Assembly (NCBI RefSeq): GCF_900112195.1
Contig: NZ_FOKR01000003.1
Location: 81,329 to 145,328 of the forward strand
Source: Butyrivibrio sp. YAB3001
GTDB lineage: Bacteria; Bacillota; Clostridia; Lachnospirales; Lachnospiraceae
Length of the DNA stretch: 64,000 nt
Direction: 5' to 3'
The notes beneath the pieces were generated by a model. That model ran no database searches, was not told the origin of the DNA, and worked only from the letters and a program-made list of their open reading frames with translations. Shown here one piece after another: positions 1-64,000 of the stretch. Each line of letters starts with the position of its first letter. Positions within the stretch are counted from its first letter, which is position 1. The translations under genes and the position numbers were made by a program.

Positions 1-465
1 ATCTTCTCATCAGATAAGATTTTGCCCATAAGCTCGCTGTTTCCAAAGATCTGCTTCTGAACATCTTCGTTTCCAAGCATCTTTCCTACAAGCTCTGTAT
101 CTCCCATGATCATTCCGATTACTTTATCATTACCCAGCATCTTTGCCATAATCTGCTTGTTTCCAAAAATCTGTGCCTGTACCTTCTCATCACTGAGCAT
201 TGTGTCAAGAAGATCTGTATTTCCAAGAATTTTAGCCTGAATATCAGGATTTGAGATCATACTGTCGATAAGGTCAGAGTTGCTGAAAATCTTCTTCTGT
301 ATATCAGAATTTGAAAGCATGCTGCTGATAAGCTTATCATTTCCAAGAATCTTAGCCTGCACTGTAGGATCTTCCATCATAGCGCTGATAAAATCAGAAT
401 CACTAAGAATCTTAGCTTTAACTCCATCATTTGATAAAACAGCATTAAGGATATCTGAGCTGTTA
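1..465 (-). repeat. Tandem 20-residue (60 bp) repeats inside the lipoprotein gene
   Basis: On the minus strand the frame shows at least six consecutive units of 20 codons of the form (K/Q)-I-(L/F)-(G/S)-(N/D)-x-x-(L/F/I)-(I/L/M)-x-x-M-(L/I)-x-(N/D)-x-x-(V/I)-Q-x. Each unit has a roughly 10-residue half-period. The array continues past the left edge of the window. Confidence 0.8.
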
Positions 466-2573
466 AGAACATAATTCATAACAAGCTTTTGGCCATCTTC
501 AGTGTCAAGGAATGCTGCTATCTGTTCTTCTGTTATACCGGTATTGCCTTCGCCGCCCTCAGTCTGAGCCACAGTATTCTCACTATTCTGAACATTTTCA
601 CCTTCGCCTGCGGTTTCTTCTGTATTTTCTTCTGTAGCTTCTTTTTCTTCTCCATCGCCGCTTTCTTCTGAATCTTCGCCTTCGGAATCTTCGGCTTTAT
701 CAGATTTATCTGAAGATTCTGACTCTTCGCCATTTTCTTCATCACTGCTACTATTATCATCTTCTGATGTTTCGTTTGCGTTTTCCTCAGATGATTCTTC
801 AGAAGCTTCCTTTGAGCCTTCCACAGCTTCACCTTCGTTATCACCTTCAGAGCCTTGGTTATTATCAGCTTCTTCAAGGTTAGGATTCTCAAGCTCTCCA
901 CCTTCGGCATCTGTTATATTTTCTTCACCATTCTCGGATTTTGTAACAGTCTCAGTCTCTTTTTCTCCAAGATACTGCATTGCATAATTTCTGAGAGCAA
1001 ATGCCTTCTCCTCATCAAGCTTTCCTTCTGAAAGAGTTGTAAGCGCATCTGCAGCTGCTTCATAATCATTGCTCTTTCCAATAAGGAAATTGTAAGCTGC
1101 TTCATATCCTGTCTGCATTGTCTTGAGGTTCTGTATCTGAGCCATGATCTCAGTAGCTCCCTCAAGCTTTTCAGATACTTTTGCAAGTCCTGCATAGAGC
1201 TGAGCTGAACCGTCCTTTAACTTATCTGCTCCTGCCTGAGCCTTAGCAAGATTATCTGCTATCTGCTTTGAGCCATCCTTTGCGCTTGCTGCTCCCTCAG
1301 AAAGCTTTGCAGCGCCATCATTAACTTTTGAAACTCCATCTGTGTATGCTGTAACGCCATCATACAAACTCTTGGAACCATCGTAGAGCTTACTTGCTCC
1401 ATCGTTCAAAGAATTGGTTCCGTTTGCAAGCTGAGTTGTTCCATCATAGAGCTGCGCTGCGCCATCTGCAAGCTGACTTGTTCCATCATGAAGTTTTACT
1501 GTTCCATCCTTTAACTCTTTTGTCCCGTCATAGAGTTTATCTGTTCCGTCATAAAGCTCTTTAGAACCATCACGAAGCTTTGTTGTACCATCCTTTAACT
1601 CTTTTGTTCCATCAACGAGTTTGTCTGAACCATCATTGAGTTCTCCCATATCGTCCTTGATGTCACTAATCTTATCTGAATCGCTAAGAGATGTCAGACC
1701 GAAATCTGCAAGGAGGTCTGAACTTGCCATTGTTACAGTCATTCCAAGTTCAAAATCTGATGTATCTGCTGTGATCTCAAAAGAATTTGAAAGCTTGTTT
1801 TCAAGCTCTCCATCATCTTCAAGCTCATCCCATTTCTCATCTGAAATATCAAGGCTTTCTTTAAGTCCTGGAAGTGCAACACCCATGACAATGTACTTTC
1901 CACCATCGGAAATAATCTTACCATTTGAGATCTCAACATTTGAAAACTTGTCAGAATCAAGCATCATTCCTGATACCATCGCAAATGGAGTGTAAACTTC
2001 TATATCTTTTCCGTCGACATTAACTACCTGTTTGTCCTTATTCTCATACTCAAAACGGATTGTTACTTTTCCGCTCTTTCCTGCAAGTTCAGCAGGTGTG
2101 ATTTCTTTTCCATCAAGTGTATAAGTAATCTTCATATCTACAGGAAGTGCCTTGTCAGTTGTTCCCTGATAATAAATATCAGAACCTTCAGCCTCCCATG
2201 TCAAAGTGCCATCACCATTATCCTTAAAGGTTTCTGTACCTTTTACATTTACGATATTCTTAAGCTGTGTAGCATCTGAAAGTTCAGAAGAAGCTGTTGC
2301 ATTCTTGAGCCATTCACTAACAACTACATCATTAACTGCACCATTTGCATCTGCTGTTACGTATACAGTCTCAACCTTACCTGACTCTCCCTCACTTGTA
2401 TGTGACGCAGCTGTCGCAAGAAGTGTGCTTTCAAGTTTTTCCTCTGCCTGAGACTCGATTGCTGTTTCCTGCACTGTGCTTGATACATTATTTGAGCCGC
2501 ATGCAACTGTCATAACAGCCATCATGCATGCCATAATTACTGATATTGATCTTAAAAGATTCTTCTTAACCAT
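1..2573 (-). CDS. Secreted lipoprotein with L-x-x-G heptad repeats and 20-residue repeats (C-terminus outside window)
   Basis: The gene starts at ATG 2573 and stays open to base 1, giving about 857 residues without the C-terminus. The N-terminus has a short basic-hydrophobic signal ending in V-A-C-G near residue 26, a lipobox that is atypical at -3 (Thr). Residues about 60-300 look globular. Residues about 310-460 carry repeated (K/Q)-L-x-D-G-(T/S) heptads. A very acidic Ser/Glu-rich linker follows (about 545-670), then a 20-residue repeat array. Heptad proteins of this kind (YhgE-associated 'X-X-X-Leu-X-X-Gly' type) commonly sit beside MMPL or YhgE/Pip membrane proteins, as here, with the MMPL gene 116 bp upstream on the same strand. 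The probable role is an extracytoplasmic, wall-spanning partner of that permease; this is inference. Substrate unknown. Confidence 0.85.
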   Translation of the reverse strand, partial: MVKKNLLRSISVIMACMMAVMTVACGSNNVSSTVQETAIESQAEEKLESTLLATAASHTSEGESGKVETVYVTADANGAVNDVVVSEWLKNATASSELSDATQLKNIVNVKGTETFKDNGDGTLTWEAEGSDIYYQGTTDKALPVDMKITYTLDGKEITPAELAGKSGKVTIRFEYENKDKQVVNVDGKDIEVYTPFAMVSGMMLDSDKFSNVEISNGKIISDGGKYIVMGVALPGLKESLDISDEKWDELEDDGELENKLSNSFEITADTSDFELGMTVTMASSDLLADFGLTSLSDSDKISDIKDDMGELNDGSDKLVDGTKELKDGTTKLRDGSKELYDGTDKLYDGTKELKDGTVKLHDGTSQLADGAAQLYDGTTQLANGTNSLNDGASKLYDGSKSLYDGVTAYTDGVSKVNDGAAKLSEGAASAKDGSKQIADNLAKAQAGADKLKDGSAQLYAGLAKVSEKLEGATEIMAQIQNLKTMQTGYEAAYNFLIGKSNDYEAAADALTTLSEGKLDEEKAFALRNYAMQYLGEKETETVTKSENGEENITDAEGGELENPNLEEADNNQGSEGDNEGEAVEGSKEASEESSEENANETSEDDNSSSDEENGEESESSDKSDKAEDSEGEDSEESGDGEEKEATEENTEETAGEGENVQNSENTVAQTEGGEGNTGITEEQIAAFLDTEDGQKLVMNYVLNSSDILNAVLSNDGVKAKILSDSDFISAMMEDPTVQAKILGNDKLISSMLSNSDIQKKIFSNSDLIDSMISNPDIQAKILGNTDLLDTMLSDEKVQAQIFGNKQIMAKMLGNDKVIGMIMGDTELVGKMLGNEDVQKQIFGNSELMGKILSDEK
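1195..1650 (-). repeat. Heptad (L-x-D-G-T) repeat tract inside the lipoprotein gene
   Basis: About twenty 21-bp units encode K-E-L-x-D-G-T / K-L-x-D-G-x type heptads with Leu and Gly fixed. Codons vary between units, so the peptide pattern rather than the DNA repeat appears to be conserved. Such heptads are expected to form long alpha-helical or coiled rods outside the membrane. Confidence 0.75.
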
Positions 2574-2689
2574 AACTCTCCTCTTTTCTCGACAGTATTG
2601 TCATTTTATTTTGCAAATATTTCGTTCACGTACGACCATATCGCGGACCTATTTGCAACTGAATCATTTTTATAATTTCATCTAAGAAG

Positions 2690-4807
2690 TCATGCCACTT
2701 TATGTCTATGAATAAGGTCCCCACCGTGATGATGCGGCTTATCATCATTTACATGCATTCCAAACGTGGTTTTCATGATAAGTCCGTCGAATATCATATA
2801 CATGGCAGGCAGAACCAGGATAACTGTAAACATACTGATGATCGCGCCTCTTGCCATCAGATTACATAGAGAACCAATCATATCAATACTTGATATCATT
2901 CCTACTCCGAATGTTGCTGCGAAGAAACTAAGCGCACTAACTATAACTGACTTCATGCTTGTTGTAAGAGCGATCAATGTAGCCTCTTTCTTATCATGTC
3001 CTGCATTTCTCTCATTCAGATATCTTGTTGTCATCAGGATTGCATAATCAACTGTAGCTCCGAGCTGTATTGTTCCGATAACAACTGATGAAATGAACGG
3101 AATTGTTGTCTTTGTATAGAATGGAAGACCCATATTTACAAAGATTGCAAATTCAATTACTGCAACCAGGATAAATGGCAGTGATGCGGACTTTAGAACA
3201 AATGCAATGATAAGGAAAACAAGTCCGATAGATACTGTATTTACTACCTGGAAATCATGATTTGTAATGCTTATCAGATCCTTTGTACAAGGTGCTTCAC
3301 CTACTACCATAGCTTTTGGATCATAGCTCTTTACTATGCTGTCGATTGATGAAATCTGAGCATTTATCTCATCGGAAGCTATCTTATAATCAGTTGTCAA
3401 AAGAACCATCTTCCATTCATCACTCTCAAGCTTTGACATAACATCCTCAGGAATGAATTCCTTGGGAAATGCAGGTCCGAACACTGAATCTGTGCCGAGT
3501 ACTGAAATAATTCCATCAGTGTTCTTAAGTTTTTTTATCATCTGAGTCATTGATGCTGAATCCAGGTTCTTATCTACAAGAAGCATGTATGCTGAATTCA
3601 TATCGAATTTCTCATCAACCTTGTCTGCGCCCTGAACACTTTCAAGACTCTTAGGAAGTGTCTGAGTAAGATCGTAATATACGCTTGTGTGGTTATTTCC
3701 ATAAATAGCCGGCATCAAAAGAGCCAGGAAAACAATAAAGAATACCGGATAAAACTTTGCAACCAGCTTTGGGGTCTTAACAAACTCTTTCATTAAAGGT
3801 TTATGCTTTGTTTTTTCAATGAGCTTGTCAAAAACAAGGATCATGCTTGGAAGAATTGTTACACAACCAATAACTCCGAACACAACGCCCTTAGCCATTA
3901 CCACACCAAGGTCAAGACCAAGTGTAAAGCTCATAAAGCAAAGTGCAACGAAACCGGCTACGGTAGTAATTGAACTTCCGATGACTGATGTAAAGGTTGC
4001 AGAGATTGCATTTGCCATTGCATCTTTTTTGTCATCATTATGCTCAAGCTCTTCCTGGTAGCTGTGCCATAAGAAGATTGAGTAATCAAGTGTAACTCCC
4101 AGCTGAAGTACTGCACTAAGTGACTGGGTTATAAAGGAAATCTCTCCCTTAAATACGTTTGTTCCCATATTGTAGATGATTGCCATTCCTATACTAAGCA
4201 GGAAGAACAAAGGTATAAGGTATGAATCCATTGTCAGTGAAAGAACTATCACTGCAAGAAGTACAGCAATTCCTACATATATAGGTGTTTCTCTCTCTGC
4301 CATGTTCTTGGTATCAGTAACGATTGCGCTCATGCCGCTCATGAAGCACTGTTTATTGGAAATCTTTCTGATATCTTCAATTGCCTGCATTGTGCCGTCT
4401 GAAGATGTTCCTTCATCAAATATGACAAACATCATTGTGGCATCGTCTGCGTTAAATGCCTTGTACACATCATCGGGAATCATCTCCATTGGAATGGAAA
4501 GATCCATAAGTGAGTCATACCAGAGAACGTCTGAAACATGGTCAACCTTCTCAATGTTAGCCTTTAAAGTTGCCACATCTTTCTCCTCCATGCCTTCTAC
4601 AACATAAAGAACAAAAGATCCTGTTCCAAACTGATCAAGAAGAATGTCCTGACCTTTCATTGTTTCAATATCCTTGGGCAGATATGTCAGGATATCGTAA
4701 TTAACTCTGGTGTTAAAATATCCAATTGCTGCAGGAATAAGAAGTGCTATAGCTGCAATCAGGATGACATATCTAAGCTTTACAATTAAATGTGAAAGCT
4801 TGTTCAT
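2690..4807 (-). CDS. MMPL/RND-family membrane transporter
   Basis: A 705-residue polytopic membrane protein with the MMPL layout: one N-terminal transmembrane helix, a roughly 140-residue extracytoplasmic loop, five or six helices, then a second copy of the same arrangement. The start is placed at ATG 4807, preceded by GGAAGAGGAGGAA; an upstream start at 4834 would translate this ribosome site. MMPL proteins move lipids, siderophores or drugs using the proton gradient. The C-terminus is His-rich (HHHGG..HRH), unusual for the family. It is presumably co-transcribed with the downstream heptad lipoprotein and controlled by the divergent TetR regulator through operators in the shared promoter. 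Transport substrate not deducible. Confidence 0.9.
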   Translation of the reverse strand: MNKLSHLIVKLRYVILIAAIALLIPAAIGYFNTRVNYDILTYLPKDIETMKGQDILLDQFGTGSFVLYVVEGMEEKDVATLKANIEKVDHVSDVLWYDSLMDLSIPMEMIPDDVYKAFNADDATMMFVIFDEGTSSDGTMQAIEDIRKISNKQCFMSGMSAIVTDTKNMAERETPIYVGIAVLLAVIVLSLTMDSYLIPLFFLLSIGMAIIYNMGTNVFKGEISFITQSLSAVLQLGVTLDYSIFLWHSYQEELEHNDDKKDAMANAISATFTSVIGSSITTVAGFVALCFMSFTLGLDLGVVMAKGVVFGVIGCVTILPSMILVFDKLIEKTKHKPLMKEFVKTPKLVAKFYPVFFIVFLALLMPAIYGNNHTSVYYDLTQTLPKSLESVQGADKVDEKFDMNSAYMLLVDKNLDSASMTQMIKKLKNTDGIISVLGTDSVFGPAFPKEFIPEDVMSKLESDEWKMVLLTTDYKIASDEINAQISSIDSIVKSYDPKAMVVGEAPCTKDLISITNHDFQVVNTVSIGLVFLIIAFVLKSASLPFILVAVIEFAIFVNMGLPFYTKTTIPFISSVVIGTIQLGATVDYAILMTTRYLNERNAGHDKKEATLIALTTSMKSVIVSALSFFAATFGVGMISSIDMIGSLCNLMARGAIISMFTVILVLPAMYMIFDGLIMKTTFGMHVNDDKPHHHGGDLIHRHKVA

Positions 4808-4927
4808 AACTTCCTCCTCTTCCTTCAAACGCATTTCATATTTTAATTTAGCGCTTGAAAACGTTTAATCCAACAGTTCTAACTGATAACTTTTTTCAGA
4901 GTGTCATTCTATTTCTGAAAATAATTA

Positions 4928-4983
4928 TTGACCGTTGGTCATTTTCTATAGTATGGTATAACATATAAATGACCAACGGTCAA
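4928..4983. promoter_or_regulatory. Divergent promoters with two palindromic TetR operators
   Basis: Two 13-bp palindromes, TGACCGTTGGTCA (4929-4941) and TGACCAACGGTCA (4970-4982), are exact reverse complements with centres 41 bp apart. Each overlaps an outward-reading TTGACC -35 element: the plus-strand one at 4928-4933 pairs with TATGGT at 4952-4957, and the minus-strand one at 4978-4983 pairs with TATACC at 4955-4960. A repressor on either site would block both promoters, typical of an autoregulated TetR gene divergent from its efflux target. Confidence 0.85.
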
Positions 4984-5108
4984 TAATTTTAATTTATATT
5001 TTTTCTCAGTTCCTTTTTTGTTAGTAATGAATAGGGTTTTACTATTCAATAAAAAAGGGCGACATGGTAATATAGGTAATTAGAAAGAGGTAAGAATTAA
5101 AAAAGAAA

Positions 5109-5726
5109 ATGGGAAAAGTAGATCATAATAAGAAATTAAAGATGGAAAATCTTCTCAACACTTCCTTTGAGTTGTTCACTTCTCAGGGAATCAACAAGAC
5201 TTCCATATCAGATATCGTTAATAAGGCAGGAGTTGCCAAGGGAACTTTCTATTTATATTTTAAAGACAAATATGATATAAAGAACCGTCTAATCTCGCAC
5301 AAGTCCAGTCAGCTTTTCATGCAGGCTTACAATGAACTTCAGGAGGCCAATATTTCCGGTTTTGAAGAAAGACTGATTTTTATAATGGATCATGTTCTTG
5401 ACGAACTTGAAGCCAATAAAGGCCTGTTGGCTTTTATCCACAAAGATTTAAGCTGGGCTGTATTTAAAAAAGCCCTCACCACTCCTATGAGTAGTGAGGA
5501 CGTAGATTTTGGTGAAATATATCGTAAAATGATCGAAGAATCCGAATTCGAATTTAGTGACCCTGAGGTCATGCTTTTTATGATAATCGAGCTTGTTGGC
5601 GCAACAGGCTACAGTTCAATCATGTATGGCGATCCCATTTCCCTGGAAGAGTTAAAGCCTCATCTTGAAAAGAGTGTTCGCAGTATTATCAGTCAGCATG
5701 TAACAGGCCCCAAGAAAAAGGCTTAA
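5109..5726 (+). CDS. TetR/AcrR-family transcriptional repressor
   Basis: 205 residues, a normal TetR length. Residues about 10-55 form the TetR helix-turn-helix (..TSISDIVNKAGVAKGTFYLYF..), followed by an all-helical ligand-binding part with no recognisable ligand signature. It is divergent from the MMPL permease, and the intergenic region holds a matched pair of palindromes, so it very likely represses itself and the permease/lipoprotein genes. The ribosome site is weak: AGAGG lies about 18 bases before the ATG. The gene ends one base before the end of the convergent cyclase gene, leaving no terminator between them. Confidence 0.92.
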   Translation: MGKVDHNKKLKMENLLNTSFELFTSQGINKTSISDIVNKAGVAKGTFYLYFKDKYDIKNRLISHKSSQLFMQAYNELQEANISGFEERLIFIMDHVLDELEANKGLLAFIHKDLSWAVFKKALTTPMSSEDVDFGEIYRKMIEESEFEFSDPEVMLFMIIELVGATGYSSIMYGDPISLEELKPHLEKSVRSIISQHVTGPKKKA

Positions 5727-5727
5727 A

Positions 5728-7563
5728 TCAGCTAAGATTTTCAACTTTAAGAACTTCAAAGCCTTCGGCCTTTCCTTTAAGTTTGATTGTTCCGCCAAGG
5801 GAGGTTACTTTTATTCTGTCCTTAAGCGCGTCAGCAACTACGCGGCTTATATAAACTGTGCCTCCCGGAGCGTTGGCTTCAAGTCTTGCTGCAGTGTTTA
5901 CGGTATCACCTATCGCTGTATAATCCATATGTCTTTCAGCGCCCATATTTCCTACAACTGCAGGTCCATAGTTTACTCCAACGCCAACTCTTAGTTCTTC
6001 TCCGATTTCTTCTTTTAACTCGTCAGAAACTCTTTTTGCCCCTTCAATAATGTCCATTGCCGTCCTGACTGCATTATAAATTGCATCATCCTGCGGAAGC
6101 GGAGCTCCCCAGAACGCCATCATAGCATCACCTACAAATTTATCCAGAGTTCCATGATTTTTTTCAACACAGCCACTTGCCATAGTCAGATACTTATTAA
6201 GGATAAAGACAACCTTCTCAGGTGTCAGTCTCTCTGACATAGTCGTAAAGCCTCTGACATCAACGAAAAGAACCGCAATATCGCAGGTTTTCCCGCCAAG
6301 TCCGATATTTTCCATGCCCTCTTTCATGATTTCCTTAACTATTTCCGGAGCAACATATCTCTCGAAGGTCTTTGTGACTTTTCTTTTCTCAAGGGCCGCT
6401 CTTACATAATGTACAATAAGTGATGCCACATACATCAGGATAACTCCAAGGGGCATCCAGATAATATGCACTATAAAGCCCTTAAAATAAAGAATGTACG
6501 ACACACCAAATGATATTATCAATAAGAAAGCAAGAAAACCTGTAGCAAGTTTCACCGGAACCATAAGGAAAACTGTTATGGACACAAGCACCGCGATAAA
6601 CATAAGACAAGCCTGCAAAATATCCGGCATTTCCTTCTTATAATCTCCGCGAATAAGCGCCTCAATAACATTTGCCTGATATTCAACGCCATACATTTTC
6701 TGGGCTCTGGCTATCGGTGTAAAGTATTCATCCTGAAGTCCTGCTGCATACGGTCCTATTAGCACTATCTTGTCAGCGTAATAGTCGGATGGCACCTCGC
6801 CGTTTATAAGCTTATATAGATTCATGCCGTCATCATAAGTTCCGGGCTCCGAGGAATAAGAAAGATAAAAATGTCCTCTTTCATCAACTTCAGGATCTGT
6901 TAATACCATCCCATTTTTCTCACAGTACAATCTTGCTGCTTCGTGAGCCATGGAATAAATTCTTCTACTATTACCTGAGCTATCCTCGTAATCAAAATAT
7001 AAAAGCGAGTGACGAAGTATACCATCCATGTCATACATGGCGTTGATATGTCCCTGAGTAGTTACAAGAGCCAGTTCTTTATACGGTTCTTCATAGTTAA
7101 AGACCATGTGCCCATGCATCTGGAACTTGCCATTTTCATCCTCGATAAATCCCGAGCCAAATACTCCTGCAGATGCTACTATGACATTTCCAAGATTACT
7201 TGCCGCTTTTGCCAGATGCTCATCTGCTTCACTTTCCGTATCTCCTATATAAAGCGCATCAATTGCAACAACAGCAGGTTTATTATCGGGAGCAGATGAA
7301 AGAACTTCCAGGGCTTTTGCCATTACATGCCTGTCCCAGGTATTGTATGCACCCAGTTTTTCAATAGTTTCATCATCTATCCCGATAATCACCACTTCAG
7401 AGGACACTGCCTGCGGCTTTTGGAAAAAAGCATCCTGCAGCCATTTGTCAGCTCTGTTAACCACCTTGAAATATACAGCAATGGTATACAAAACAGTCAG
7501 TATAAAGAAAAGAATGGCAAAATTACGGTATTTTGGTCGTTTAAAATAACTTCTTATCTTCAT
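5728..7563 (-). CDS. CHASE2-domain adenylate cyclase
   Basis: 611 residues. A transmembrane helix (about 16-33) leads into an extracytoplasmic CHASE2 sensor (about 40-330), then about three transmembrane helices (330-400) and a class III nucleotide cyclase domain (about 420-595). Metal-binding Asp residues lie in FVDVRGF and in FVGDAM. The K in LDKFVGDAM and D in AIGDTVNTAARLE fit ATP rather than GTP, so cAMP is the expected product. It starts 3 bp after the stop of the FecR-like gene, so they are one operon, a common arrangement for CHASE2 cyclases. The signal sensed is unknown. Confidence 0.92.
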   Translation of the reverse strand: MKIRSYFKRPKYRNFAILFFILTVLYTIAVYFKVVNRADKWLQDAFFQKPQAVSSEVVIIGIDDETIEKLGAYNTWDRHVMAKALEVLSSAPDNKPAVVAIDALYIGDTESEADEHLAKAASNLGNVIVASAGVFGSGFIEDENGKFQMHGHMVFNYEEPYKELALVTTQGHINAMYDMDGILRHSLLYFDYEDSSGNSRRIYSMAHEAARLYCEKNGMVLTDPEVDERGHFYLSYSSEPGTYDDGMNLYKLINGEVPSDYYADKIVLIGPYAAGLQDEYFTPIARAQKMYGVEYQANVIEALIRGDYKKEMPDILQACLMFIAVLVSITVFLMVPVKLATGFLAFLLIISFGVSYILYFKGFIVHIIWMPLGVILMYVASLIVHYVRAALEKRKVTKTFERYVAPEIVKEIMKEGMENIGLGGKTCDIAVLFVDVRGFTTMSERLTPEKVVFILNKYLTMASGCVEKNHGTLDKFVGDAMMAFWGAPLPQDDAIYNAVRTAMDIIEGAKRVSDELKEEIGEELRVGVGVNYGPAVVGNMGAERHMDYTAIGDTVNTAARLEANAPGGTVYISRVVADALKDRIKVTSLGGTIKLKGKAEGFEVLKVENLS

Positions 7564-7566
7564 ATT

Positions 7567-9075
7567 TTATGGTTCCTGATTTGCGTTAGGGTCATCCGGG
7601 TTATCCTGCCAATCGTCTGGATTATCCTGCCAGTCGTCTGGGTTATCCTGCCAGTCATCAGGATTGTCCTGCCAATCATCAGGGTTATCATTCCATGGCT
7701 CATCCTTATGAGGATTTTCATCAACAGGTTCTACAGCATCCTGATTCTGCTGCGGCTGCTCATCGCTTACGTTTTCTGCTTCACTAGCCATCTGAGCCTG
7801 CCTTGCAGCTGCTTCTGCCTCGGCTGCCTCTCTGGCTGCCGCTTCTGCCTGTTGCTGTTCACTAGCCCTTAATGCTTCCTGGAATGCTTCCCACTCCTCA
7901 AGTTCTCTCTTCTTTCTCTCTTCTTCGGTCTCCTGAGATGCAGCTTCACTTGCAGCATTTACGCTATCCCCTGTAACTTCCTGGGTAGCAGGTGCTGTCT
8001 GGGCTGTATTACCAGTCGGAATATTCACATCATTTTGTGTTCCTTCATTAGATCCGCTATTTGCTTTTCCTGTTCCCTTTTCATCCGTCTTCTTAGAACT
8101 ATCACCAGCAGTATTATCTTTCTTCTCAGAAGTTTCTGCCTCTTCAGCCTCAGCTTCTGCATCTGTCTCCTCTACTGCGCTTTCATCTTCAGGCTTTACG
8201 TCCTCTGCTTCCGGTTCAGCTTCCTCGTTTTGCTCGTCAGCAGTTTCTTCAGCCCCGGCAACCTCTTCATTCTCAGCTGCTTCGTTTTCATCCGTTATGA
8301 ATTCTCCAGGATCCGTAGCTGTCATAGTTTCAGGAATTTCTTCGATTCCCATGATCTTTTCTGCTGACCATCCTGTGTTTGCACAAACCTTTTCCATAAG
8401 AGTTTCATTTTCAATCAGTCTGTCCTTGATTGCCTGCTGAAGATCATCTTCTGTCACGTTTTCAAGTTCAAACATTATACTATCGACAGTTCTGTCGTTA
8501 TAGAGATAAACTCTAAGTCTCTGACCTGCCTCAACATATATCTCTTTGACCTCACCTGTAACCGGATTTGTCCCTATAACAAATACCTTACCATCGGTAA
8601 TATAAAGAGTTTCATAACCATCTTCATCACAACTTACGTAACCGGATGTTCCTCTTATTCCAACTACCATTGTGGAAGTTTTGATATCAAATGTCTCGTC
8701 AGCCTCAAGCTTTTTGGTTACCTCAAAGAAAAGACTTCCATCTGTAAGCTTTATATTTAGCTTCTTTCCCTTTTGGTCAAACTGTGCACGGCTGCTGTCA
8801 TTTATCGTGACAATCTTGGTATCATCAAGAGCAATTGCTGCAAGGCTCTCAGTATCAGTATTTAATACGTTTCCATTGGCAAGTCTTAAGTTGGTCTTGA
8901 TCGTTTTTTCTTTTTCCTTCTCAAAGAGCTTAACAACTCCCTGAGTTTTCAAGAGTCTCATAGTAGTAGCTGAAAGTCTGTTGCTAAAGAAAAAGAGAAA
9001 AACTGCTGCCACTCCTGCTAGCACAGCCGCTGCAATTATCGCTATCTTCTTAGCTCCTAATTTTCCGTTTTTCAT
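7567..9075 (-). CDS. FecR-like extracytoplasmic protein with acidic tail and DNPDDWQ repeats
   Basis: 502 residues. One N-terminal transmembrane anchor (about 9-30) is followed by a FecR domain (about 45-170) with the characteristic VVGIRGTSGYV segment. Then come a roughly 200-residue Glu/Ala/Asp-rich linker, a short coiled coil rich in Arg/Glu/Ala, and a C-terminal array of five Asp-Asn-Pro-Asp-Asp units, four followed by Trp-Gln. AAAGGAG lies 5 bases before ATG 9075. FecR domains transmit extracytoplasmic signals; here the likely partner is the CHASE2 cyclase encoded immediately downstream. No sigma factor is nearby, so this is not a classic FecIR system. Confidence 0.85.
   Translation of the reverse strand: MKNGKLGAKKIAIIAAAVLAGVAAVFLFFFSNRLSATTMRLLKTQGVVKLFEKEKEKTIKTNLRLANGNVLNTDTESLAAIALDDTKIVTINDSSRAQFDQKGKKLNIKLTDGSLFFEVTKKLEADETFDIKTSTMVVGIRGTSGYVSCDEDGYETLYITDGKVFVIGTNPVTGEVKEIYVEAGQRLRVYLYNDRTVDSIMFELENVTEDDLQQAIKDRLIENETLMEKVCANTGWSAEKIMGIEEIPETMTATDPGEFITDENEAAENEEVAGAEETADEQNEEAEPEAEDVKPEDESAVEETDAEAEAEEAETSEKKDNTAGDSSKKTDEKGTGKANSGSNEGTQNDVNIPTGNTAQTAPATQEVTGDSVNAASEAASQETEEERKKRELEEWEAFQEALRASEQQQAEAAAREAAEAEAAARQAQMASEAENVSDEQPQQNQDAVEPVDENPHKDEPWNDNPDDWQDNPDDWQDNPDDWQDNPDDWQDNPDDPNANQEP
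7588..7692 (-). repeat. 21-bp repeats encoding DNPDDWQ units
   Basis: Four full 21-bp copies plus partial ones encode Asp-Asn-Pro-Asp-Asp-Trp-Gln. The copies differ at synonymous positions (for example ggattatcc, gggttatcc, ggattgtcc), so the peptide is retained while the DNA drifts. This suggests selection on the acidic, Trp-bearing tail. Confidence 0.8.
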
Positions 9076-9111
9076 AGGCGCTCCTTTCCGGATAGTGGTA
9101 TTTACTGATCC

Positions 9112-10566
9112 TTAACTTCCTTTTTTGTCCCAGGCTTTGCTCTCTTTAAATAGTTCCAATATATTCTTATCAATTTTTCCTTCTTCGGCCATGTTATCCA
9201 AAATGCCAAGTGCCTTTTCCGGTGGCATTGGTGGCTTATATGGCCTGTCTTCCGCTGTCAGAGCATCATATACATCAATGATCGTAAGGAATCTGACCTG
9301 TAACGGGATATCATCTGCTTTAACGTGCTGGGGATATCCTGAACCATCCAGAAGTTCATGATGCGCAGCAGCCCATTTCGGAACGTTGGCATATATCCCT
9401 TCAAAATTCATCTTATCAAGCATCCTGCCTGTGTATACAACATGGCTCTGCATGATATTTCTCTCCTCATCAGTGAGGGTTCCTTTTCTGACAGTTATTG
9501 CAATAAGCTCATCTTCCGACAAAAGAGTCTGTTCGCATCCATTTTCATCAAGACATTTTAGCTGTGAAGCCTGCTTCAGTTTTTCTATCAGATCATCCGG
9601 TAAAAAACCTTTCGTATCACATTCTTCTATGAGCTTATAAGCATCTCTTAGATTCTTTATTGCTTCATCGGCCTTTTCTTTTTCTTCAGGATTTTTTAAC
9701 CCTCTTATCTCTTCCATGAGACAGGCAACTGTCACTCTGTTCTTGACTACTTCCTTTTTCTCCCCAAGCCTTGTGGCTTTGTCCATAACTTCAAGCGGAA
9801 TGACCAGTTTGCCTATATCATGGAGCCATACACTCATCAAAAACGAATCTGCTTCTTCTTCAGTAAGAGTTCTGTTGTCGTGATGCTGGCCTATATATTC
9901 AAGAAACTTTCTGGCATATCCCACCATACTCTTTGTATGATTGGCATTGTAGGAGCTTCTGGTATCAATTGCTTCTACCATTACTTCCACGAAAGAATGT
10001 AATGTATCAAGTACCTGCGCTGCCAGTCTTCTGTTGGTAAGACTTACTGCTGCAAGTGAAGCAAGAGCGTATATTATATCTTCTACTTCTGCCGGAAATG
10101 GCACCACTTCCTTTTTCTCATTCTGTGCATTTATCAGCTGAAGCGCTCCAAGAACTTCCCCTTTATCATCCTCAAGCGGTATTACCAGCATGGATTTTGT
10201 CCGGTAATTGTTCATTGCATCATATTTTTTTGCTCCGGAAAAATCATACTCAACAGATTCATAGACATCCGGTATATTTATCTTCTTTTTATCTAGCACT
10301 GCGCATGCACTGACATACTCTCTTGTAAGTTTAAGGGGCGGCATCGTCTTTCGCATATTTGACGAGGCGTCAGGAAATCCACTTGCTCCCGTATATGTAT
10401 TATGAAAAAAGAGCTGTTCTCCCTCTCTTACATAAACCGTTCCCGCATCGCAGGTACTTATTGTGATAGCCTCCTTTAAGATCATATCAAGCAGTCTGTC
10501 TATGTTTTTTTCTGCTGATAAAGCAATTGCAATCTGTATAAGATGGTCGGCCGAAAACGCTTTCAT
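9112..10566 (-). CDS. GAF-HD-GYP protein (c-di-GMP phosphodiesterase type) with an insert in the HD domain
   Basis: 484 residues. An N-terminal GAF domain spans about 10-175 and a C-terminal HD-GYP domain about 190-475. The metal motif WLHDIGK lies near residue 250, the later AAHHE..DGSGYP motif near residue 400, and DVYDALTAEDRPYK near 435. The HD-GYP family hydrolyses cyclic di-GMP. About 95 extra residues separate P-L-E-V-M-D-K, just after HDIGK, from the helix L-T-D-E-E-R; the other HD-GYP protein in this window has these contiguous. It lies 36 bp upstream of the FecR-like gene and probably shares its operon with the cyclase. Confidence 0.9.
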   Translation of the reverse strand: MKAFSADHLIQIAIALSAEKNIDRLLDMILKEAITISTCDAGTVYVREGEQLFFHNTYTGASGFPDASSNMRKTMPPLKLTREYVSACAVLDKKKINIPDVYESVEYDFSGAKKYDAMNNYRTKSMLVIPLEDDKGEVLGALQLINAQNEKKEVVPFPAEVEDIIYALASLAAVSLTNRRLAAQVLDTLHSFVEVMVEAIDTRSSYNANHTKSMVGYARKFLEYIGQHHDNRTLTEEEADSFLMSVWLHDIGKLVIPLEVMDKATRLGEKKEVVKNRVTVACLMEEIRGLKNPEEKEKADEAIKNLRDAYKLIEECDTKGFLPDDLIEKLKQASQLKCLDENGCEQTLLSEDELIAITVRKGTLTDEERNIMQSHVVYTGRMLDKMNFEGIYANVPKWAAAHHELLDGSGYPQHVKADDIPLQVRFLTIIDVYDALTAEDRPYKPPMPPEKALGILDNMAEEGKIDKNILELFKESKAWDKKGS

Positions 10567-10921
10567 TTAATGATAGTCCCCCTCTTTTACTGCATCTTAT
10601 TTAAAAAAATTATAATTGCGATTCAATCATATTTTTTATCATATAAGACGCCAGAAACGTTGTTTAATAGTAGTTTCATGATTGTTTTAGATTGTTTATG
10701 CGGTGTTAATAATTGCTGTTCACGCTCAAAATCCATATAAAATGAACAGCGAAACAAATTTTCATGGGGATGTCCTATAAGAATATTATCGGCTTGATTC
10801 AGCATGCAGATTATTCCTTCATTTATTTTTTATAAATCCGTAATTTTACGGTGATTTTTGCCGATATAGCAAATGGAAGTATTGAAATCAAATTTCACAA
10901 CCAAAGAAAAAAAGGTCAAAA
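10567..10921. other. Divergent intergenic region, no confident gene
   Basis: 355 bp between the HD-GYP gene and the plus-strand hypothetical. It holds an 8-bp inverted repeat GCTGTTCA (10715-10722) / TGAACAGC (10743-10750) and the short palindrome CCGTAATTTTACGG (10838-10851). A 60-codon minus-strand frame at 10623-10805 has no ribosome site and no recognisable family, so it is not called. Promoters for both flanking genes are expected here, but no strong -35/-10 pair stands out. Confidence 0.5.
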
Positions 10922-11482
10922 ATGGAAAAAATATCAAACAGAACATATCACGAATACACTTCTTCTGTCCTTGAAATACTTGCTTCAAATACTCCAAAAG
11001 AAAGCGAAGAAGAAGGACGAATGATGGCCAGAATAATGGCAAAACTTCAGTCTGGAAAGAAACTTACGCCAAAAGAAATGGACTATCTAAGAGCACATAA
11101 CCCAAGGCTCTATGCACAGGCCTTGCGTATTGAGATCATAAGAAGGGATGTTGAAGAACAATGTAAACATGCAACCTCAAAGAAACAGATAAATGATATC
11201 CAATTTACTGCCCTTTCATCTGTAAGTAAAAATGATCCCTACAGGCAATATATTCAAGCCGCAATACAGTATGCAATTAAAGAATTTAAGGATAGTGATG
11301 CTTACAAATTACTTCCGGATGAGAATGATGAAGAAAAAGAAAAACAGCTTCACTCTGCCATTCAAGATAAAGAATGTCAGGAGAAGCTGCATGAAATCGG
11401 AAATGAATATTCTTTTATCATAAAAGCAAATAAGGGCTGCCTGCAGATTGAGAAAATTGCGGTTGGAATTTCCGATTACTGA
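10922..11482 (+). CDS. Hypothetical cytoplasmic helical protein
   Basis: 186 residues, charged, with no signal peptide or transmembrane segment. The central segment (Q-S-G-K-K-L-T-P-K-E-M-D-Y-L-R around 40-60) and Lys/Glu-rich helices suggest a small helical fold. I do not recognise a characterised family. It is preceded by AAAAAGG about 6 bases before the ATG. It stands alone between the minus-strand HD-GYP and DUF436 genes, so it should have its own promoter in the upstream gap. Amino-acid composition looks genuinely coding. Confidence 0.7.
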   Translation: MEKISNRTYHEYTSSVLEILASNTPKESEEEGRMMARIMAKLQSGKKLTPKEMDYLRAHNPRLYAQALRIEIIRRDVEEQCKHATSKKQINDIQFTALSSVSKNDPYRQYIQAAIQYAIKEFKDSDAYKLLPDENDEEKEKQLHSAIQDKECQEKLHEIGNEYSFIIKANKGCLQIEKIAVGISDY

Positions 11483-11616
11483 TATTGATAAAAATCACAG
11501 ACACGACGAGACTTTTGGAACTGTGCAATCTAACGTTCTGATTAAGTCAAATAATTTGTACCTCAATTTCATAAACTACATCTGAAAAGCTTGACGATAC
11601 CCGTATGCGTTATCCC

Positions 11617-12162
11617 TCAGCCCAATTTCTCATCATACTGCGCGCGGCATCCACCGATGTATTTAGGGCGGACTCTGGCAGCTGTAATATGAGCCTTACC
11701 AAGTTCATGATTATCAAGTCTCACCGGAACAGCAACTTTTTTAAGATGCATGCCGATAAGTGTATCTCCGATATCAAGTCCCGCATCAGCTCTGATTTCT
11801 TCAACGGCAACAGGATCTGCAAAAGTCTGATAAGCAGTTGTTGCAAAAGAGCCGCCTGCCTTGGGCTGCGGTATAACATTTACTATTTCCTGAAACGGCA
11901 CTGCATCTCTCTCTATGATTATCGCTCTGTTCAAATGTTCACAGCACTGGGCTGCAATATAGATTCCACGGTCTGTAGCCACCTTATATATTCCTGAAAA
12001 GACTGCCTTTGCAGCATCCAGATTAGATCCTGTGCCTATTCTGTCTCCGCAAACCTCTGATGTGGAACAACCCACAACAAGTATCTGTCCTTTCTTAAGT
12101 CCTGCTTTTTCGCATAACTCCTCAGTAATGGCTACAGCCTGATCATATAATTCTTCAAACAT
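11617..12162 (-). CDS. DUF436 / UPF0340 (YwlG-like) protein
   Basis: 181 residues, full length for the UPF0340/TIGR01440 family. Family landmarks are L-V-V-G-C-S-T-S-E-V near residue 28, a segment containing Q-C-C-E-H-L-N-R near 70-80, and the D-I-G-D-T-L-I-G-M-H block near 150. The conserved Cys/His residues hint at an enzyme, but no reaction is established. AGGGAG lies 9 bases before ATG 12162. Monocistronic: opposite-strand genes lie on both sides. Confidence 0.88.
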   Translation of the reverse strand: MFEELYDQAVAITEELCEKAGLKKGQILVVGCSTSEVCGDRIGTGSNLDAAKAVFSGIYKVATDRGIYIAAQCCEHLNRAIIIERDAVPFQEIVNVIPQPKAGGSFATTAYQTFADPVAVEEIRADAGLDIGDTLIGMHLKKVAVPVRLDNHELGKAHITAARVRPKYIGGCRAQYDEKLG

Positions 12163-12241
12163 CTGTATATTCTCCCTTCACAATAAGGAATTTTACTCGC
12201 TTTTCAAATAAAAATCCACTGAATGCTCGTATTTTTATTCA

Positions 12242-12269
12242 TTGACAATGACAAAATCCATCCTATAAT
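12242..12269 (+). promoter_or_regulatory. Sigma-A-type promoter for lrgAB
   Basis: TTGACA (12242-12247), a 16-bp spacer and TATAAT (12264-12269) lie about 45 bp upstream of the lrgA start: two perfect consensus hexamers at near-ideal spacing. Confidence 0.8.
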
Positions 12270-12313
12270 AGTCGGTGGTGTAAATATAGTTTTTTGTTTT
12301 GAAAGGTAAAAAA

Positions 12314-12676
12314 ATGAAATATATCAAGCAGTTCCTTATCATTTTAGCCATATCTTTTCTTGGCGAAATACTGAAAATATGCCTTCCGTTTCCTATACCG
12401 GCAAGTATCTACGGAATGGTGCTTCTTTTTATCGGCTTATTATCCGGAGTAGTAAAACTAAAGGATGTAAAAGAAACCGGAGTTTTCCTTATTGAGATCA
12501 TGCCTGTCATGTTCATCCCTGCCGGCGTAGGTCTGATGACCAGCTGGTCAAATCTTCGAGCAATTCTTCTTCCCGTGAGCATTATTACAGTTGTCACAAT
12601 AATTACTGTAATGCTTGCAACAGGCTGGGTATCACAGATAATTATCAGAAAGGCAGGTAAAAAGAAAGATGAATGA
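12314..12676 (+). CDS. lrgA: LrgA/CidA-family holin-like membrane protein
   Basis: 120 residues with four predicted transmembrane helices and the CidA/LrgA landmark F-P-I-P-A-S-I-Y-G-M near residues 25-35. The start is ATG 12314, preceded by GAAAGG with 7-8 bases spacing; a TTG 15 bases earlier would include that site. LrgA proteins act with LrgB in control of murein hydrolase activity and autolysis, and in some bacteria in pyruvate or glycolate transport. The stop overlaps the lrgB start by 8 bp, indicating translational coupling. Confidence 0.9.
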   Translation: MKYIKQFLIILAISFLGEILKICLPFPIPASIYGMVLLFIGLLSGVVKLKDVKETGVFLIEIMPVMFIPAGVGLMTSWSNLRAILLPVSIITVVTIITVMLATGWVSQIIIRKAGKKKDE

Positions 12677-13361
12677 ACTTTTTCAAAACTCGCTGTTTGC
12701 CGGAGTAACACTTAGCCTTACTGCATATATGGTAGGCGTTTTATTAAAGAAAAAATTCAAAATAGGTTTATTTAATCCACTTCTTATTTCAATTGTCGTT
12801 TCCTGTGTGGTCCTTATAGCAGGAAAAATTGACTATGAAGTTTATAATGAAGGCGCCAAGTATTTAAGCTACCTGCTTACACCTGCGACAGTATGCCTTG
12901 CAATTCCCCTTTATGAGCAATTAGAACTTCTGAAAAAGAACTATAAAGCCGTCCTTTTGGGATTACTTGCAGGAACAGTCACAAGTCTCACAACAGTATT
13001 AGTGCTTGCCAGGATTTTTAATCTGTCCCACGAAGAATATGTTACTTTACTACCCAAATCAATCACAACAGCGATCGGTATGGGTGTTTCAGAAGAACTT
13101 GGCGGCTATGTCACCATAACCGTTGCAGTTATAATCATAACCGGTGTCCTCGGAAACATGTTCGGTGAACTCATCTGCAAACTTGCAAAGATTGAAGAAC
13201 CTATATCAAAAGGTCTTGCTTTCGGTGCAAGTTCACATGCTATCGGAACAGCCAAGGCAATTGAAATCGGTGAAGTTGAAGGTGCCATGAGTGGCCTTGC
13301 AATCGCTGTTTCAGGAATATTTACAGTTATTCTTGCTTCGCTATTTGCGAACTGCATCTAA
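12669..13361 (+). CDS. lrgB: LrgB-family membrane protein
   Basis: 230 residues, typical for LrgB, with about six transmembrane helices. The conserved blocks P-K-S-I-T-T-A-I-G-M near residue 133 and G-A-S-S-H-A-I-G-T-A-K near 187 identify the family. It partners LrgA as an antiholin/metabolite exporter in the membrane. No LytSR-type regulator sits next to the pair; the nearest LytTR regulator is about 9 kb away and belongs to the agr-like cassette, so a link is speculative. Confidence 0.93.
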   Translation: MNELFQNSLFAGVTLSLTAYMVGVLLKKKFKIGLFNPLLISIVVSCVVLIAGKIDYEVYNEGAKYLSYLLTPATVCLAIPLYEQLELLKKNYKAVLLGLLAGTVTSLTTVLVLARIFNLSHEEYVTLLPKSITTAIGMGVSEELGGYVTITVAVIIITGVLGNMFGELICKLAKIEEPISKGLAFGASSHAIGTAKAIEIGEVEGAMSGLAIAVSGIFTVILASLFANCI

Positions 13362-13381
13362 ATACAGATTTTTAACCTCAT

Positions 13382-15589
13382 TTATTTTATTATCTCAAAT
13401 ACTACCTCATGGGCATATTTATCTTTTCCAAGCTGCTCTTGTTTTATCGAATGCTTTTTGTCATCATATTCGATATGAATCAGACTGTACTCACCACTTT
13501 CGTAGTCATAGCCATCGCCAGCATCATCATAAAGGTCAAAAGAACCATCTGCACCCGAAAAAGCAAGAACTTTATAAGGGGCATCTTTTCTCTCATCAGT
13601 ATATTGCATGACTTCAACTGTCGGAAGGATTGCTCCTGCTTTTATAAAAACAGGAATATGTTCAAGATCAACTGAAATCTTAATATTTCTTCCGCCTTCG
13701 TATGATTTTTTCGTATACAGATCGTACCAGAGCCCCTTTGGAAGATATATATCTTTTTCCGTCACTCCCTTGGCTGTTATAGGGCACACTAAAACCTCAT
13801 TTCCATACATGTATTCATCGAATGCTTCCAAAGCCCCTTTATCTTCAGGAAAAGAAAAAGCAAGCGGTTTTACAGGCATGATTCCTTCAAAAGTCACCTT
13901 GGCTGCCATAGAATAGAAAAACGGAAGAAGCGTATACCTTAACTCAATTGCCTTTTTGATAGCATCAAAATACACAGTGCCGGGTTCTCCGAAATTCCAT
14001 ATTTCCCTTGGTGTATCTGTTCCGTGAGACCTCATCAGAGTAGTAAATCCCGCAAATTGAAGCCATCTTACATATAGTTCTTTGTAAGCATCATCTTCAC
14101 AACCTCTGTCATATTCACCATTCCAAAACCACTGACTTCCTCTTTTTACAAAAAAGGCTCCGATATCACTATTCCAGTAAGCTTCACCGCAAATCGTATA
14201 ATTTTGCAGAATATAGACCTGTTTTTCCAAAGTCTCCCATGAGGCGCTGATATCCCCAGACCAGGTTACGGTAGCATACCTGTGCTGACCTGCATAGCCT
14301 GAACGCGTAAGGTTCAAAACTCTTTTACCTGAAGCCTGTCTTTGATGCTCATAAATCCCCATGGAATGATATAACGAATAAACGTTGACATCCGCATCAT
14401 CAACATATTTTTTATACTCATTGACTGCTTTCTTCGTCCTAAGTTCTTTGTCCGGTCTGACCTCGCCTTCCCAGTTTGCATCATAAGGCTCCGAGGAATC
14501 ACACCACCAGGCATCAATTCCATATTTAAAAAGGCCTTCATACGCCTGCTGCCAGTATACGTCTCTTGCATCAGCGTTAAAAACATCGTAGACCGAACCA
14601 TCTCCTAGCATAAGTCCTTTTTCAAGAAATTCCTTCTGATCAGGACCATTTCCATCCATATTTGGCCATATAGAAATCATGACATGAGCTCCGAGAGCAT
14701 GTATCTTGTCTATTACTTTATCGATATCCGCATACCTGCTCTTATCAAAGCTCTTTTGGCCCCAAAGGCCACCTTCCCAGTACTGCCAGTCCTGAACGAT
14801 AAGATCAAGTGGCACCTGCAAATCCCGGTATTTCTGAACAACGTCAAGAAGCTCCTTAGCGTTTTCATATCTTTCCTTGGACTGAGCATATCCAAGCGCC
14901 CACTTAGGCATCATTGGCGTAATTCCGGTAAGGCTCCTATAAGCCTTATGTATCTCATCAAGCTCTCCCGCAAAAAGATACATATCCAAATGATCCGCGC
15001 AGTCCACGTATATTTTCACAACTGAAGTCTCAGTATTGTCAAATCGCATATACGAATTATTATCAACTAGGCATGCAAAGCCTGCGGTGGAAACAAAGAA
15101 CGGAATCGAGATTTTTAAGTTTTCCTGATAAAGAGGCAGATCAATCCCGTTAAGGCATCTGTATCCCTCTTCATGACTTCCAAGGCCAAAGAGTAAACCA
15201 TCAGAGATTTTCAAAGTTATGACTGCATGCTTTGAATTTCTGATAAATTTCTTTTTCCCTTCGCTGAGCGACACCTTAATTCCGTCAACAGTCTTACGGG
15301 TAATTGTTTCCTTTGAAGTGCTTCTGGTAATCTCATAATCCTCAAATTCCGGCTCATACACTGTCAAAAGAACTTTCCCATCATTCTCAATGCTGTATCC
15401 GCTTCCAATCTCATCCTTACTTACTGTCTTGCTAATCCCATCTTCGCAGACAACAATGCTGCTTTTCTTGTTATCACCAAAACTGAAACGAGTCAGCCTG
15501 GCTTTGTTTGTACCTTCCCCATCATATTCCCATCTTTCCCCTAATTCGTTTTGTTTTGCCAAAATTTTATTCATCTTATCCGTATCCAT
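13382..15589 (-). CDS. Glycoside hydrolase family 31 (alpha-glucosidase/alpha-xylosidase type)
   Basis: 735 residues with an N-terminal beta domain (1-220), a TIM barrel (about 225-570) and C-terminal beta domains. The predicted nucleophile is Asp364 in W-W-C-D-S-S-E-P and the acid/base is Asp446 in W-S-G-D-I-S-A-S-W, both GH31 signatures. The WWCD variant is closer to the alpha-xylosidase-like branches than to classical maltases, so the precise substrate is uncertain. There is no signal peptide, so it acts inside the cell on imported oligosaccharides. It converges on lrgB with a 20-bp gap. A start at Met6 is possible. Confidence 0.92.
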   Translation of the reverse strand: MDTDKMNKILAKQNELGERWEYDGEGTNKARLTRFSFGDNKKSSIVVCEDGISKTVSKDEIGSGYSIENDGKVLLTVYEPEFEDYEITRSTSKETITRKTVDGIKVSLSEGKKKFIRNSKHAVITLKISDGLLFGLGSHEEGYRCLNGIDLPLYQENLKISIPFFVSTAGFACLVDNNSYMRFDNTETSVVKIYVDCADHLDMYLFAGELDEIHKAYRSLTGITPMMPKWALGYAQSKERYENAKELLDVVQKYRDLQVPLDLIVQDWQYWEGGLWGQKSFDKSRYADIDKVIDKIHALGAHVMISIWPNMDGNGPDQKEFLEKGLMLGDGSVYDVFNADARDVYWQQAYEGLFKYGIDAWWCDSSEPYDANWEGEVRPDKELRTKKAVNEYKKYVDDADVNVYSLYHSMGIYEHQRQASGKRVLNLTRSGYAGQHRYATVTWSGDISASWETLEKQVYILQNYTICGEAYWNSDIGAFFVKRGSQWFWNGEYDRGCEDDAYKELYVRWLQFAGFTTLMRSHGTDTPREIWNFGEPGTVYFDAIKKAIELRYTLLPFFYSMAAKVTFEGIMPVKPLAFSFPEDKGALEAFDEYMYGNEVLVCPITAKGVTEKDIYLPKGLWYDLYTKKSYEGGRNIKISVDLEHIPVFIKAGAILPTVEVMQYTDERKDAPYKVLAFSGADGSFDLYDDAGDGYDYESGEYSLIHIEYDDKKHSIKQEQLGKDKYAHEVVFEIIK

Positions 15590-15910
15590 ACACTAATCCC
15601 ATCTCCCAATAATTCCGTAATTAAATATCAAACAACTATCTTCATAGTATAACATTATAAGACGGTTCTAAGAGATAAGTTTTTATGGCAGATATGGATT
15701 TTAATATGACAGCTATAGTCTTTGAGTAGTCAGTCAACAACGTGAACCCGAGATTTTGGTTTGCATAAGTTTAATGCAAGAAATAAGGCTAAAATAGCTT
15801 GCTCTGGGCTGTATAAATCAGAGAAAATCGTGTATAGTAGATTTTGTACGGTATCGACAGTTTTTTCTTACTACGTCCACTGTACAGATTACTGATGAAA
15901 GAGGCTTGCG
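15590..15910. other. Intergenic region upstream of VanZ-RDD gene
   Basis: 321 bp between divergently transcribed genes. It carries an inverted repeat TTGCAT (15761-15766) / ATGCAA (15774-15779) and a candidate -10 TATAGT (15833-15838), without a convincing -35. No coding frame longer than about 15 codons with a ribosome site was seen. Confidence 0.45.
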
Positions 15911-17092
15911 ATGTTATCTAATTTATCAAATTATTCATTCCCGATTGTTACTGCTATTTCTATATTTCCGCTCGTTTTTTGCTTGATTTCAATTCCTTTT
16001 CTTGTGTGGAATTATCGCAAATATAATGGATTGTCTGTAATGAGGGCCACAGTTATTTTTTCTTTTGTGTTTTACATGATGTGCGCTTTCTTTTTGACAC
16101 TTCTTCCATTACCTACGATACAGGAGGTTTTGGATAGAAAACCGGCTACCTTTAATAATCACTTGTTTAACAACATAATATCAACTATGTCAGCAGCAGG
16201 ATTTGTTTCATCAGATTCGAGTACATGGTTTATTGGCGCTAATTGGAAGAAACTCCTTACTTCAGCAATGCTGTTTCAGATCATTGCAAATATTATTATG
16301 CAGGTGCCACTTGGATTTTATCTGAGGTATTACTTTAGAGTTTCATGGAAAAGAGCTTTATGGATAGGTTTCCTGATAAGCATGTTCTATGAGATGACGC
16401 AGCTTTCCGGTGTTTGGGGAATATATCCATATGCGTTCCGATGTCCGGATGTTGATGATCTTATGAACAACACTTTGGGATGTATGATAGGATTTGCAGC
16501 AGCTCCGATTTTGATGCGTTTTCTGCCATCTGTTGAAGAAATGGATATGATTGCTGCCAAGAGAGGCGAAAGGATGGAGATTATCCGCGCCTTTACTGCA
16601 TTTGCCGTTGACTGGTTTGTATGCAATCTGATCAACTTTTTTGTGAATTATGTGGCTTATCATTATTTTGCCGGATTTATCCATTCAGAATTTTTACAGG
16701 TGGAATTGTTAAAAATCATACTTCTTGCAGGTTACTTCATAGTACTTCCAAAGCTCTGGGAGAAGCAGACCATTGGAAATGCCCTGGTTAAGGTGAAAAT
16801 AGTTAGCGATAACAAGAATCAGAGTGAGGTAACGGCCAAAAATCTTTTATATAGAAATATTATTTTGTATTTTGCAGAGCCAATGGTGGCAATCATATCA
16901 ATTATTCTTATTGTAAGTACTGCAAGTTGTTACACTGGAGTTGATTCCACCAATTTCCAAAGGACAGTTTTGACATCAGCCTGTATAATATTTTTCCCGA
17001 TAGTGTTTATTGTTCTTATGAACAGCATCGCCAGAAAGGGCGGCCTGCCACATAATACATGGACGAATACACATTTGGAACTTGATAATTGA
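15911..17092 (+). CDS. VanZ-domain / RDD-domain membrane protein
   Basis: 393 residues. The N-terminal half (about 30-205) is a VanZ domain with its transmembrane helices and the motif E-M-T-Q, then D-V-D-D-L-M-N-N-T-L-G. The C-terminal half (about 220-385) is an RDD-type membrane domain with another four or so helices. The VanZ-RDD fusion is frequent in Firmicutes. VanZ gives low-level teicoplanin tolerance by an unclear mechanism, and the native role is probably at the envelope. GAAAGAGG lies about 7 bases before the ATG. Confidence 0.85.
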   Translation: MLSNLSNYSFPIVTAISIFPLVFCLISIPFLVWNYRKYNGLSVMRATVIFSFVFYMMCAFFLTLLPLPTIQEVLDRKPATFNNHLFNNIISTMSAAGFVSSDSSTWFIGANWKKLLTSAMLFQIIANIIMQVPLGFYLRYYFRVSWKRALWIGFLISMFYEMTQLSGVWGIYPYAFRCPDVDDLMNNTLGCMIGFAAAPILMRFLPSVEEMDMIAAKRGERMEIIRAFTAFAVDWFVCNLINFFVNYVAYHYFAGFIHSEFLQVELLKIILLAGYFIVLPKLWEKQTIGNALVKVKIVSDNKNQSEVTAKNLLYRNIILYFAEPMVAIISIILIVSTASCYTGVDSTNFQRTVLTSACIIFFPIVFIVLMNSIARKGGLPHNTWTNTHLELDN

Positions 17093-17141
17093 TTGAGGCT
17101 TCTGCTCGCGGTAACCCTAATAATCGATTTTCAATATTTAT

Positions 17142-17194
17142 ATATCGTTTTTCGATATTTTTATATTGACAATCAATTTGTAGAAGGATTATTA
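17142..17194 (+). promoter_or_regulatory. Promoter with palindrome ahead of the DUF2975/HTH operon
   Basis: TTGACA (17166-17171) and TTATTA (17189-17194) with 17-bp spacing form a plausible promoter. Immediately upstream is the inverted repeat ATATCG-TTTTT-CGATAT (17142-17158), a candidate site for the HTH protein encoded two genes downstream. Confidence 0.55.
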
Positions 17195-17232
17195 TTAACC
17201 CATGGAATTCCATTTACCCGTTGGAGGAGAAT

Positions 17233-17715
17233 ATGAACACTAAGCAAAAAGACAATAACTTCAAAGCAATATCAAGCATCTTTGTCACCAAGGCATTTAT
17301 CGTCATAATGGCTATAATCGCTGTTATCATGTGCATTTGGGGGACACCTATCGTAAGAATAGTCATGACCAAGACTACACCTCTTGTCGATGACCGTTAC
17401 AGGTTCTGGATATTGCTCATTGGCGGCTATATCTGCGCAGGACTTCTATTTCTTTTCCTATACCTGTTGTATAAGCTAATTGTCAGAATTGAAAAAGGCG
17501 AAGTATTCACCACCGAAAACGTAAAGGCTCTTAAGAGGCTTAGCGACCTTGTTCTCAGCGCCGGAGTCATTACCTTTTTCATAGGCATAACCTGCACCTA
17601 TATGATATTCATCATCACCGCAGCTACTGCTTTTGTAACTCCCATTATAAGAGTTATTGGCCATGCATTTGCAAAAGCAGTTGAAATGAAGGATGAACTT
17701 GATTTTACAGTGTAA
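17233..17715 (+). CDS. DUF2975 membrane protein
   Basis: 160 residues with four predicted transmembrane helices in the DUF2975 pattern. The conserved stretch V-R-I-E-K-G-E-V-F-T-T-E-N-V near residue 87 lies between the second and third helices. The start is ATG 17233, preceded by GGAGGAG; a TTG at 17221 would include that site. DUF2975 genes are almost always followed by a small YozG-type HTH gene, as here 11 bp downstream. The protein may control that regulator from the membrane, but no function is established. Confidence 0.88.
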   Translation: MNTKQKDNNFKAISSIFVTKAFIVIMAIIAVIMCIWGTPIVRIVMTKTTPLVDDRYRFWILLIGGYICAGLLFLFLYLLYKLIVRIEKGEVFTTENVKALKRLSDLVLSAGVITFFIGITCTYMIFIITAATAFVTPIIRVIGHAFAKAVEMKDELDFTV

Positions 17716-17726
17716 GGGAGAGAGAC

Positions 17727-17939
17727 ATGATAAGAGTTAATTTAGATGTTGTAATGGCAATGCGCAAAATTGGCGCAGGAGACCTTGCTGAAAGAGTCGA
17801 TATAACCCCTGCCAACCTTTCAATACTTAAAAACAACAAGGCAAAGGCCATCAGGTTTTCCACATTAAATGCAATATGTAAAGAACTAAACTGCCAGCCG
17901 GGAGACATACTAGAATATGTTCCGGATGAAGAAGTATAA
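17727..17939 (+). CDS. Small Cro/CI-type HTH regulator (YozG-like)
   Basis: 70 residues consisting of little more than one Xre-type helix-turn-helix (about 16-60) and ending with the family-typical C-Q-P-G-D-I-L-E-Y. GGGAGAGAG precedes the ATG. It sits between the DUF2975 and DUF4153 membrane protein genes and probably regulates that operon, perhaps through the palindrome at 17142-17158 (inference). Confidence 0.92.
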   Translation: MIRVNLDVVMAMRKIGAGDLAERVDITPANLSILKNNKAKAIRFSTLNAICKELNCQPGDILEYVPDEEV

Positions 17940-18038
17940 CAAAAAACTTGCTTTAGACTTACAATAGCCACAATTACCAAAACAAGTAATGTAATCAGCA
18001 AGATAATACAAGGAAATGTAGTTATATTGGAGGATAGT

Positions 18039-19382
18039 ATGGAAACAACACAGAACAGGCCCATATACAAGGCCGCCGCAATAATCAGTTACATCATAGG
18101 TTTCATTTACCTAAAATATATGTGCTTTGGAGACAGCTTCTGCCGTAGTGATTTTTTCAGAATGCACTTCGGACTTAGAATACTCATATTCGCTGTAATA
18201 TTTGTAATATGCACCGAACTGTTTGCACACAAGTTGGGAATAACCTACAAAGCACTTTCAGAAAAAAACAATTCCAAGGTCGAACCATTTATCTATATGA
18301 TATGCATCGCCCTGCAGTCCATAAGTCTTGCAGTTTGGCATTATCACGATGACTGGGAATTTATACAGCTTCTATTTTGGCATTTCACCATAATTTATTA
18401 TGTTCTTGCAAGAACCGGGTCTCTTGCCGCAGGAAGAAGCGGAATACTTTTCCTTCTCGACTGTTTTCAGGGATTTTTCACTATCCCACTCTCAAATATC
18501 GGGCTCAGATTTACATCAATTTTCAAGAAAAATGAAACTGATAAGTCACCTGATGAAACCATTAGTAAAAAGAGCTTTCTCACTCTTCAGCATGTTATAA
18601 CTATAACCATAAGTCTTTTTATCGCCCTGATTGTCTGCCTGATTGCCTATTCTCAGCTTGCAGATGCTTCAAAAACTTTTGGAAAACTTGGCGATAAAAT
18701 GTACAGCGATGTCATTGAATTTATAAATAAGGGGTTTTTTTCATCTCTCTATGACAACATCGCCTGTTTCCTCTTCTCGATTCCGATCAGCTGGTATCTC
18801 TTTAGCCTGGTTGCCGGTGGTTTCAAGAAAGGAAAGCCCTACTGTACAGATACTCAGTTTGAAGCTGAAACAAGCACTCTTCACAGATTGCCTAACTATT
18901 CAGCATTTATAATCATAGGCAGCGTATGCATTCTCTATACAGTTTTTTTGGCAACCTCTGTTTATGATTTCATATATCACAAAGGATTATTTGCTGCGAC
19001 TGCCCATGAAGCATCAGTACGTGCCGTTGGAAGCTTTTACAATCTTATAAATGTAGTTCTTTTAAACTTCGCTATTCTCGCCGGCTCCTGCATTTTCTCA
19101 AAGAAAGCCTTATGGGAAGAAAAAATTAGCAGAATCCTTGTTACAATCCTGTTTGCATTTGCCTTCTGTTTTGCAGTTTTAGCAGCCTGCAACCTGTGCG
19201 GCGTATACATTGCGCTTTTTGGTATTACTCCAAGAAGGATACTTTCATCCTGGGTTGTCATGAACATCATCATCTGGTGCATACTCATGATCATTCGTTT
19301 TTACAAAAAAATACCTGCCGCCCAGTATGGAATCATCTTAGCGGCAGTATCTTTTTCAATCATAGTATGTTTTAAGTTTTAA
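18039..19382 (+). CDS. DUF4153/DUF4173-like polytopic membrane protein
   Basis: 447 residues, about ten transmembrane helices, resembling DUF4153/DUF4173 membrane proteins found next to DUF2975/HTH pairs in Clostridia. The start is ATG 18039 with GGAGG 5-6 bases before it; a TTG at 18027 is the weaker alternative. Third gene of the DUF2975-HTH operon. Its last 79 bp (19304-19382) recur 4.1 kb downstream as a decayed copy at 23441-23519, bracketing the agr-like cassette. Function unknown. Confidence 0.8.
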   Translation: METTQNRPIYKAAAIISYIIGFIYLKYMCFGDSFCRSDFFRMHFGLRILIFAVIFVICTELFAHKLGITYKALSEKNNSKVEPFIYMICIALQSISLAVWHYHDDWEFIQLLFWHFTIIYYVLARTGSLAAGRSGILFLLDCFQGFFTIPLSNIGLRFTSIFKKNETDKSPDETISKKSFLTLQHVITITISLFIALIVCLIAYSQLADASKTFGKLGDKMYSDVIEFINKGFFSSLYDNIACFLFSIPISWYLFSLVAGGFKKGKPYCTDTQFEAETSTLHRLPNYSAFIIIGSVCILYTVFLATSVYDFIYHKGLFAATAHEASVRAVGSFYNLINVVLLNFAILAGSCIFSKKALWEEKISRILVTILFAFAFCFAVLAACNLCGVYIALFGITPRRILSSWVVMNIIIWCILMIIRFYKKIPAAQYGIILAAVSFSIIVCFKF

Positions 19383-19411
19383 GCCTTGTTGCCCCGTCTG
19401 TCGATTATTGT

Positions 19412-19458
19412 ACCTGAATTATTCACGGCTTGGTAATTAAGCCGTGAATAATTCAGGT
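19412..19458. terminator. Long perfect hairpin between convergent genes
   Basis: A 20-bp arm (19412-19431, starting ACCTGAATTA) is perfectly repeated in inverted orientation at 19439-19458 around a 7-base loop. It lies 29 bp after the DUF4153 stop and 28 bp from the end of the convergent ABC permease gene. Neither strand shows a clear T-run, so it is either a bidirectional terminator of unusual form or a structural relic of rearrangement. Confidence 0.6.
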
Positions 19459-19486
19459 TTAGCATAAAATAGTCTGCTCTACCTCT

Positions 19487-20233
19487 TTACTTATCAGTTG
19501 AAAGACCTTTCTGAAAATGGATTAAAATAATGCAAACAGCCACCCAGGCTGCCAATGCCAAAATATTAATCAATTCCAAATCCACTCTATACCACACTCG
19601 AACCAGTATCTTGTTCATATGATAAACAGGATTAACATATACAAAGTACTGCAACACCTTTGGCATCTTATCCACAGGCATGATCATTCCTGATGCAAAC
19701 AATACATATTGGAATCCAAGTATAGTAAATGGCATTACCTGCCTGCTATTCTTAAAAAATCCATGAAGTGTAAGGCTGAGGAGCATCATGATGACCACTG
19801 ATATCAAAAATGCCAGGAAGAACATGACCATGTTATCGGATAAAGGAATCTTGAAAACGAAAACTGCAATTGCAATCATTTCAAAAAAGCCAAGAACAGA
19901 TATAAGGATTCCTCTGAGTGAATATGTCAAAACCAGATTGAACAGACTTATTGGAGACAAAATGAGTCTTTTGAATATTCCGCTCTGTTTATCGGTCACA
20001 TACTGAGTTCCTATATTAAAAAAGACTGTCAAAAAAGAAATAAGAATCATATACATCGGAATATACTGAGCAAATCCGTCTATATTACCATAGGACTTAG
20101 CCATAGATCCTGCATATACCACAAAGAATAGTCCCGGTAAAAATAAAATTGGCAATGCAAAAAACGGCTCTCTAAAGAAAATCACCAAATCATACCAAAA
20201 CTGTTTCCAAATACTTTTTACTGATAATCTCAC
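19487..20233 (-). CDS. ABC-2-type transporter permease
   Basis: 248 residues with six predicted transmembrane helices in the ABC-2 arrangement. The conserved F-A-S-G-M-I-M-P-V-D segment near residue 183 and Y-V-N-P-V-Y-H near 200 are typical of drug/peptide-type ABC-2 permeases. The start ATG overlaps the stop of the ATPase gene by 4 bp (20230-20233), so the two are coupled and form one exporter. With the AgrD-like gene just upstream on the same strand, it may handle the peptide or a product under its control. No protease domain is present. Confidence 0.9.
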   Translation of the reverse strand: MRLSVKSIWKQFWYDLVIFFREPFFALPILFLPGLFFVVYAGSMAKSYGNIDGFAQYIPMYMILISFLTVFFNIGTQYVTDKQSGIFKRLILSPISLFNLVLTYSLRGILISVLGFFEMIAIAVFVFKIPLSDNMVMFFLAFLISVVIMMLLSLTLHGFFKNSRQVMPFTILGFQYVLFASGMIMPVDKMPKVLQYFVYVNPVYHMNKILVRVWYRVDLELINILALAAWVAVCIILIHFQKGLSTDK

Positions 20234-20958
20234 TGCTTTTCTCCTCCTTCAACAAGCTTAAAATACGCATCTGAAAAGAAATCAACATTAAGCTTTTCTT
20301 TTATCTTTTCAGGAGAATCGTTTTCTACAACTTTTCCTTTGTTAAGCACGATCACTCTATCGCAATACTTATCAACTTCTTCCATAGAATGTGTGGAAAC
20401 CAGAATAGTTTTATCTTTCTGGGCGCCTCCTTTTATTTTGTCCCATACCAGTTGGGTTGCCTTAGGATCAAGACCGGTTGTAGGCTCATCCAGGAAAATA
20501 AGATCCGGGTCCTGAAGAAATGCAATTGCCAGAAGAAATCTCTGTTTCCAGCCACCTGATAGTTTTTCATATTTTGAGTTCAGATAAGGCTGTAGTTCAA
20601 AATAATCTACCAGTTTTTCTATTCTTTCTTTTCCTACTGCATAGAAAGATGCAAACAAATCAAGCGCTTCCTTCAATTTTATGTAATTGTACATTCCGCC
20701 TTCCTGGAGCATGACACCGATTTTTCCACGGATATCATCCACATTCTTCTGATCATCTACATCTTCTCCAAGGATATTCACTTTTCCGGAATCAACTTTT
20801 CTGATTGTCATTAAAATCTCTAATAATGTTGTCTTGCCCGTTCCATTTGGTCCTACAATTGCAACTGTCTCTCCGGAAGGTATTTGAAAGTCAATATTGT
20901 TTAATACTGTCTTTTCACCATATTTTTTTGTTACATTCTGCACATTGATAATACTCAT
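20230..20958 (-). CDS. ABC transporter ATPase subunit
   Basis: 242 residues from ATG 20958; a GTG at 20970 is an alternative start. All ABC motifs are intact: Walker A G-P-N-G-T-G-K-T-T near residue 34, signature L-S-G-G-W-K-Q-R near 136, Walker B L-I-F-L-D-E-P near 157 and the H-loop S-T-H-S-M near 190. It powers the ABC-2 permease encoded next in the operon. Its start is 22 bp downstream of the AgrD-like gene, suggesting one transcript. Confidence 0.93.
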   Translation of the reverse strand: MSIINVQNVTKKYGEKTVLNNIDFQIPSGETVAIVGPNGTGKTTLLEILMTIRKVDSGKVNILGEDVDDQKNVDDIRGKIGVMLQEGGMYNYIKLKEALDLFASFYAVGKERIEKLVDYFELQPYLNSKYEKLSGGWKQRFLLAIAFLQDPDLIFLDEPTTGLDPKATQLVWDKIKGGAQKDKTILVSTHSMEEVDKYCDRVIVLNKGKVVENDSPEKIKEKLNVDFFSDAYFKLVEGGEKQ

Positions 20959-20980
20959 ATGCCTCGCCACCTCAAATCTT

Positions 20981-21118
20981 TCAATTTACTTTGCGTAATT
21001 TTTCTAATGCCTTAGGCATCTTGGGCTGATAAAACCAAAATGCACAACTTGTATTTGCCTGCGTTATTGCTACCTTCTTAGCCATATTGATTACTGCTTT
21101 TCTCCCAAAATCTCTCAT
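20981..21118 (-). CDS. agrD: AgrD-like cyclic lactone autoinducer pre-peptide
   Basis: A 45-codon frame with the full AgrD architecture: an amphipathic, basic N-terminal helix (1-20), the signal core ANTSCAFWF with the ring Cys at residue 25, then the C-terminal recognition block YQPKMP followed by a charged tail (K-A-L-E-K-L-R-K). By analogy with AgrD processing, the product would be a thiolactone between Cys25 and the C-terminal Phe29, with a short N-terminal tail. The adjacent minus-strand GHKL kinase and LytTR regulator are the AgrC/AgrA-type pair, strongly supporting the call. No clear ribosome site is seen, and ATG 21085 is an alternative start. No AgrB protease lies nearby. Confidence 0.85.
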   Translation of the reverse strand: MRDFGRKAVINMAKKVAITQANTSCAFWFYQPKMPKALEKLRKVN

Positions 21119-21194
21119 TTTTCATACTTGTTTTTTGATTTTTAATTTTTTTATTTTTGAACAGTCGATCAAGTTCTTTTACAGATTAACAAAT

Positions 21195-21227
21195 AAAAAA
21201 GGATTATGGCTTTTATTGCCATAATCC
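21195..21227 (-). terminator. Rho-independent terminator after the kinase gene
   Basis: The arms GGATTATGGC (21201-21210) and GCCATAATCC (21218-21227) surround a 7-base loop. On the minus strand the stem is followed by six T. It ends the kinase/regulator transcript and implies that the peptide-ABC genes have their own promoter in 21119-21194. A T-run also follows on the plus strand. Confidence 0.85.
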
Positions 21228-21242
21228 AAAGTTTTTTTGCTA

Positions 21243-22511
21243 TCATCTAAGATAAAGCATTGTTTTTACCCTAAATATATTGTTTTCATCTGATGTTTCC
21301 ATAATACCATTGTACTTCTCCACAACTCTTCTTACGTTCTGAAGTCCGAAGCCATGATTGCCACTATCAGCCTTTTGTGTCAAAAGATTACCATTATTCC
21401 ATCGAAGTTTTCCTTGAAAAGGATTTTCCATAGTTATGAACATCTGGTTCTTTACCATTTTAATGGAACAATCGATATTCCTTTTATCTTTGTCAATCTT
21501 GCTGCATGCTTCTATAGCATTATCAAACAGATTTCCGAGAATAACAGTTATATCATAATCATCTATACCCATTGTTTCAGGTATGCTGGTTTCTATATTC
21601 ACAGAAACATCCTTGAGTGAATTAATCTTATAATTCAGGATACTATCCACTGTAGGCTGTCCTGTATATACTTTGGGAACAGCCTGCTTAGTCTCTTGCT
21701 GAAGCCTATCTAAATACTCATTCAGACTGGAATAATCCTTCTGCGCCAGATAAGAACGCATTACCAGAATATGATTCTTAATATCATGATAGATACCTCG
21801 AACTCTCTTTTGTGAATCCATGAGAATATCCATTTCTCTAAGATAACTTTCTTTTTGTTCCGTAAGTATAATATTTCTAACTCTTTCTTTTTCTGAATTT
21901 ATCAGAACATCATAGATATAGAGAATAATAAAATCCACTACTGTCATCAAAAGCGTAGCCTGTACAAGAAATTCTGCCTGCATCTGATTTGAAAGCATTA
22001 TCATGAAATATACCAGTACCAGTTGTATCAGAACAACACCTCCCCAGCATCTCCAGGGAACATAATCACTACTTTTCATAGCGCCAAACTTCTTAAAAAC
22101 CTGCACATTAAGTGCCAAAGCAACACACTGAAAGATTAATGGCATCTGCGATGCAATTCCTTGCTTTTCCCAAATATTATGAGGAGTAAATTTGCAAAAC
22201 ATCATTGCCATACATTCTGAAGCCACCATCATCACATACATCATTACAACCATTATGACATTGTTTCTGATTTTTTTCTCATATAATCTTGAAAGCAGTA
22301 ATAAGCCAACCAGGTTCAGAACCATCATTACCATTGGTATTCTAATAAATACATATACTGCACATATCATTATGTAATAAATGAAGTACGCCGCAAATTC
22401 TTTATAAATCGGAATACTTATCTGCTTATCATTACGAAAAAAACGTGCAATACTAAATGTACATAGAGCATAGGTAATCAAATAAACCATAAGCATGTTA
22501 AATTCAATCAT
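21243..22511 (-). CDS. AgrC-like sensor histidine kinase (GHKL type)
   Basis: 422 residues. The first about 195 residues form six or so transmembrane helices, the AgrC-type peptide-sensing part. A dimerisation helix carries the phospho-acceptor His in G-I-Y-H-D-I-K-N-H near residue 240, and the C-terminal GHKL ATPase has the N-box L-F-D-N-A-I-E-A near 336 and G-box H-G-F-G-L-Q-N-V near 390. Its start overlaps the response regulator stop by 4 bp. The natural ligand is presumably the cyclic peptide encoded 125 bp downstream. Confidence 0.93.
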   Translation of the reverse strand: MIEFNMLMVYLITYALCTFSIARFFRNDKQISIPIYKEFAAYFIYYIMICAVYVFIRIPMVMMVLNLVGLLLLSRLYEKKIRNNVIMVVMMYVMMVASECMAMMFCKFTPHNIWEKQGIASQMPLIFQCVALALNVQVFKKFGAMKSSDYVPWRCWGGVVLIQLVLVYFMIMLSNQMQAEFLVQATLLMTVVDFIILYIYDVLINSEKERVRNIILTEQKESYLREMDILMDSQKRVRGIYHDIKNHILVMRSYLAQKDYSSLNEYLDRLQQETKQAVPKVYTGQPTVDSILNYKINSLKDVSVNIETSIPETMGIDDYDITVILGNLFDNAIEACSKIDKDKRNIDCSIKMVKNQMFITMENPFQGKLRWNNGNLLTQKADSGNHGFGLQNVRRVVEKYNGIMETSDENNIFRVKTMLYLR

Positions 22512-23218
22512 CCTACCATCCCCATTTCACTAATTAGTTTCCTTACTTCTTTTCTCTTAGCCTGACTTATTTCCAGCTCCTCATTGTTATCCAGTACCAG
22601 CCTGTCATAATAAAACTCCGACACTCTGTTGTAATTTACAAGAATTGATTTATGGCAATAAAAAAAACTTTTATCTTTCAGTTCTTCATACACATCCTTC
22701 AATGATGCATAAAACTCATCCGTCTTTGTCTTTGTGACAATAATAGTTTTCTTAAGACTACTCTCAAAATACAAAATATCATCTAATAAGCATCGCACTG
22801 TTTGGCCTTTTTTATGATAGACAAACATCTCTCCGCTTCTATTCATTGAGTTTTCAAGTTTATTCATCACTACTTCTAAATCCTGATAACTAACAGGTTT
22901 GATCAGAAAGTCAAACGTATTCACTTTAAACAAATCCATTGCATAACCGCACTTAGAAGAAACATAAATAATTTTAAGACTATAATTATTTAATTGCTCA
23001 CGTACACGAACACCCACCTCTACTCCATCAATATGCGGCATCTCTATATCCATGAACAATACATCCCACTTTTCTTTTTTTAGTTGATTCAGAGCATCCT
23101 GACCTGAATATACCTTCCTGATAACAAATTCTTCCTTATTAGTAATTTCGTACTGTTCCAAATATCTTTCAAGGTCATCACAAAAAACAGGATCATCATC
23201 ACACAATAGTATCTTCAC
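22508..23218 (-). CDS. AgrA-like response regulator (receiver + LytTR DNA-binding domain)
   Basis: About 236 residues. The N-terminal receiver has the acidic pocket C-D-D-D near residue 6, the phospho-acceptor Asp in F-M-D-I-E-M-P near 55 and the K-P-V motif near 104. The C-terminal LytTR domain (about 135-235) carries H-K-K-G-Q-T-V and F-Y-R/C-H-K-S-I-L-V-N blocks. The start is chosen at GTG 23218 because GGAGG lies six bases ahead; ATG 23233 or an upstream start is possible. It is coupled to the kinase gene by a 4-bp overlap. Expected targets are its own promoter and the peptide-ABC promoter. Confidence 0.92.
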   Translation of the reverse strand: MKILLCDDDPVFCDDLERYLEQYEITNKEEFVIRKVYSGQDALNQLKKEKWDVLFMDIEMPHIDGVEVGVRVREQLNNYSLKIIYVSSKCGYAMDLFKVNTFDFLIKPVSYQDLEVVMNKLENSMNRSGEMFVYHKKGQTVRCLLDDILYFESSLKKTIIVTKTKTDEFYASLKDVYEELKDKSFFYCHKSILVNYNRVSEFYYDRLVLDNNEELEISQAKRKEVRKLISEMGMVG

Positions 23219-23291
23219 TTTTTTCCTCCACATACTTGTCCATACATCCCCTCTAATTTCCCTAAACAAATACCACGAAAAATTGCAAATA

Positions 23292-23409
23292 ATTATATAA
23301 ACCAATAAACTATTGAAGTTGTCAGACTTTATCATTTTTCGACTATTATTTATTATGTGCTTTCATGTCGCTTATCACATATTGCTATATAATGCTCACA
23401 TATTGCTAT
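23292..23409 (-). promoter_or_regulatory. Promoter region of the two-component genes with tandem direct repeats
   Basis: The 13-mer CACATATTGCTAT occurs at 23376-23388 and again at 23397-23409, a 21-bp pitch that places both copies on the same face of the helix, as for paired LytTR sites. A TATAAT on the minus strand lies at 23292-23297 without a good -35, which suits activator dependence. The repeat does not match the published LytTR consensus closely. Confidence 0.55.
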
Positions 23410-23440
23410 TTAGATAATTTTGATATGCTTCTTTCCTCTT

Positions 23441-23519
23441 CAAAAAAATACCTGCCGCCTAGTATGAAATCATCTTGGCGGCAGTATCTTTTTCAATTAT
23501 TGTATGTTTCAAATTCTAA
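23441..23519 (+). pseudogene. Decayed copy of the 3' end of the DUF4153 gene
   Basis: 79 bp align without gaps to 19304-19382, the end of the DUF4153 gene, with 8 mismatches by eye. The reading frame is kept (K-K-I-P-A-A-x-Y-x-I-I-L-A-A..C-F-K-F-stop), but CAG has become TAG and there is no upstream coding sequence. Most other differences are synonymous. It is a gene remnant lying between the response regulator promoter and the reductase gene, and forms a direct repeat around the 4.1-kb agr-like cassette. Confidence 0.85.
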
Positions 23520-23522
23520 CTA

Positions 23523-24278
23523 TTACTGAAGTACTATTCCACCATTAGGAGAAATTACCTGTCCTGTTACGTAAGGAGCTTTCAGAAGGTATTCCAAAGC
23601 CCCTGCAATATCCGAAGTATCTCCGATATAGCCTTGTGGTATTGTGGATGCAAGCGCTTTTAACTCATCCTGATTAACTCCCCTTAGCATATCTGTCATT
23701 ATCATTCCAGGCGCTATTGCATTTACTCTGATGCCTCTTGCAGCAAATTCTAAAGCAAGGGCTCTGGTAAGACCTATGATACCTGCCTTGGAAGCGCAGT
23801 AATCAGCCTGGTTAATAACGCCAATAAGTCCACCTATAGAAGAAGTATTAATAATGCAACACTGATTATCTTTGCTGCTATGATTTACCATATACGGCAA
23901 AACCAAATGAGACATATGAAGAAAGCTCATCAGATTGGTGTTTATAACATTCTCGTATTGCTGCCTTGTAATATCAATAAAGTTACAGTTATTTGTAATA
24001 CCGGCATTATTTACAAGCACATCTATATTGTCCCCAAACTTATCAACAGTAGCTTTTATCAGTGCTTCGCAGTCCTCATATTTACTGACATCAGCCTTTA
24101 CAACAAGTGTATCAACCTTATAATCTGCAGCAAGTTTTTCTGCAATATTATCAGAAAGAGCCTTTGACGATTCACTTCTGTAATTGACCACAACATTGTA
24201 ACCCAATTCTCCCAGCTTATAGGACATTGCTTCCCCAATTCCTCTGGAGCCACCGGTAATAATCGCTGTTTTCGCCAT
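23523..24278 (-). CDS. fabG: Short-chain dehydrogenase, 3-oxoacyl-ACP reductase type
   Basis: 251 residues, classical SDR. The cofactor motif T-G-G-S-R-G-I-G is at residues 8-15, N-N-A-G near 90, the catalytic Ser in N-T-S-S-I-G near 145 and Y-C-A-S-K near 160. The resemblance is to FabG-type NADPH reductases. It is not in a fatty-acid cluster, so a role in another reduction is possible. It ends 3 bp from the DUF4153 remnant. Confidence 0.85.
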   Translation of the reverse strand: MAKTAIITGGSRGIGEAMSYKLGELGYNVVVNYRSESSKALSDNIAEKLAADYKVDTLVVKADVSKYEDCEALIKATVDKFGDNIDVLVNNAGITNNCNFIDITRQQYENVINTNLMSFLHMSHLVLPYMVNHSSKDNQCCIINTSSIGGLIGVINQADYCASKAGIIGLTRALALEFAARGIRVNAIAPGMIMTDMLRGVNQDELKALASTIPQGYIGDTSDIAGALEYLLKAPYVTGQVISPNGGIVLQ

Positions 24279-24360
24279 CTTCGCTATACCTCCTATTCAT
24301 TAGTATATTGTTATTTAGTTTGTTATATTATTATCATATCATAAATAAGGGCAGGAGGCA

Positions 24361-24528
24361 TTAAACAACTGCTGTACTCATATCAGTTCTCGCTTCATTT
24401 ACCTTAGGCTCTTCCCTTAAAGTTGATGTCTCTGTTGCCGCATTATCATTTGTATTCGAGCCACACGCTGTTACTCCCAGCATAATAGACACCAATATGA
24501 CGATTGTAAATGCTATCCTTATCTTCAT
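24361..24528 (-). CDS. Mini-lipoprotein (55 residues)
   Basis: ATG 24528 is preceded by AAAGGA at good spacing. The product has a basic start (MKIR), a hydrophobic run and a lipobox-like G-V-T-A-C-G-S at residues 18-24, then only about 33 polar residues (Asn/Thr/Glu) before TAA. Such a short lipoprotein may be genuine or the surviving N-terminus of a larger one; the following 80 bp show no continuing frame. The nearby ABC-2 scrap on the opposite strand favours a decayed neighbourhood. Confidence 0.6.
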   Translation of the reverse strand: MKIRIAFTIVILVSIMLGVTACGSNTNDNAATETSTLREEPKVNEARTDMSTAVV

Positions 24529-24548
24529 ATATTTTTCCTTTGAAGGAT

Positions 24549-24650
24549 ATGGAGCAGCTCATACGAACCGGAAAATTTGACCTGTATCTCACCAGGCCCA
24601 TTAGGCCCTATGCTGTATATGGTTCTGCAGCAGTTTCAGATAATAAATAA
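24549..24650 (+). pseudogene. Fragment of an ABC-2 permease (PF06182-like)
   Basis: A 33-codon frame encodes L-I-R-T-G-K-F-D-L-Y-L-T-R-P-I-R-P, closely resembling the conserved I-R-x-G-x-F-D-x-x-L-x-R-P-x-x-P loop of ABC-2 family permeases, normally in the middle of a roughly 260-residue protein. Nothing of the rest is present on either side. It is most simply a deletion scrap of a former transporter gene. Confidence 0.45.
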
Positions 24651-24690
24651 AGCCATTCAGAAGCATTTCAATCTGCCTCCAAATGGCTTT
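24649..24690 (-). terminator. Terminator downstream of glgP
   Basis: Inverted repeat AAAGCCATT (24649-24657) / AATGGCTTT (24682-24690), 39 bp beyond the glgP stop. The T-rich sequence after the stem on the minus strand is imperfect (TTTATTTATT). Confidence 0.6.
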
Positions 24691-24729
24691 AATTATTTTC
24701 GCTGAACGGCCTGTTTATCTTATGTATTA

Positions 24730-27039
24730 TCAGTTCAGATGCCAGATATCGCGGTTGTATTCTTCAATTGTTCTATCTGATGAGAAGAATCCAGCCTTTG
24801 CGATATTTGTGAGCATCATTCTCTTCCACTTATCGCGCTTCTCATAGTCTGCAAAAATCTCGTCCTTCTTTGCAATGTAGCTTTCAAGGTCGATAAGAGT
24901 CATGAACCAGTCCTTGTTAAGAAGTTCTTTGTGTAGTCTCTCAAGATTTTCCTTGTGACCAACCTTAAGGCACTGTTTGCTTACAATAAAGTCTACAGCC
25001 TCTTTGATCACCTTACTCTTCTTGTAGTAATCCTTTGAAACATAATCAGCCTTCTTGTAATGCTCAATAACCTCATCAGCGCTTACACCGAAGATATAGA
25101 TATTGTCATCACCAACAAGCTCATGAATCTCAACATTTGCACCGTCATCTGTTCCAAGAGTTACTGCTCCGTTAAGCATAAACTTCATGTTACTTGTTCC
25201 GGATGCCTCCTTGGATGCAAGTGAGATCTGCTCGGAAACGTCGCATGCAGGAATAAGTCTCTCGGCATAGCTTACATTATAGTTCTCAACCATAACAACC
25301 TTCATGTACTTATTAACGTCAGGATCATTGTTTACAATTTCCTGAAGAACAAGAATAAGATGAATGATATCTTTTGCTATAACATATGCAGGAGCTGCCT
25401 TAGCACCAAAGATAAATGTCAATGGTCTTGTAGGCTTCTTGCCGCCCTTGATCTCAAGATATTTATGAATGATGTAAAGGGCATTCATCTGCTGTCTCTT
25501 ATACTCATGAAGTCTCTTTACCTGAATATCAAAAATAGAATCAGGATCAACTTCAACATTTTCATGTTCTTTAAGATAAGCTACAAGTTCCTGCTTTTTG
25601 CCCTTCTTGATTTCCTCGAGACGGTCCAATGTCTCCTGCTCATCAATGTGCTCAAGAAGCTTTTCAAGTTTCATAGCATCCTTCTTGAATCCATCTCCGA
25701 TTGTCTGTGAAAGGAAATCAGCAAGCGGATGGTTGCAGGAAAGAAGCCATCTGCGGAATGTTATACCATTTGTCTTATTATTGAACTTCTCAGGATAGAT
25801 CTTGTAAAAATCATTAAGTTCACTGTCCTTAAGAATATCTGTATGGATAGCAGCAACACCATTGATTGAGAATCCGTAGTGGATATCGATAAATGCCATA
25901 TGCACTTTCTTATCCTTGTCAATGATCTGAACCTTAGGATTCTTATATTTAGCCTTTATTCTCTTATCAAGCTCCTTGATGTAAGGAACAAGCTGAGGAA
26001 CAACCTTCTCAAGATACTTAAGTGGCCATGTCTCAAGAGCTTCAGCCAAAATAGTGTGGTTTGTATATGCGCAAGTCTTGCTTACAACATCAATGGCATC
26101 ATCTATGTTGAATGCCTTTTCCTCAACAAGAATTCTGATAAGTTCAGGAATAATCATTGTAGGATGAGTATCATTGATCTGGATAACAGCATGGTTATGA
26201 AGCTCATGAAGATCGTACTGACGCTCTTTCTGCTCTCTCAAAATGAGCTGAGCTGCATTTGATACAAGGAAGTACTCCTGATAAATTCTAAGAAGATTTC
26301 CAGCCTCATCAGAATCATCCGGATACAGGAAAAGAGTGAGGTTCTTATCAATCTTAGTCTTGTCAAAGTCAATTCCCTCTTTTACAAGGCTCTCATCAAC
26401 TGACTCTATATCAAAAAGACGAAGCTTGTTAACTCCTGTGTCATATCCGACAACATTCATGTTGTAAAGCCTTGATACAACTTTCTTTTTGCCAAAAGAA
26501 ACTTCGAAAGTAGTATCTGTCTTTTCAAGCCAGGACTGCTCTTCGATCCAGTCATTCTTCTCAGCTGACTGAAGGTGATCTTTAAATACCTGCTTAAATA
26601 GTCCAAAGTGGTAGTTAAGACCGATTCCTTCACCTGCAAGTCCCAAAGTTGCAATTGAATCAAGGAAGCACGCTGCCAGTCTTCCAAGTCCGCCATTACC
26701 AAGTGAAGGCTCAGGCTCGCACTCTTCAACTGCTGCAAGTGTCTTTCCATTCTTTTCAAGGATTTCTTTTACCCTGTCATATACTCTTAAATTGATAAGA
26801 TTGTTTGAAAGAAGCTTACCAATAAGGAATTCCATTGAAATATAATAAATCTTCTTCTCCCCATTAGAAACCTCGGCAACATCCATAAGACGAGTTGTCA
26901 TTTCAAGAAGGACATAATATGTCTCATGATCAGTACACTCTTTCAGACTTTTGCCAAACTTCTCCCTGGCAAGCTCCTCAAGCTGTTCCTCAAGGTTTGT
27001 AACAAGTACATCTCTCTGCATGTTCGTGTGCTTTGACAT
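24730..27039 (-). CDS. glgP: Glycogen/maltodextrin phosphorylase
   Basis: 769 residues, normal for the GT35 family. It releases glucose-1-phosphate from alpha-1,4-glucans. The PLP-binding signature [14 protein letters not shown] is near residue 625, followed by [10 protein letters not shown]; early N-G-G-L-G-R-L-A is near 95. The start is ATG 27039 with AGGAG 7 bases before it; an earlier possible start at 27147 would run through the operators. The LacI regulator gene lies immediately upstream on the same strand, and two palindromic operators sit between, so expression is probably tied to sugar supply. Confidence 0.95.
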
Positions 27040-27090
27040 TTCGCTTCTCCTCTCGTTATAAAACAAAATACATCTTTTCCAAAGGGTTTG

Positions 27091-27143
27091 GAAAACGTTT
27101 TCTTCATCTGATACAAATACTCTAACATAGGAAAACGTTTTCC
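27091..27143. promoter_or_regulatory. Paired LacI-type operators upstream of glgP
   Basis: The perfect palindromes GAAAACGTTTTC (27091-27102) and GGAAAACGTTTTCC (27130-27143) share the CG-centred core of LacI/GalR-family sites. Their centres are 40 bp apart, close to four helical turns, which suits looping or cooperative binding by the LacI protein encoded just upstream. Confidence 0.85.
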
Positions 27144-27204
27144 GCAAGCATAAATTTAATAATGTTCATTATTGCGGTGAAACTCTGATTTAATCAGCAT
27201 TTCT

Positions 27205-28194
27205 TTAGCAGATTATATCCTCATACTTCATTCTAACCAATGTATGGGGCATTACCACATTCCTTCCGGTCTCTCCCATAAGAAGTCTGTTAAGTTCTTC
27301 AACGGCGCATCCAGATATCTGGACAAAATCCTGTTTAACAGTATTCATCTGTTTTCCTACATAACCCATTAGGATGATGCCGTCAAACCCACATACAGGT
27401 CTGAAAATATCCATATCAATCAGTGCCTTCATTGCGCCTATTGCCATAAGATCCGATGCGCATACAACGCAATCATTATTCTTGGAAAAACGCATGGTAA
27501 GCTCTCTCGCCCTAAGTTCAGAAAACTTTCCGTTTCTCACAGTGAGCTTTAACTTTTTTTCCTCACAGAGCTTTTTTATCCCCGCAAGTCTCTGGGCTGT
27601 AACATAACCATTTTCTTCTCCTGCAAGATAAAGAATCTTCTTGCATTTATTATCTGTTATTGTCTTCTTGGCTATATCGTACTGAGCCTTGGCATGGTCT
27701 ACTCCAACTGCTGAAGTAGTCTCATTTACCATAGGAGCATCTATCACAACAATCTTAAAGTTTCCGCTCTCAATCAACTTATGCAGGACCTTATCCTTGG
27801 TCGTAAGGCCATAGATTATTATTCCTCTGATACCCTGGGAGGCAAAATAGTTGTTGACCTCATCCACAGTCATATCCTCTATCATCGACGTAAAAACTGT
27901 AATGACATCAAGCTGCAGTTCTTTTGCTTTGTGTACAGCTCCTGAGATATACTGCATATTTATCTCATCACTTGCAGATATATTAAGATTAAGATTTAAA
28001 AGAAGCGCCACGCGCCCGGTCTTTTTTGATGACAATGTAGCAGCAACTGCATTGGGCACAAACCCAAGCCTCTCAACCACCTCATTAACCTTCTTTTTTG
28101 TCGCCTCACTGACATTTGGATAATTATTAAGCACCTTGGAAACAGTCGAGATTGCAACGCCTGCTTCTCTGGCAACATCTTTTATCGAAACCAT
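27205..28194 (-). CDS. LacI/GalR-family transcriptional regulator
   Basis: 329 residues. The N-terminal LacI HTH (1-50: S-I-K-D-V-A-R-E-A-G-V-A-I-S-T-V-S-K-V-L) with the hinge (A-A-T-L-S) is followed by a periplasmic-binding-protein-like effector domain (60-325). It lies 165 bp upstream of glgP with the double palindrome between, so it most likely controls glgP in response to a sugar. The effector cannot be read from the sequence. Confidence 0.93.
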   Translation of the reverse strand: MVSIKDVAREAGVAISTVSKVLNNYPNVSEATKKKVNEVVERLGFVPNAVAATLSSKKTGRVALLLNLNLNISASDEINMQYISGAVHKAKELQLDVITVFTSMIEDMTVDEVNNYFASQGIRGIIIYGLTTKDKVLHKLIESGNFKIVVIDAPMVNETTSAVGVDHAKAQYDIAKKTITDNKCKKILYLAGEENGYVTAQRLAGIKKLCEEKKLKLTVRNGKFSELRARELTMRFSKNNDCVVCASDLMAIGAMKALIDMDIFRPVCGFDGIILMGYVGKQMNTVKQDFVQISGCAVEELNRLLMGETGRNVVMPHTLVRMKYEDIIC

Positions 28195-28317
28195 TACAAT
28201 TTCCCCATTTATTCCTTTTTTCGTATATTCAGAATACGCCCAAACGCGACTCTCTCATATTTTGTGAATTTCAAAGCTATAATGTTTAGCATGCAAGCAT
28301 GAACACATTATGCCCCT

Positions 28318-30183
28318 TTAAGCCCTGTCACCATAGTAAGTCACAAAACTGCCCTGAACTTTTTTACTCTCATAAGTACAGCTGTCAGCCCTCTTATAAA
28401 GTTCCTCAAAAGTAAAGATATCATCTTGCTGATAAAAAGCAACTCCCAGACTGACACATATTTTTCTGCCATTAATCTCAGGGAGATTGATATCATCTAT
28501 GGCTTTCATAAATCTTTCTATGATAGGCCGGGCACTTTCTTTATCATACACAAGTGGCGCGTACACAGCAAATTCATCCCCGCCAAGTCGTAAAACAATA
28601 TCTCTTTCTCTGAAGGAATGCTTCATGCAGTCTGCTATTGCAATCAGCACGCAGTCCCCTGCTTCATGGCCGAATGTATCATTAATGCTCTTAAACTTAT
28701 CGGCATCAAAAAGAATAAACATTCCGCCTTTATTTAATCTAAGGAGTTTTCTTATCTTGCTCTCTCCGCTACCTCTGTTGTTAATTCCGGTCAGCCTGTC
28801 GGTCTCAGCAAGATACTGCATTTTATCCCTGAATCTCTTTTCATCATCTATAAGCTCAACTGCCCAGAGAACATGTAAAAGCTTCCCGGAGCCATCTCTG
28901 TCAACTGCAACAAATCTGCCTCTGTACCACAAATGCTCATAGTTCAGAAACTCAATAGAAATTGTATCTTTTGTGGCCATTCTGTCTTTAAGGGTACTAA
29001 GGTCAATAAATTCTGTAATCTCATCCAAAGACCTGTTGTCTATAACTTCCTGCATCGCTTCCATAAGAACCTTTGAAGCCGCAGTTTTTTTGTCACCGAT
29101 CACTTCATTAGCCCTATAGTCGTGGCACATTATCTGCTCAAAAGTATCTTTTTCAAGATCAATCTTATGGAGCATAATATAAATCTGCGATAAGGCATGC
29201 AAACTGTCGTAATCACTGTCAGCTTTGTTTCTTTTCTGATTGAGTTTGCGCACAATAAGAACTATAACCAAAATGCCGAAAACAAAAATGCACCCTCCCC
29301 AGATAACCAGGCGGGTTATTGGCTCATAAGCTATCGCTTTATTGGTTATTACCATTGAAATCCAGCCATATTTTATTTCATATTGTGAAACAAAGAATTC
29401 CTTTGATCCAACGTTTATAAGAAACGATTCACCGTTACTTTTTTGCCAGGAAGAATAAATATTTTTCCTGTTAAGGTCCGTTTCACTTGAATAATCCAAA
29501 CCAATCTCACTGGCCTGACTATGAGAAATAACGTGTCCTCCCTTGTCAATGATCATAACTGCGTGATCTTCATCCTCATCAAAAGATGATTCTACAATTC
29601 TTTGAATTCCTCCGGCATTGATGTCAGCAGCCACAACGCTCTCGCCATCACTCAACAATTTGGCAACAGTAACTATAAGGACATTTGTCCTGGCATCAAT
29701 ATATGGTTCAACCATAACAGTCTCACCGCCAGCTTCCAGCGCTGTCTTGTACCATATACGTTCTGTACACTCATACCCTTCATACGGAATCCAGTTATAA
29801 CCATCATTATAACTGCCATCTATATAACCATAGATGCCATCCGTATCATTTGAAACAATATTGGACCTGTCTGCCGACTGCCTCTCAAGATAGGCATGAA
29901 TCTCGTCGTGGGAAGCTCCCGATGCCAAAAGGTCCTCAACTCCGGAAGCTGCCGTCTCAACAAGCAGTTCTACTTTTCCAAGATAATCATCAAAGGTTTT
30001 TGATATTTCAACAGTCTTTATTCTATCTTCATACTCTATATTTTTAACCAGTATCTTGTAATATGCACGGAAAAACAGAAATATGATTGTAAAAAACAAT
30101 ATTGACCATACAATAAATTCCATAGCAGCAATCAAACTATGGCGCTTAAGCATATGTTTTACTGTAGTCAATTTTTTCTTCAT
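28318..30183 (-). CDS. Membrane diguanylate cyclase with Cache sensor
   Basis: 621 residues. A transmembrane helix (about 20-42) is followed by an extracytoplasmic double-Cache-like sensor (45-285), a second helix (about 288-310), a PAS-like linker (about 330-450) and a GGDEF domain (about 455-620). The active-site G-G-D-E-F is intact, and an RxxD inhibitory site lies exactly five residues before it (R-E-R-D), so the enzyme should make c-di-GMP and be product-inhibited. Opposing HD-GYP enzymes lie at about 10 and 35 kb. No strong ribosome site precedes the ATG. Confidence 0.9.
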   Translation of the reverse strand: MKKKLTTVKHMLKRHSLIAAMEFIVWSILFFTIIFLFFRAYYKILVKNIEYEDRIKTVEISKTFDDYLGKVELLVETAASGVEDLLASGASHDEIHAYLERQSADRSNIVSNDTDGIYGYIDGSYNDGYNWIPYEGYECTERIWYKTALEAGGETVMVEPYIDARTNVLIVTVAKLLSDGESVVAADINAGGIQRIVESSFDEDEDHAVMIIDKGGHVISHSQASEIGLDYSSETDLNRKNIYSSWQKSNGESFLINVGSKEFFVSQYEIKYGWISMVITNKAIAYEPITRLVIWGGCIFVFGILVIVLIVRKLNQKRNKADSDYDSLHALSQIYIMLHKIDLEKDTFEQIMCHDYRANEVIGDKKTAASKVLMEAMQEVIDNRSLDEITEFIDLSTLKDRMATKDTISIEFLNYEHLWYRGRFVAVDRDGSGKLLHVLWAVELIDDEKRFRDKMQYLAETDRLTGINNRGSGESKIRKLLRLNKGGMFILFDADKFKSINDTFGHEAGDCVLIAIADCMKHSFRERDIVLRLGGDEFAVYAPLVYDKESARPIIERFMKAIDDINLPEINGRKICVSLGVAFYQQDDIFTFEELYKRADSCTYESKKVQGSFVTYYGDRA

Positions 30184-30451
30184 TGATGAACCAGCTCTCT
30201 ATACAAACTCTTTTAAGTGGCATGTAACGCTTTTTCTGCCTTTAATTACAAACCGGATAAAAGTGTTATTTATTAGCTTATAAAACTCTTCAAAGTCACG
30301 CATTAATTATATATTCAATCAATGAATTAGTCGTAAAAAAGGATACTAATTTAATAAAAAAATAATAACTTTTACATCAAAATCTAACAATAAGAATGCT
30401 TATATTCTGATTGATAGGAATGATATATTACTATCCTGTAAAAACATATTA

Positions 30452-31513
30452 CTATCTGATTGAGTTTAATATTACATTCCATAGTTCTGTCGTAGGCTGA
30501 GGCTGATAATGGATTCCATCTGCGGGATCAATATAAATACTGTCGTGCGAGACTATGTATGAATAAAGATCAATAACCTTTACACCATTATTATTCGCCC
30601 AGTTGATAAGAGCATTATTGAAATTCTTTTGCCTGTCATTGTTATAATTTGTCCTGTCAAAGTCGTTTGAAAGATAACTATCTTCAGTCGGACCTACAGT
30701 ACATACAATAAGCTTTTTTCCCTGCTGCAAAAGGCTGTTATAATATGCCTCATATGGTGCAAAATTACCATAGTCATTGCAGCCCATCCAGGAAATAAGC
30801 GTGTCAAAATTGTCATATCCAAGACAACTTGCAGCTGTAACCATATAATCACTCTGGCATGCATCCTTGCAAAAGACCCTTATGCCGTCGTGTTCTTCGT
30901 CCCAAAGTTCATTAGTTCCTCCGTTGAACATATCTACCGACCTTGAATCTCCGGCAAACATGATTCGGCCATAATCTATTTTTGTATTTTCCTTTACGTT
31001 TTTTGTGTCCTTGCTATCTGTCTCAGATTTCTTCTGATCATCTTTTGATTTATTATCTGTATCACCGGATTCCTTATCTGCTGAAGTCTCGTTCTTAACG
31101 TCAGAGGAGGCTTTTTCTTCGCTCTTTTCTTTTATTGTTATTTCTGAGTTTTTTTCAGTAGCACTTTCCTTTGTATCATCACTATCTTGTGACACTGATG
31201 TCGTATTGTCTTTTTCCACGTCAGACTGAATATCATTATCATTCACCGATTCGCTGTTGTCAGAGCTTTCTGAAACATTAACGCTGTCTGAATATTCAGA
31301 TTCATTTACATCGCTTTCATTGTTGCTTTCTGCTGCAGCATTGGAAACTGATGATTCATCACTAGTGCTAATTTCGACCGTTTCAGACGAATTAGTTTCA
31401 CTCATCTCTGAAGCTGTAGTATTCTCTGTATATGCCGAATTTTCTGTCGTTTGTCCACATCCAACCATCAAAACAGTTGCAACCATCAAAAATGTCAGTA
31501 ATCTTTTTTTCAT
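30452..31513 (-). CDS. Lipoprotein with acidic linker and SGNH/GDSL-type domain
   Basis: 353 residues. The signal peptide has lipobox L-M-V-G-C at residues 15-19, followed by about 160 residues of Ser/Glu/Asp/Asn-rich linker and a C-terminal domain (about 182-353) with SGNH hydrolase landmarks: F-A-G-D-S-R-S (nucleophile Ser) near 190, G-C-N-D near 245 and D-P-A-D-G-I-H near 335. A surface esterase or O-acetyl-hydrolase acting on wall or plant polysaccharide is plausible; the substrate is unknown. GGAGG precedes ATG 31513. Confidence 0.8.
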   Translation of the reverse strand: MKKRLLTFLMVATVLMVGCGQTTENSAYTENTTASEMSETNSSETVEISTSDESSVSNAAAESNNESDVNESEYSDSVNVSESSDNSESVNDNDIQSDVEKDNTTSVSQDSDDTKESATEKNSEITIKEKSEEKASSDVKNETSADKESGDTDNKSKDDQKKSETDSKDTKNVKENTKIDYGRIMFAGDSRSVDMFNGGTNELWDEEHDGIRVFCKDACQSDYMVTAASCLGYDNFDTLISWMGCNDYGNFAPYEAYYNSLLQQGKKLIVCTVGPTEDSYLSNDFDRTNYNNDRQKNFNNALINWANNNGVKVIDLYSYIVSHDSIYIDPADGIHYQPQPTTELWNVILNSIR

Positions 31514-31592
31514 AGAATCCTCCTGTCATCGAACTATCCTACTCATCCTGTATAGTCCGCACCAAACACATTAATGTGCTCTACTCAGCTCA

Positions 31593-31637
31593 AATAATAT
31601 AGGCTAGTGTATTTTGATTACACCAGCCTATATTATT
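31593..31637. terminator. Hairpin downstream of the repetitive gene
   Basis: A 19-bp inverted repeat with one mismatch: arms 31593-31611 (AATAATATAGGCTAGTGTA) and 31619-31637 around a 7-base loop. It lies in the 171-bp gap between two same-strand genes. There is no clear T-run, so it may be a processing hairpin or a weak terminator. Confidence 0.5.
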
Positions 31638-31684
31638 CTAATAGATATTCAATTGTTTAAGCAATTCTATTTTTTATGTAAATT

Positions 31685-34126
31685 TTAATCCTTGCTGATT
31701 ACTACCTTTGTTCCCTTATGACGCTTGATTCCACTGCAAGCTCCTGCGCAGATCAGTTCTTTTACGAAACTATTTGTGATATCACGATAGCTTGTCTTGC
31801 CATCCTTTTCGTAGTTAAATACGATTTCATCAAAGTCATCGCATTCATAAATTATAGCCATTGAATGACCATTTTCTGCCTTGATAAGAATTATTATCTT
31901 CTGCTCAGTCTTAATCTCGGTGTATTCAAATCCCTCTCCATCAAGGAAATTCTTCAGGTCATCAACTTCTCCTGTCAAAGCTTCCGCTGCCTGTGCCATA
32001 TCAAATTCTTCAGGCGTCTGGTTGTCATCATCGTCGTTAAACTCATCAAGATAAAGTTCTTTTTCATTGATCCCTTCTACTGCTACATCCCCCATTGTAG
32101 TATCCTCCCCCTCAATATTTTCTTCTAGCATTTCTGTAAGAGCAATCTCATCTATTGGTATTTCTTCAGAAGCTATTTCCTCCTGTGGAATCTCTTCTGT
32201 CAAAGCAAACTCTTCAGAACCAACTTCCCCACTTGCCATTTCTTCTGCAGGAATTTCTTCAACAGGTGGCTCTGTAATGGCATCAAGTTCCTTGCTTAAT
32301 ATTGCATCAAGATTCTCCGCCGGTGTCTCTGGAGCCTCCTCAGGCATTGCCTCTACTGAAATATCTGGTGTTTCTTCTATCGGAATATCAGGCATTACAG
32401 GTTCTGCTGAAATGTCTGGAATAGGTTCTTCAGCTGCTGCCAAGGTCTCTGCAGCTTCCATTGCTGCCATTATTGTTTCCATATCAGCTGGTGCTTCTTC
32501 CGCTGCCTCAACCGGCATCTCTGACATTGTCTCCGGAATCGGTGCTGCTTCTACCGGCATCTCTGGCATTGCTTCAGGTATTGGTGCTGCTTCTACTGGC
32601 ATTTCTGGCATTGCCGCCTCAACTGGTGCTGCTTCTACCGGCATCTCTGGCATTGCTGTTTCCACTGGTGCTGCCTCCGCTGCTGGGGCTTCCGCTGCTC
32701 CCATTGCTGCCATTATCGCATCCATATCTGCCGGCGCTTCTGCTGCTGCCTCTACCGGTATCTCCGGCATTGCCTCCGGTATCGGCGCTGCTTCTACCGG
32801 TATCTCTGGCATTGCCTCCGGTATCGGGGCTGCTTCTACTGGCATTTCTGGCATTGCCGCTTCAACTGGTGCTGCTTCTGCTGCTGGGGCTTCTGCTCCT
32901 GCCATTGCTGCCATTATCGCATCTATATCTGTCGGTGCTTCTGCTGCCGCTGCCTCTACCGGTATCTCAGGCATTGCCTCTGGTATTGGTGCTGTATCTA
33001 CTGGAATTTCCGGCATTGCTGTTTCCACTGGTGCTGCCTCTACTGGCATTTCTGGCATTGCCGCTTCAACTGGTGCCGCCTCTGCCACTGGAGCTTCTGC
33101 TGCTCCCATTGCTGCCATTATTGCATCCAAATCTGCCGGCGCTTCCGCTGCTGCTTCCACCGGTATCTCTGGCATTGCTTCCGGTATTGGTGCTGCTTCT
33201 ACTGGTATCTCCGGCATTGCTTCAGGTATTGGTGCTGCTTCTACTGGCATTTCTGGCATTGCTGTTTCCACTGGTGCTGCCTCCGCTGCTGGGGCTTCCG
33301 CTGCTCCCATTGCTGCCATTATCGCATCCATATCTGCCGGTGCTTCTGCTGCCTCTACTGGGATTTCCGGCATTGCTGCTTCCACTGGTGCCGCCTCTGC
33401 TGCTGGGGCTTCCGCTGCTCCCATTGCTGCCATTATCGCATCCATATCTGCCGGCGCTTCTGCTGCCGCTGCCTCTACCGGTATCTCTGGCATTGCCTCA
33501 GGTATCGGCGCTGCTTCTACTGGCATTTCTGGCATTGCCGCTTCTACTGGTGCTGCCTCTGGTATCGGTGCTGCTTCTACTGGCATCTCCGGCATTGCTG
33601 CTTCCACTGGTATCTCAGGCATTGCCTCTGGTATTGGAGCTGTATCTACTGGAATTTCCGGCATTGCCGCCTCAACTGATGCTGCCTCTGCTGCTGGGGC
33701 TTCTGTTCCTGCCATTGCTGCCATTATCGCATCCATATCTGCCGGCGCTTCTGCCGCTGCCTCTACTGGTATCTCTGGCATTGCTTCTGGTATTGGTGCT
33801 GCCTCTACTGGCATCTCTGGCATTGCTGCCTCTACTGGTATCTCCGGCATTGCTTCCGGTATCGGGGCTGCTTCCACTGGCGCTGCCGCTGCTATCGCCG
33901 CCTCTGCATCAACAGTTTCCTTCATAATCTGATCTAAGTCAGGGAGATCAGCAATAGATCCCACTTCTTCCTTTGGTGGTTCTTTCTTAGGAATCGGTGT
34001 TTCTTCCATGGCAGGAGCAGGTTGACTCAAGGCCTCTTCCTGCTTCATTGCCGCTAAGAGGTCATCCACATTTACAGTTGATAGATCCTGTCCATTTACT
34101 AAATCCTGGGTGCTCATGCCGTCCAT
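31685..34126 (-). CDS. Repetitive Pro/Ala/Glu/Met-rich protein with small C-terminal domain
   Basis: 813 residues from ATG 34126, preceded by AAAGGAG; an earlier ATG at 34147 lacks a site. No signal peptide or membrane segment, so it is probably cytoplasmic. Residues 1-45 contain V-D-D-L-L-A-A-M. Residues about 70-560 are repeats of M-P-E-(I/M)-P-V-E-A-A and A-P-I-P-E-A, interrupted seven times by D-(M/L/I)-(D/E)-x-I-M-A-A-M. After an acidic stretch, residues about 715-813 form a compact alpha/beta domain. Not recognised as a characterised family. The motif resembles the E-I-D-A-L-L-A-A-L CheY-binding segment at the FliM N-terminus (my comparison). Confidence 0.85.
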   Translation of the reverse strand: MDGMSTQDLVNGQDLSTVNVDDLLAAMKQEEALSQPAPAMEETPIPKKEPPKEEVGSIADLPDLDQIMKETVDAEAAIAAAAPVEAAPIPEAMPEIPVEAAMPEMPVEAAPIPEAMPEIPVEAAAEAPADMDAIMAAMAGTEAPAAEAASVEAAMPEIPVDTAPIPEAMPEIPVEAAMPEMPVEAAPIPEAAPVEAAMPEMPVEAAPIPEAMPEIPVEAAAAEAPADMDAIMAAMGAAEAPAAEAAPVEAAMPEIPVEAAEAPADMDAIMAAMGAAEAPAAEAAPVETAMPEMPVEAAPIPEAMPEIPVEAAPIPEAMPEIPVEAAAEAPADLDAIMAAMGAAEAPVAEAAPVEAAMPEMPVEAAPVETAMPEIPVDTAPIPEAMPEIPVEAAAAEAPTDIDAIMAAMAGAEAPAAEAAPVEAAMPEMPVEAAPIPEAMPEIPVEAAPIPEAMPEIPVEAAAEAPADMDAIMAAMGAAEAPAAEAAPVETAMPEMPVEAAPVEAAMPEMPVEAAPIPEAMPEMPVEAAPIPETMSEMPVEAAEEAPADMETIMAAMEAAETLAAAEEPIPDISAEPVMPDIPIEETPDISVEAMPEEAPETPAENLDAILSKELDAITEPPVEEIPAEEMASGEVGSEEFALTEEIPQEEIASEEIPIDEIALTEMLEENIEGEDTTMGDVAVEGINEKELYLDEFNDDDDNQTPEEFDMAQAAEALTGEVDDLKNFLDGEGFEYTEIKTEQKIIILIKAENGHSMAIIYECDDFDEIVFNYEKDGKTSYRDITNSFVKELICAGACSGIKRHKGTKVVISKD
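32455..33910 (-). repeat. Nested GC-rich tandem repeats coding for M-P-E-I-P-V-E-A-A units
   Basis: About 1.45 kb of 27-42-bp units arranged in larger blocks of roughly 150-200 bp, each block ending with D-M-D-A-I-M-A-A-M. Repeats are near-identical in sequence but vary at third positions. The bias creates long stop-free frames on the plus strand that are not genes. Slippage or recombination should make the length variable between strains. Confidence 0.85.
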
Positions 34127-34334
34127 GCTGATTCTCCTTTCAAACAATCTTTATTTTCTATCTCGGCGCATGTTAAATCCTACAAAAAGCGTCTATCTCT
34201 ATTATCGTTTATTTTTGTTTGATTTAAAATAAATTTTCTATAAAATCTAATAATATTTTATTCAATATTATCTCAAATAACGTTTTTTCATATATAATTT
34301 CATAGTAGGATTCGTTCATAAACTGAGGTATGCT

Positions 34335-35648
34335 ATGTTAAGTATATTATCCTATTATTGGCCAAGACTAATAGCCTCTGTACTTTTTGGTTGCTATTCC
34401 GCCTATTCCCTTCAAGGCAAATATCAGGGGATAAAACTATTCATCCGCTTTCTAATATCGATTCTTTTGTCATGCACTGTTATTTCAATGCTATTTGAGC
34501 AAATAATAGTACATTCTTTTTCTATGCTAATAAGGCCATTTTTATCAGTCTCCACAGAAGAAGTAAATGCAATATACATGATCTATTGGGTTTTACTGGA
34601 TCTTTTTTCCTATATCATTCCTATTATCCTGTATTCCAAACTAGTTCATGAAAGAAAAATAATAGCCGCTACGGTTTATTTACAATTTATTATTCAGGAT
34701 AAAGTCACTCTCACAATCTCTAATTCAGCAACATCATATTTCTTCATTTACATTTTAATACTTGCTTTTCTTTCACTGATTCACAGACATGATTTAGAGT
34801 ATATTTCCAATCATAAAGAGAATATGAATTGGAGATCTGTTCTGCACTATAACATGGCGCTTTTTGTACTGTTGGATATCTGCTATGGGGCTTATTACAT
34901 TTTCCCGGGACTCGGCACAAACATCTTAAACATTCCTACCCTTTGGTTAGATGCCATTGTTTTGGTGTCTTGTTTCTTTGCAATCAGTTTTTCAAAACTT
35001 AATATTGTCGTTTCATTGGAACACCAGAATAAGATTGAATACATGCGTAAGTTCCAGGAAAATCAAAGTGATATAATCAGAGATTTTGCCACAATTTCAG
35101 AAGCCAAGTCAGGTGAAACAGGTCAGCACATAAGAAGAGTCTCAGAATACAGCGCACTCCTTGCATCCAAACTCATAGATGACGAAACAGACATCGCCTA
35201 TGTAAAAGTTGCCTCAATGATGCACGACATTGGCAAGCTTATGATTCCCAATGAAATCATAGAAAAGCCTGACAAATTAACAGATGAAGAATATGAAATA
35301 ATGAAGACACATTCAGCCTACGGCGATTCTCTTTTATCGCATAATCAAGGGAAAATAATGACAATGGCAAGGACGATTGCATACGAGCATCATGAAAGAT
35401 GGGATGGAAATGGCTACCCACGTGGATTAAAAGGAGAACAGATTTCTATCTACGCTCAGATTGTTTCGGTAGCTGATGTATACGACGCCCTGACCAGCCG
35501 CCGTTCTTATAAAGAAGCCTGGCCAGCCATAGATGCCAAGGTGGAAATACTAAGGCAACGCGGTCACCAGTTTTCACCCAGAGTCGTAGATGTATTCAAT
35601 TCCTCATATGATGAAATAGAAAAAATAAGGAAACAATATGCGGACTAA
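34335..35648 (+). CDS. Membrane-anchored HD-GYP phosphodiesterase
   Basis: 437 residues. The first about 225 residues form seven or so transmembrane helices (an uncharacterised sensor part). A short coiled linker is followed by an HD-GYP domain (about 245-435) with M-M-H-D-I-G-K near 297, H-H-E-R-W-D-G-N-G-Y-P near 357 and D-V-Y-D-A-L-T-S near 385, all intact, so c-di-GMP hydrolysis is expected. The sequence between HD and GYP is of standard length, unlike the copy near 10 kb. Divergent from the repetitive gene; TATAAT-like sequence lies about 40 bp upstream of the ATG. Confidence 0.9.
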   Translation: MLSILSYYWPRLIASVLFGCYSAYSLQGKYQGIKLFIRFLISILLSCTVISMLFEQIIVHSFSMLIRPFLSVSTEEVNAIYMIYWVLLDLFSYIIPIILYSKLVHERKIIAATVYLQFIIQDKVTLTISNSATSYFFIYILILAFLSLIHRHDLEYISNHKENMNWRSVLHYNMALFVLLDICYGAYYIFPGLGTNILNIPTLWLDAIVLVSCFFAISFSKLNIVVSLEHQNKIEYMRKFQENQSDIIRDFATISEAKSGETGQHIRRVSEYSALLASKLIDDETDIAYVKVASMMHDIGKLMIPNEIIEKPDKLTDEEYEIMKTHSAYGDSLLSHNQGKIMTMARTIAYEHHERWDGNGYPRGLKGEQISIYAQIVSVADVYDALTSRRSYKEAWPAIDAKVEILRQRGHQFSPRVVDVFNSSYDEIEKIRKQYAD

Positions 35649-35675
35649 TATGTTTTCCAGGATTGTTCATAGACA

Positions 35676-35745
35676 GCACAGCCCCAAGGTGTCCATTTGG
35701 AAATGTGAAAACAAGCATTTCCAAATAGATACCTTGGGGCTGTGC
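35676..35745. terminator. Very long hairpin between convergent genes
   Basis: 30-bp arms, 35676-35705 and 35716-35745, pair with two mismatches around a 10-base loop (first arm begins GCACAGCCCCAAGGT). This is much longer than an ordinary terminator and lacks a T-run on the plus side. It may terminate the HD-GYP transcript or be a palindromic element. Confidence 0.55.
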
Positions 35746-35753
35746 GTAATAAA

Positions 35754-35781
35754 GGCTGCCACACTAATTAGTGCGACAGCC
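35754..35781 (-). terminator. Terminator of gdhA
   Basis: A near-perfect 28-bp palindrome (GGCTGCCACACTAA / TTAGTGCGACAGCC) 27 bp after the gdhA stop, followed on the minus strand by TTTATTA. Confidence 0.65.
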
Positions 35782-35808
35782 CCTGTATCTGACTCATAAA
35801 CCAAACTA

Positions 35809-37161
<1,353 letters not shown>

Positions 37162-37265
37162 CTATGGCACATAAAAAATTATTATTATGATTAGTTAGAA
37201 CAAATAGTTGCGTTGTAACTCGGAGCGTTTTTATGAAATATTAATCTCTTAATCTCTTATTCCAT

Positions 37266-37300
37266 AAAAAACGGCGCAGAAACCCTATCGTTTCTGCGCC
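37266..37300 (-). terminator. Rho-independent terminator of the Gfo/Idh gene
   Basis: Stem GGCGCAGAAAC (37273-37283) / GTTTCTGCGCC (37290-37300), followed on the minus strand by a run of six T (37266-37271), about 70 bp past the stop. Confidence 0.9.
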
Positions 37301-37368
37301 CCATTGCGCATGCATTTCTGCCCTGATGGTTATTATAAACTTTAATAATTTAAAGTGCAAGAGTTTTT

Positions 37369-38601
37369 TTATTCCTCTGAACCTTGTAAATTTGAAGCGC
37401 TTTGTTCCACCTTTTCATCACCTGACTCAGAAGCAGAATCTGCTTCCGCTTGATCCGTTCCAAATTCAAGCGCAATACCCGCATCTATTGGTGTAGCTTC
37501 TTCTGTAGTTTCTTCCGGAGCTTCCTGAACCGGTTCTGCAGTTAATTGAATCTCATCATGTAACTGATATGAATTCTCATTATGAGCTGATGTACCCTCA
37601 TACTCACAAACAGGGCTATCTTCATCACCGGGGAATTTGATGCCATTGCTCTTCCTGATAAAATCCATCATATTCAGCATCTTAAGTGTTTCTGAGTGAG
37701 GCATCTCCGGACATTCGATCCATCCTTCTGAAAGAGCCTTAACACAGGCTAATATCTCATACTCATAGCCGGTATTCTGTCGTGGGCTCTTATAGCTTGC
37801 AATTTTCTTATGGGTATTGTCATAAACAACTATCTCACCAATATTGTTAATATTATCTACCACAATATACCCCTTGGTACCATAGATAACACCCTGTCTG
37901 TCACTGTTAGCCAAAGCTGTGGCATTTAGAACTGCCATTCTTCCATTCCTATACCTGAGTGTAATGCTATCCTGCATATCAACACCGAGATTGTTATATG
38001 TACACATAGATACAATATCTGTAACATCATTTCCAAATACCATTGAAGCAAAGTTCAACGCATATACACCAAGATCAAGCAAAGCTCCTCCGCCAAGTTC
38101 AGGCTTATTTATCCTCTCCTTGGCTGATACGTTATATCCCAGATTTGCTGTGAGCATAGTTGGTTCGCCGATAACATTACTTGCAAGCAGTTCATTAAGC
38201 TTGCTTCTTGAAGGCATATATCTGGTCCATATAGCTTCAGTCACTAAAACGCTTTTTTCTTCTGCAATTTTAAAAACCTGCTCAGCCTGTTTTTCGCTAA
38301 GCATAAAAGCTTTCTCACAGATAACAGGCTTTCCTGCTGATAAAGCCAGTTTTACATTTTCAAAATGCTCTGAATGCGGTGTCGCCACATACACAAGATC
38401 AACTTTTGGATCACTTACAAGTTCAGCATATGAACCATATGCTTTCTTAACTCCATACTGAGAAGCAAATTTATCAGCATTCTCTTTGGTGCGTGATCCT
38501 ACAGCATAACACACAACTCCCTTGGTTCCCTTTAGAGTATCAGCCATAATTCCGGCAATTCTGCCAGTACCCATTATTGCAACTCTGGTCCGTCCAAACA
38601 T
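37369..38601 (-). CDS. Gfo/Idh/MocA-family oxidoreductase with acidic C-terminal tail
   Basis: 410 residues. The Rossmann domain starts R-V-A-I-M-G-T-G-R-I-A-G, and E-K-A-F near residue 93 matches the family's E-K-P catalytic lysine motif (with Ala for Pro). The substrate domain ends near 325. The last about 80 residues are a low-complexity acidic Glu/Ala/Ser tail, absent from normal members of roughly 330 residues. It probably oxidises a sugar or inositol derivative using NAD(P); substrate not deducible. AGGAGG lies 7 bases before ATG 38601. Confidence 0.88.
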   Translation of the reverse strand: MFGRTRVAIMGTGRIAGIMADTLKGTKGVVCYAVGSRTKENADKFASQYGVKKAYGSYAELVSDPKVDLVYVATPHSEHFENVKLALSAGKPVICEKAFMLSEKQAEQVFKIAEEKSVLVTEAIWTRYMPSRSKLNELLASNVIGEPTMLTANLGYNVSAKERINKPELGGGALLDLGVYALNFASMVFGNDVTDIVSMCTYNNLGVDMQDSITLRYRNGRMAVLNATALANSDRQGVIYGTKGYIVVDNINNIGEIVVYDNTHKKIASYKSPRQNTGYEYEILACVKALSEGWIECPEMPHSETLKMLNMMDFIRKSNGIKFPGDEDSPVCEYEGTSAHNENSYQLHDEIQLTAEPVQEAPEETTEEATPIDAGIALEFGTDQAEADSASESGDEKVEQSASNLQGSEE

Positions 38602-38633
38602 AATTATGCCTCCTGTTACCTAATAATATGACT

Positions 38634-38667
38634 ATCGGGTAGACTATTACTTTTTATTCTACCCGAT
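38634..38667. promoter_or_regulatory. Inverted repeat upstream of the Gfo/Idh gene
   Basis: A perfect 10-bp inverted repeat ATCGGGTAGA (38634-38643) / TCTACCCGAT (38658-38667) with a 14-base spacer, about 33 bp upstream of the oxidoreductase start and 70 bp past the stop of the SH3 gene. There is no T-run. It may be an operator or a hairpin between the two same-strand genes. Confidence 0.45.
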
Positions 38668-38736
38668 TACAATCATGTGCCTTCTGCACTATTTATTACT
38701 GTTCACTCGCTATGAGCTTGCTCCAGTAACCACCAT

Positions 38737-40083
38737 TTATTCTTTTGTTAAAAACTCTGACTTGATATAGCCTGTCTTCTTTTTGTACTCAACTTTAGCC
38801 CAGCCATTAGCATACTGTTCAATAACGTTGATAGTATCGCCTTGATATATTATAGCAAGTATTTCTGAATCTGTACTCTCGCTCTTACGAAGTCTGACTG
38901 TATCAGAAACTTCCATTTTACCGGTATCTGTTGACTTCACTTTAGAAGTAGTAGTGGACTCAGTAGCCTCTTCCTTTTGAGATGTCTCAGTGGCACTCTC
39001 ATCGTTCTCATTAGCATCTTCAGTCTCAACGGAAACTGTAGTAGTTTCCTCACCAACAACTTCAAAAAACTCTGTTTTAACAAATGCAGTTCCGCCATTG
39101 TACTCTATTTTGCTCCATCCATTTGCAAGAGCTTCCAACTGCTTAAATTCCTGTCCCTTTGTAGTCTTGGAAATAATGTCAGCTGTCTCACTGTCTGAAC
39201 TACGAATGTTAATTACATCAGTAGCCCTTATAGTATGTGTTGTAACTGTAGATACTTCTGCAGCAGCATTCTCGCCAGCTTCTTCAGATTCATTTTCAGC
39301 TTCTTGCTGTGTTTCAGCTTCTGCTTCTTCCGTGCTTTCTGCCGTGCTGGCTTCTGAAGTAGCAAGTGCCTCACCAACTGAAACCTGTAGCTCTGCTCTC
39401 ATAGTTGTAAGAAGATCTGCAAGAGCCGCATCTGTGCTTACCATATCATTGTAGCTTGTTGCAACTCTATTGTTCAGGTCAATTACATCTGCCTGGAGAT
39501 TAACCTGTCTAAGATATTCAATATCATCTGCATCAGCTATATCACCATTGATATAAAGCTTACCGGTGTCATCAGTGCATATATAAAATGAATCAAGTCC
39601 GGGTATTGCCTTTTCATAGTCATAAAGTTTAACTTCATTATAGACGTAGGCAACATAGCTTCCCTCAACAGGTCCCGGTTTGGTATATACCGTGATATTC
39701 CGGAATTCGTCTATATATCCGGCAGCCTTGACAGCTTTGATGAGCTCTGTATCATCAAGTCCCTTGTAAATAGCTTCAATCACAGCTGAATCACCATTAG
39801 CTGATGCTGTATAATACTGGCTTATTATTTCATTAACCTCGGGATATGCGTTTTCTTCCATCTCGAGCTCAGGTATCTCAACCTTTGTATCATTCCCGCT
39901 TTCTATCTTGACACTGACATTTTCCTTAGCCCTCTTATTAGCACTAAGAGCAATCACAACAGTCAAAACAACTGCCAGAACAAATACAACAGGCATCAGA
40001 AATTTTTTATTATCTCCCAGCATAACAAAAATGCTTTTTTTATCATTCCTAAAAGAATAGGAATTCTTTCTTTTATTACTCAT
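38737..40083 (-). CDS. Membrane-anchored protein with two bacterial SH3 domains
   Basis: 448 residues from ATG 40083 (AGAGG 7 bases before); an ATG 18 bases earlier has no site. One transmembrane helix (about 30-50) anchors an extracytoplasmic domain (about 75-240) resembling a structured stalk, then an acidic linker and two SH3b domains (about 285-345 and 390-448), each with the G-W-(S/A)-K-(I/V)-(E)-Y pattern. Such SH3 domains bind peptidoglycan. No catalytic domain is present, so a wall-binding or sensing role is likely. Confidence 0.8.
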   Translation of the reverse strand: MSNKRKNSYSFRNDKKSIFVMLGDNKKFLMPVVFVLAVVLTVVIALSANKRAKENVSVKIESGNDTKVEIPELEMEENAYPEVNEIISQYYTASANGDSAVIEAIYKGLDDTELIKAVKAAGYIDEFRNITVYTKPGPVEGSYVAYVYNEVKLYDYEKAIPGLDSFYICTDDTGKLYINGDIADADDIEYLRQVNLQADVIDLNNRVATSYNDMVSTDAALADLLTTMRAELQVSVGEALATSEASTAESTEEAEAETQQEAENESEEAGENAAAEVSTVTTHTIRATDVINIRSSDSETADIISKTTKGQEFKQLEALANGWSKIEYNGGTAFVKTEFFEVVGEETTTVSVETEDANENDESATETSQKEEATESTTTSKVKSTDTGKMEVSDTVRLRKSESTDSEILAIIYQGDTINVIEQYANGWAKVEYKKKTGYIKSEFLTKE

Positions 40084-40155
40084 TAAAAAACCTCTATTCA
40101 TAGTACTTATCAGGATTTATTATATCAGAAATACCTGAAACAAAAATAAAGAATA

Positions 40156-40227
40156 TGCACCCGACAGGACTCGAACCTGCATTAAAGGCGTCGGAGGCCT
40201 ACGTTCTATCCATTAGACTACGGGTGC
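40156..40227 (-). tRNA. tRNA-Arg(CCG)
   Basis: A 72-base cloverleaf on the minus strand. The 7-bp acceptor stem GCACCCG/CGGGTGC, the TTCGAGT T-loop and an anticodon loop CTCCGAC give anticodon CCG (codon CGG, Arg). Position 33 is T. A mismatch at 12-23 in the D-stem and a U-U at 27-43 weaken two stems slightly. The CCA end is not encoded. Confidence 0.93.
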
Positions 40228-40275
40228 ATACGCGTACCCGAATATAATAACATAACGCACCTGCTATGTCCAATA

Positions 40276-41175
40276 TCACTCGGTTATAACACTTATTTTT
40301 TTAGTTTCTGCCTCATAAAAATATGCATTATCACTTAATATTTCCGTGTTGCTAACCACACTTCTGTTCACCTCTTTGACCATCCATGTAAGCCTTGCCA
40401 ATGCGTTTTTATCAGAAGGCGCAGCCATTACTATAGTTTCATGAACAGATGAAGGAAGAATGACCAGATCACCGCCAAGTTTAGCTGAAAGTTCATCTAA
40501 TACTCCAGGGTAAAAAACAGCAGAAGCCCCCAGGGAGTTTTGCTTGTTTGATACTACAAATATACTCGATAACTCGCCGTATAATCCAGGATCATCGCCT
40601 TTCATGAATCCTTTGGATAGCGTCTCTAAAATACTCTGGCAATCGATTGGAGTAAGTTTTGCTGCATTTTCATATACATTTTCCCACAATTCCTCCTCGG
40701 AAATTTCCCATTTATTTAAATGCTCTTTTTTGATTGTTATGCAGCCATCACCAATCCTCTCGCAAGAGACAAGGCACAGCGGCACAAATGCCAGATCTTC
40801 AAACTCCCTGTATGGAATATCCATTAAAAGATTTTCATTTCTTTTTTTGTTAACAACCTTGAAAGTCAGTCTTTTACTTACTGTCGAAAAATCAAAGAAA
40901 AAGTCCACATCCATATCATCAGGAGGAAGACAATTTCTATACACTTCCATCACCTCATCTACTACTGTGCATATAGCACTTCCATTTGAATATTCATTAT
41001 AGAAGCCATCTATATAAATAGTAGGTGCAATATTGCTGTCAGTTTTCCTGATCAAAAGAGCATGATACATAACTCCGTTATTCTTTGTTACCTGAGTATA
41101 GTCAACTGTATAGCCTTCACCTAATCTGTTCTTTACTTCTTCTTTAATTATATTTCCAAATTCTATTATATTCAT
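40276..41175 (-). CDS. DUF5688 family protein
   Basis: 299 residues, cytoplasmic, no membrane segment. It matches the DUF5688 proteins abundant in Lachnospiraceae: an N-terminal V-K-N-R-L-G-E-G-Y-x-V segment, the central motif F-V-P-L-C-L-V-S near 133, and a C-terminal region with V-I-L-P-S-S-V-H-E near 240 and the W-M-V-K-E-V-N end block. AAAGGAGAATT precedes the ATG. Function unknown; many genomes carry several copies near mobile or signalling genes. Confidence 0.85.
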   Translation of the reverse strand: MNIIEFGNIIKEEVKNRLGEGYTVDYTQVTKNNGVMYHALLIRKTDSNIAPTIYIDGFYNEYSNGSAICTVVDEVMEVYRNCLPPDDMDVDFFFDFSTVSKRLTFKVVNKKRNENLLMDIPYREFEDLAFVPLCLVSCERIGDGCITIKKEHLNKWEISEEELWENVYENAAKLTPIDCQSILETLSKGFMKGDDPGLYGELSSIFVVSNKQNSLGASAVFYPGVLDELSAKLGGDLVILPSSVHETIVMAAPSDKNALARLTWMVKEVNRSVVSNTEILSDNAYFYEAETKKISVITE

Positions 41176-41195
41176 ACCAATTCTCCTTTTTCGTT

Positions 41196-41252
41196 AAAAA
41201 AAACAAAAAAAGACAACAGAATACCATTTTTAAAATGGTTCTCTATTGTCTT
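41196..41252 (-). terminator. Strong terminator of efp
   Basis: A long stem (AAGACAA at 41210-41216 pairing with TTGTCTT at 41246-41252, with an inner ACCATTTT/AAAATGGT pair) is followed on the minus strand by T-rich sequence (41196-41209). Confidence 0.88.
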
Positions 41253-41336
41253 ACTATTGTTTCGTTTATAAATTTGTTACTAGCTTATTGTACTAGTTAA
41301 TAATAATCTATGTGTCAGATATAATCAGATATAAAA

Positions 41337-41894
41337 TCAAACTCTTGAAAGATACTCGCCTGTTCTTGTATCAATTTTAATAACATCACCTTCGTTAACG
41401 AAAAGAGGTACTGCTACATTAGCACCAGTCTCAACTTTTGCAGGCTTCGTAGCACCAGTTGCTGTATCGCCCTTGAAACCAGGCTCAGTCTCTGTGATTG
41501 CAAGCTCAACAAACATAGGTGGTTCAACTGCAAATACATTGCCGTTGTAAGAATTAATCTTGCAAACTTCGTTCTCCTTTACAAACTTAAGGGAATCGCC
41601 AACCTGCTCAGATGTAAGTCCAATCTGCTCATAAGTCTCTGAATCCATGAAGTTATAGATATCGCCATCCTGATACAGATACTGCATATCCTTTCTATCA
41701 ATACGAGCTGCAGGGAATTTCTCAGTAGGACGGAAAGTTGTTTCCTTAACACCGCCATTGATGATATCCTTAAGCTTTGTTCTTACGAAAGCAGCGCCCT
41801 TACCAGGCTTAACATGCTGAAATTCAATAATCTGACATACATTGCCATCAATCTCGATGGTCATACCATTTCTGAAATCACTTGCAGAAATCAT
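41337..41894 (-). CDS. efp: Translation elongation factor P
   Basis: 185 residues with the KOW-like domain 1 and two OB domains. The loop K-P-G-K-G-A-A-F near residue 30 carries the lysine that is modified in many species and reaches the peptidyl-transferase centre to relieve polyproline stalling. No modification enzymes lie nearby. AGGAGG precedes the ATG. The Pro-rich repeat protein at 31.7-34.1 kb is the sort of substrate that would need it. Confidence 0.97.
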
Positions 41895-41972
41895 AAAAAG
41901 TCCTCCTAAATTACTTCACATCAAACAACTAGTACATTTTAAACTATCATTTCCAATTTTTCAACTATTTTT

Positions 41973-42539
41973 TTATAATTTGAAGTCCCCAAACACACTG
42001 GTATCAGAAACGTGCTTTTTATAGCTGTTAATTCTTGAAGCATTATAGGTACTAATTTCGCTGATTCTGTTGTGACTAGCAATGCTCTTTTGAATTTCGC
42101 CCTGGATATCAACACTACCAAAAGCGTTTTTTATCTCAGATGCAAGAGAATCTATAACCAGTCCCCTGTTAACTGCTTTAGTCACCTGATCAACACCACT
42201 TGAAGTACTGCCAGAAGCAGTTTTCGAAGAAGACACGACAGATACTCCTGATACAAGATCCGGCAGAACAGACGCCATCAGGTCAGATGTACTATTCTCA
42301 TCAGTCTCTGTGCCGCCAATTATCCCCGACAGATCGGACATAGCTTTTGTCACAGATGCATCCTCAGAAGCAGCCATCTTTTTATCTGAAATCGCCTTCT
42401 CGAGATACTTCTGAAAAATACCGGCCAGTCCCGAAGAGGCTGATGTTTCAGAGCTCTCAGAAAGAAGTTTGCTCGTATCGGATATGGAATATAAATATTC
42501 ATTGATAGCACTGGTTATCTTCGATATATCAAATGACAT
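41973..42539 (-). CDS. Hypothetical Ser-rich helical protein
   Basis: 188 residues from ATG 42539, chosen because GGAGG lies 8 bases ahead. Ser, Asp and Lys rich, with no signal peptide or membrane helix. The central part (S-V-V-S-S-S-K-T-A-S-G-S) is low complexity and the C-terminus (residues 125-188) is helical with conserved-looking aliphatic positions. I do not recognise a family. It lies between the NAD operon and efp, 119 bp downstream of nadE, and could be the last gene of that transcript. Confidence 0.65.
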   Translation of the reverse strand: MSFDISKITSAINEYLYSISDTSKLLSESSETSASSGLAGIFQKYLEKAISDKKMAASEDASVTKAMSDLSGIIGGTETDENSTSDLMASVLPDLVSGVSVVSSSKTASGSTSSGVDQVTKAVNRGLVIDSLASEIKNAFGSVDIQGEIQKSIASHNRISEISTYNASRINSYKKHVSDTSVFGDFKL

Positions 42540-42658
42540 TTGATCATCCTCCGACAAACATTATACCATAGTCAAACGCTATTAAAAACATTTATAATCC
42601 ATATTATATAAATAATCCGATATACGAATTTCCGGCTATATATACTTGAATGGATTCT

Positions 42659-43447
42659 TTACTGCTGTTCAAACATCGGTATAGTGCGAAGCTTATGAAG
42701 ATTTATGTTATGAAGTCTGTCTATTTTTGCTTTTTTCTCAGCATCTTCACACTCCCCGGTAAAGATATATCTGTCAAGTTCATCATAGGTAAAGCCAAGC
42801 TTATCTTCATCCGACATTCCGGATAACCCGTCTGAAGGAGTTTTGTGGATAAGTTCTTTGGGAAGTCCAAGGGCATCGCCTATCAATCTCATTTCAGTAA
42901 CGGTAAAATCAGAACATGGGCTAAAATCTCCTGCCGCATCTCCATACTTTGTTGAGTATCCTACATAGTCCTCAGATTTATTGCAGGTATTAGCAACACG
43001 GCCTCCATTTGGCAGGGACTGGGCAATCGCATAAAGCGTAGCCATTCTCATTCTTGGAGGGGTGTTGATCTTCGAGTCTTTTGTAAGTTCTTTTACAAAA
43101 AGACCTGTATCGTCCGGATTTTCTTTTACTGCTTTTTCAATAGCACCATACAGACCTTCTACGGCTGCATTAATATTTACTATATAATTCTTGATTCCCA
43201 ATAGCTCAACAACTTTTTTGGAATCTTCTATATCTTTCTGCTCGCCATTAGGCATTAAAACGCCTACTACTCTCTCTTTCCCCAAAGCTCTGACAAGCAA
43301 TGCCGCAACTATTGTTGAATCCTTACCGCCTGAAACTCCCACAACAGCACTTGCCTTAGGTCCGTTTTCATTAAACCAGTCCTGTATCCACTTTATTATT
43401 TCATCAATCTTACTATTAGCATCAAAATTTTCTAATTGTTGGATCAT
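42659..43447 (-). CDS. nadE: NH3-dependent NAD+ synthetase
   Basis: 262 residues, the short ammonia-dependent form without a glutaminase domain. It converts nicotinate adenine dinucleotide to NAD. The ATP pyrophosphatase P-loop S-G-G-K-D-S is near residue 40, and N-T-C-N-K-S-E near 158 followed by Y-G-D-A-A-G-D-F-S are NadE signatures. Last recognisable member of the NrtR-led NAD salvage operon, 80 bp after pncB. Confidence 0.95.
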   Translation of the reverse strand: MIQQLENFDANSKIDEIIKWIQDWFNENGPKASAVVGVSGGKDSTIVAALLVRALGKERVVGVLMPNGEQKDIEDSKKVVELLGIKNYIVNINAAVEGLYGAIEKAVKENPDDTGLFVKELTKDSKINTPPRMRMATLYAIAQSLPNGGRVANTCNKSEDYVGYSTKYGDAAGDFSPCSDFTVTEMRLIGDALGLPKELIHKTPSDGLSGMSDEDKLGFTYDELDRYIFTGECEDAEKKAKIDRLHNINLHKLRTIPMFEQQ

Positions 43448-43527
43448 ACTCTTCTCTCCATTTTATTAGTACATAACCGTCTAAATCCACCATATTATTA
43501 TCAATTGCCTCTGCAGAATTAAATATC

Positions 43528-44736
43528 TCAGATTTTTGTTTCGTGTGTCATTCTCCAGTCAATACATCTAAGCAGATAATCTACATATTCAGGATTCTTG
43601 CACATTCCTTTGCCCTTTATATCAGAAATCTTTGCCACATCCTGTCCGTTGCATCTTGTAGTCTTCATTACGATATTCAATGCAGGCACATCGGTGTCAT
43701 TTGAAATATATGTTCCGATACCAAAGCCCACTTTTGCACGTCCGTTAAAATGTCTGAATAATTTATCAGCCGCCTCAAAATCAAGGCTGTCACTAAAGAG
43801 AAGTGTCTTAGTCTTAGGATCTATGCCAAGTTCTTCATAATGTCTGATCATCTTCTCACCCCATTCGATAGGATCTCCGGAATCATGACGAACTCCACTG
43901 AAAAGTGTTGCATAAGTAAGCTGGAAATCCTTTAGGAAGCAGTCTGTTGTAATTGTATCTGTAAGTGCTGTTCCGTTTAAGATACCGTATTCTTTTACCC
44001 ATGCATCAAGGGCGTACCAGTTAGAATAAGCCGGATTGTGCTTATGATTACCCTGTCCTGTGCACATAATCCACTCATGAGCCATTGTTCCAACAGGTGT
44101 AACATTATACTTTTTAGCAAGATAAACATTTGATGTTCCAAGGAAAGTTGATACATTAAGGTCTGATTCAGCCAGTGTCTTTACAGCCAGATCCTGTGCC
44201 TGAGCCGAAAGTCTTCTTCTTAATCCAAATTCACTGAATACAGAAAGATATATATTTCCATCCTTAACTTTTTTAACTTTTTCAGCAAGTCTTTTCTTAA
44301 AACTCTCGAAAAGTTCATCATAGTTGTACTGCATTCTGAAATAAACTTCATTTACTATAGCAAGTGTCGGAATTTCATACATGGATGTATTGAGCCATGT
44401 TCCTTTTGTCTCGATATTAAGGCCACATTCAGCATTATCATCAATAGTGAAATCATCAAAACGAGCCTGCCAGAGACGCAAGAAATCAACATATGAACCT
44501 TTGATCCAAACTATATTTTCAAGATATGAAAGCTCATCTTCTGTAAATCTCAGTTCGCAGAAAGCCTTTATCTGCTTTCTTATTTCTTCTACCATCTCTT
44601 TAGTGAAATGCACATCCTTGTTACGGCATTTGAATGTCCAGGTTGTCTTATAATCACTAAACTGGTGATAAATAGCCTGTCCCATTGAAAATTTGTAAGC
44701 ATCCTGCTCAAGTAATGATGTAATAATACGTTCCAT
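43528..44736 (-). CDS. pncB: Nicotinate phosphoribosyltransferase
   Basis: 402 residues, matching the bacterial PncB length. It makes nicotinate mononucleotide from nicotinate and PRPP. G-T-S-N-V-Y-L-A near 190, the A-H-E-W-I motif near 210 and R-H-D-S-G-D-P near 280 are family landmarks; the phosphorylated His is the one in A-H-E-W. AAAAGGGG precedes ATG 44736. Third enzyme of the local salvage set. Confidence 0.95.
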   Translation of the reverse strand: MERIITSLLEQDAYKFSMGQAIYHQFSDYKTTWTFKCRNKDVHFTKEMVEEIRKQIKAFCELRFTEDELSYLENIVWIKGSYVDFLRLWQARFDDFTIDDNAECGLNIETKGTWLNTSMYEIPTLAIVNEVYFRMQYNYDELFESFKKRLAEKVKKVKDGNIYLSVFSEFGLRRRLSAQAQDLAVKTLAESDLNVSTFLGTSNVYLAKKYNVTPVGTMAHEWIMCTGQGNHKHNPAYSNWYALDAWVKEYGILNGTALTDTITTDCFLKDFQLTYATLFSGVRHDSGDPIEWGEKMIRHYEELGIDPKTKTLLFSDSLDFEAADKLFRHFNGRAKVGFGIGTYISNDTDVPALNIVMKTTRCNGQDVAKISDIKGKGMCKNPEYVDYLLRCIDWRMTHETKI

Positions 44737-44806
44737 ACTTTTCCCCTTTTCTTCATACGTATTCTGCGATAAACGGCATTTTTTCCACTGTCGTTCGTTA
44801 TATTTT

Positions 44807-45331
44807 TTAATTATTATTTAAAATATTCTCTTTAATATATCCTGCAAAAGAGCTTGCTACCAGGTCTATGTTTGTATCAATATCCTGCCTTATAATTGTG
44901 CCGCTTACAGGCCTTTTTCTTTCGCAAAGGTGAACCTTTATATGCTGCGGCGTTGCTTCAAGAAGCTGTGCATAATCCGCTTCCGAGGTATAATATAACA
45001 ATTCATCTTCAGCCAGAATATAGCCCTTTTGAAAAAGATGCAGCAGCATTCTGTCAACCCAGTAGTTCCAGATCTGTTGCTGATCCCAGTGCTTTTTTAT
45101 CTCAGGTTCTGTGTCCGGAAGAAGAGTTACAAGCACTTTCTTGTCATCCGCAAACTGTTCCTTAGCAAGTTCATATCTCTTTTCCAAAGGAAACATCGGA
45201 TATCCCCTGTCCCCCTCATGGCCACAGCAAACAACGATCACCTTATCCATTTCTTCTTTCGCTATATTTACCACATCCAAATGCCCTAAATGCATAGGTG
45301 CGAAAGTTCCAAAAACAAGGCCTACTCTCAT
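44807..45331 (-). CDS. NMN/NaMN adenylyltransferase (nucleotidyltransferase-fold, NadR/NadM type)
   Basis: 174 residues. The nucleotidyltransferase motif G-T-F-A-P-M-H-L-G-H at residues 8-17 and V-S-G-T-I-I-R near 145 (the I-S-x-T-x-x-R equivalent) mark an adenylyltransferase. With pncB, nadE and pncA around it, joining AMP to nicotinate (or nicotinamide) mononucleotide is the expected reaction. It lacks the ribosylnicotinamide kinase and HTH domains of full NadR. AGGAAGGA precedes the ATG. Confidence 0.85.
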   Translation of the reverse strand: MRVGLVFGTFAPMHLGHLDVVNIAKEEMDKVIVVCCGHEGDRGYPMFPLEKRYELAKEQFADDKKVLVTLLPDTEPEIKKHWDQQQIWNYWVDRMLLHLFQKGYILAEDELLYYTSEADYAQLLEATPQHIKVHLCERKRPVSGTIIRQDIDTNIDLVASSFAGYIKENILNNN

Positions 45332-45352
45332 ATCATTTATCCTTCCTATTTT

Positions 45353-45877
45353 TCACACTACCTGAACCTGACAGCTCTTCATGGTTGTAAGCGCTGCCTC
45401 ATGCGCTGATGGTGTAACTCCTGCACAGCACTTTGCATCCACGGATACAGGTATCTCCCTACAAAATGCTTTTATCAAAAGAGCATTGCTGACTACACAA
45501 ATATCAGTACAAACACCAATTAGTTCTACCTGCAGCTCTCCATCATTTTCCTCAGCTTCTTTTTTTATGAATTCTGCAAGTTCAGTACTTCCAAAGGTTG
45601 GTTTATTGTAGATTGTTGCCCCCTTTGTGAACTCTGTAAGCTCAGGAATTATTTCCCATCCTTCAGTTCCCTCAAAGCAATGTGGCACCGGTAAATTCTT
45701 CCCTTCCTGAGTTTCCATATAATTGTCATGGTGTGTATCTCTGGTAAAAATAACCTTGCCATCAAAATTCTTAACCTTTTCTACTACATTGGGAACGATT
45801 TCTTTTGCCTCTTTACTCCCCAGTGCACCTGTAACAAAATCATTCTGCATATCTACTACAACTAGTACTTTATCCAT
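45353..45877 (-). CDS. pncA: Nicotinamidase (isochorismatase-like cysteine hydrolase)
   Basis: 174 residues. The catalytic triad fits: Asp9 in V-V-D-M-Q-N-D-F, Lys in Y-N-K-P-T-F near 93 and Cys in I-G-V-C-T-D-I-C near 122. It deamidates nicotinamide to nicotinate, feeding pncB. The start ATG 45877 with GGAGGAG overlaps the nrtR 3' end by 16 bp, showing tight operon packing. Confidence 0.93.
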   Translation of the reverse strand: MDKVLVVVDMQNDFVTGALGSKEAKEIVPNVVEKVKNFDGKVIFTRDTHHDNYMETQEGKNLPVPHCFEGTEGWEIIPELTEFTKGATIYNKPTFGSTELAEFIKKEAEENDGELQVELIGVCTDICVVSNALLIKAFCREIPVSVDAKCCAGVTPSAHEAALTTMKSCQVQVV

Positions 45878-46605
45878 AATCCATCTCCTCCTATGTATGA
45901 ATATGTATCTGCAGGTCTTCCTCTACCTATAGAAACTGAACCGGTCTTCTTTATAAGCCCATGCTCAATATAAGTATTCATTTGATATTTAGTAAAATTC
46001 CCTCTGTTAACTTCCATTCCAAGTACTGCCTGATATTTCTGCCTGAGTAAACCTGAAGTAAAGTTCTTGGTATCTTCCAGAAATTTAAAAATTATGTCTG
46101 TATATTCAAGTTTGCTTCTAAGCCTGTCTACCGCTATTTTCAGCATCTTGTCATGATCAAAACCCAGGTTCGTACTGATAAAACTCTCCTCCTCGTCCAT
46201 AGCCCCATCTGTCTCATTTGTCAGAGGACAAAGTTTAAAGCTTCCGACATTTGAAGGTGTAATGCTAAACCATTTCATCCATGGCACCTTAACCATATGT
46301 TCATTTGGTATCACGCCTATATATGCTATTGAAATAACTCTTTCCCTCGGATCCCTGTTTATTTCTGAAAAAGTCTGTAGCTGTTCAGTATAGATATTGC
46401 TTTTTAACTCAAGTTTATCTGACAACAGCCTTTCTACTGCTCCCTCTGCCGATTCGTTTTCATGAATGAAAGTTCCCGGAAGAGAAAAACTTCCCTCAAA
46501 CGGTTCCTGATCTCTCTTAGTCAGGCACACTGAAAGCTTCTCGTTAATTACAGAAAACAATAATAGATCTACCGTTACATAGGGATGCTTATAATCAGTC
46601 AGCAT
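45862..46605 (-). CDS. nrtR: NrtR-family regulator of NAD metabolism
   Basis: 247 residues. An N-terminal Nudix-like domain (about 8-145), with a decayed Nudix box around E-N-E-S-A-E-G-A, is fused to a C-terminal winged helix (about 165-247) ending in G-R-G-R-P-A-D-T-Y. This is the NrtR layout. NrtR proteins sense ADP-ribose or NAD-related compounds and repress NAD genes. First gene of the operon with pncA, the adenylyltransferase, pncB and nadE. A pair of 20-bp repeats flanks its promoter. Confidence 0.92.
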   Translation of the reverse strand: MLTDYKHPYVTVDLLLFSVINEKLSVCLTKRDQEPFEGSFSLPGTFIHENESAEGAVERLLSDKLELKSNIYTEQLQTFSEINRDPRERVISIAYIGVIPNEHMVKVPWMKWFSITPSNVGSFKLCPLTNETDGAMDEEESFISTNLGFDHDKMLKIAVDRLRSKLEYTDIIFKFLEDTKNFTSGLLRQKYQAVLGMEVNRGNFTKYQMNTYIEHGLIKKTGSVSIGRGRPADTYSYIGGDGLWIKY

Positions 46606-46635
46606 GATATCATCTCCATTCCCTTTCTATTTTTT

Positions 46636-46710
46636 GTTTCATTTTTTTATTTATTATAATACCATCATTTTCTCACTTGTCAATGATTATGTTTCATTTT
46701 TATATTTATT
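46636..46710 (-). promoter_or_regulatory. NAD operon promoter with two 20-bp repeat operators
   Basis: GTTTCATTTTTTTATTTATT (46636-46655) and a copy with one mismatch (46691-46710) are direct repeats with exactly 55-bp pitch. Between them on the minus strand lie TTGACA (46678-46683) and TATAAT (46653-46658), 19 bp apart. One copy covers the -10 and transcription start, the other lies upstream of the -35. They are good candidates for NrtR operators. Confidence 0.7.
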
Positions 46711-46723
46711 GTTTTATAACGTA

Positions 46724-46771
46724 AAAAAATCCCCACCGGAAAGCTCTGACAAGAGTTATCCGGTAGGGATT
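46724..46771 (-). terminator. Terminator of the giant surface-protein gene
   Basis: Inverted arms AATCCCCACCGGA (starting 46728) and TCCGGTAGGGATT (ending 46771), followed on the minus strand by a run of seven T. It separates the surface gene from the NAD operon promoter. Confidence 0.9.
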
Positions 46772-46776
46772 AATCT

Positions 46777-49700
46777 TTATTTCTTCTTATTAACTTTAAC
46801 TATTTTACTTGTAACTATGCTGCCGTCCTGACCTGTAATTTCACACTTAATCTTAAAGCTTAACCATTTCTCCTTTACAGGCATTGTAAGTTTATTTGTA
46901 GTAGCACCTTTTACTGTTGATCCCCAGGTTGTTTTCCAGGTCTTTCCATTGTTGGTACTATACATCCACTTATAACTCTTTGCTCCTGTTGCTGTAACTT
47001 CAAAAGTAGCCTTTTTGCCTACTGCTGCTGTTACATTTACAGGCTGTTTAGTGATTGTTGGCTTTGCTTTTACCTTTACGATGTTACTGCTTATGGTGCT
47101 GCCGTCTTTACCTGTAACGTCACACTTAATCTGATAGTTTAGCCACTTCTCATTTACAGGCATTGTAAGCTTATTTGTAGTAGCACCTTTTACTGTTGAT
47201 CCCCAGGTTGTTTTCCAGGTTTTTCCCTTATTGGTACTATACATCCACTTATAGCTCTTAGCTCCGGTTGCTGTTACTTCAAAGTTTGCCTTTTTGCCTA
47301 CTGCTGCTGTTACATCTACAGGCTGTTTAGTGATTGTTGGTTTTGCTTTTACCTTTACGATGTTACTGTTTATGGTACTTCCGTTCTGACCTGTAACCTC
47401 GCATCTAATCTGATAATTTAGCCATTTCTCCTTTACAGGTATTGTAAGCTTATTTGTAGTAGTACCTTTTACTGATGAATCCCATGATGTATCCCAGGTT
47501 TTTCCCTTGTTGGTACTATACATCCATTTATAGCTCTTTGCTCCGGTTGCTGTAACTTCAAAGGTTGCCTTTTTACCTACTGCTATTGTTACATCTGCAG
47601 GCTGATTAGTTATTGTTGGCTTTGCTTTTACCTTTACAATGTTACTGCTTATAGTGCTTCCATCCTGACCTTTAACCTCACACTTAATCTGGAAGCCCAG
47701 CCATTTCTCCTTTACAGGTATTGTAAGCTTATTTGTAGTAGCACCTTTTACAGATGATGCCCAGGTTGTTTTCCAGGTATTGCCATTGTTGGTACTAAAC
47801 ATCCATTTATAGCTCTTGGCTCCAGTTGCCGCAACTTCAAAGGTTGCCTTTTTACCTACTGCTGCTGTTACATCTACAGGCTGTTTGGTGATTGTTGGTT
47901 TTCCTTTTACCATTACAATGTTACTGTTTATGGTACTGTCATCCTGACCTGTGATCATGCATCTAAACTTATTGCCGAGTACATTTTCTTTTACCGGAAC
48001 TGTCAACTTATTAGTTGTTGTTCCTGTTTCTGATGCTGACCAATCTGTTCTCCATGTACTTCCATTATCAGTCGTAAACTGCCACTGGTAACTCTTTGCT
48101 CCTGTTGCAGCTACTTCAAAAGAAACATTCTCTCCAACTGCCGCTGTTACATCTACAGGCTGCTTGGTAATTGTTGGTTTTACTTTTACAATTACAGTGT
48201 TACTGTTTATGGTACTGCCGTTCTGACCTTTGATCACACATCTAAACTTATAGCCGAGTACGTTTTCTTTTACCGGAACTGTCAACTTATTGGTTGTTGT
48301 TCCTGTTTCTGATGCTGACCAGTCTGTTTTCCATGTACTTCCATTATTGGTTGTATACTGCCACTGGTAACTCTTTGCTCCTGTTGCAGTTACTTCAAAA
48401 GAAACTTTTTCTCCAACTGCTGCAGCTACATTTGCAGGCTGCTTTGTTATCTTTAACGGAGTATTATCACATGTAAACTCCTGTGTATAAATCACTTTTT
48501 CACTTGGAAGCTTATCGGAAGATGAAAAATCCATAACATGGAAGCATCCAACTGATACACCGACAAGCGCTTTTTCAACATCTTTCTTTCCATTTAAAAG
48601 TATTGAATCATAATATGAAGACTGCTTCCAATATCCCAAAGCATCTTCAGGAGTTTTTACAGTTGATAAATTAACGCTTAATTCTTTACCATCTTTCCAT
48701 TTACCAGTCGCCAAGTACCAAAAATCACCATTTGGACGAATACTGGTATTTTGTACACTACACTCTAACGCTCTATTATCAGATTCTTTTTGTAAATTGC
48801 TGTTATACTTTAGCTCGCCAAGTCCATTTTCTTTACGGTACTTATTAGTAAGCTCAAATACTTTTTGCGCATCTTCATGGTCAAAATATCCTTTAACCTC
48901 TTTCACAGAGCCATCTTCATAAGTCACCTTATATGTTTCGTAAGGATGAATATCATATGATTCAATAAGTGTATTGCAATAGTTGCAACGCTTTTCTATA
49001 CATCCCCAGGTTGTGCTTGTTGCTTCTTTGGTTGTAACATACACTGGTTTGATGCTCTTTCCGTCAAGGTATCCCGTATGTACGCAGGCACTTGGAACAA
49101 TTTTCCACTGTGCATAAAGAGTTATTGTCTGATAATTGCTGGTAGCCAGATTACGAACAGTTGCTTTATCTTTATAAGACGTTCCGGTTCCGTCAGCTTT
49201 GGTATTCCAACCAACAAAGGTATTGTATTCCTTTGTCAAAGTACATGCGGGAAGCACATAACTTTGTGAGTTTACACATCCCGTCATAAGTGACATATGG
49301 CCACTTCCGCCATTGCTATTAAAACTAATGTAATAAGATATTTTTGTTTTAGGCTCTGCCGCAACCACATCACTGGTTAATGTTTTGCCGTCAACGCCTG
49401 TTACTACACATCTGAATCTGTAATCATAAAAATCTTCAGAAGTAATCTTGACCGATAAAGTATTTGTCTTATTTCCTGTCTGACTTGCACTACGCCAGGA
49501 ATTAGTTCCTACTGTGCTATATTCCCACTGATAACTCTTGGCTCCCTTGGCAGTAACCTTGAAAACAGCAGTTTCATTAAGTTCAACAGTGACATTTACA
49601 GGCTGCTTTTTTAACTCTAAAGTAGGATTCTCCCTTTCAGAATCCACATCTGCGGTAGTAAACTGCTGAGTCCAGGAAATTTTTTCCTTAGGAACGCCTG

Positions 49701-52296
49701 ATGGATCAGAAAAATCCAATGTATGGAAGCATCCTACTGAAGAACCAACGTAAGGTGTTTTACCATCATCTTTTTCCTTCAAAAGAATAGATTTATACAA
49801 GCTGTAACTTTTCCAGCAATCTATAACCTCTTGTGGAGTATCATACTCATTCGTTCTTAACTCTCCACCGTCTGCCCACTCATCTACTAATGTTTCCCAT
49901 CCTTTTCCATCTGGGCGATATACATTTAAACCGGCTTTAACCTCAAGTGTCCTTAAATCAGATTCATCCTGAGTGCTGTCATTATATACAAGTTCATCAA
50001 GTCCGTTTTCCTTGCGGTATTTATTAGTAAGCTCCCATAACTCACGTGCAGCATCATGATCAAAGTATCCCTTAAGCTCTTGTACGGTACCGTCTTTTAA
50101 TGTAACTTTATAGGTTTCATAAGGGTGAACTTTATGTGTTTCAATTAACTGATCACAAAAATCGCATATTTCCTCGTATTCGCCCCATTCAGTAGCGGTA
50201 GCTTCCTTGGTCACAACATATTTTTTCCCAATAGCCTTACCATTCACATGTCCGCTGTGTTTTCCATCTTTGCAGGCTTCTTTGTCAACTTCCCACTGGG
50301 CATAAAGAGTTACTGTTTCGCCATCAACTTTAGTAAGGTCCTTGACAACTTCTTCATCCCCATACGCTGTACCAGAACCATCTTTTTTTGTATTCCAGCC
50401 CTTAAAAACACTATATTTTCTGGTAAAAATATTTTTTCTAAGAGTGTATGGAACACCACTTTCAAAGTCGCTCTGAGTATAGACAAATGTTGATGCCCCA
50501 TTTCCATCATACTCGATATTATAATGGATAACAGGTTCATCCTCTTCAGTGATAAAGTCCTTATCGCTTAAAGTAATCTCATCTAAATAACCGCCATACA
50601 AAGAGAGTGTGTCTGAATCGTAGGCATATTTTATATCCTGAGGTTCTGAATATGAACCAGAGCCATATATAACGCGCTTCCTATTGATAACATACCCGTT
50701 ATTAACATCTCCGGACTTATAACCCTTCATGAAAAGAGCAGTATGCCCGCCCTCTATCTTATCTGTATCGCAGTTTGTTACATCGACAAGGTAATTAACT
50801 CCATTGAAGCTAACCACATTCCATCTATGACCCTCACCATCCATATCTCCTGTAACACAGTTAACTATTACATCGTTTTCAAAGGTACTAAGATCACACA
50901 AATACTGGAATGCTTTTGCGTAACCCTCACAGACTACATTGGTATCCGGATTGTTATCGAATACATAAATAAGTTCTCGTGGATTACTGTCCCTTTTTGA
51001 GGTAACATAATCCGCTGCATGATGATCATAGGATACCATGCTACATATTATTTCTTTAAAGGCAAGAAGTTTCTCATAATCACCAAGGTCAGCATATCTG
51101 TCTGCTATCTCTTTAGCATTGGTAGCTGCTATACTGGTAGCACTTGTCTTGGCAGTATCAGCCTTATAAACGTAATAAGAAGAAGTTGAACCCTCCTCAA
51201 AAACCGCATAGGCTGCAGAAACCTGTAAAGAAATACTATATTTTCTCGCACGTAAATATCCATCTCTGGTTGCTGTAGTATCTGTTATAGGCTTTGTCTC
51301 TCCTTCAGTGGAAAATGACTGTTGCGAAACTCCCACACTGAATGTTCTTCCAAACCAATATAAAAGCTCTGGATGGTCAGAGTACAATGCATTTACTACT
51401 TTTTTACCATCGAGATTTATTTGAGCATCCAATTCATCTTCAGCCTGTTTTTGTTTTGATTCATTAATCGTTGGAACCCAACAATTATCAGTAAGGGTAC
51501 AATCATACAAATCTTCAACCAGCATTTCAGATTTATCTTCCAAACCTAATTCTGCAGGTGTAAAAGAATAATCAGTATTACTGGCATTTCCGCTTGCTAT
51601 ATCTTCTATCAAAGATAGTGCCTTATCATATATAACTTTTTCAGTGTCACTTAATTTATCATATGCCAAGGCTTTCCTAAAAAGCATTGTTCCGATAAAA
51701 GCATCTGAACGCTCATAATAATCCACACCTAATTCTCTGTCTACATATTTTGCAAACAGGTCATCTTCATCTCTCATATTATCAAGCTGCTGCTCTTCAA
51801 GCTCAATATCCACATATTCTTCAGAATCTATTGAAGAAGCGTCAGAATTAGTGATTTCTTTTTCTGAATCATCTTTCTTAGTATCATCTGTATCAGAATC
51901 TTCTTTCTTAGAATCTTCTGTCAAATCATCTGCTGTATCTTCTTCATTCTCTTCGTCTGATATGCCTTCTTCCTCCTCAGCATTTTCAGATGTCTCAGCA
52001 TCATCTTCTGTTATATTATCTTCCGCTGTGTTATCTTCTGACGCGCTGTCTTCTGCTGTATTTTCTTCTGTTGCGCCATCTTCTGTTGTATTATCTTCTG
52101 ACGTGTTGTCTTCTGTTGTGTTATCTTCTGCTATATTTTCTTCTGCTGTATTTTCTTCTGTTGTATTTTCTTCTAATATTTCATCCAGGAGTAACAGTTC
52201 TTCTTTATCACCGGGATTTTCCTGGGCAAATACCTGTAATGGATATGTCAAAGACATAATTCCTGCTAATATAATTGAGAGTATCCTTTTTTTCAT
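46777..52296 (-). CDS. Giant secreted protein: transglutaminase-like, CAP and Ig-like repeats
   Basis: 1839 residues from ATG 52296 (AAAGGA before it). Order: Sec signal peptide (cleavage after V-F-A), Glu/Asn/Thr acidic repeats (about 35-170), a transglutaminase-like domain with Cys near 455, His near 488 and Asp near 502, then twice the block Listeria-Bacteroides-type repeat, C-x-x-C strand, H-P-Y-E-T-Y-K-V strand, CAP/SCP-like domain (T-N-K-Y-R-K-E-N-G-L) and Ig-like domain. The second block carries six Ig-like copies to the C-terminus. No LPXTG or SLH motif was found, so wall attachment is unclear. A cell-surface adhesin or wall-modifying protein is likely. Confidence 0.85.
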   Translation of the reverse strand: MKKRILSIILAGIMSLTYPLQVFAQENPGDKEELLLLDEILEENTTEENTAEENIAEDNTTEDNTSEDNTTEDGATEENTAEDSASEDNTAEDNITEDDAETSENAEEEEGISDEENEEDTADDLTEDSKKEDSDTDDTKKDDSEKEITNSDASSIDSEEYVDIELEEQQLDNMRDEDDLFAKYVDRELGVDYYERSDAFIGTMLFRKALAYDKLSDTEKVIYDKALSLIEDIASGNASNTDYSFTPAELGLEDKSEMLVEDLYDCTLTDNCWVPTINESKQKQAEDELDAQINLDGKKVVNALYSDHPELLYWFGRTFSVGVSQQSFSTEGETKPITDTTATRDGYLRARKYSISLQVSAAYAVFEEGSTSSYYVYKADTAKTSATSIAATNAKEIADRYADLGDYEKLLAFKEIICSMVSYDHHAADYVTSKRDSNPRELIYVFDNNPDTNVVCEGYAKAFQYLCDLSTFENDVIVNCVTGDMDGEGHRWNVVSFNGVNYLVDVTNCDTDKIEGGHTALFMKGYKSGDVNNGYVINRKRVIYGSGSYSEPQDIKYAYDSDTLSLYGGYLDEITLSDKDFITEEDEPVIHYNIEYDGNGASTFVYTQSDFESGVPYTLRKNIFTRKYSVFKGWNTKKDGSGTAYGDEEVVKDLTKVDGETVTLYAQWEVDKEACKDGKHSGHVNGKAIGKKYVVTKEATATEWGEYEEICDFCDQLIETHKVHPYETYKVTLKDGTVQELKGYFDHDAARELWELTNKYRKENGLDELVYNDSTQDESDLRTLEVKAGLNVYRPDGKGWETLVDEWADGGELRTNEYDTPQEVIDCWKSYSLYKSILLKEKDDGKTPYVGSSVGCFHTLDFSDPSGVPKEKISWTQQFTTADVDSERENPTLELKKQPVNVTVELNETAVFKVTAKGAKSYQWEYSTVGTNSWRSASQTGNKTNTLSVKITSEDFYDYRFRCVVTGVDGKTLTSDVVAAEPKTKISYYISFNSNGGSGHMSLMTGCVNSQSYVLPACTLTKEYNTFVGWNTKADGTGTSYKDKATVRNLATSNYQTITLYAQWKIVPSACVHTGYLDGKSIKPVYVTTKEATSTTWGCIEKRCNYCNTLIESYDIHPYETYKVTYEDGSVKEVKGYFDHEDAQKVFELTNKYRKENGLGELKYNSNLQKESDNRALECSVQNTSIRPNGDFWYLATGKWKDGKELSVNLSTVKTPEDALGYWKQSSYYDSILLNGKKDVEKALVGVSVGCFHVMDFSSSDKLPSEKVIYTQEFTCDNTPLKITKQPANVAAAVGEKVSFEVTATGAKSYQWQYTTNNGSTWKTDWSASETGTTTNKLTVPVKENVLGYKFRCVIKGQNGSTINSNTVIVKVKPTITKQPVDVTAAVGENVSFEVAATGAKSYQWQFTTDNGSTWRTDWSASETGTTTNKLTVPVKENVLGNKFRCMITGQDDSTINSNIVMVKGKPTITKQPVDVTAAVGKKATFEVAATGAKSYKWMFSTNNGNTWKTTWASSVKGATTNKLTIPVKEKWLGFQIKCEVKGQDGSTISSNIVKVKAKPTITNQPADVTIAVGKKATFEVTATGAKSYKWMYSTNKGKTWDTSWDSSVKGTTTNKLTIPVKEKWLNYQIRCEVTGQNGSTINSNIVKVKAKPTITKQPVDVTAAVGKKANFEVTATGAKSYKWMYSTNKGKTWKTTWGSTVKGATTNKLTMPVNEKWLNYQIKCDVTGKDGSTISSNIVKVKAKPTITKQPVNVTAAVGKKATFEVTATGAKSYKWMYSTNNGKTWKTTWGSTVKGATTNKLTMPVKEKWLSFKIKCEITGQDGSIVTSKIVKVNKKK
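46790..48450 (-). repeat. Six tandem Ig-like domain repeats (about 280 bp each)
   Basis: Six units of about 93 codons, each beginning I-T-K-Q-P-x-(D/N)-V and containing A-V-G-(K/E)-x, T-G-A-K-S-Y-(K/Q)-W and T-T-N-K-L-T. Units 3-6 are closest to each other. A more diverged seventh copy is at about 49340-49640. Confidence 0.85.
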
Positions 52297-52337
52297 GTCA
52301 ATCCTTTCTGTCAATCGGCAAAGAAATAATAGGTGCA

Positions 52338-52387
52338 TTGACGCAAATGCGTCAAGATTATAACACACTATACCAAAGGAACGTCAA
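52338..52387 (-). promoter_or_regulatory. Promoter of the surface-protein gene with an 18-bp palindrome
   Basis: On the minus strand TTGACG (52382-52387) and TATAAT (52357-52362) are 19 bp apart. The perfect inverted repeat TTGACGCAAATGCGTCAA (52338-52355) begins one base past the -10 and covers the expected start of transcription, a classical repressor position. The regulator is unknown. Confidence 0.65.
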
Positions 52388-52559
52388 CATGTTTTCAGGG
52401 AATACCCCCAGTATTTTAGCCGTTTTTGAGATATTTTTTTACCAGTGATTTCAAAATTGCAAACTTTATTTCAAAACATTTATAGAAAAGCTCAACAATA
52501 AGTGTTATCATTTTTACGCATATATCATAAAAATACATTTGCATCTAAGGAGAGGCATT

Positions 52560-53684
52560 ATGGCAGAACTACCAATAATTAAAGATCGTGGAAAAACAAT
52601 AATAAGAACCAGTTTAGTAGGAATCGTTGTAAATCTGCTCCTAGCTGGCTTTAAATTCTCTATCGGAGTAATATCCGGTTCTATAGCTATTATGATGGAT
52701 GCAGTAAACAATCTAAGTGACACTCTTTCATCTATCATAACTATAGTCGGCACAAATCTTGCAGGAAAGGCGCCTGATAAAAAGCACCCACTTGGCTATG
52801 GAAGAATTGAGTACATGAGTGCTCTTTCTATATCTTTGATAATACTCTATGCGGGCATTACTTCCTTTGTGGAATCCGTAAAGGCAATAATACATCCGGA
52901 AACACCAAACTATTCAACTATAGCACTTATAATTGTGGCAATAGCCGTAATTGTAAAATTGCTTCTTGGTCAGTTTTTTATAAGCACAGGCAAAGAAATC
53001 AAGTCTGAATCCCTTATCGCATCTGGAACTGATGCAAGATTTGACTCGATAATATCACTTGCTACTTTAGTTGCTGCTTTTATTTATATTTTCACAGGAT
53101 TATCTCTTGAATCATGGCTTGCCTCTATCATTTCAGTATTGCTCGTAAAAACAGGTCTCGAAATGCTGCGTGATACCATGAGTCAGATTCTTGGAGAAAG
53201 GATTGATTCAGCAACCTCCAAAGCGGTAAAGAGTACGATTTTATCAATAGAGGGCGTAACAGGAGCTTATGATCTGTTTTTTAGCGATTATGGTCCTGAC
53301 AGAGTTTTTGCTTCAGTTCATGTAGAAATCCCCGACACCTATACAGCTGATAAAATAGATATTCTGACAAGACAGATAACAGAGAAAGTTTATGAAAAGC
53401 ACAATATCTCAATAATTTCTGTAGGTATATATTCAGTAAACACCAAAAATGATCATGCGCAAAAGATAAGAACAGACATTGCCAAGATTGTAAAAAGCCA
53501 CAGCGGAATTCTTCAAATGCATGGATTTTTCATTGATTTTGAGAAAAAAATCATTCGCTTTGACCTTGTTGTAGAATTTCTTCCTAACAGACAGGAAGTA
53601 TTTAACAGTACAATAAAAGATATTCAGACTCACTATCCTGACTACTCAGTATTTGCAAATATGGACGTAAGTTATAGTGATTAA
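52560..53684 (+). CDS. CDF-family cation efflux transporter
   Basis: 374 residues from ATG 52560 with AAGGAGAGG before it. Six transmembrane helices (about 12-200) and a cytoplasmic C-terminal domain. CDF landmarks are M-M-D-A-V-N-N-L-S-D near 40 (metal-binding Asp residues) and H-P-L-G-Y-G-R-I-E near 77. It exchanges Zn, Fe, Mn or another divalent ion for protons; the metal is not clear. Divergent from the surface-protein gene. Confidence 0.93.
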   Translation: MAELPIIKDRGKTIIRTSLVGIVVNLLLAGFKFSIGVISGSIAIMMDAVNNLSDTLSSIITIVGTNLAGKAPDKKHPLGYGRIEYMSALSISLIILYAGITSFVESVKAIIHPETPNYSTIALIIVAIAVIVKLLLGQFFISTGKEIKSESLIASGTDARFDSIISLATLVAAFIYIFTGLSLESWLASIISVLLVKTGLEMLRDTMSQILGERIDSATSKAVKSTILSIEGVTGAYDLFFSDYGPDRVFASVHVEIPDTYTADKIDILTRQITEKVYEKHNISIISVGIYSVNTKNDHAQKIRTDIAKIVKSHSGILQMHGFFIDFEKKIIRFDLVVEFLPNRQEVFNSTIKDIQTHYPDYSVFANMDVSYSD

Positions 53685-53690
53685 ATTTAA

Positions 53691-53728
53691 AATAGCTGTT
53701 GTACCTCAAATCAGGTACAACAGCTATT
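53691..53728. terminator. Bidirectional terminator
   Basis: A perfect 16-bp inverted repeat AATAGCTGTTGTACCT (53691-53706) / its complement (53713-53728), 6-base loop, between the convergent CDF and leuS genes, with T-rich flanks on both strands. Confidence 0.85.
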
Positions 53729-53738
53729 ATTTATTTCT

Positions 53739-56159
53739 TTACTTAACAACAATATTTACGATACGTCCCGGAACGTAGATTTCTTTAACAATTGTCTTTC
53801 CTTCAAGTTTATCAGCAATCAGCTCTTTTCCTTTAGCGATTACTTCATCCTTAGGATCTTCCTTACCAATGTTAAGAGTTGCCTTTACCTTACCATTTAT
53901 CTGAACAGCAATCTCTACTGTGCTTTCAACAGTCTTAGCCTCGTCAAACTCAGGCCACTTCTGCTGATAAAGATATCCTTCACCGCCAATTAACTGCCAG
54001 ATTTCCTCAGTAATATGTGGTGCAACAGGATTAAGCAGAGTAATAAGTGTTCTGTACTCGCCCTTAGTAACTGCATTCTTCTTATAAAAATCATTGATAA
54101 GAGCCATCATTGCAGCGATTCCGGTATTGTACTTAAGGCTTTCAAAGTCAGATGAAACCTTCTTTATTGTCTGATGCATCTTAGTCTCAAGATCCTTAGA
54201 GAATCCTTCTTCAGAAGTCATAATATCCTGAAGCTTCCATACTCTCTCAAGGAATCTGCGGCATCCCTTAACGCCATCCTCAGACCAGCTTGCTGCAAGA
54301 TCAAACGCGCCGATGAACATCTCATATGTACGAAGTGTATCTGCACCGTAATCTCTAACGATATCATCAGGGTTAACAACGTTACCCCTTGATTTACTCA
54401 TCTTCTCACCATTTTCACCAAGAATCATTCCGTGAGATGTTCTCTTCTGATATGGTTCAGGAGTTGTTACTACGCCCTGATCATAAAGGAATTTGTGCCA
54501 GAATCTTGAATAAAGAAGGTGAAGTGTAGTATGCTCCATACCTCCGTTATACCAGTCAACAGGCATCCAGTACTTAAGAGCTTCTTTGCTTGCAAGCTCA
54601 TTCTTATTATCAGGATCACAATATCTAAGGAAATACCATGATGAACCAGCCCACTGAGGCATAGTATCAGTCTCTCTCTTAGCAGGACCTCCACAGCAAG
54701 GGCAGGTTGTGTTTACCCAATCAGTCATTGCTGCAAGTGGTGACTCACCATTATCTGTAGGTTCATAGCTCTCAACCTCAGGCAAAAGAAGTGGAAGCTC
54801 TGATTCCTTAAGCGCAACAAATCCGCACTTGTCGCAGTGAACGATAGGAATAGGCTCGCCCCAATAACGCTGACGAGAGAATACCCAGTCACGAAGCTTA
54901 TAGTTAACCTTAGCGTGACCGATCTTCTTTTCCTCAAGGAATTCAATCATCTTTTTCTTAGCATCCTCAACTGAAAGTCCATCAAGGAAACCTGAATTAA
55001 CAAGCACGCCTGTAGCAACGTCTGTAAATGCTGCTGCGTTTACGTCTACTTCCTCTCCATCCTTGGCAACAACCTGAATGATAGGAAGATTAAATTTCTT
55101 GGCAAATTCCCAGTCTCTGTCATCATGAGCAGGTACAGCCATGATAGCGCCTGTTCCATAGCTCATAAGTACATAATCTGAAACCCAGATAGGAATCTCT
55201 TTTCCTGTAACAGGGTTAACAGCTCTCAGGCCATCAACCTCAACACCAGTCTTATCCTTGGCAAGTTCAGCACGTTCAAAATCAGACTTCTTGGCTGCTT
55301 CTTCACGATATACCTCAATTGCATCAAAGTTGTTGATCTTGTCCTTGTATTTATCAAGATATGGATGTTCAGGTGAAACTACCATATATGTAGCGCCAAA
55401 CAAAGTATCACATCTTGTTGTATATACTGTAAGCTTATCTTCTGTTCCGGCAATCTCAAAATCAACCTCTGCTCCGGTACTTCTGCCGATCCAGTTCTTC
55501 TGAGATACCTTAACTCTCTCGATATAATCAACACTGTCAAGACCATCAATAAGCTTGTCAGCGTACTCTGTGATCTTGAGCATCCATTCGCTCTTAACCT
55601 TACGAACTACAGGAGATCCGCATCTCTCACAAACACCATTTACTACTTCCTCGTTTGCAAGACCTACCTTACAGGATGTGCACCAGTTAATAGGCATTTC
55701 CTTCTTGTAAGCAAGACCTTCGTTGAAAAGCTTAAGGAATATCCATTGAGTCCAGTGATAATAATCAGGATCAGTTGTGTTAATCTCTCTGTCCCAGTCA
55801 AAAGAATATCCAAGAGAATGGAGCTGCTCCTTAAATCTCTTAACATTATTGGCTGTAACGATCTTAGGATGTATATGGTTCTTAATAGCATAGTTCTCAG
55901 TTGGTAGTCCAAATGCATCCCACCCCATTGGATATAGGACATTATATCCCTGCATTCTGCGCTTTCTTGCCACAATATCAAGTGCTGTATATGGACGTGG
56001 ATGTCCAACATGAAGTCCCTGTCCTGATGGATATGGGAATTCTACAAGCGCATAGAACTTGGGCTTGCTATAATCATTTGTTGCTGCAAAGGCCTTATTA
56101 TCATCCCAGACCTTCTGCCATTTCTGCTCGACTGCATGGTGGTTATAAACTTCTGACAT
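53739..56159 (-). CDS. leuS: Leucyl-tRNA synthetase
   Basis: 806 residues from ATG 56159 (GAAGGAG 6 bases before). The HIGH equivalent is H-V-G-H in G-L-H-V-G-H-P-R-P near 46, the editing (CP1) insertion spans about 225-415 and K-M-S-K-S near 570 is intact. Zn-type Cys clusters lie near 150-175 and 440-480. Joins leucine to tRNA-Leu. The 119 bp upstream of the ATG contain no T-box (no specifier-loop/AGGGTGG motif seen), so control is probably constitutive or by read-through. Confidence 0.97.
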
Positions 56160-56278
56160 ACTATGCTCCTTCAAAAACAATAAATTATTTAACTATCTCT
56201 CTACCAGGAAAAGCAATTGCTCCCTGCCGGAGTTCCAAATGGCAAATTGCCATATATACTACAAAATTTTACCACAGG

Positions 56279-57928
56279 TTATTTAGTTGTCAAATATACC
56301 TTGGAAAACTGTGTAAGTTCACATTTATCCACTCTATAAATTACATCTGTAAAGCTTCGCACATAAATATAGAGAAATAGCCCAAGAACCAGTGTTGCTG
56401 CAAGATAAATCTCTTTTTTCTTTATATCTCCATGTCTACTGCCAATAAAAAGAAATAGCAATAAGATTATCAGTGTCAATCCCCCTGATATCATAAGCGC
56501 AAAGGGAAGATTTCCTATCGTATCCTGCGTAACCTCTACTCCCGTCATATCAAAAGCAATATTCATGGAATAAAGAGAGTGTACATAACTGTCAACTCCA
56601 TCCATCGCAGGGGAAATAAAACACACAAAGCAAACAAGCAGACATAGATGGCAAATGCCGGTAGCAAAAAGAAATCCTGAAATTCTTTTATCATTTTCCT
56701 TACTCATGCCTGAAAAAACAGCACTTATTCCAACAAACATCAGTATTGAATAACTGCTCTCCAGATACCTGCCAAATACCAGATGATCACACCTTTCAAC
56801 CATCGTTCCATCCCAGTATCCATACAAAGTTTCAAAGAAAAAGAGTATCCCGAGAGCAAACGCTCCGGCGAAAAATAAAAATCCTGTTACAGAGATAATA
56901 TCCTGCGCCTGCAGCTTACTTTTTTTGCCAAATAGAAATTTAGCCACCAGATAAATAATAACTACTAATCCCAAAAGGGTTATTCCAAATCCTGATGTTG
57001 ACGCATTAAACAGCCAACCGACGATAGTTTTTGCTATAACCTTAAGGCCACTTGCAGAAAAGATTTTCTTATAAATCTCAATATCCAAAAACATGGCAAG
57101 TGTGTTATATTTTGGCTTAACTCCAAGATATACCACATTCTTTTCCCAGGAATCGATTATTCTATCAAGAAAAATAAATCCGCCTAAAGAAATAGCAAAA
57201 ACTGGAACGCTGACAATACATTTTCTCATGCGAACGCTTATAGCCACAACAGAAATAACTGTTGCAATCACCATGACTATGCCCCTTTGATGACACATAA
57301 ATGCGTATACAGGAGCACACGCCAAAAGTATGCTGTAAATAATTCTTTCTGCCCTTGTTATCTCTTCATCCGAAGCGCAGCTAAGCTTTAATATCAGTGC
57401 AATTACTATCCATGGAATCAGAAAAAGAACAGGTTCTGCCCAGGTATACTTGCTGTAAAGAAGAACCGAGGGCATCATTCCGGAAACCAAAGAAATCATC
57501 ACAGCTATCCAGGATACGTTAAGTTCTATTTGTTTTCCAAATAAGCTCCAATTATGCCTTTTTGAAAATTCTTTAGTTTCATTAAAACCAAATCTATACT
57601 TTGTGCATATCCTATATATAAGAACCGGAACAAACGATGTCAGAGCGCTACCCATTATAAGCATTGCCCTATATCTTATAACCGGATTCTTAAATAACAC
57701 AAAAACAGGCAGATAAAAACATGTCTGCCCGTATTTGTAAAAGAAGCCTTCCGTCGCCATAAACTCTCTGAAATCCACACCTGCAAGGAATGCAGCTGTA
57801 GACATGGTACCCAGCGCATCCTCCACAGGAGGAGCAGAAAGAAACAGCGCCGGAACAGCTGAAATTATGAAGTTAATTAAATAAATTATTAGTCCCATAT
57901 CACTTTGAAGAATCCAAATCAGAATCAC
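56279..57928 (-). CDS. Polytopic membrane protein, GT-C glycosyltransferase-like
   Basis: 549 residues from GTG 57928; ATG 57898 is an alternative, and neither has a good ribosome site. About 12-13 transmembrane helices. The first loop holds acidic residues (P-P-V-E-D-A-L-G-T-M-S-T-A) in the place expected for the GT-C acidic motif, and F-Y-K-Y-G-Q-T-C-F-Y-L-P-V follows, typical of dolichol/polyprenol-linked sugar transferases. It begins 30 bp after the repeat protein gene on the same strand and probably forms an envelope operon with the two genes upstream. Substrate unknown. Confidence 0.7.
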   Translation of the reverse strand: MILIWILQSDMGLIIYLINFIISAVPALFLSAPPVEDALGTMSTAAFLAGVDFREFMATEGFFYKYGQTCFYLPVFVLFKNPVIRYRAMLIMGSALTSFVPVLIYRICTKYRFGFNETKEFSKRHNWSLFGKQIELNVSWIAVMISLVSGMMPSVLLYSKYTWAEPVLFLIPWIVIALILKLSCASDEEITRAERIIYSILLACAPVYAFMCHQRGIVMVIATVISVVAISVRMRKCIVSVPVFAISLGGFIFLDRIIDSWEKNVVYLGVKPKYNTLAMFLDIEIYKKIFSASGLKVIAKTIVGWLFNASTSGFGITLLGLVVIIYLVAKFLFGKKSKLQAQDIISVTGFLFFAGAFALGILFFFETLYGYWDGTMVERCDHLVFGRYLESSYSILMFVGISAVFSGMSKENDKRISGFLFATGICHLCLLVCFVCFISPAMDGVDSYVHSLYSMNIAFDMTGVEVTQDTIGNLPFALMISGGLTLIILLLFLFIGSRHGDIKKKEIYLAATLVLGLFLYIYVRSFTDVIYRVDKCELTQFSKVYLTTK

Positions 57929-57958
57929 GCAAGTATGTACTCGTCACATAACTTCTGA

Positions 57959-60100
57959 TTAAATACCATCATCCGCATCTTCCTCATCTTCAGCTTCAAG
58001 TTCTGCATCGTCCTGAGCTTCGTCAGCATTATCAGCGTCATCTCCTTCATCATCTGCCTGATCCTGTGCTGCTTCACCATCCTGCGCCTGAGCTTCTCCG
58101 CCGTCCTGAGTCTGATCTGCATTTTCCTGCTGAGCAGCATCCGCATCTTCCTGTGTCTGCTCATCTTCCTGCGTCTGCTCATCTTCCTGCGTCTGCTCAT
58201 CAGCATTTTCTTCTGTCTGAGTCTCTTCGCCTTCCTGGTTTTCCAGATTTTCTTCACCCTCTGTAGTTACGCCATTTTCGCCTTCAAGTGTCTCCTCTGT
58301 TGTTTCTTCCTGCACTTCTTCAGGCTTTTCAATGAAGTATCTGTAAATCTTGGTTCCGCCATGTTCTATAGTAATTTTCTCTGATGCTCCAATATAAAGA
58401 TAATTGTCATGATAAGCACCTTCCTCAGTATCGTTTCCAAACTTTGAAGGATCGATCACATCACCAATATTAACATTTATCAAATGTGACTGAGATTTAT
58501 ATTTCTTGGTGCTCTTTCCGGAATCAAGATAATTATCAATCTCATCTGAGATATCACGAACACGGTTGCCAAATTCATCTACAAGCCAGTCTTCGATAAC
58601 CACATACTCACTTCCGGTTCTTCTCTCAAAGAGAATCTGAAGCTGTCTTGGGTAACTTCCCATAGCAGAAGTATCAGCCATTCTTGGCACGTAGTCATAG
58701 TTATAAGTGATATAATTGCTGACTTCAAGTCTGATGGTGCTTCCATCTGTAACACCTTGTGCAAAATCAGTAACATTCTCCTGCACAAGTTGTCCATCCA
58801 CATAAAGGTTAAGAGCAGCCATCTTAGAAGTATTAGTGCTGACTTTTGCATCAACCTCGCAGTTAAGATTAACAACAGGTCCGAAATATCTGTAAACTGT
58901 TGTTCCTGCACCATCTACTGATTCACCTGCAGAGCCCAAATATGCATATCCTTCAATATATGAATCTGCTGCAGTATCACTTCCCCATGAAGAACCATCT
59001 ACAACTTCTCCGGCTGTTACCATAACAGTTCTTGGAAGTTCCTTGTATTTTTTCTTACTTTTTCCATCTGCCAGATATTTATCAACCTGTTCAGTTATAT
59101 TTCTAACCTTATTGCCTGCTTTATCAATAATCCAGTCTTCACAGGTAACTTCAGTATCCCCGTTTTTACTCACAAACGAAAGATCAACTTTTGTAAAGTT
59201 ACCATCCTTAATTCCGACAACGTCGCCTTCACCTGCAAACTCATATGTAGGGAACACTCTGTTTAATACAATCTTGTACTGGCTGTTATAAGGAACCTTA
59301 TCACAGTAATCGGAAACATTTTCAGCCACAAGCTCTCCATCCACATAAACATCGAAACTTGCAACCATTGAATCCGTAAGGTCTTTAGCTGATGGCTTGC
59401 TGCCATCCACCAAAAAGTTCACATCGATAACAGGATAGAAATATCTGTAAACCTTTGTTCCATCTCTCTTGACCTTAACTGTACCGGAATTTCCTACATA
59501 CATATATGAAGAATGATAAGCCTTGTATGACTTGTCATTTCCCCATTTTTTAGGGTCAACCTTAGAACCTGCTTTGGTAGTTATTGTTCTGTCCTGTACC
59601 TTGTACTTCTTGGAACTCTTGCCGTTTTTAAGGAACTTGTCAACCTCTGAAGTAATATTCTTTATTCTGTTTCCTTCAGCATCTACAAGCCAGTCCTCAC
59701 AAGTAACAGTTAATTGATTGCTCCAATTGGCTTTATAACTTAAATTTCCAAGTTTACCACCACTGATAACAAGATTTGTCTTGGCCTTTTTTCCATTTGA
59801 ACCGGTCCATCCAACAAAACGATAGCCTTTTCTTGTAGGATTACCTATCGAAAAACTTCCAGTTGAGATTGAGTATGTCGTAACCAATGGTTCAGAACCA
59901 TCGGCCAGATCCATTGTTATAGTATATGGCTTAAATACAGCATATAGCCCGCCAAACAGGACCAGTAAAAATACAATTACACATACCCCCATAAAAAGAG
60001 TACTGTTGAAAACATCTTTTCTTAACTTTTTCTTTACCAAAGCAGCATTATCAACGCTATCAATGTCACTTTTTTCTTTAAAAAACTTAAACTTTTTCAT
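57959..60100 (-). CDS. Secreted/anchored protein with three copies of an unrecognised module
   Basis: 713 residues. One transmembrane helix (about 35-57), a Listeria-Bacteroides-like beta unit (about 60-130: G-Y-R-F-V-G-W-T-G-S), then three copies of a roughly 95-residue module (about 131-228, 315-410, 500-595). Each has E-D-W-(L/I)-(V/I)-D-x-x-G-N-x-(I/V), G-K-S-x-K-K-Y-K, and G-T-x-(V/I)-Y-R-Y-F. Spacers contain a repeated Y-V-D-G-(E/Q)-L-V-x-E-N-V strand. The last about 110 residues are an acidic Gln/Glu/Asp/Ala tail. I do not recognise the module. 21 bp from the O-antigen-ligase-like gene upstream. Confidence 0.8.
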   Translation of the reverse strand: MKKFKFFKEKSDIDSVDNAALVKKKLRKDVFNSTLFMGVCVIVFLLVLFGGLYAVFKPYTITMDLADGSEPLVTTYSISTGSFSIGNPTRKGYRFVGWTGSNGKKAKTNLVISGGKLGNLSYKANWSNQLTVTCEDWLVDAEGNRIKNITSEVDKFLKNGKSSKKYKVQDRTITTKAGSKVDPKKWGNDKSYKAYHSSYMYVGNSGTVKVKRDGTKVYRYFYPVIDVNFLVDGSKPSAKDLTDSMVASFDVYVDGELVAENVSDYCDKVPYNSQYKIVLNRVFPTYEFAGEGDVVGIKDGNFTKVDLSFVSKNGDTEVTCEDWIIDKAGNKVRNITEQVDKYLADGKSKKKYKELPRTVMVTAGEVVDGSSWGSDTAADSYIEGYAYLGSAGESVDGAGTTVYRYFGPVVNLNCEVDAKVSTNTSKMAALNLYVDGQLVQENVTDFAQGVTDGSTIRLEVSNYITYNYDYVPRMADTSAMGSYPRQLQILFERRTGSEYVVIEDWLVDEFGNRVRDISDEIDNYLDSGKSTKKYKSQSHLINVNIGDVIDPSKFGNDTEEGAYHDNYLYIGASEKITIEHGGTKIYRYFIEKPEEVQEETTEETLEGENGVTTEGEENLENQEGEETQTEENADEQTQEDEQTQEDEQTQEDADAAQQENADQTQDGGEAQAQDGEAAQDQADDEGDDADNADEAQDDAELEAEDEEDADDGI

Positions 60101-60121
60101 GCTCCGCTTTCACCATTTCTA

Positions 60122-62740
60122 TTACCAGTTATGAATTTGTTTGTTAAAGTACAGGCCACTATATCCCATATTCTTAATAGCCTGGACAAATCCGTCATCC
60201 GCATTTATCACAAGTTCTGTATCACCCTGTGGAACAGAAATGTAGAAGTACTGCTTCTGATCTTTTCCAGAGCCCTGATAATAAGTTCCATAATATGTCA
60301 TGGACTTATTAGCACCTGTTCCGTCTGTAACAGTAAGAGTTCCCTGAAGTTTACCTGCACTCCAGAGACTGCAGCTCTTATTATCAGCTCCCCACTGCAT
60401 TGAATAGCTTACAGGGCCTGTAGGCTTAGCATTCTTGGCTTCCTGTGCCTGTTTTTCCTTCTCAGCTTCAGCCTGAGCCTGAGCTTCCTGTTCCCTCAAA
60501 GCTTCTTCCTGCTGTGCCTGTTCCTGTGCAGCTGCCTCTGCTTGTTCAGCTTCCATTGCTTCGAGCTCTTCCTGTGTGACTTCTTTCACGTAAGATGAAA
60601 CAGCATATACAATTCTTCCGTCAAACTCAAGTCTTGACCAACCATTTTCACCAATGCCGGTTCTCTTTGCAGTCTCACCCTGAGTAAGTCTGTGCACGAT
60701 TTCAACATTATCACCCATGCTTGGCTCGGCACGAAGATTGATCTGATCGGTAGTTCCTATGACAGTCTGGTCTACTGTTTCGTAATTAGCATTAGGATCA
60801 TATACTCTGTAATCACCGCCGCTTACTCCTGCAGGAATAGCATCTATTTCGTCCTCGGCAGGCACATCGCCGTTACTTTCTGCATTCTCATCGGGATTAT
60901 CTAATGCATCGTCCATCAGATCATCACCATCATCATCCATTCCAAACAGACTGCTAAGCGCCGAATCAGTAGCAGGTACTGTCTGTGCCACATCTGTAGT
61001 ATTTTCTGTAATGGCATCACCCTCGCCTGACTCATCAGAAGCTTCTTCAGAAGCAACTTCGCCGGTGGCAGCTCCGTTCTCAGCCAGTAAAAGCTGCTGC
61101 GCTGCATGCTGTTCTTTTGCCACTTTATAAATTGAACCTATTTCAGTATTTTTTTTGTAAGGTACGATCAGTCCATGAACACCAATTACTACAAGCACTA
61201 TCAAAGAAGCTGCTGTAGCAGATGCAATGATGAGAACTCCCTTATGCAACAATTCATGGAAAGAAAGAAGACGCTTTTTATCAACCTCCTCTTCCTTTTC
61301 AGGTTCTACATCATTCTCTACAGGTTCTATCTCAAGAGCATGTCTGTCTCTATAAATGCCAAAGGCTGTAAAGATCATAAATATCGGAGTAGAAGCAGCG
61401 GAATATGGATAGAATAGACTCTGTATAATAAACAGTGTAGCTATCAGAACATATCCCTTATCAAGTTCATCAAGTCCGTCATGTTTCCATGCAAGAACGA
61501 TTCTGTTTACAAGAACCATTCCAAGAAGGATCATTGCTGCTATACCCACTACTCCATATACATCAAGTACATGCCAGAGTTCTCCGTTTGACTTACTTAT
61601 ACTCTTCCAGAAAGAAGTTGCAAGACCTTTTAATGCCTTGCCGCCAAGTGCATCTCCAAGAGAAGCTCCTCTACTGCCAAATACAAACGCGATGGCAAGT
61701 ATCATCAAAACTATGATCATTCCAACTCTGTACCACTTTGAAAAGCGCTTCATAAGCACTCTGTTGGCATCATAGTCCTTAGGAATCTTTTCCCAATAAT
61801 TTGTTACCAAAAGTCCAAGCACAGCAATAACGATATCAATATAAATACTGTATTCAAGGTCAAAAGTCTTTGTTACACCCGCTGCATTAAAATATGTAAG
61901 AAGAGGGGCATTTGAAGCACAAAAACCAAACAGGAAAAGAAGTATCATATTCTTTTTCATGAAAGGAATTGTAGGTCTGCTTATAAACTGGATGCTCATA
62001 ATAAACAAAAGCATCAGTGCATATCCAACCATATCCCCGTACAGGAACATAATAACAAGTCCTGCTGCTGCATGAACAAGGTAAACCTTTTCCATTCTCT
62101 TATCAGATTCAAGAATGTATAAAATTGATGAAGACCCTATTCCAAGAAGTAAAAGCGGCATAAGATATGTTGGCTTTGTCGCAAGGTTCTCACTGGCAAG
62201 AATAGTAGTTATTCCTGTAAAAATATACCTGAACAAACTAAGATATAGTATTCCTGTAGCTGCCACACCAAGCTGAAGGTAATACTTTGTTCCTCTTCCC
62301 AAAAAGAAAACACAAAATGTCAAAAGAAAGCATCCTATATACAGGTATGTATGTGGAAGTTCAGCACTGGTGGTAAATAGCTGCACAGCCAAAACAATCA
62401 AAAGTAAAAGGAACGAGGCGATCATTATCATATTGCCCTTGTTCGCCTTAACAATGCGCACCAGCTTATCCATAATAACCCTGTTGATGCACCAGAGTAC
62501 CATGACAAGCACTAATATTCCGGACAAAACGTCCTTAAATGAAAGTCCTAAAACCACAGTATTATCATATATATATAATGGAAACAGGAATATCAGAAGC
62601 CTTATCAGATAATCAAGTATGAAGTTCTGCCCATCGGCAGGTTTTGGATTTATCCTGGGAAGTAGCTCCAGAAAATATTTTTTTAACTTAGGAATATTTG
62701 TCTTAAAATCAGTAAAAAAGTTCTTAATCTTAGTAATCAT
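60122..62740 (-). CDS. Polytopic membrane protein fused to SH3 and coiled-coil extracytoplasmic region
   Basis: 872 residues from ATG 62740 (GGGTGA ahead); ATG 62752 is possible. Residues about 40-520 contain 12 or so transmembrane helices, with a layout reminiscent of O-antigen ligase/Wzy polymerases, though no signature is decisive. Then follow an acidic linker, an SH3b domain (about 655-715, N-G-W-S-R-L-E-F), a Gln/Ala/Glu coiled coil (about 725-770) and a C-terminal beta domain (about 775-870). Fusing a polymer-type membrane part to a wall-binding SH3 is unusual. It heads the three-gene envelope cluster. Confidence 0.7.
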   Translation of the reverse strand: MITKIKNFFTDFKTNIPKLKKYFLELLPRINPKPADGQNFILDYLIRLLIFLFPLYIYDNTVVLGLSFKDVLSGILVLVMVLWCINRVIMDKLVRIVKANKGNMIMIASFLLLLIVLAVQLFTTSAELPHTYLYIGCFLLTFCVFFLGRGTKYYLQLGVAATGILYLSLFRYIFTGITTILASENLATKPTYLMPLLLLGIGSSSILYILESDKRMEKVYLVHAAAGLVIMFLYGDMVGYALMLLFIMSIQFISRPTIPFMKKNMILLFLFGFCASNAPLLTYFNAAGVTKTFDLEYSIYIDIVIAVLGLLVTNYWEKIPKDYDANRVLMKRFSKWYRVGMIIVLMILAIAFVFGSRGASLGDALGGKALKGLATSFWKSISKSNGELWHVLDVYGVVGIAAMILLGMVLVNRIVLAWKHDGLDELDKGYVLIATLFIIQSLFYPYSAASTPIFMIFTAFGIYRDRHALEIEPVENDVEPEKEEEVDKKRLLSFHELLHKGVLIIASATAASLIVLVVIGVHGLIVPYKKNTEIGSIYKVAKEQHAAQQLLLAENGAATGEVASEEASDESGEGDAITENTTDVAQTVPATDSALSSLFGMDDDGDDLMDDALDNPDENAESNGDVPAEDEIDAIPAGVSGGDYRVYDPNANYETVDQTVIGTTDQINLRAEPSMGDNVEIVHRLTQGETAKRTGIGENGWSRLEFDGRIVYAVSSYVKEVTQEELEAMEAEQAEAAAQEQAQQEEALREQEAQAQAEAEKEKQAQEAKNAKPTGPVSYSMQWGADNKSCSLWSAGKLQGTLTVTDGTGANKSMTYYGTYYQGSGKDQKQYFYISVPQGDTELVINADDGFVQAIKNMGYSGLYFNKQIHNW

Positions 62741-62915
62741 CAATTCACCCATCTAAATATAATAGTACGCCATTTGACCATACCGATAATATTCTATTTC
62801 ATTCTTTTAATTGTTTCAACATTTTTGTTTATTCGAACGATAAATTATGTATAATCCCGCAAAGCCTTACGGAATTCCAAATAAAATTGACTTGATCCAT
62901 GTAACAATTGCTTTA

Positions 62916-62968
62916 ACAAAAAGACGGCTCTGATATCCGTTCATCAATCGGATACTCAAAACCGTCTT
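62916..62968 (-). terminator. Terminator downstream of the receiver remnant
   Basis: Stem AAGACGG (62921-62927) / CCGTCTT (62962-62968) with inner TATCCG/CGGATA pairing; on the minus strand it is followed by TTTTTG. It lies 18 bp past the receiver stop codon. Confidence 0.8.
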
Positions 62969-62985
62969 CTTAATAAGCGTTCCGT

Positions 62986-63352
62986 TTATTTTCTTTTTCC
63001 TGTTTTTACGTCAAAATAGTGATCTATTTTTTCCTTAAGCGGTCCCTTTCCCATACTCTTTAATATATAATCCACAGGTTTTAACTTCATTGCAGTCATT
63101 ACACTGTCCCTGCTCTGCTGCCCTGTGAGGAACATTATCGGTATCTGTATCATTCCTTAACATCTCAAATATCTGTGGTCCATTTATTATCGGAATTTCA
63201 TAGTCAAGAAGCACCAGATCCACTTTATTGTTCGCAAGCCATTTAATAGCCTTCATTCCTGAATCCACCATTGCCACCTGATAGGAATCCTTGAGCCACT
63301 CTCTTATAGTCTGCATGTAAGCAACATCATCGTCAATTATAAGAATGCTCTT
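62986..63352 (-). pseudogene. Broken response-regulator (receiver) gene
   Basis: The minus-strand frame reads K-S-I-L-I-I-D-D-D, V-L-L-D-Y-E-I-P (phospho-acceptor Asp) and G-P-Q-I-F-E-M-L-R-N-D. It then shifts at about 63142-63160 into another frame that continues P-I-M-F-L-T-G-Q-Q-S-R-D, K-L-K-P-V-D-Y-I-L-K and ends K-R-K-stop at 62986. Both halves belong to one receiver domain, so a small indel has broken it. There is also no start codon: the 5' end is joined directly to the truncated chemoreceptor gene, with 16 bp overlap of frames. Confidence 0.85.
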
Positions 63353-64000
63353 ACATTATCAGAAACTTCATCAATGTCATTTCCTATATCCTGAGTATTT
63401 CCGGCAGCTGTCTCAACGCTGTCAGCCTGAGATACAGCCCCTCTGGAAATCTCATCAACAGCCTGGCTTACCTGATTAGATGCAGTTGATGCCTGACTTG
63501 CAGAATCTGCTAGTTCTGAGCCTGACTGTTTAAGCTGATTGGACATATCCATAGTTGTTGTTATTACTTCGCTTAGTTTTTCGCTAATAGTCTTGGTCCC
63601 ATCTGCCAAAAGACCTATCTCATCGTTCTTGTCTATCGAAGACTGGTCGATATTAAGTTTATGCTCGCCTCTTGAAAGATTTCCAAGTTCATCAGCTATA
63701 GCACGCATTTTTCCGGATGACTTATTGGCGATAACAATTCCAAAGGTTGATATCACGATTGTTATAACCAAAGAGATAAACGCCATCTGTAATATAATTC
63801 TCCTTAATGTATCACCAACCTCTGTACTTCTTCTTCCTGCAAAAACCATGCCAACAGCAGAACCATCACTATTCTTAAGCGGAATATAATAGCAATAGTA
63901 AGGCTCTGTAGCTCCTGCTGGAGTGGTGATAGTAAAGTATTCCTGTTTATTTGTGACAACAGTGCCATAAACAGCATCCGAAATATTGTACCCGGTTGCC
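63337..64000 (-). pseudogene. Truncated methyl-accepting chemotaxis protein (N-terminus outside window)
   Basis: The frame is open from the right edge to TAA 63337, 221 codons. It shows the end of a Cache-type sensor (Y-Y-C-Y-Y-I-P-L-K-N-S-D-G), a transmembrane helix (about 75-97 of the visible part), a HAMP domain and the start of the MCP coiled coil (S-Q-A-S-T-A-S-N-Q-V-S-Q-A). It stops just after G-N-D-I-D-E-V-S-D-N-V, before the conserved CheA/CheW-binding hairpin tip. Without that tip the receptor cannot signal in the usual way. The cut coincides with the start of the receiver remnant, so a deletion joined two genes. Confidence 0.85.

What the first reader, a model, noticed from the sequence alone, without database searches (positions are those of the whole stretch)
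20981..21118. Hidden AgrD-type cyclic-lactone peptide gene beside an ABC-2 exporter and AgrC/AgrA pair
A 45-codon minus-strand frame between an ABC transporter and a GHKL kinase encodes a textbook AgrD layout: basic amphipathic helix, ANTSCAFWF core, YQPKMP recognition block, charged tail. No AgrB protease gene is near; instead the ABC ATPase starts 22 bp later. The arrangement peptide + ABC-2 exporter + GHKL kinase + LytTR regulator suggests a quorum-sensing circuit in which the exporter is a target or a self-protection/export device, with processing by an unlinked AgrB.
Basis: partly seen in the sequence, partly recalled or inferred. Interest (0 to 1): 0.9.

Follow-up and report, generated by a model that had tools for sequence, protein, structure and literature searches.

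The report
Peptide-signal listener with its export pump
A small hidden gene is a real precursor of a bacterial signal peptide, and it sits with its likely receptor, a regulator and an export pump in a five-gene unit whose counterparts in other gut bacteria belong to an antibiotic-making gene cluster, but here the signal-making enzyme was not found and the antibiotic genes are not beside it.

Summary
The 45-codon frame scores 46.1 bits to the AgrD model TIGR04223 (cut-off 19) and is the genome's only hit over cut-off. It lies in a five-gene unit: AgrA, AgrC, AgrD, ABC ATPase, ABC-2 permease. The two close relatives found in named genomes (L055; L054 with L084; rumen/omasum Clostridia) have these genes in the same order plus AgrB and thiopeptide genes. 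The window's unit has none of those extras; its assembly (99.98% complete) shows no AgrB and no relative of the thiopeptide dehydratase. A terminator and a 14-bp box before agrD are kept. A 79-bp direct repeat brackets the unit, as an insertion would. The kinase is absent at E<=1e-40 from the 78 other genus genomes. Most likely it is an inserted sense-and-export cassette: a peptide-sensing kinase switches on an exporter that protects against a thiopeptide-like product. Function is inferred.

The parts
20981..21118 (-). agrD: AgrD-family peptide precursor, 45 aa
   Evidence: translation; TIGR04223 46.1 bits, cut-off 19
21032..21046 (-). codons of the presumed five-residue ring, CAFWF (residues 25-29)
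   Evidence: sequence; identical in P0002; ring size and formation are inferred from the AgrD family
20984..21031 (-). codons of the presumed C-terminal recognition block and charged tail, YQPKMPKALEKLRKVN
   Evidence: residues 30-43 are 14/14 identical in P0002
20230..20958 (-). ABC-2 type exporter, ATPase subunit
   Evidence: PF00005 106.6 bits; 81% identical to the L055 counterpart
19487..20233 (-). ABC-2 type exporter, permease subunit
   Evidence: PF01061 68.4 bits; 80% identical to the L055 counterpart
21243..22511 (-). agrC-like GHKL sensor histidine kinase, 422 aa
   Evidence: PF14501 91.7 bits; 53% identical to L055 AgrC
22508..23218 (-). agrA-like LytTR response regulator (probable GTG start at 23218 behind GGAGG, my reading; the longest frame starts at 23335)
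   Evidence: PF00072, PF04397; 76% identical to L055 AgrA from 23218 on; upstream sequence
21201..21227 (-). terminator-like hairpin between agrC and agrD; suggests that agrD-ABC is a separate transcription unit
   Evidence: similar hairpin right after agrC in L054 and L055
21157..21170 (-). 14-bp box GATCGACTGTTCAA upstream of agrD, candidate AgrA-controlled element
   Evidence: GATCGGCTGTTCAA (13 of 14 the same) at the matching place in L054 and L055, and inverted upstream of agrD in L055 and L084
19304..19382 (+). left copy of a 79-bp direct repeat: 3' end of the DUF4153 gene with its stop
   Evidence: 71/79 identical to the right copy
23441..23519 (+). right copy of the 79-bp direct repeat: relic of a DUF4153 3' end
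   Evidence: 6 of 8 differences synonymous, one makes a stop
19412..19458 (.). perfect 20-bp inverted repeat just inside the left edge of the inserted stretch
   Evidence: I2; no other copy (up to 3 mismatches) in the window, the two 20-kb flanks or the 14 other stretches of this genome checked

Best explanation
The five genes form an inserted 'sense and export' cassette. They correspond to the regulator-plus-exporter part of an Agr-linked thiopeptide cluster, without the signal-making enzyme AgrB, the antibiotic precursors and the maturation enzymes. Proposed working: AgrC binds a small cyclic peptide (an AIP) from outside and phosphorylates AgrA; AgrA acts at the conserved box in front of agrD; the operon agrD-ABC-ABC2 is switched on; the exporter removes a thiopeptide-like compound from the cell. 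With no AgrB the cell cannot make its own AIP by the known route, so it would mostly listen to neighbours that make signal and antibiotic together. Shown by sequence: gene identities, shared order with thiopeptide clusters, conserved terminator and box, flanking repeat, no AgrB and no dehydratase relative found. Inferred: the ligand, AgrA binding at the box, a promoter there, the exporter's substrate, and the protective role.
For: Same five genes in the same order in L055 and, split over two contigs of one genome, in L054/L084, together with AgrB (112 bits in L055), thiopeptide precursors (NF033400 40.9-45.4 bits in L055, 43.5 in L084, cut-off 30) and a dehydratase; in L084 also YcaO (TIGR03604), TIGR03891 and SagB proteins over their cut-offs. 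Identities to L055: AgrA 76, AgrC 53, AgrD 47, ABC 81, ABC2 80%. The terminator after agrC and the 14-bp box are kept. No AgrB over cut-off in the assembly; no relative of the L055 dehydratase at E<=1, in a search that finds it in L054's genome at 78% identity and in L055's own. A 79-bp repeat brackets exactly these genes; G+C of the inserted stretch is 0.342 against 0.387 and 0.403 in the 10 kb on either side; at E<=1e-40 the kinase is in 1 of 79 genus genomes, its own.
Against: AgrD residues 19-43, including the tail thought to be recognised by AgrB, are 25/25 identical to P0002 while the leader is 9/18; the chance of all nine differences of residues 1-43 falling in the leader is 8.6e-5. That speaks for a peptide still processed, in at least part of this lineage. 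The presumed rings of the known clusters (CIFFG, CAWFC) differ from CAFWF, so those producers' signals may not fit this AgrC, and no producer of a CAFWF signal is known. The promoter scan shows no sigma-70-like site on the agr strand between the hairpin and agrD and no excess over shuffles in the region (22 against 20.4); the box at up to 2 mismatches is no rarer than chance in 64 kb (1 found, 0.77 expected), so its weight lies in its conserved place and exactness. The exporter's substrate is untested. Whether the cassette was stripped from a cluster, or is the older state to which antibiotic genes were added, was not resolved.
Confidence: 0.5

Rival explanations
1. It is a complete, ordinary quorum circuit: an AgrB exists in the strain but is missing from the assembly (plasmid, gap) or too divergent to be found, and it processes AgrD in trans to a CAFWF ring, which autoinduces the exporter operon.
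For: AgrD core and tail 25/25 conserved against P0002. AgrB in trans is proposed for Clostridium autoethanogenum agrD2-agrC2 (PMC8748961, passages read).
Against: Assembly 99.98% complete in 55 contigs with no AgrB over cut-off; the best sub-threshold match (13.3 bits) lies in a 548-aa open frame that I judge by its sequence to be a MurF-type ligase, not an AgrB. Of 45 same-family genomes with AgrD, 43 also list an AgrB; the exceptions are this one and G063, 89% complete with its AgrD at a contig end.
Confidence: 0.28
2. It is a decaying remnant of a thiopeptide cluster: the exporter and kinase genes are still open but nothing is regulated, and agrD is left over.
For: AgrB not found, precursors and enzymes not in the window, dehydratase not in the genome; no Shine-Dalgarno-like stretch before agrD, whereas L055 has AAAGGAG; no promoter-like site seen right before agrD.
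Against: All five frames are open; AgrD core unchanged against P0002; ABC and ABC2 still 80-81% identical to L055; terminator and box kept. No fragments of the missing genes at E<0.1 in the window.
Confidence: 0.15
3. The peptide is exported by the ABC-2 transporter itself as a linear peptide, or is itself a small bacteriocin, and no AgrB is needed.
For: agrD and the exporter genes lie 22 nt apart on one strand; no AgrB found.
Against: In L055 the same exporter pair lies with AgrD, AgrB and thiopeptide genes, so an AgrB is there to process the peptide; the Pro-x-x-Pro block kept here is the suggested AgrB recognition site (PMC8748961, passages read).
Confidence: 0.07

Closest known systems
agr quorum-sensing system (agrBDCA)
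   Same: AgrD over the TIGR04223 cut-off, GHKL kinase, LytTR regulator
   Different: no AgrB beside it or over cut-off in the assembly; kinase and regulator far below NCBI's AgrC (staphylococcal) and AgrA equivalog cut-offs (28.2 of 500 and 48.9 of 400 bits); an ABC-2 exporter follows agrD
Agr-linked thiopeptide cluster of rumen/omasum Clostridia (L055/L083 and L054/L084)
   Same: same five genes in the same order, hairpin after agrC, 14-bp box
   Different: window lacks relatives of their AgrB, precursors, dehydratases, YcaO, pyridine-synthase-like protein and SagB; genome-wide only AgrB and the dehydratase were tested
Clostridium autoethanogenum agrD2-agrC2 (PMC8748961, passages read)
   Same: AgrD and AgrC without a linked AgrB
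   Different: that genome has an AgrB elsewhere, proposed to act in trans; here none is found; no exporter is mentioned in the passages read
orphan LuxR receptors and eavesdropping in antibiotic competition (PMC5964356, passages read)
   Same: works like: a receptor without a signal synthase may sense neighbours that coordinate antibiotic production
   Different: acyl-homoserine-lactone system; unrelated proteins

Membership tests
AgrD family (TIGR04223) | score over the curated cut-off | tested here: met
   46.1 bits, cut-off 19
AgrD family (TIGR04223) | Cys, four residues, then Pro-x-x-Pro block and charged tail | tested here: met
   CAFWF-YQPKMPKALEKLRK; same layout in L055 and L084
AgrD family (TIGR04223) | amphipathic N-terminal helix | tested here: inconclusive
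   net +4, hydrophobic moment not above shuffles; nor for the P0002, L055 and L084 peptides (P 0.27-0.90)
AgrD family (TIGR04223) | thiolactone made and exported | not testable with these tools
   needs mass spectrometry
agr system (AgrBDCA) | AgrB endopeptidase in the genome | tested here: not met
   no PF04647 match over cut-off, best 13.3 bits; the same search finds AgrB over cut-off in 60 of 150 and 15 of 79 genomes; assembly gaps and plasmids not excluded
agr system (AgrBDCA) | GHKL kinase (AgrC) and LytTR regulator (AgrA) adjacent to agrD | tested here: met
   PF14501, PF00072, PF04397 over cut-off
agr system (AgrBDCA) | AgrA binds repeats upstream of the target operon | tested here: inconclusive
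   a 14-bp box is conserved in place, but binding is untested, a second repeat half is not clear and no promoter-like site was found there
Thiopeptide biosynthesis cluster | precursor peptide | tested here: not met
   no relative of the L055/L084 precursors in the window at E<0.1; not searched genome-wide
Thiopeptide biosynthesis cluster | dehydratase (LanB-like) | tested here: not met
   protein search of G000 with the L055 dehydratase: none at E<=1; found in G849 (the query's own genome) and G850 (78%). The family-model search is not valid evidence: the same model search misses the known ones
Thiopeptide biosynthesis cluster | YcaO cyclodehydratase and pyridine synthase | tested here: inconclusive
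   no relative in the window; not searched genome-wide
ABC-2 exporter | ABC ATPase plus ABC2 membrane subunit | tested here: met
   PF00005 and PF01061 over cut-off

The most novel reading that the evidence does not exclude
AgrB-less AgrA-AgrC-AgrD-exporter cassettes are a stable, mobile kind of inducible antibiotic immunity: they spread by insertion and let non-producers detect the quorum signal of thiopeptide producers and raise an exporter before the antibiotic arrives, while agrD is kept for a use that does not need the cell's own AgrB.
Probability: 0.25. Interest if true: 0.85.

Novelty: new variant of a known kind. Interest (0 to 1): 0.6.

Why it matters
An Agr circuit built into a thiopeptide cluster, and a pared-down inserted form of it in another bacterium, would tie peptide quorum sensing to antibiotic making and to immunity in gut and rumen Clostridia. 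If non-producers listen to producers' signals to pre-arm an exporter, eavesdropping on antibiotic producers, shown for acyl-homoserine lactones (PMC5964356, passages read), would extend to peptide signals and could be tested with a few synthetic cyclic peptides. Among the papers listed by my searches of the held library I saw none describing an Agr-linked thiopeptide cluster or an AgrB-less agr cassette with an exporter: 15 of 46 listed; 25 of 60; 10 of 10; 20 of 243; 15 of 292; 0 of 0; 1 of 1. These were listings; passages were read in five papers. A survey of the Hungate1000 rumen collection counts 75 TIGR04223 and 11 thiopeptide predictions (PMC13289728, passages), so such peptides may already be annotated one by one.

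Tried and rejected
Whole-genome absence of the dehydratase by the Pfam model PF04738 was discarded: the same model search finds nothing in L055's and L054's own genomes, where the gene is present. It was replaced by a protein search with a positive control.

This is too incomplete to say that the close relatives lack AgrB, so it is not used. P0002 and P0014 share a contig length of 5469 and a source and are probably one contig; this is an inference.

Viral contigs gave no relative of the kinase; plasmids gave 22 records, none covering 80% of the query, at 31% identity or less in the 10 listed. The 18 other same-family genomes matching the kinase profile at E<=1e-60 score 207-294 bits against 752 for the window's own and were not followed as relatives. 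L056 and L057 (27-30% identity) were not followed.

Considered and dropped: that the 548-aa frame with the best AgrB sub-score is an AgrB (it reads as a MurF-type ligase, a judgement from recall); that the DUF4153 neighbour with a sub-threshold Rce1 match (E 0.0037, 18 of 22.4 bits) replaces AgrB (no evidence).

No structure prediction or fold search was run. No tree was built. 

Full report
What is there. The minus-strand frame 20981-21118 encodes MRDFGRKAVINMAKKVAITQANTSCAFWFYQPKMPKALEKLRKVN. It matches TIGR04223 with 46.1 bits against a cut-off of 19 and is the only match over the cut-off in the 4.59-Mb genome. Beside it on the same strand lie a LytTR response regulator, a GHKL kinase of 422 residues, an ABC ATPase and an ABC-2 permease. 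The leader is basic, but its helical hydrophobic moment is not above that of shuffles.

AgrB. The PF04647 search of the whole genome gives no match over the cut-off (best 13.3 bits); the frame with that match reads as a MurF-type ligase, in my judgement from its sequence. The same search finds AgrB over the cut-off in 60 of 150 genomes of the family and 15 of 79 of the genus, so it is sensitive. Over the 150 family genomes there are 82 AgrD matches in 45 genomes. Set against 100 of the 110 AgrB places, 64 have an AgrB within 6 kb and 18 do not: 13 in one genome (G054), three near contig ends (G131 twice, G063 once), one in G082 and this one. Two of the 45 genomes have no AgrB listed: G000 (99.98% complete) and G063 (89% complete).

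Where the unit comes from. A scan of about 85,000 species genomes with the kinase gave two close relatives, L054 and L055 (54 and 53% identity), from rumen/omasum Clostridia, and two distant ones. L055 carries AgrB, AgrA, AgrC, three Cys/Ser-rich precursors, two AgrD genes, the ABC ATPase, the permease and a large dehydratase in one run. L054 carries AgrB, AgrA, AgrC and the start of a precursor before its contig ends; another contig of the same genome (L084) begins with a precursor, an AgrD, the ABC pair and a dehydratase, so the join is inferred. The domain scan of the maturation genes was run on L084: precursor over the NF033400 cut-off; dehydratase with 26.1 bits to Lant_dehydr_N, below the cut-off of 28 (its L055 counterpart has 38.5); a protein with a partial match to the TbtD/PbtD pyridine synthase (51.7 of 325 bits); a YcaO of the SagD family, a Lant_dehydr_C / TIGR03891 protein and a SagB dehydrogenase, all over cut-off; three further proteins without a match. 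L083, the rest of L055's cluster, has frames of mostly like length and beginning in the same order but these were not scanned. Window against L055: AgrA 76%, AgrC 53%, AgrD 47%, ABC 81%, ABC2 80%. So the window has the regulator-exporter part of this arrangement, without AgrB, precursors and enzymes. In the window no piece of the missing genes matches at E below 0.1. Genome-wide, a protein search with the L055 dehydratase finds nothing in G000 at E<=1 and finds the gene in L054's genome (78%) and in L055's own. YcaO and precursors were not searched genome-wide.

Control region. Between agrC and agrD is a hairpin followed by T on the agr strand (21227-21201; five terminator-like sites in the region against 1.4 in shuffles), then the box GATCGACTGTTCAA (21157-21170). 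L054 and L055 have a like hairpin right after agrC and GATCGGCTGTTCAA behind it; the box also stands inverted upstream of agrD in L055 and in L084. At up to two mismatches the box pattern is found once in the window with 0.77 expected by chance and turns up at a few unrelated places in other loci, so it is its conserved place and exactness that count. I read this as a separate, probably AgrA-controlled, promoter for agrD-ABC-ABC2. Against that, the simple promoter scan lists no site on the agr strand between the hairpin and agrD and shows no excess in the region (22 against 20.4). Binding is untested.

Insertion. A 79-bp direct repeat (71/79) brackets the unit: the last codons and stop of the DUF4153 gene (19304-19382) and a relic of the same end at 23441-23519. 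Six of eight differences are synonymous; one of the other two makes a stop in the relic. The two copies therefore probably diverged as coding ends before they came together, as when incoming DNA brings its own gene end. The stretch between is 0.342 G+C against 0.387 and 0.403 in the adjoining 10 kb. At E<=1e-40 the kinase is in 1 of 79 genomes of the genus, its own; in 397 family genomes the other 18 matches at E<=1e-60 are at 294 bits or less against 752; in 391 class genomes at E<=1e-90 only its own was found. The kin of L054 and L055 was not told, so the donor is unknown; their G+C (0.51-0.52) argues against them as direct donors. Among the frames listed in the inserted stretch I see no integrase (only the five named genes were scanned).

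Is agrD still used? The search of 5.8 billion proteins, which reaches only proteins sharing short words with this 45-residue query, scored two candidates: the window's own and P0002 (77%). Residues 19-43 are 25/25 identical and the leader 9/18; all nine differences falling in the leader has probability 8.6e-5. The ring and the tail are thus kept in this pair. This is the main evidence against a pure leftover and the main support for a missed AgrB. P0002 is probably on the same contig as P0014, a kinase 77% identical to the window's (equal contig length and source; inference). Against use: no Shine-Dalgarno-like stretch before agrD, unlike L055.

Mechanism. The best-supported reading is an inserted sense-and-export cassette: outside cyclic peptide, AgrC, AgrA, box, exporter, protection against a thiopeptide-like compound. 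Ligand, binding, substrate and protection are inferred from the corresponding cluster. Without AgrB the cell would listen rather than talk. The presumed rings of the known clusters (CIFFG, CAWFC) differ from CAFWF, so the partner producers remain to be found. That AgrB can serve unlinked AgrD genes is proposed for C. autoethanogenum (PMC8748961, passages read) and suggested by G054.

Novelty. The pieces are known kinds. The combination (AgrA-AgrC-AgrD-exporter without AgrB, corresponding to part of a thiopeptide cluster, bracketed by an insertion repeat) was not seen in the listings; long lists were shown only in part, and the library lacks most subscription journals.

Noticed in passing
G054 loci L085-L092: One unnamed same-family genome has 13 AgrD matches over cut-off and two AgrB genes, none within 6 kb of an AgrD. 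In ten stretches fetched (12 of the 13 places) I read ten AgrD frames; nine stand directly behind their own AgrC-like and regulator pair (in L088 the regulator was not matched by BLAST), one (L091:4480-4620) does not; L093 and L094 showed none by my pattern. It looks like many private peptide circuits sharing unlinked processors.
   Followed up: partly
L055:4726-13245 and L084:29-12958: Thiopeptide clusters with a built-in Agr circuit and, in L055, two tandem AgrD genes with the same ring.
   Followed up: partly
window 19412-19458: Perfect 20-bp inverted repeat with a 7-nt loop at the left edge of the inserted stretch; not reported by the terminator scan; purpose unknown.
   Followed up: partly
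window 31685-34147: 820-aa frame made largely of PVEAAPIPEAMPEIPVEAA-type repeats, with a long open frame (621 aa, 32067-33932) on the opposite strand.
   Followed up: no
window 46777-52368: 1863-aa frame with several similar repeats towards its C terminus (translation; not scanned).
   Followed up: no
window 23375-23412: Tandem pair TCACATATTGCTATATA / TCACATATTGCTATTTA (D13) between the regulator gene and the right repeat copy.
   Followed up: no
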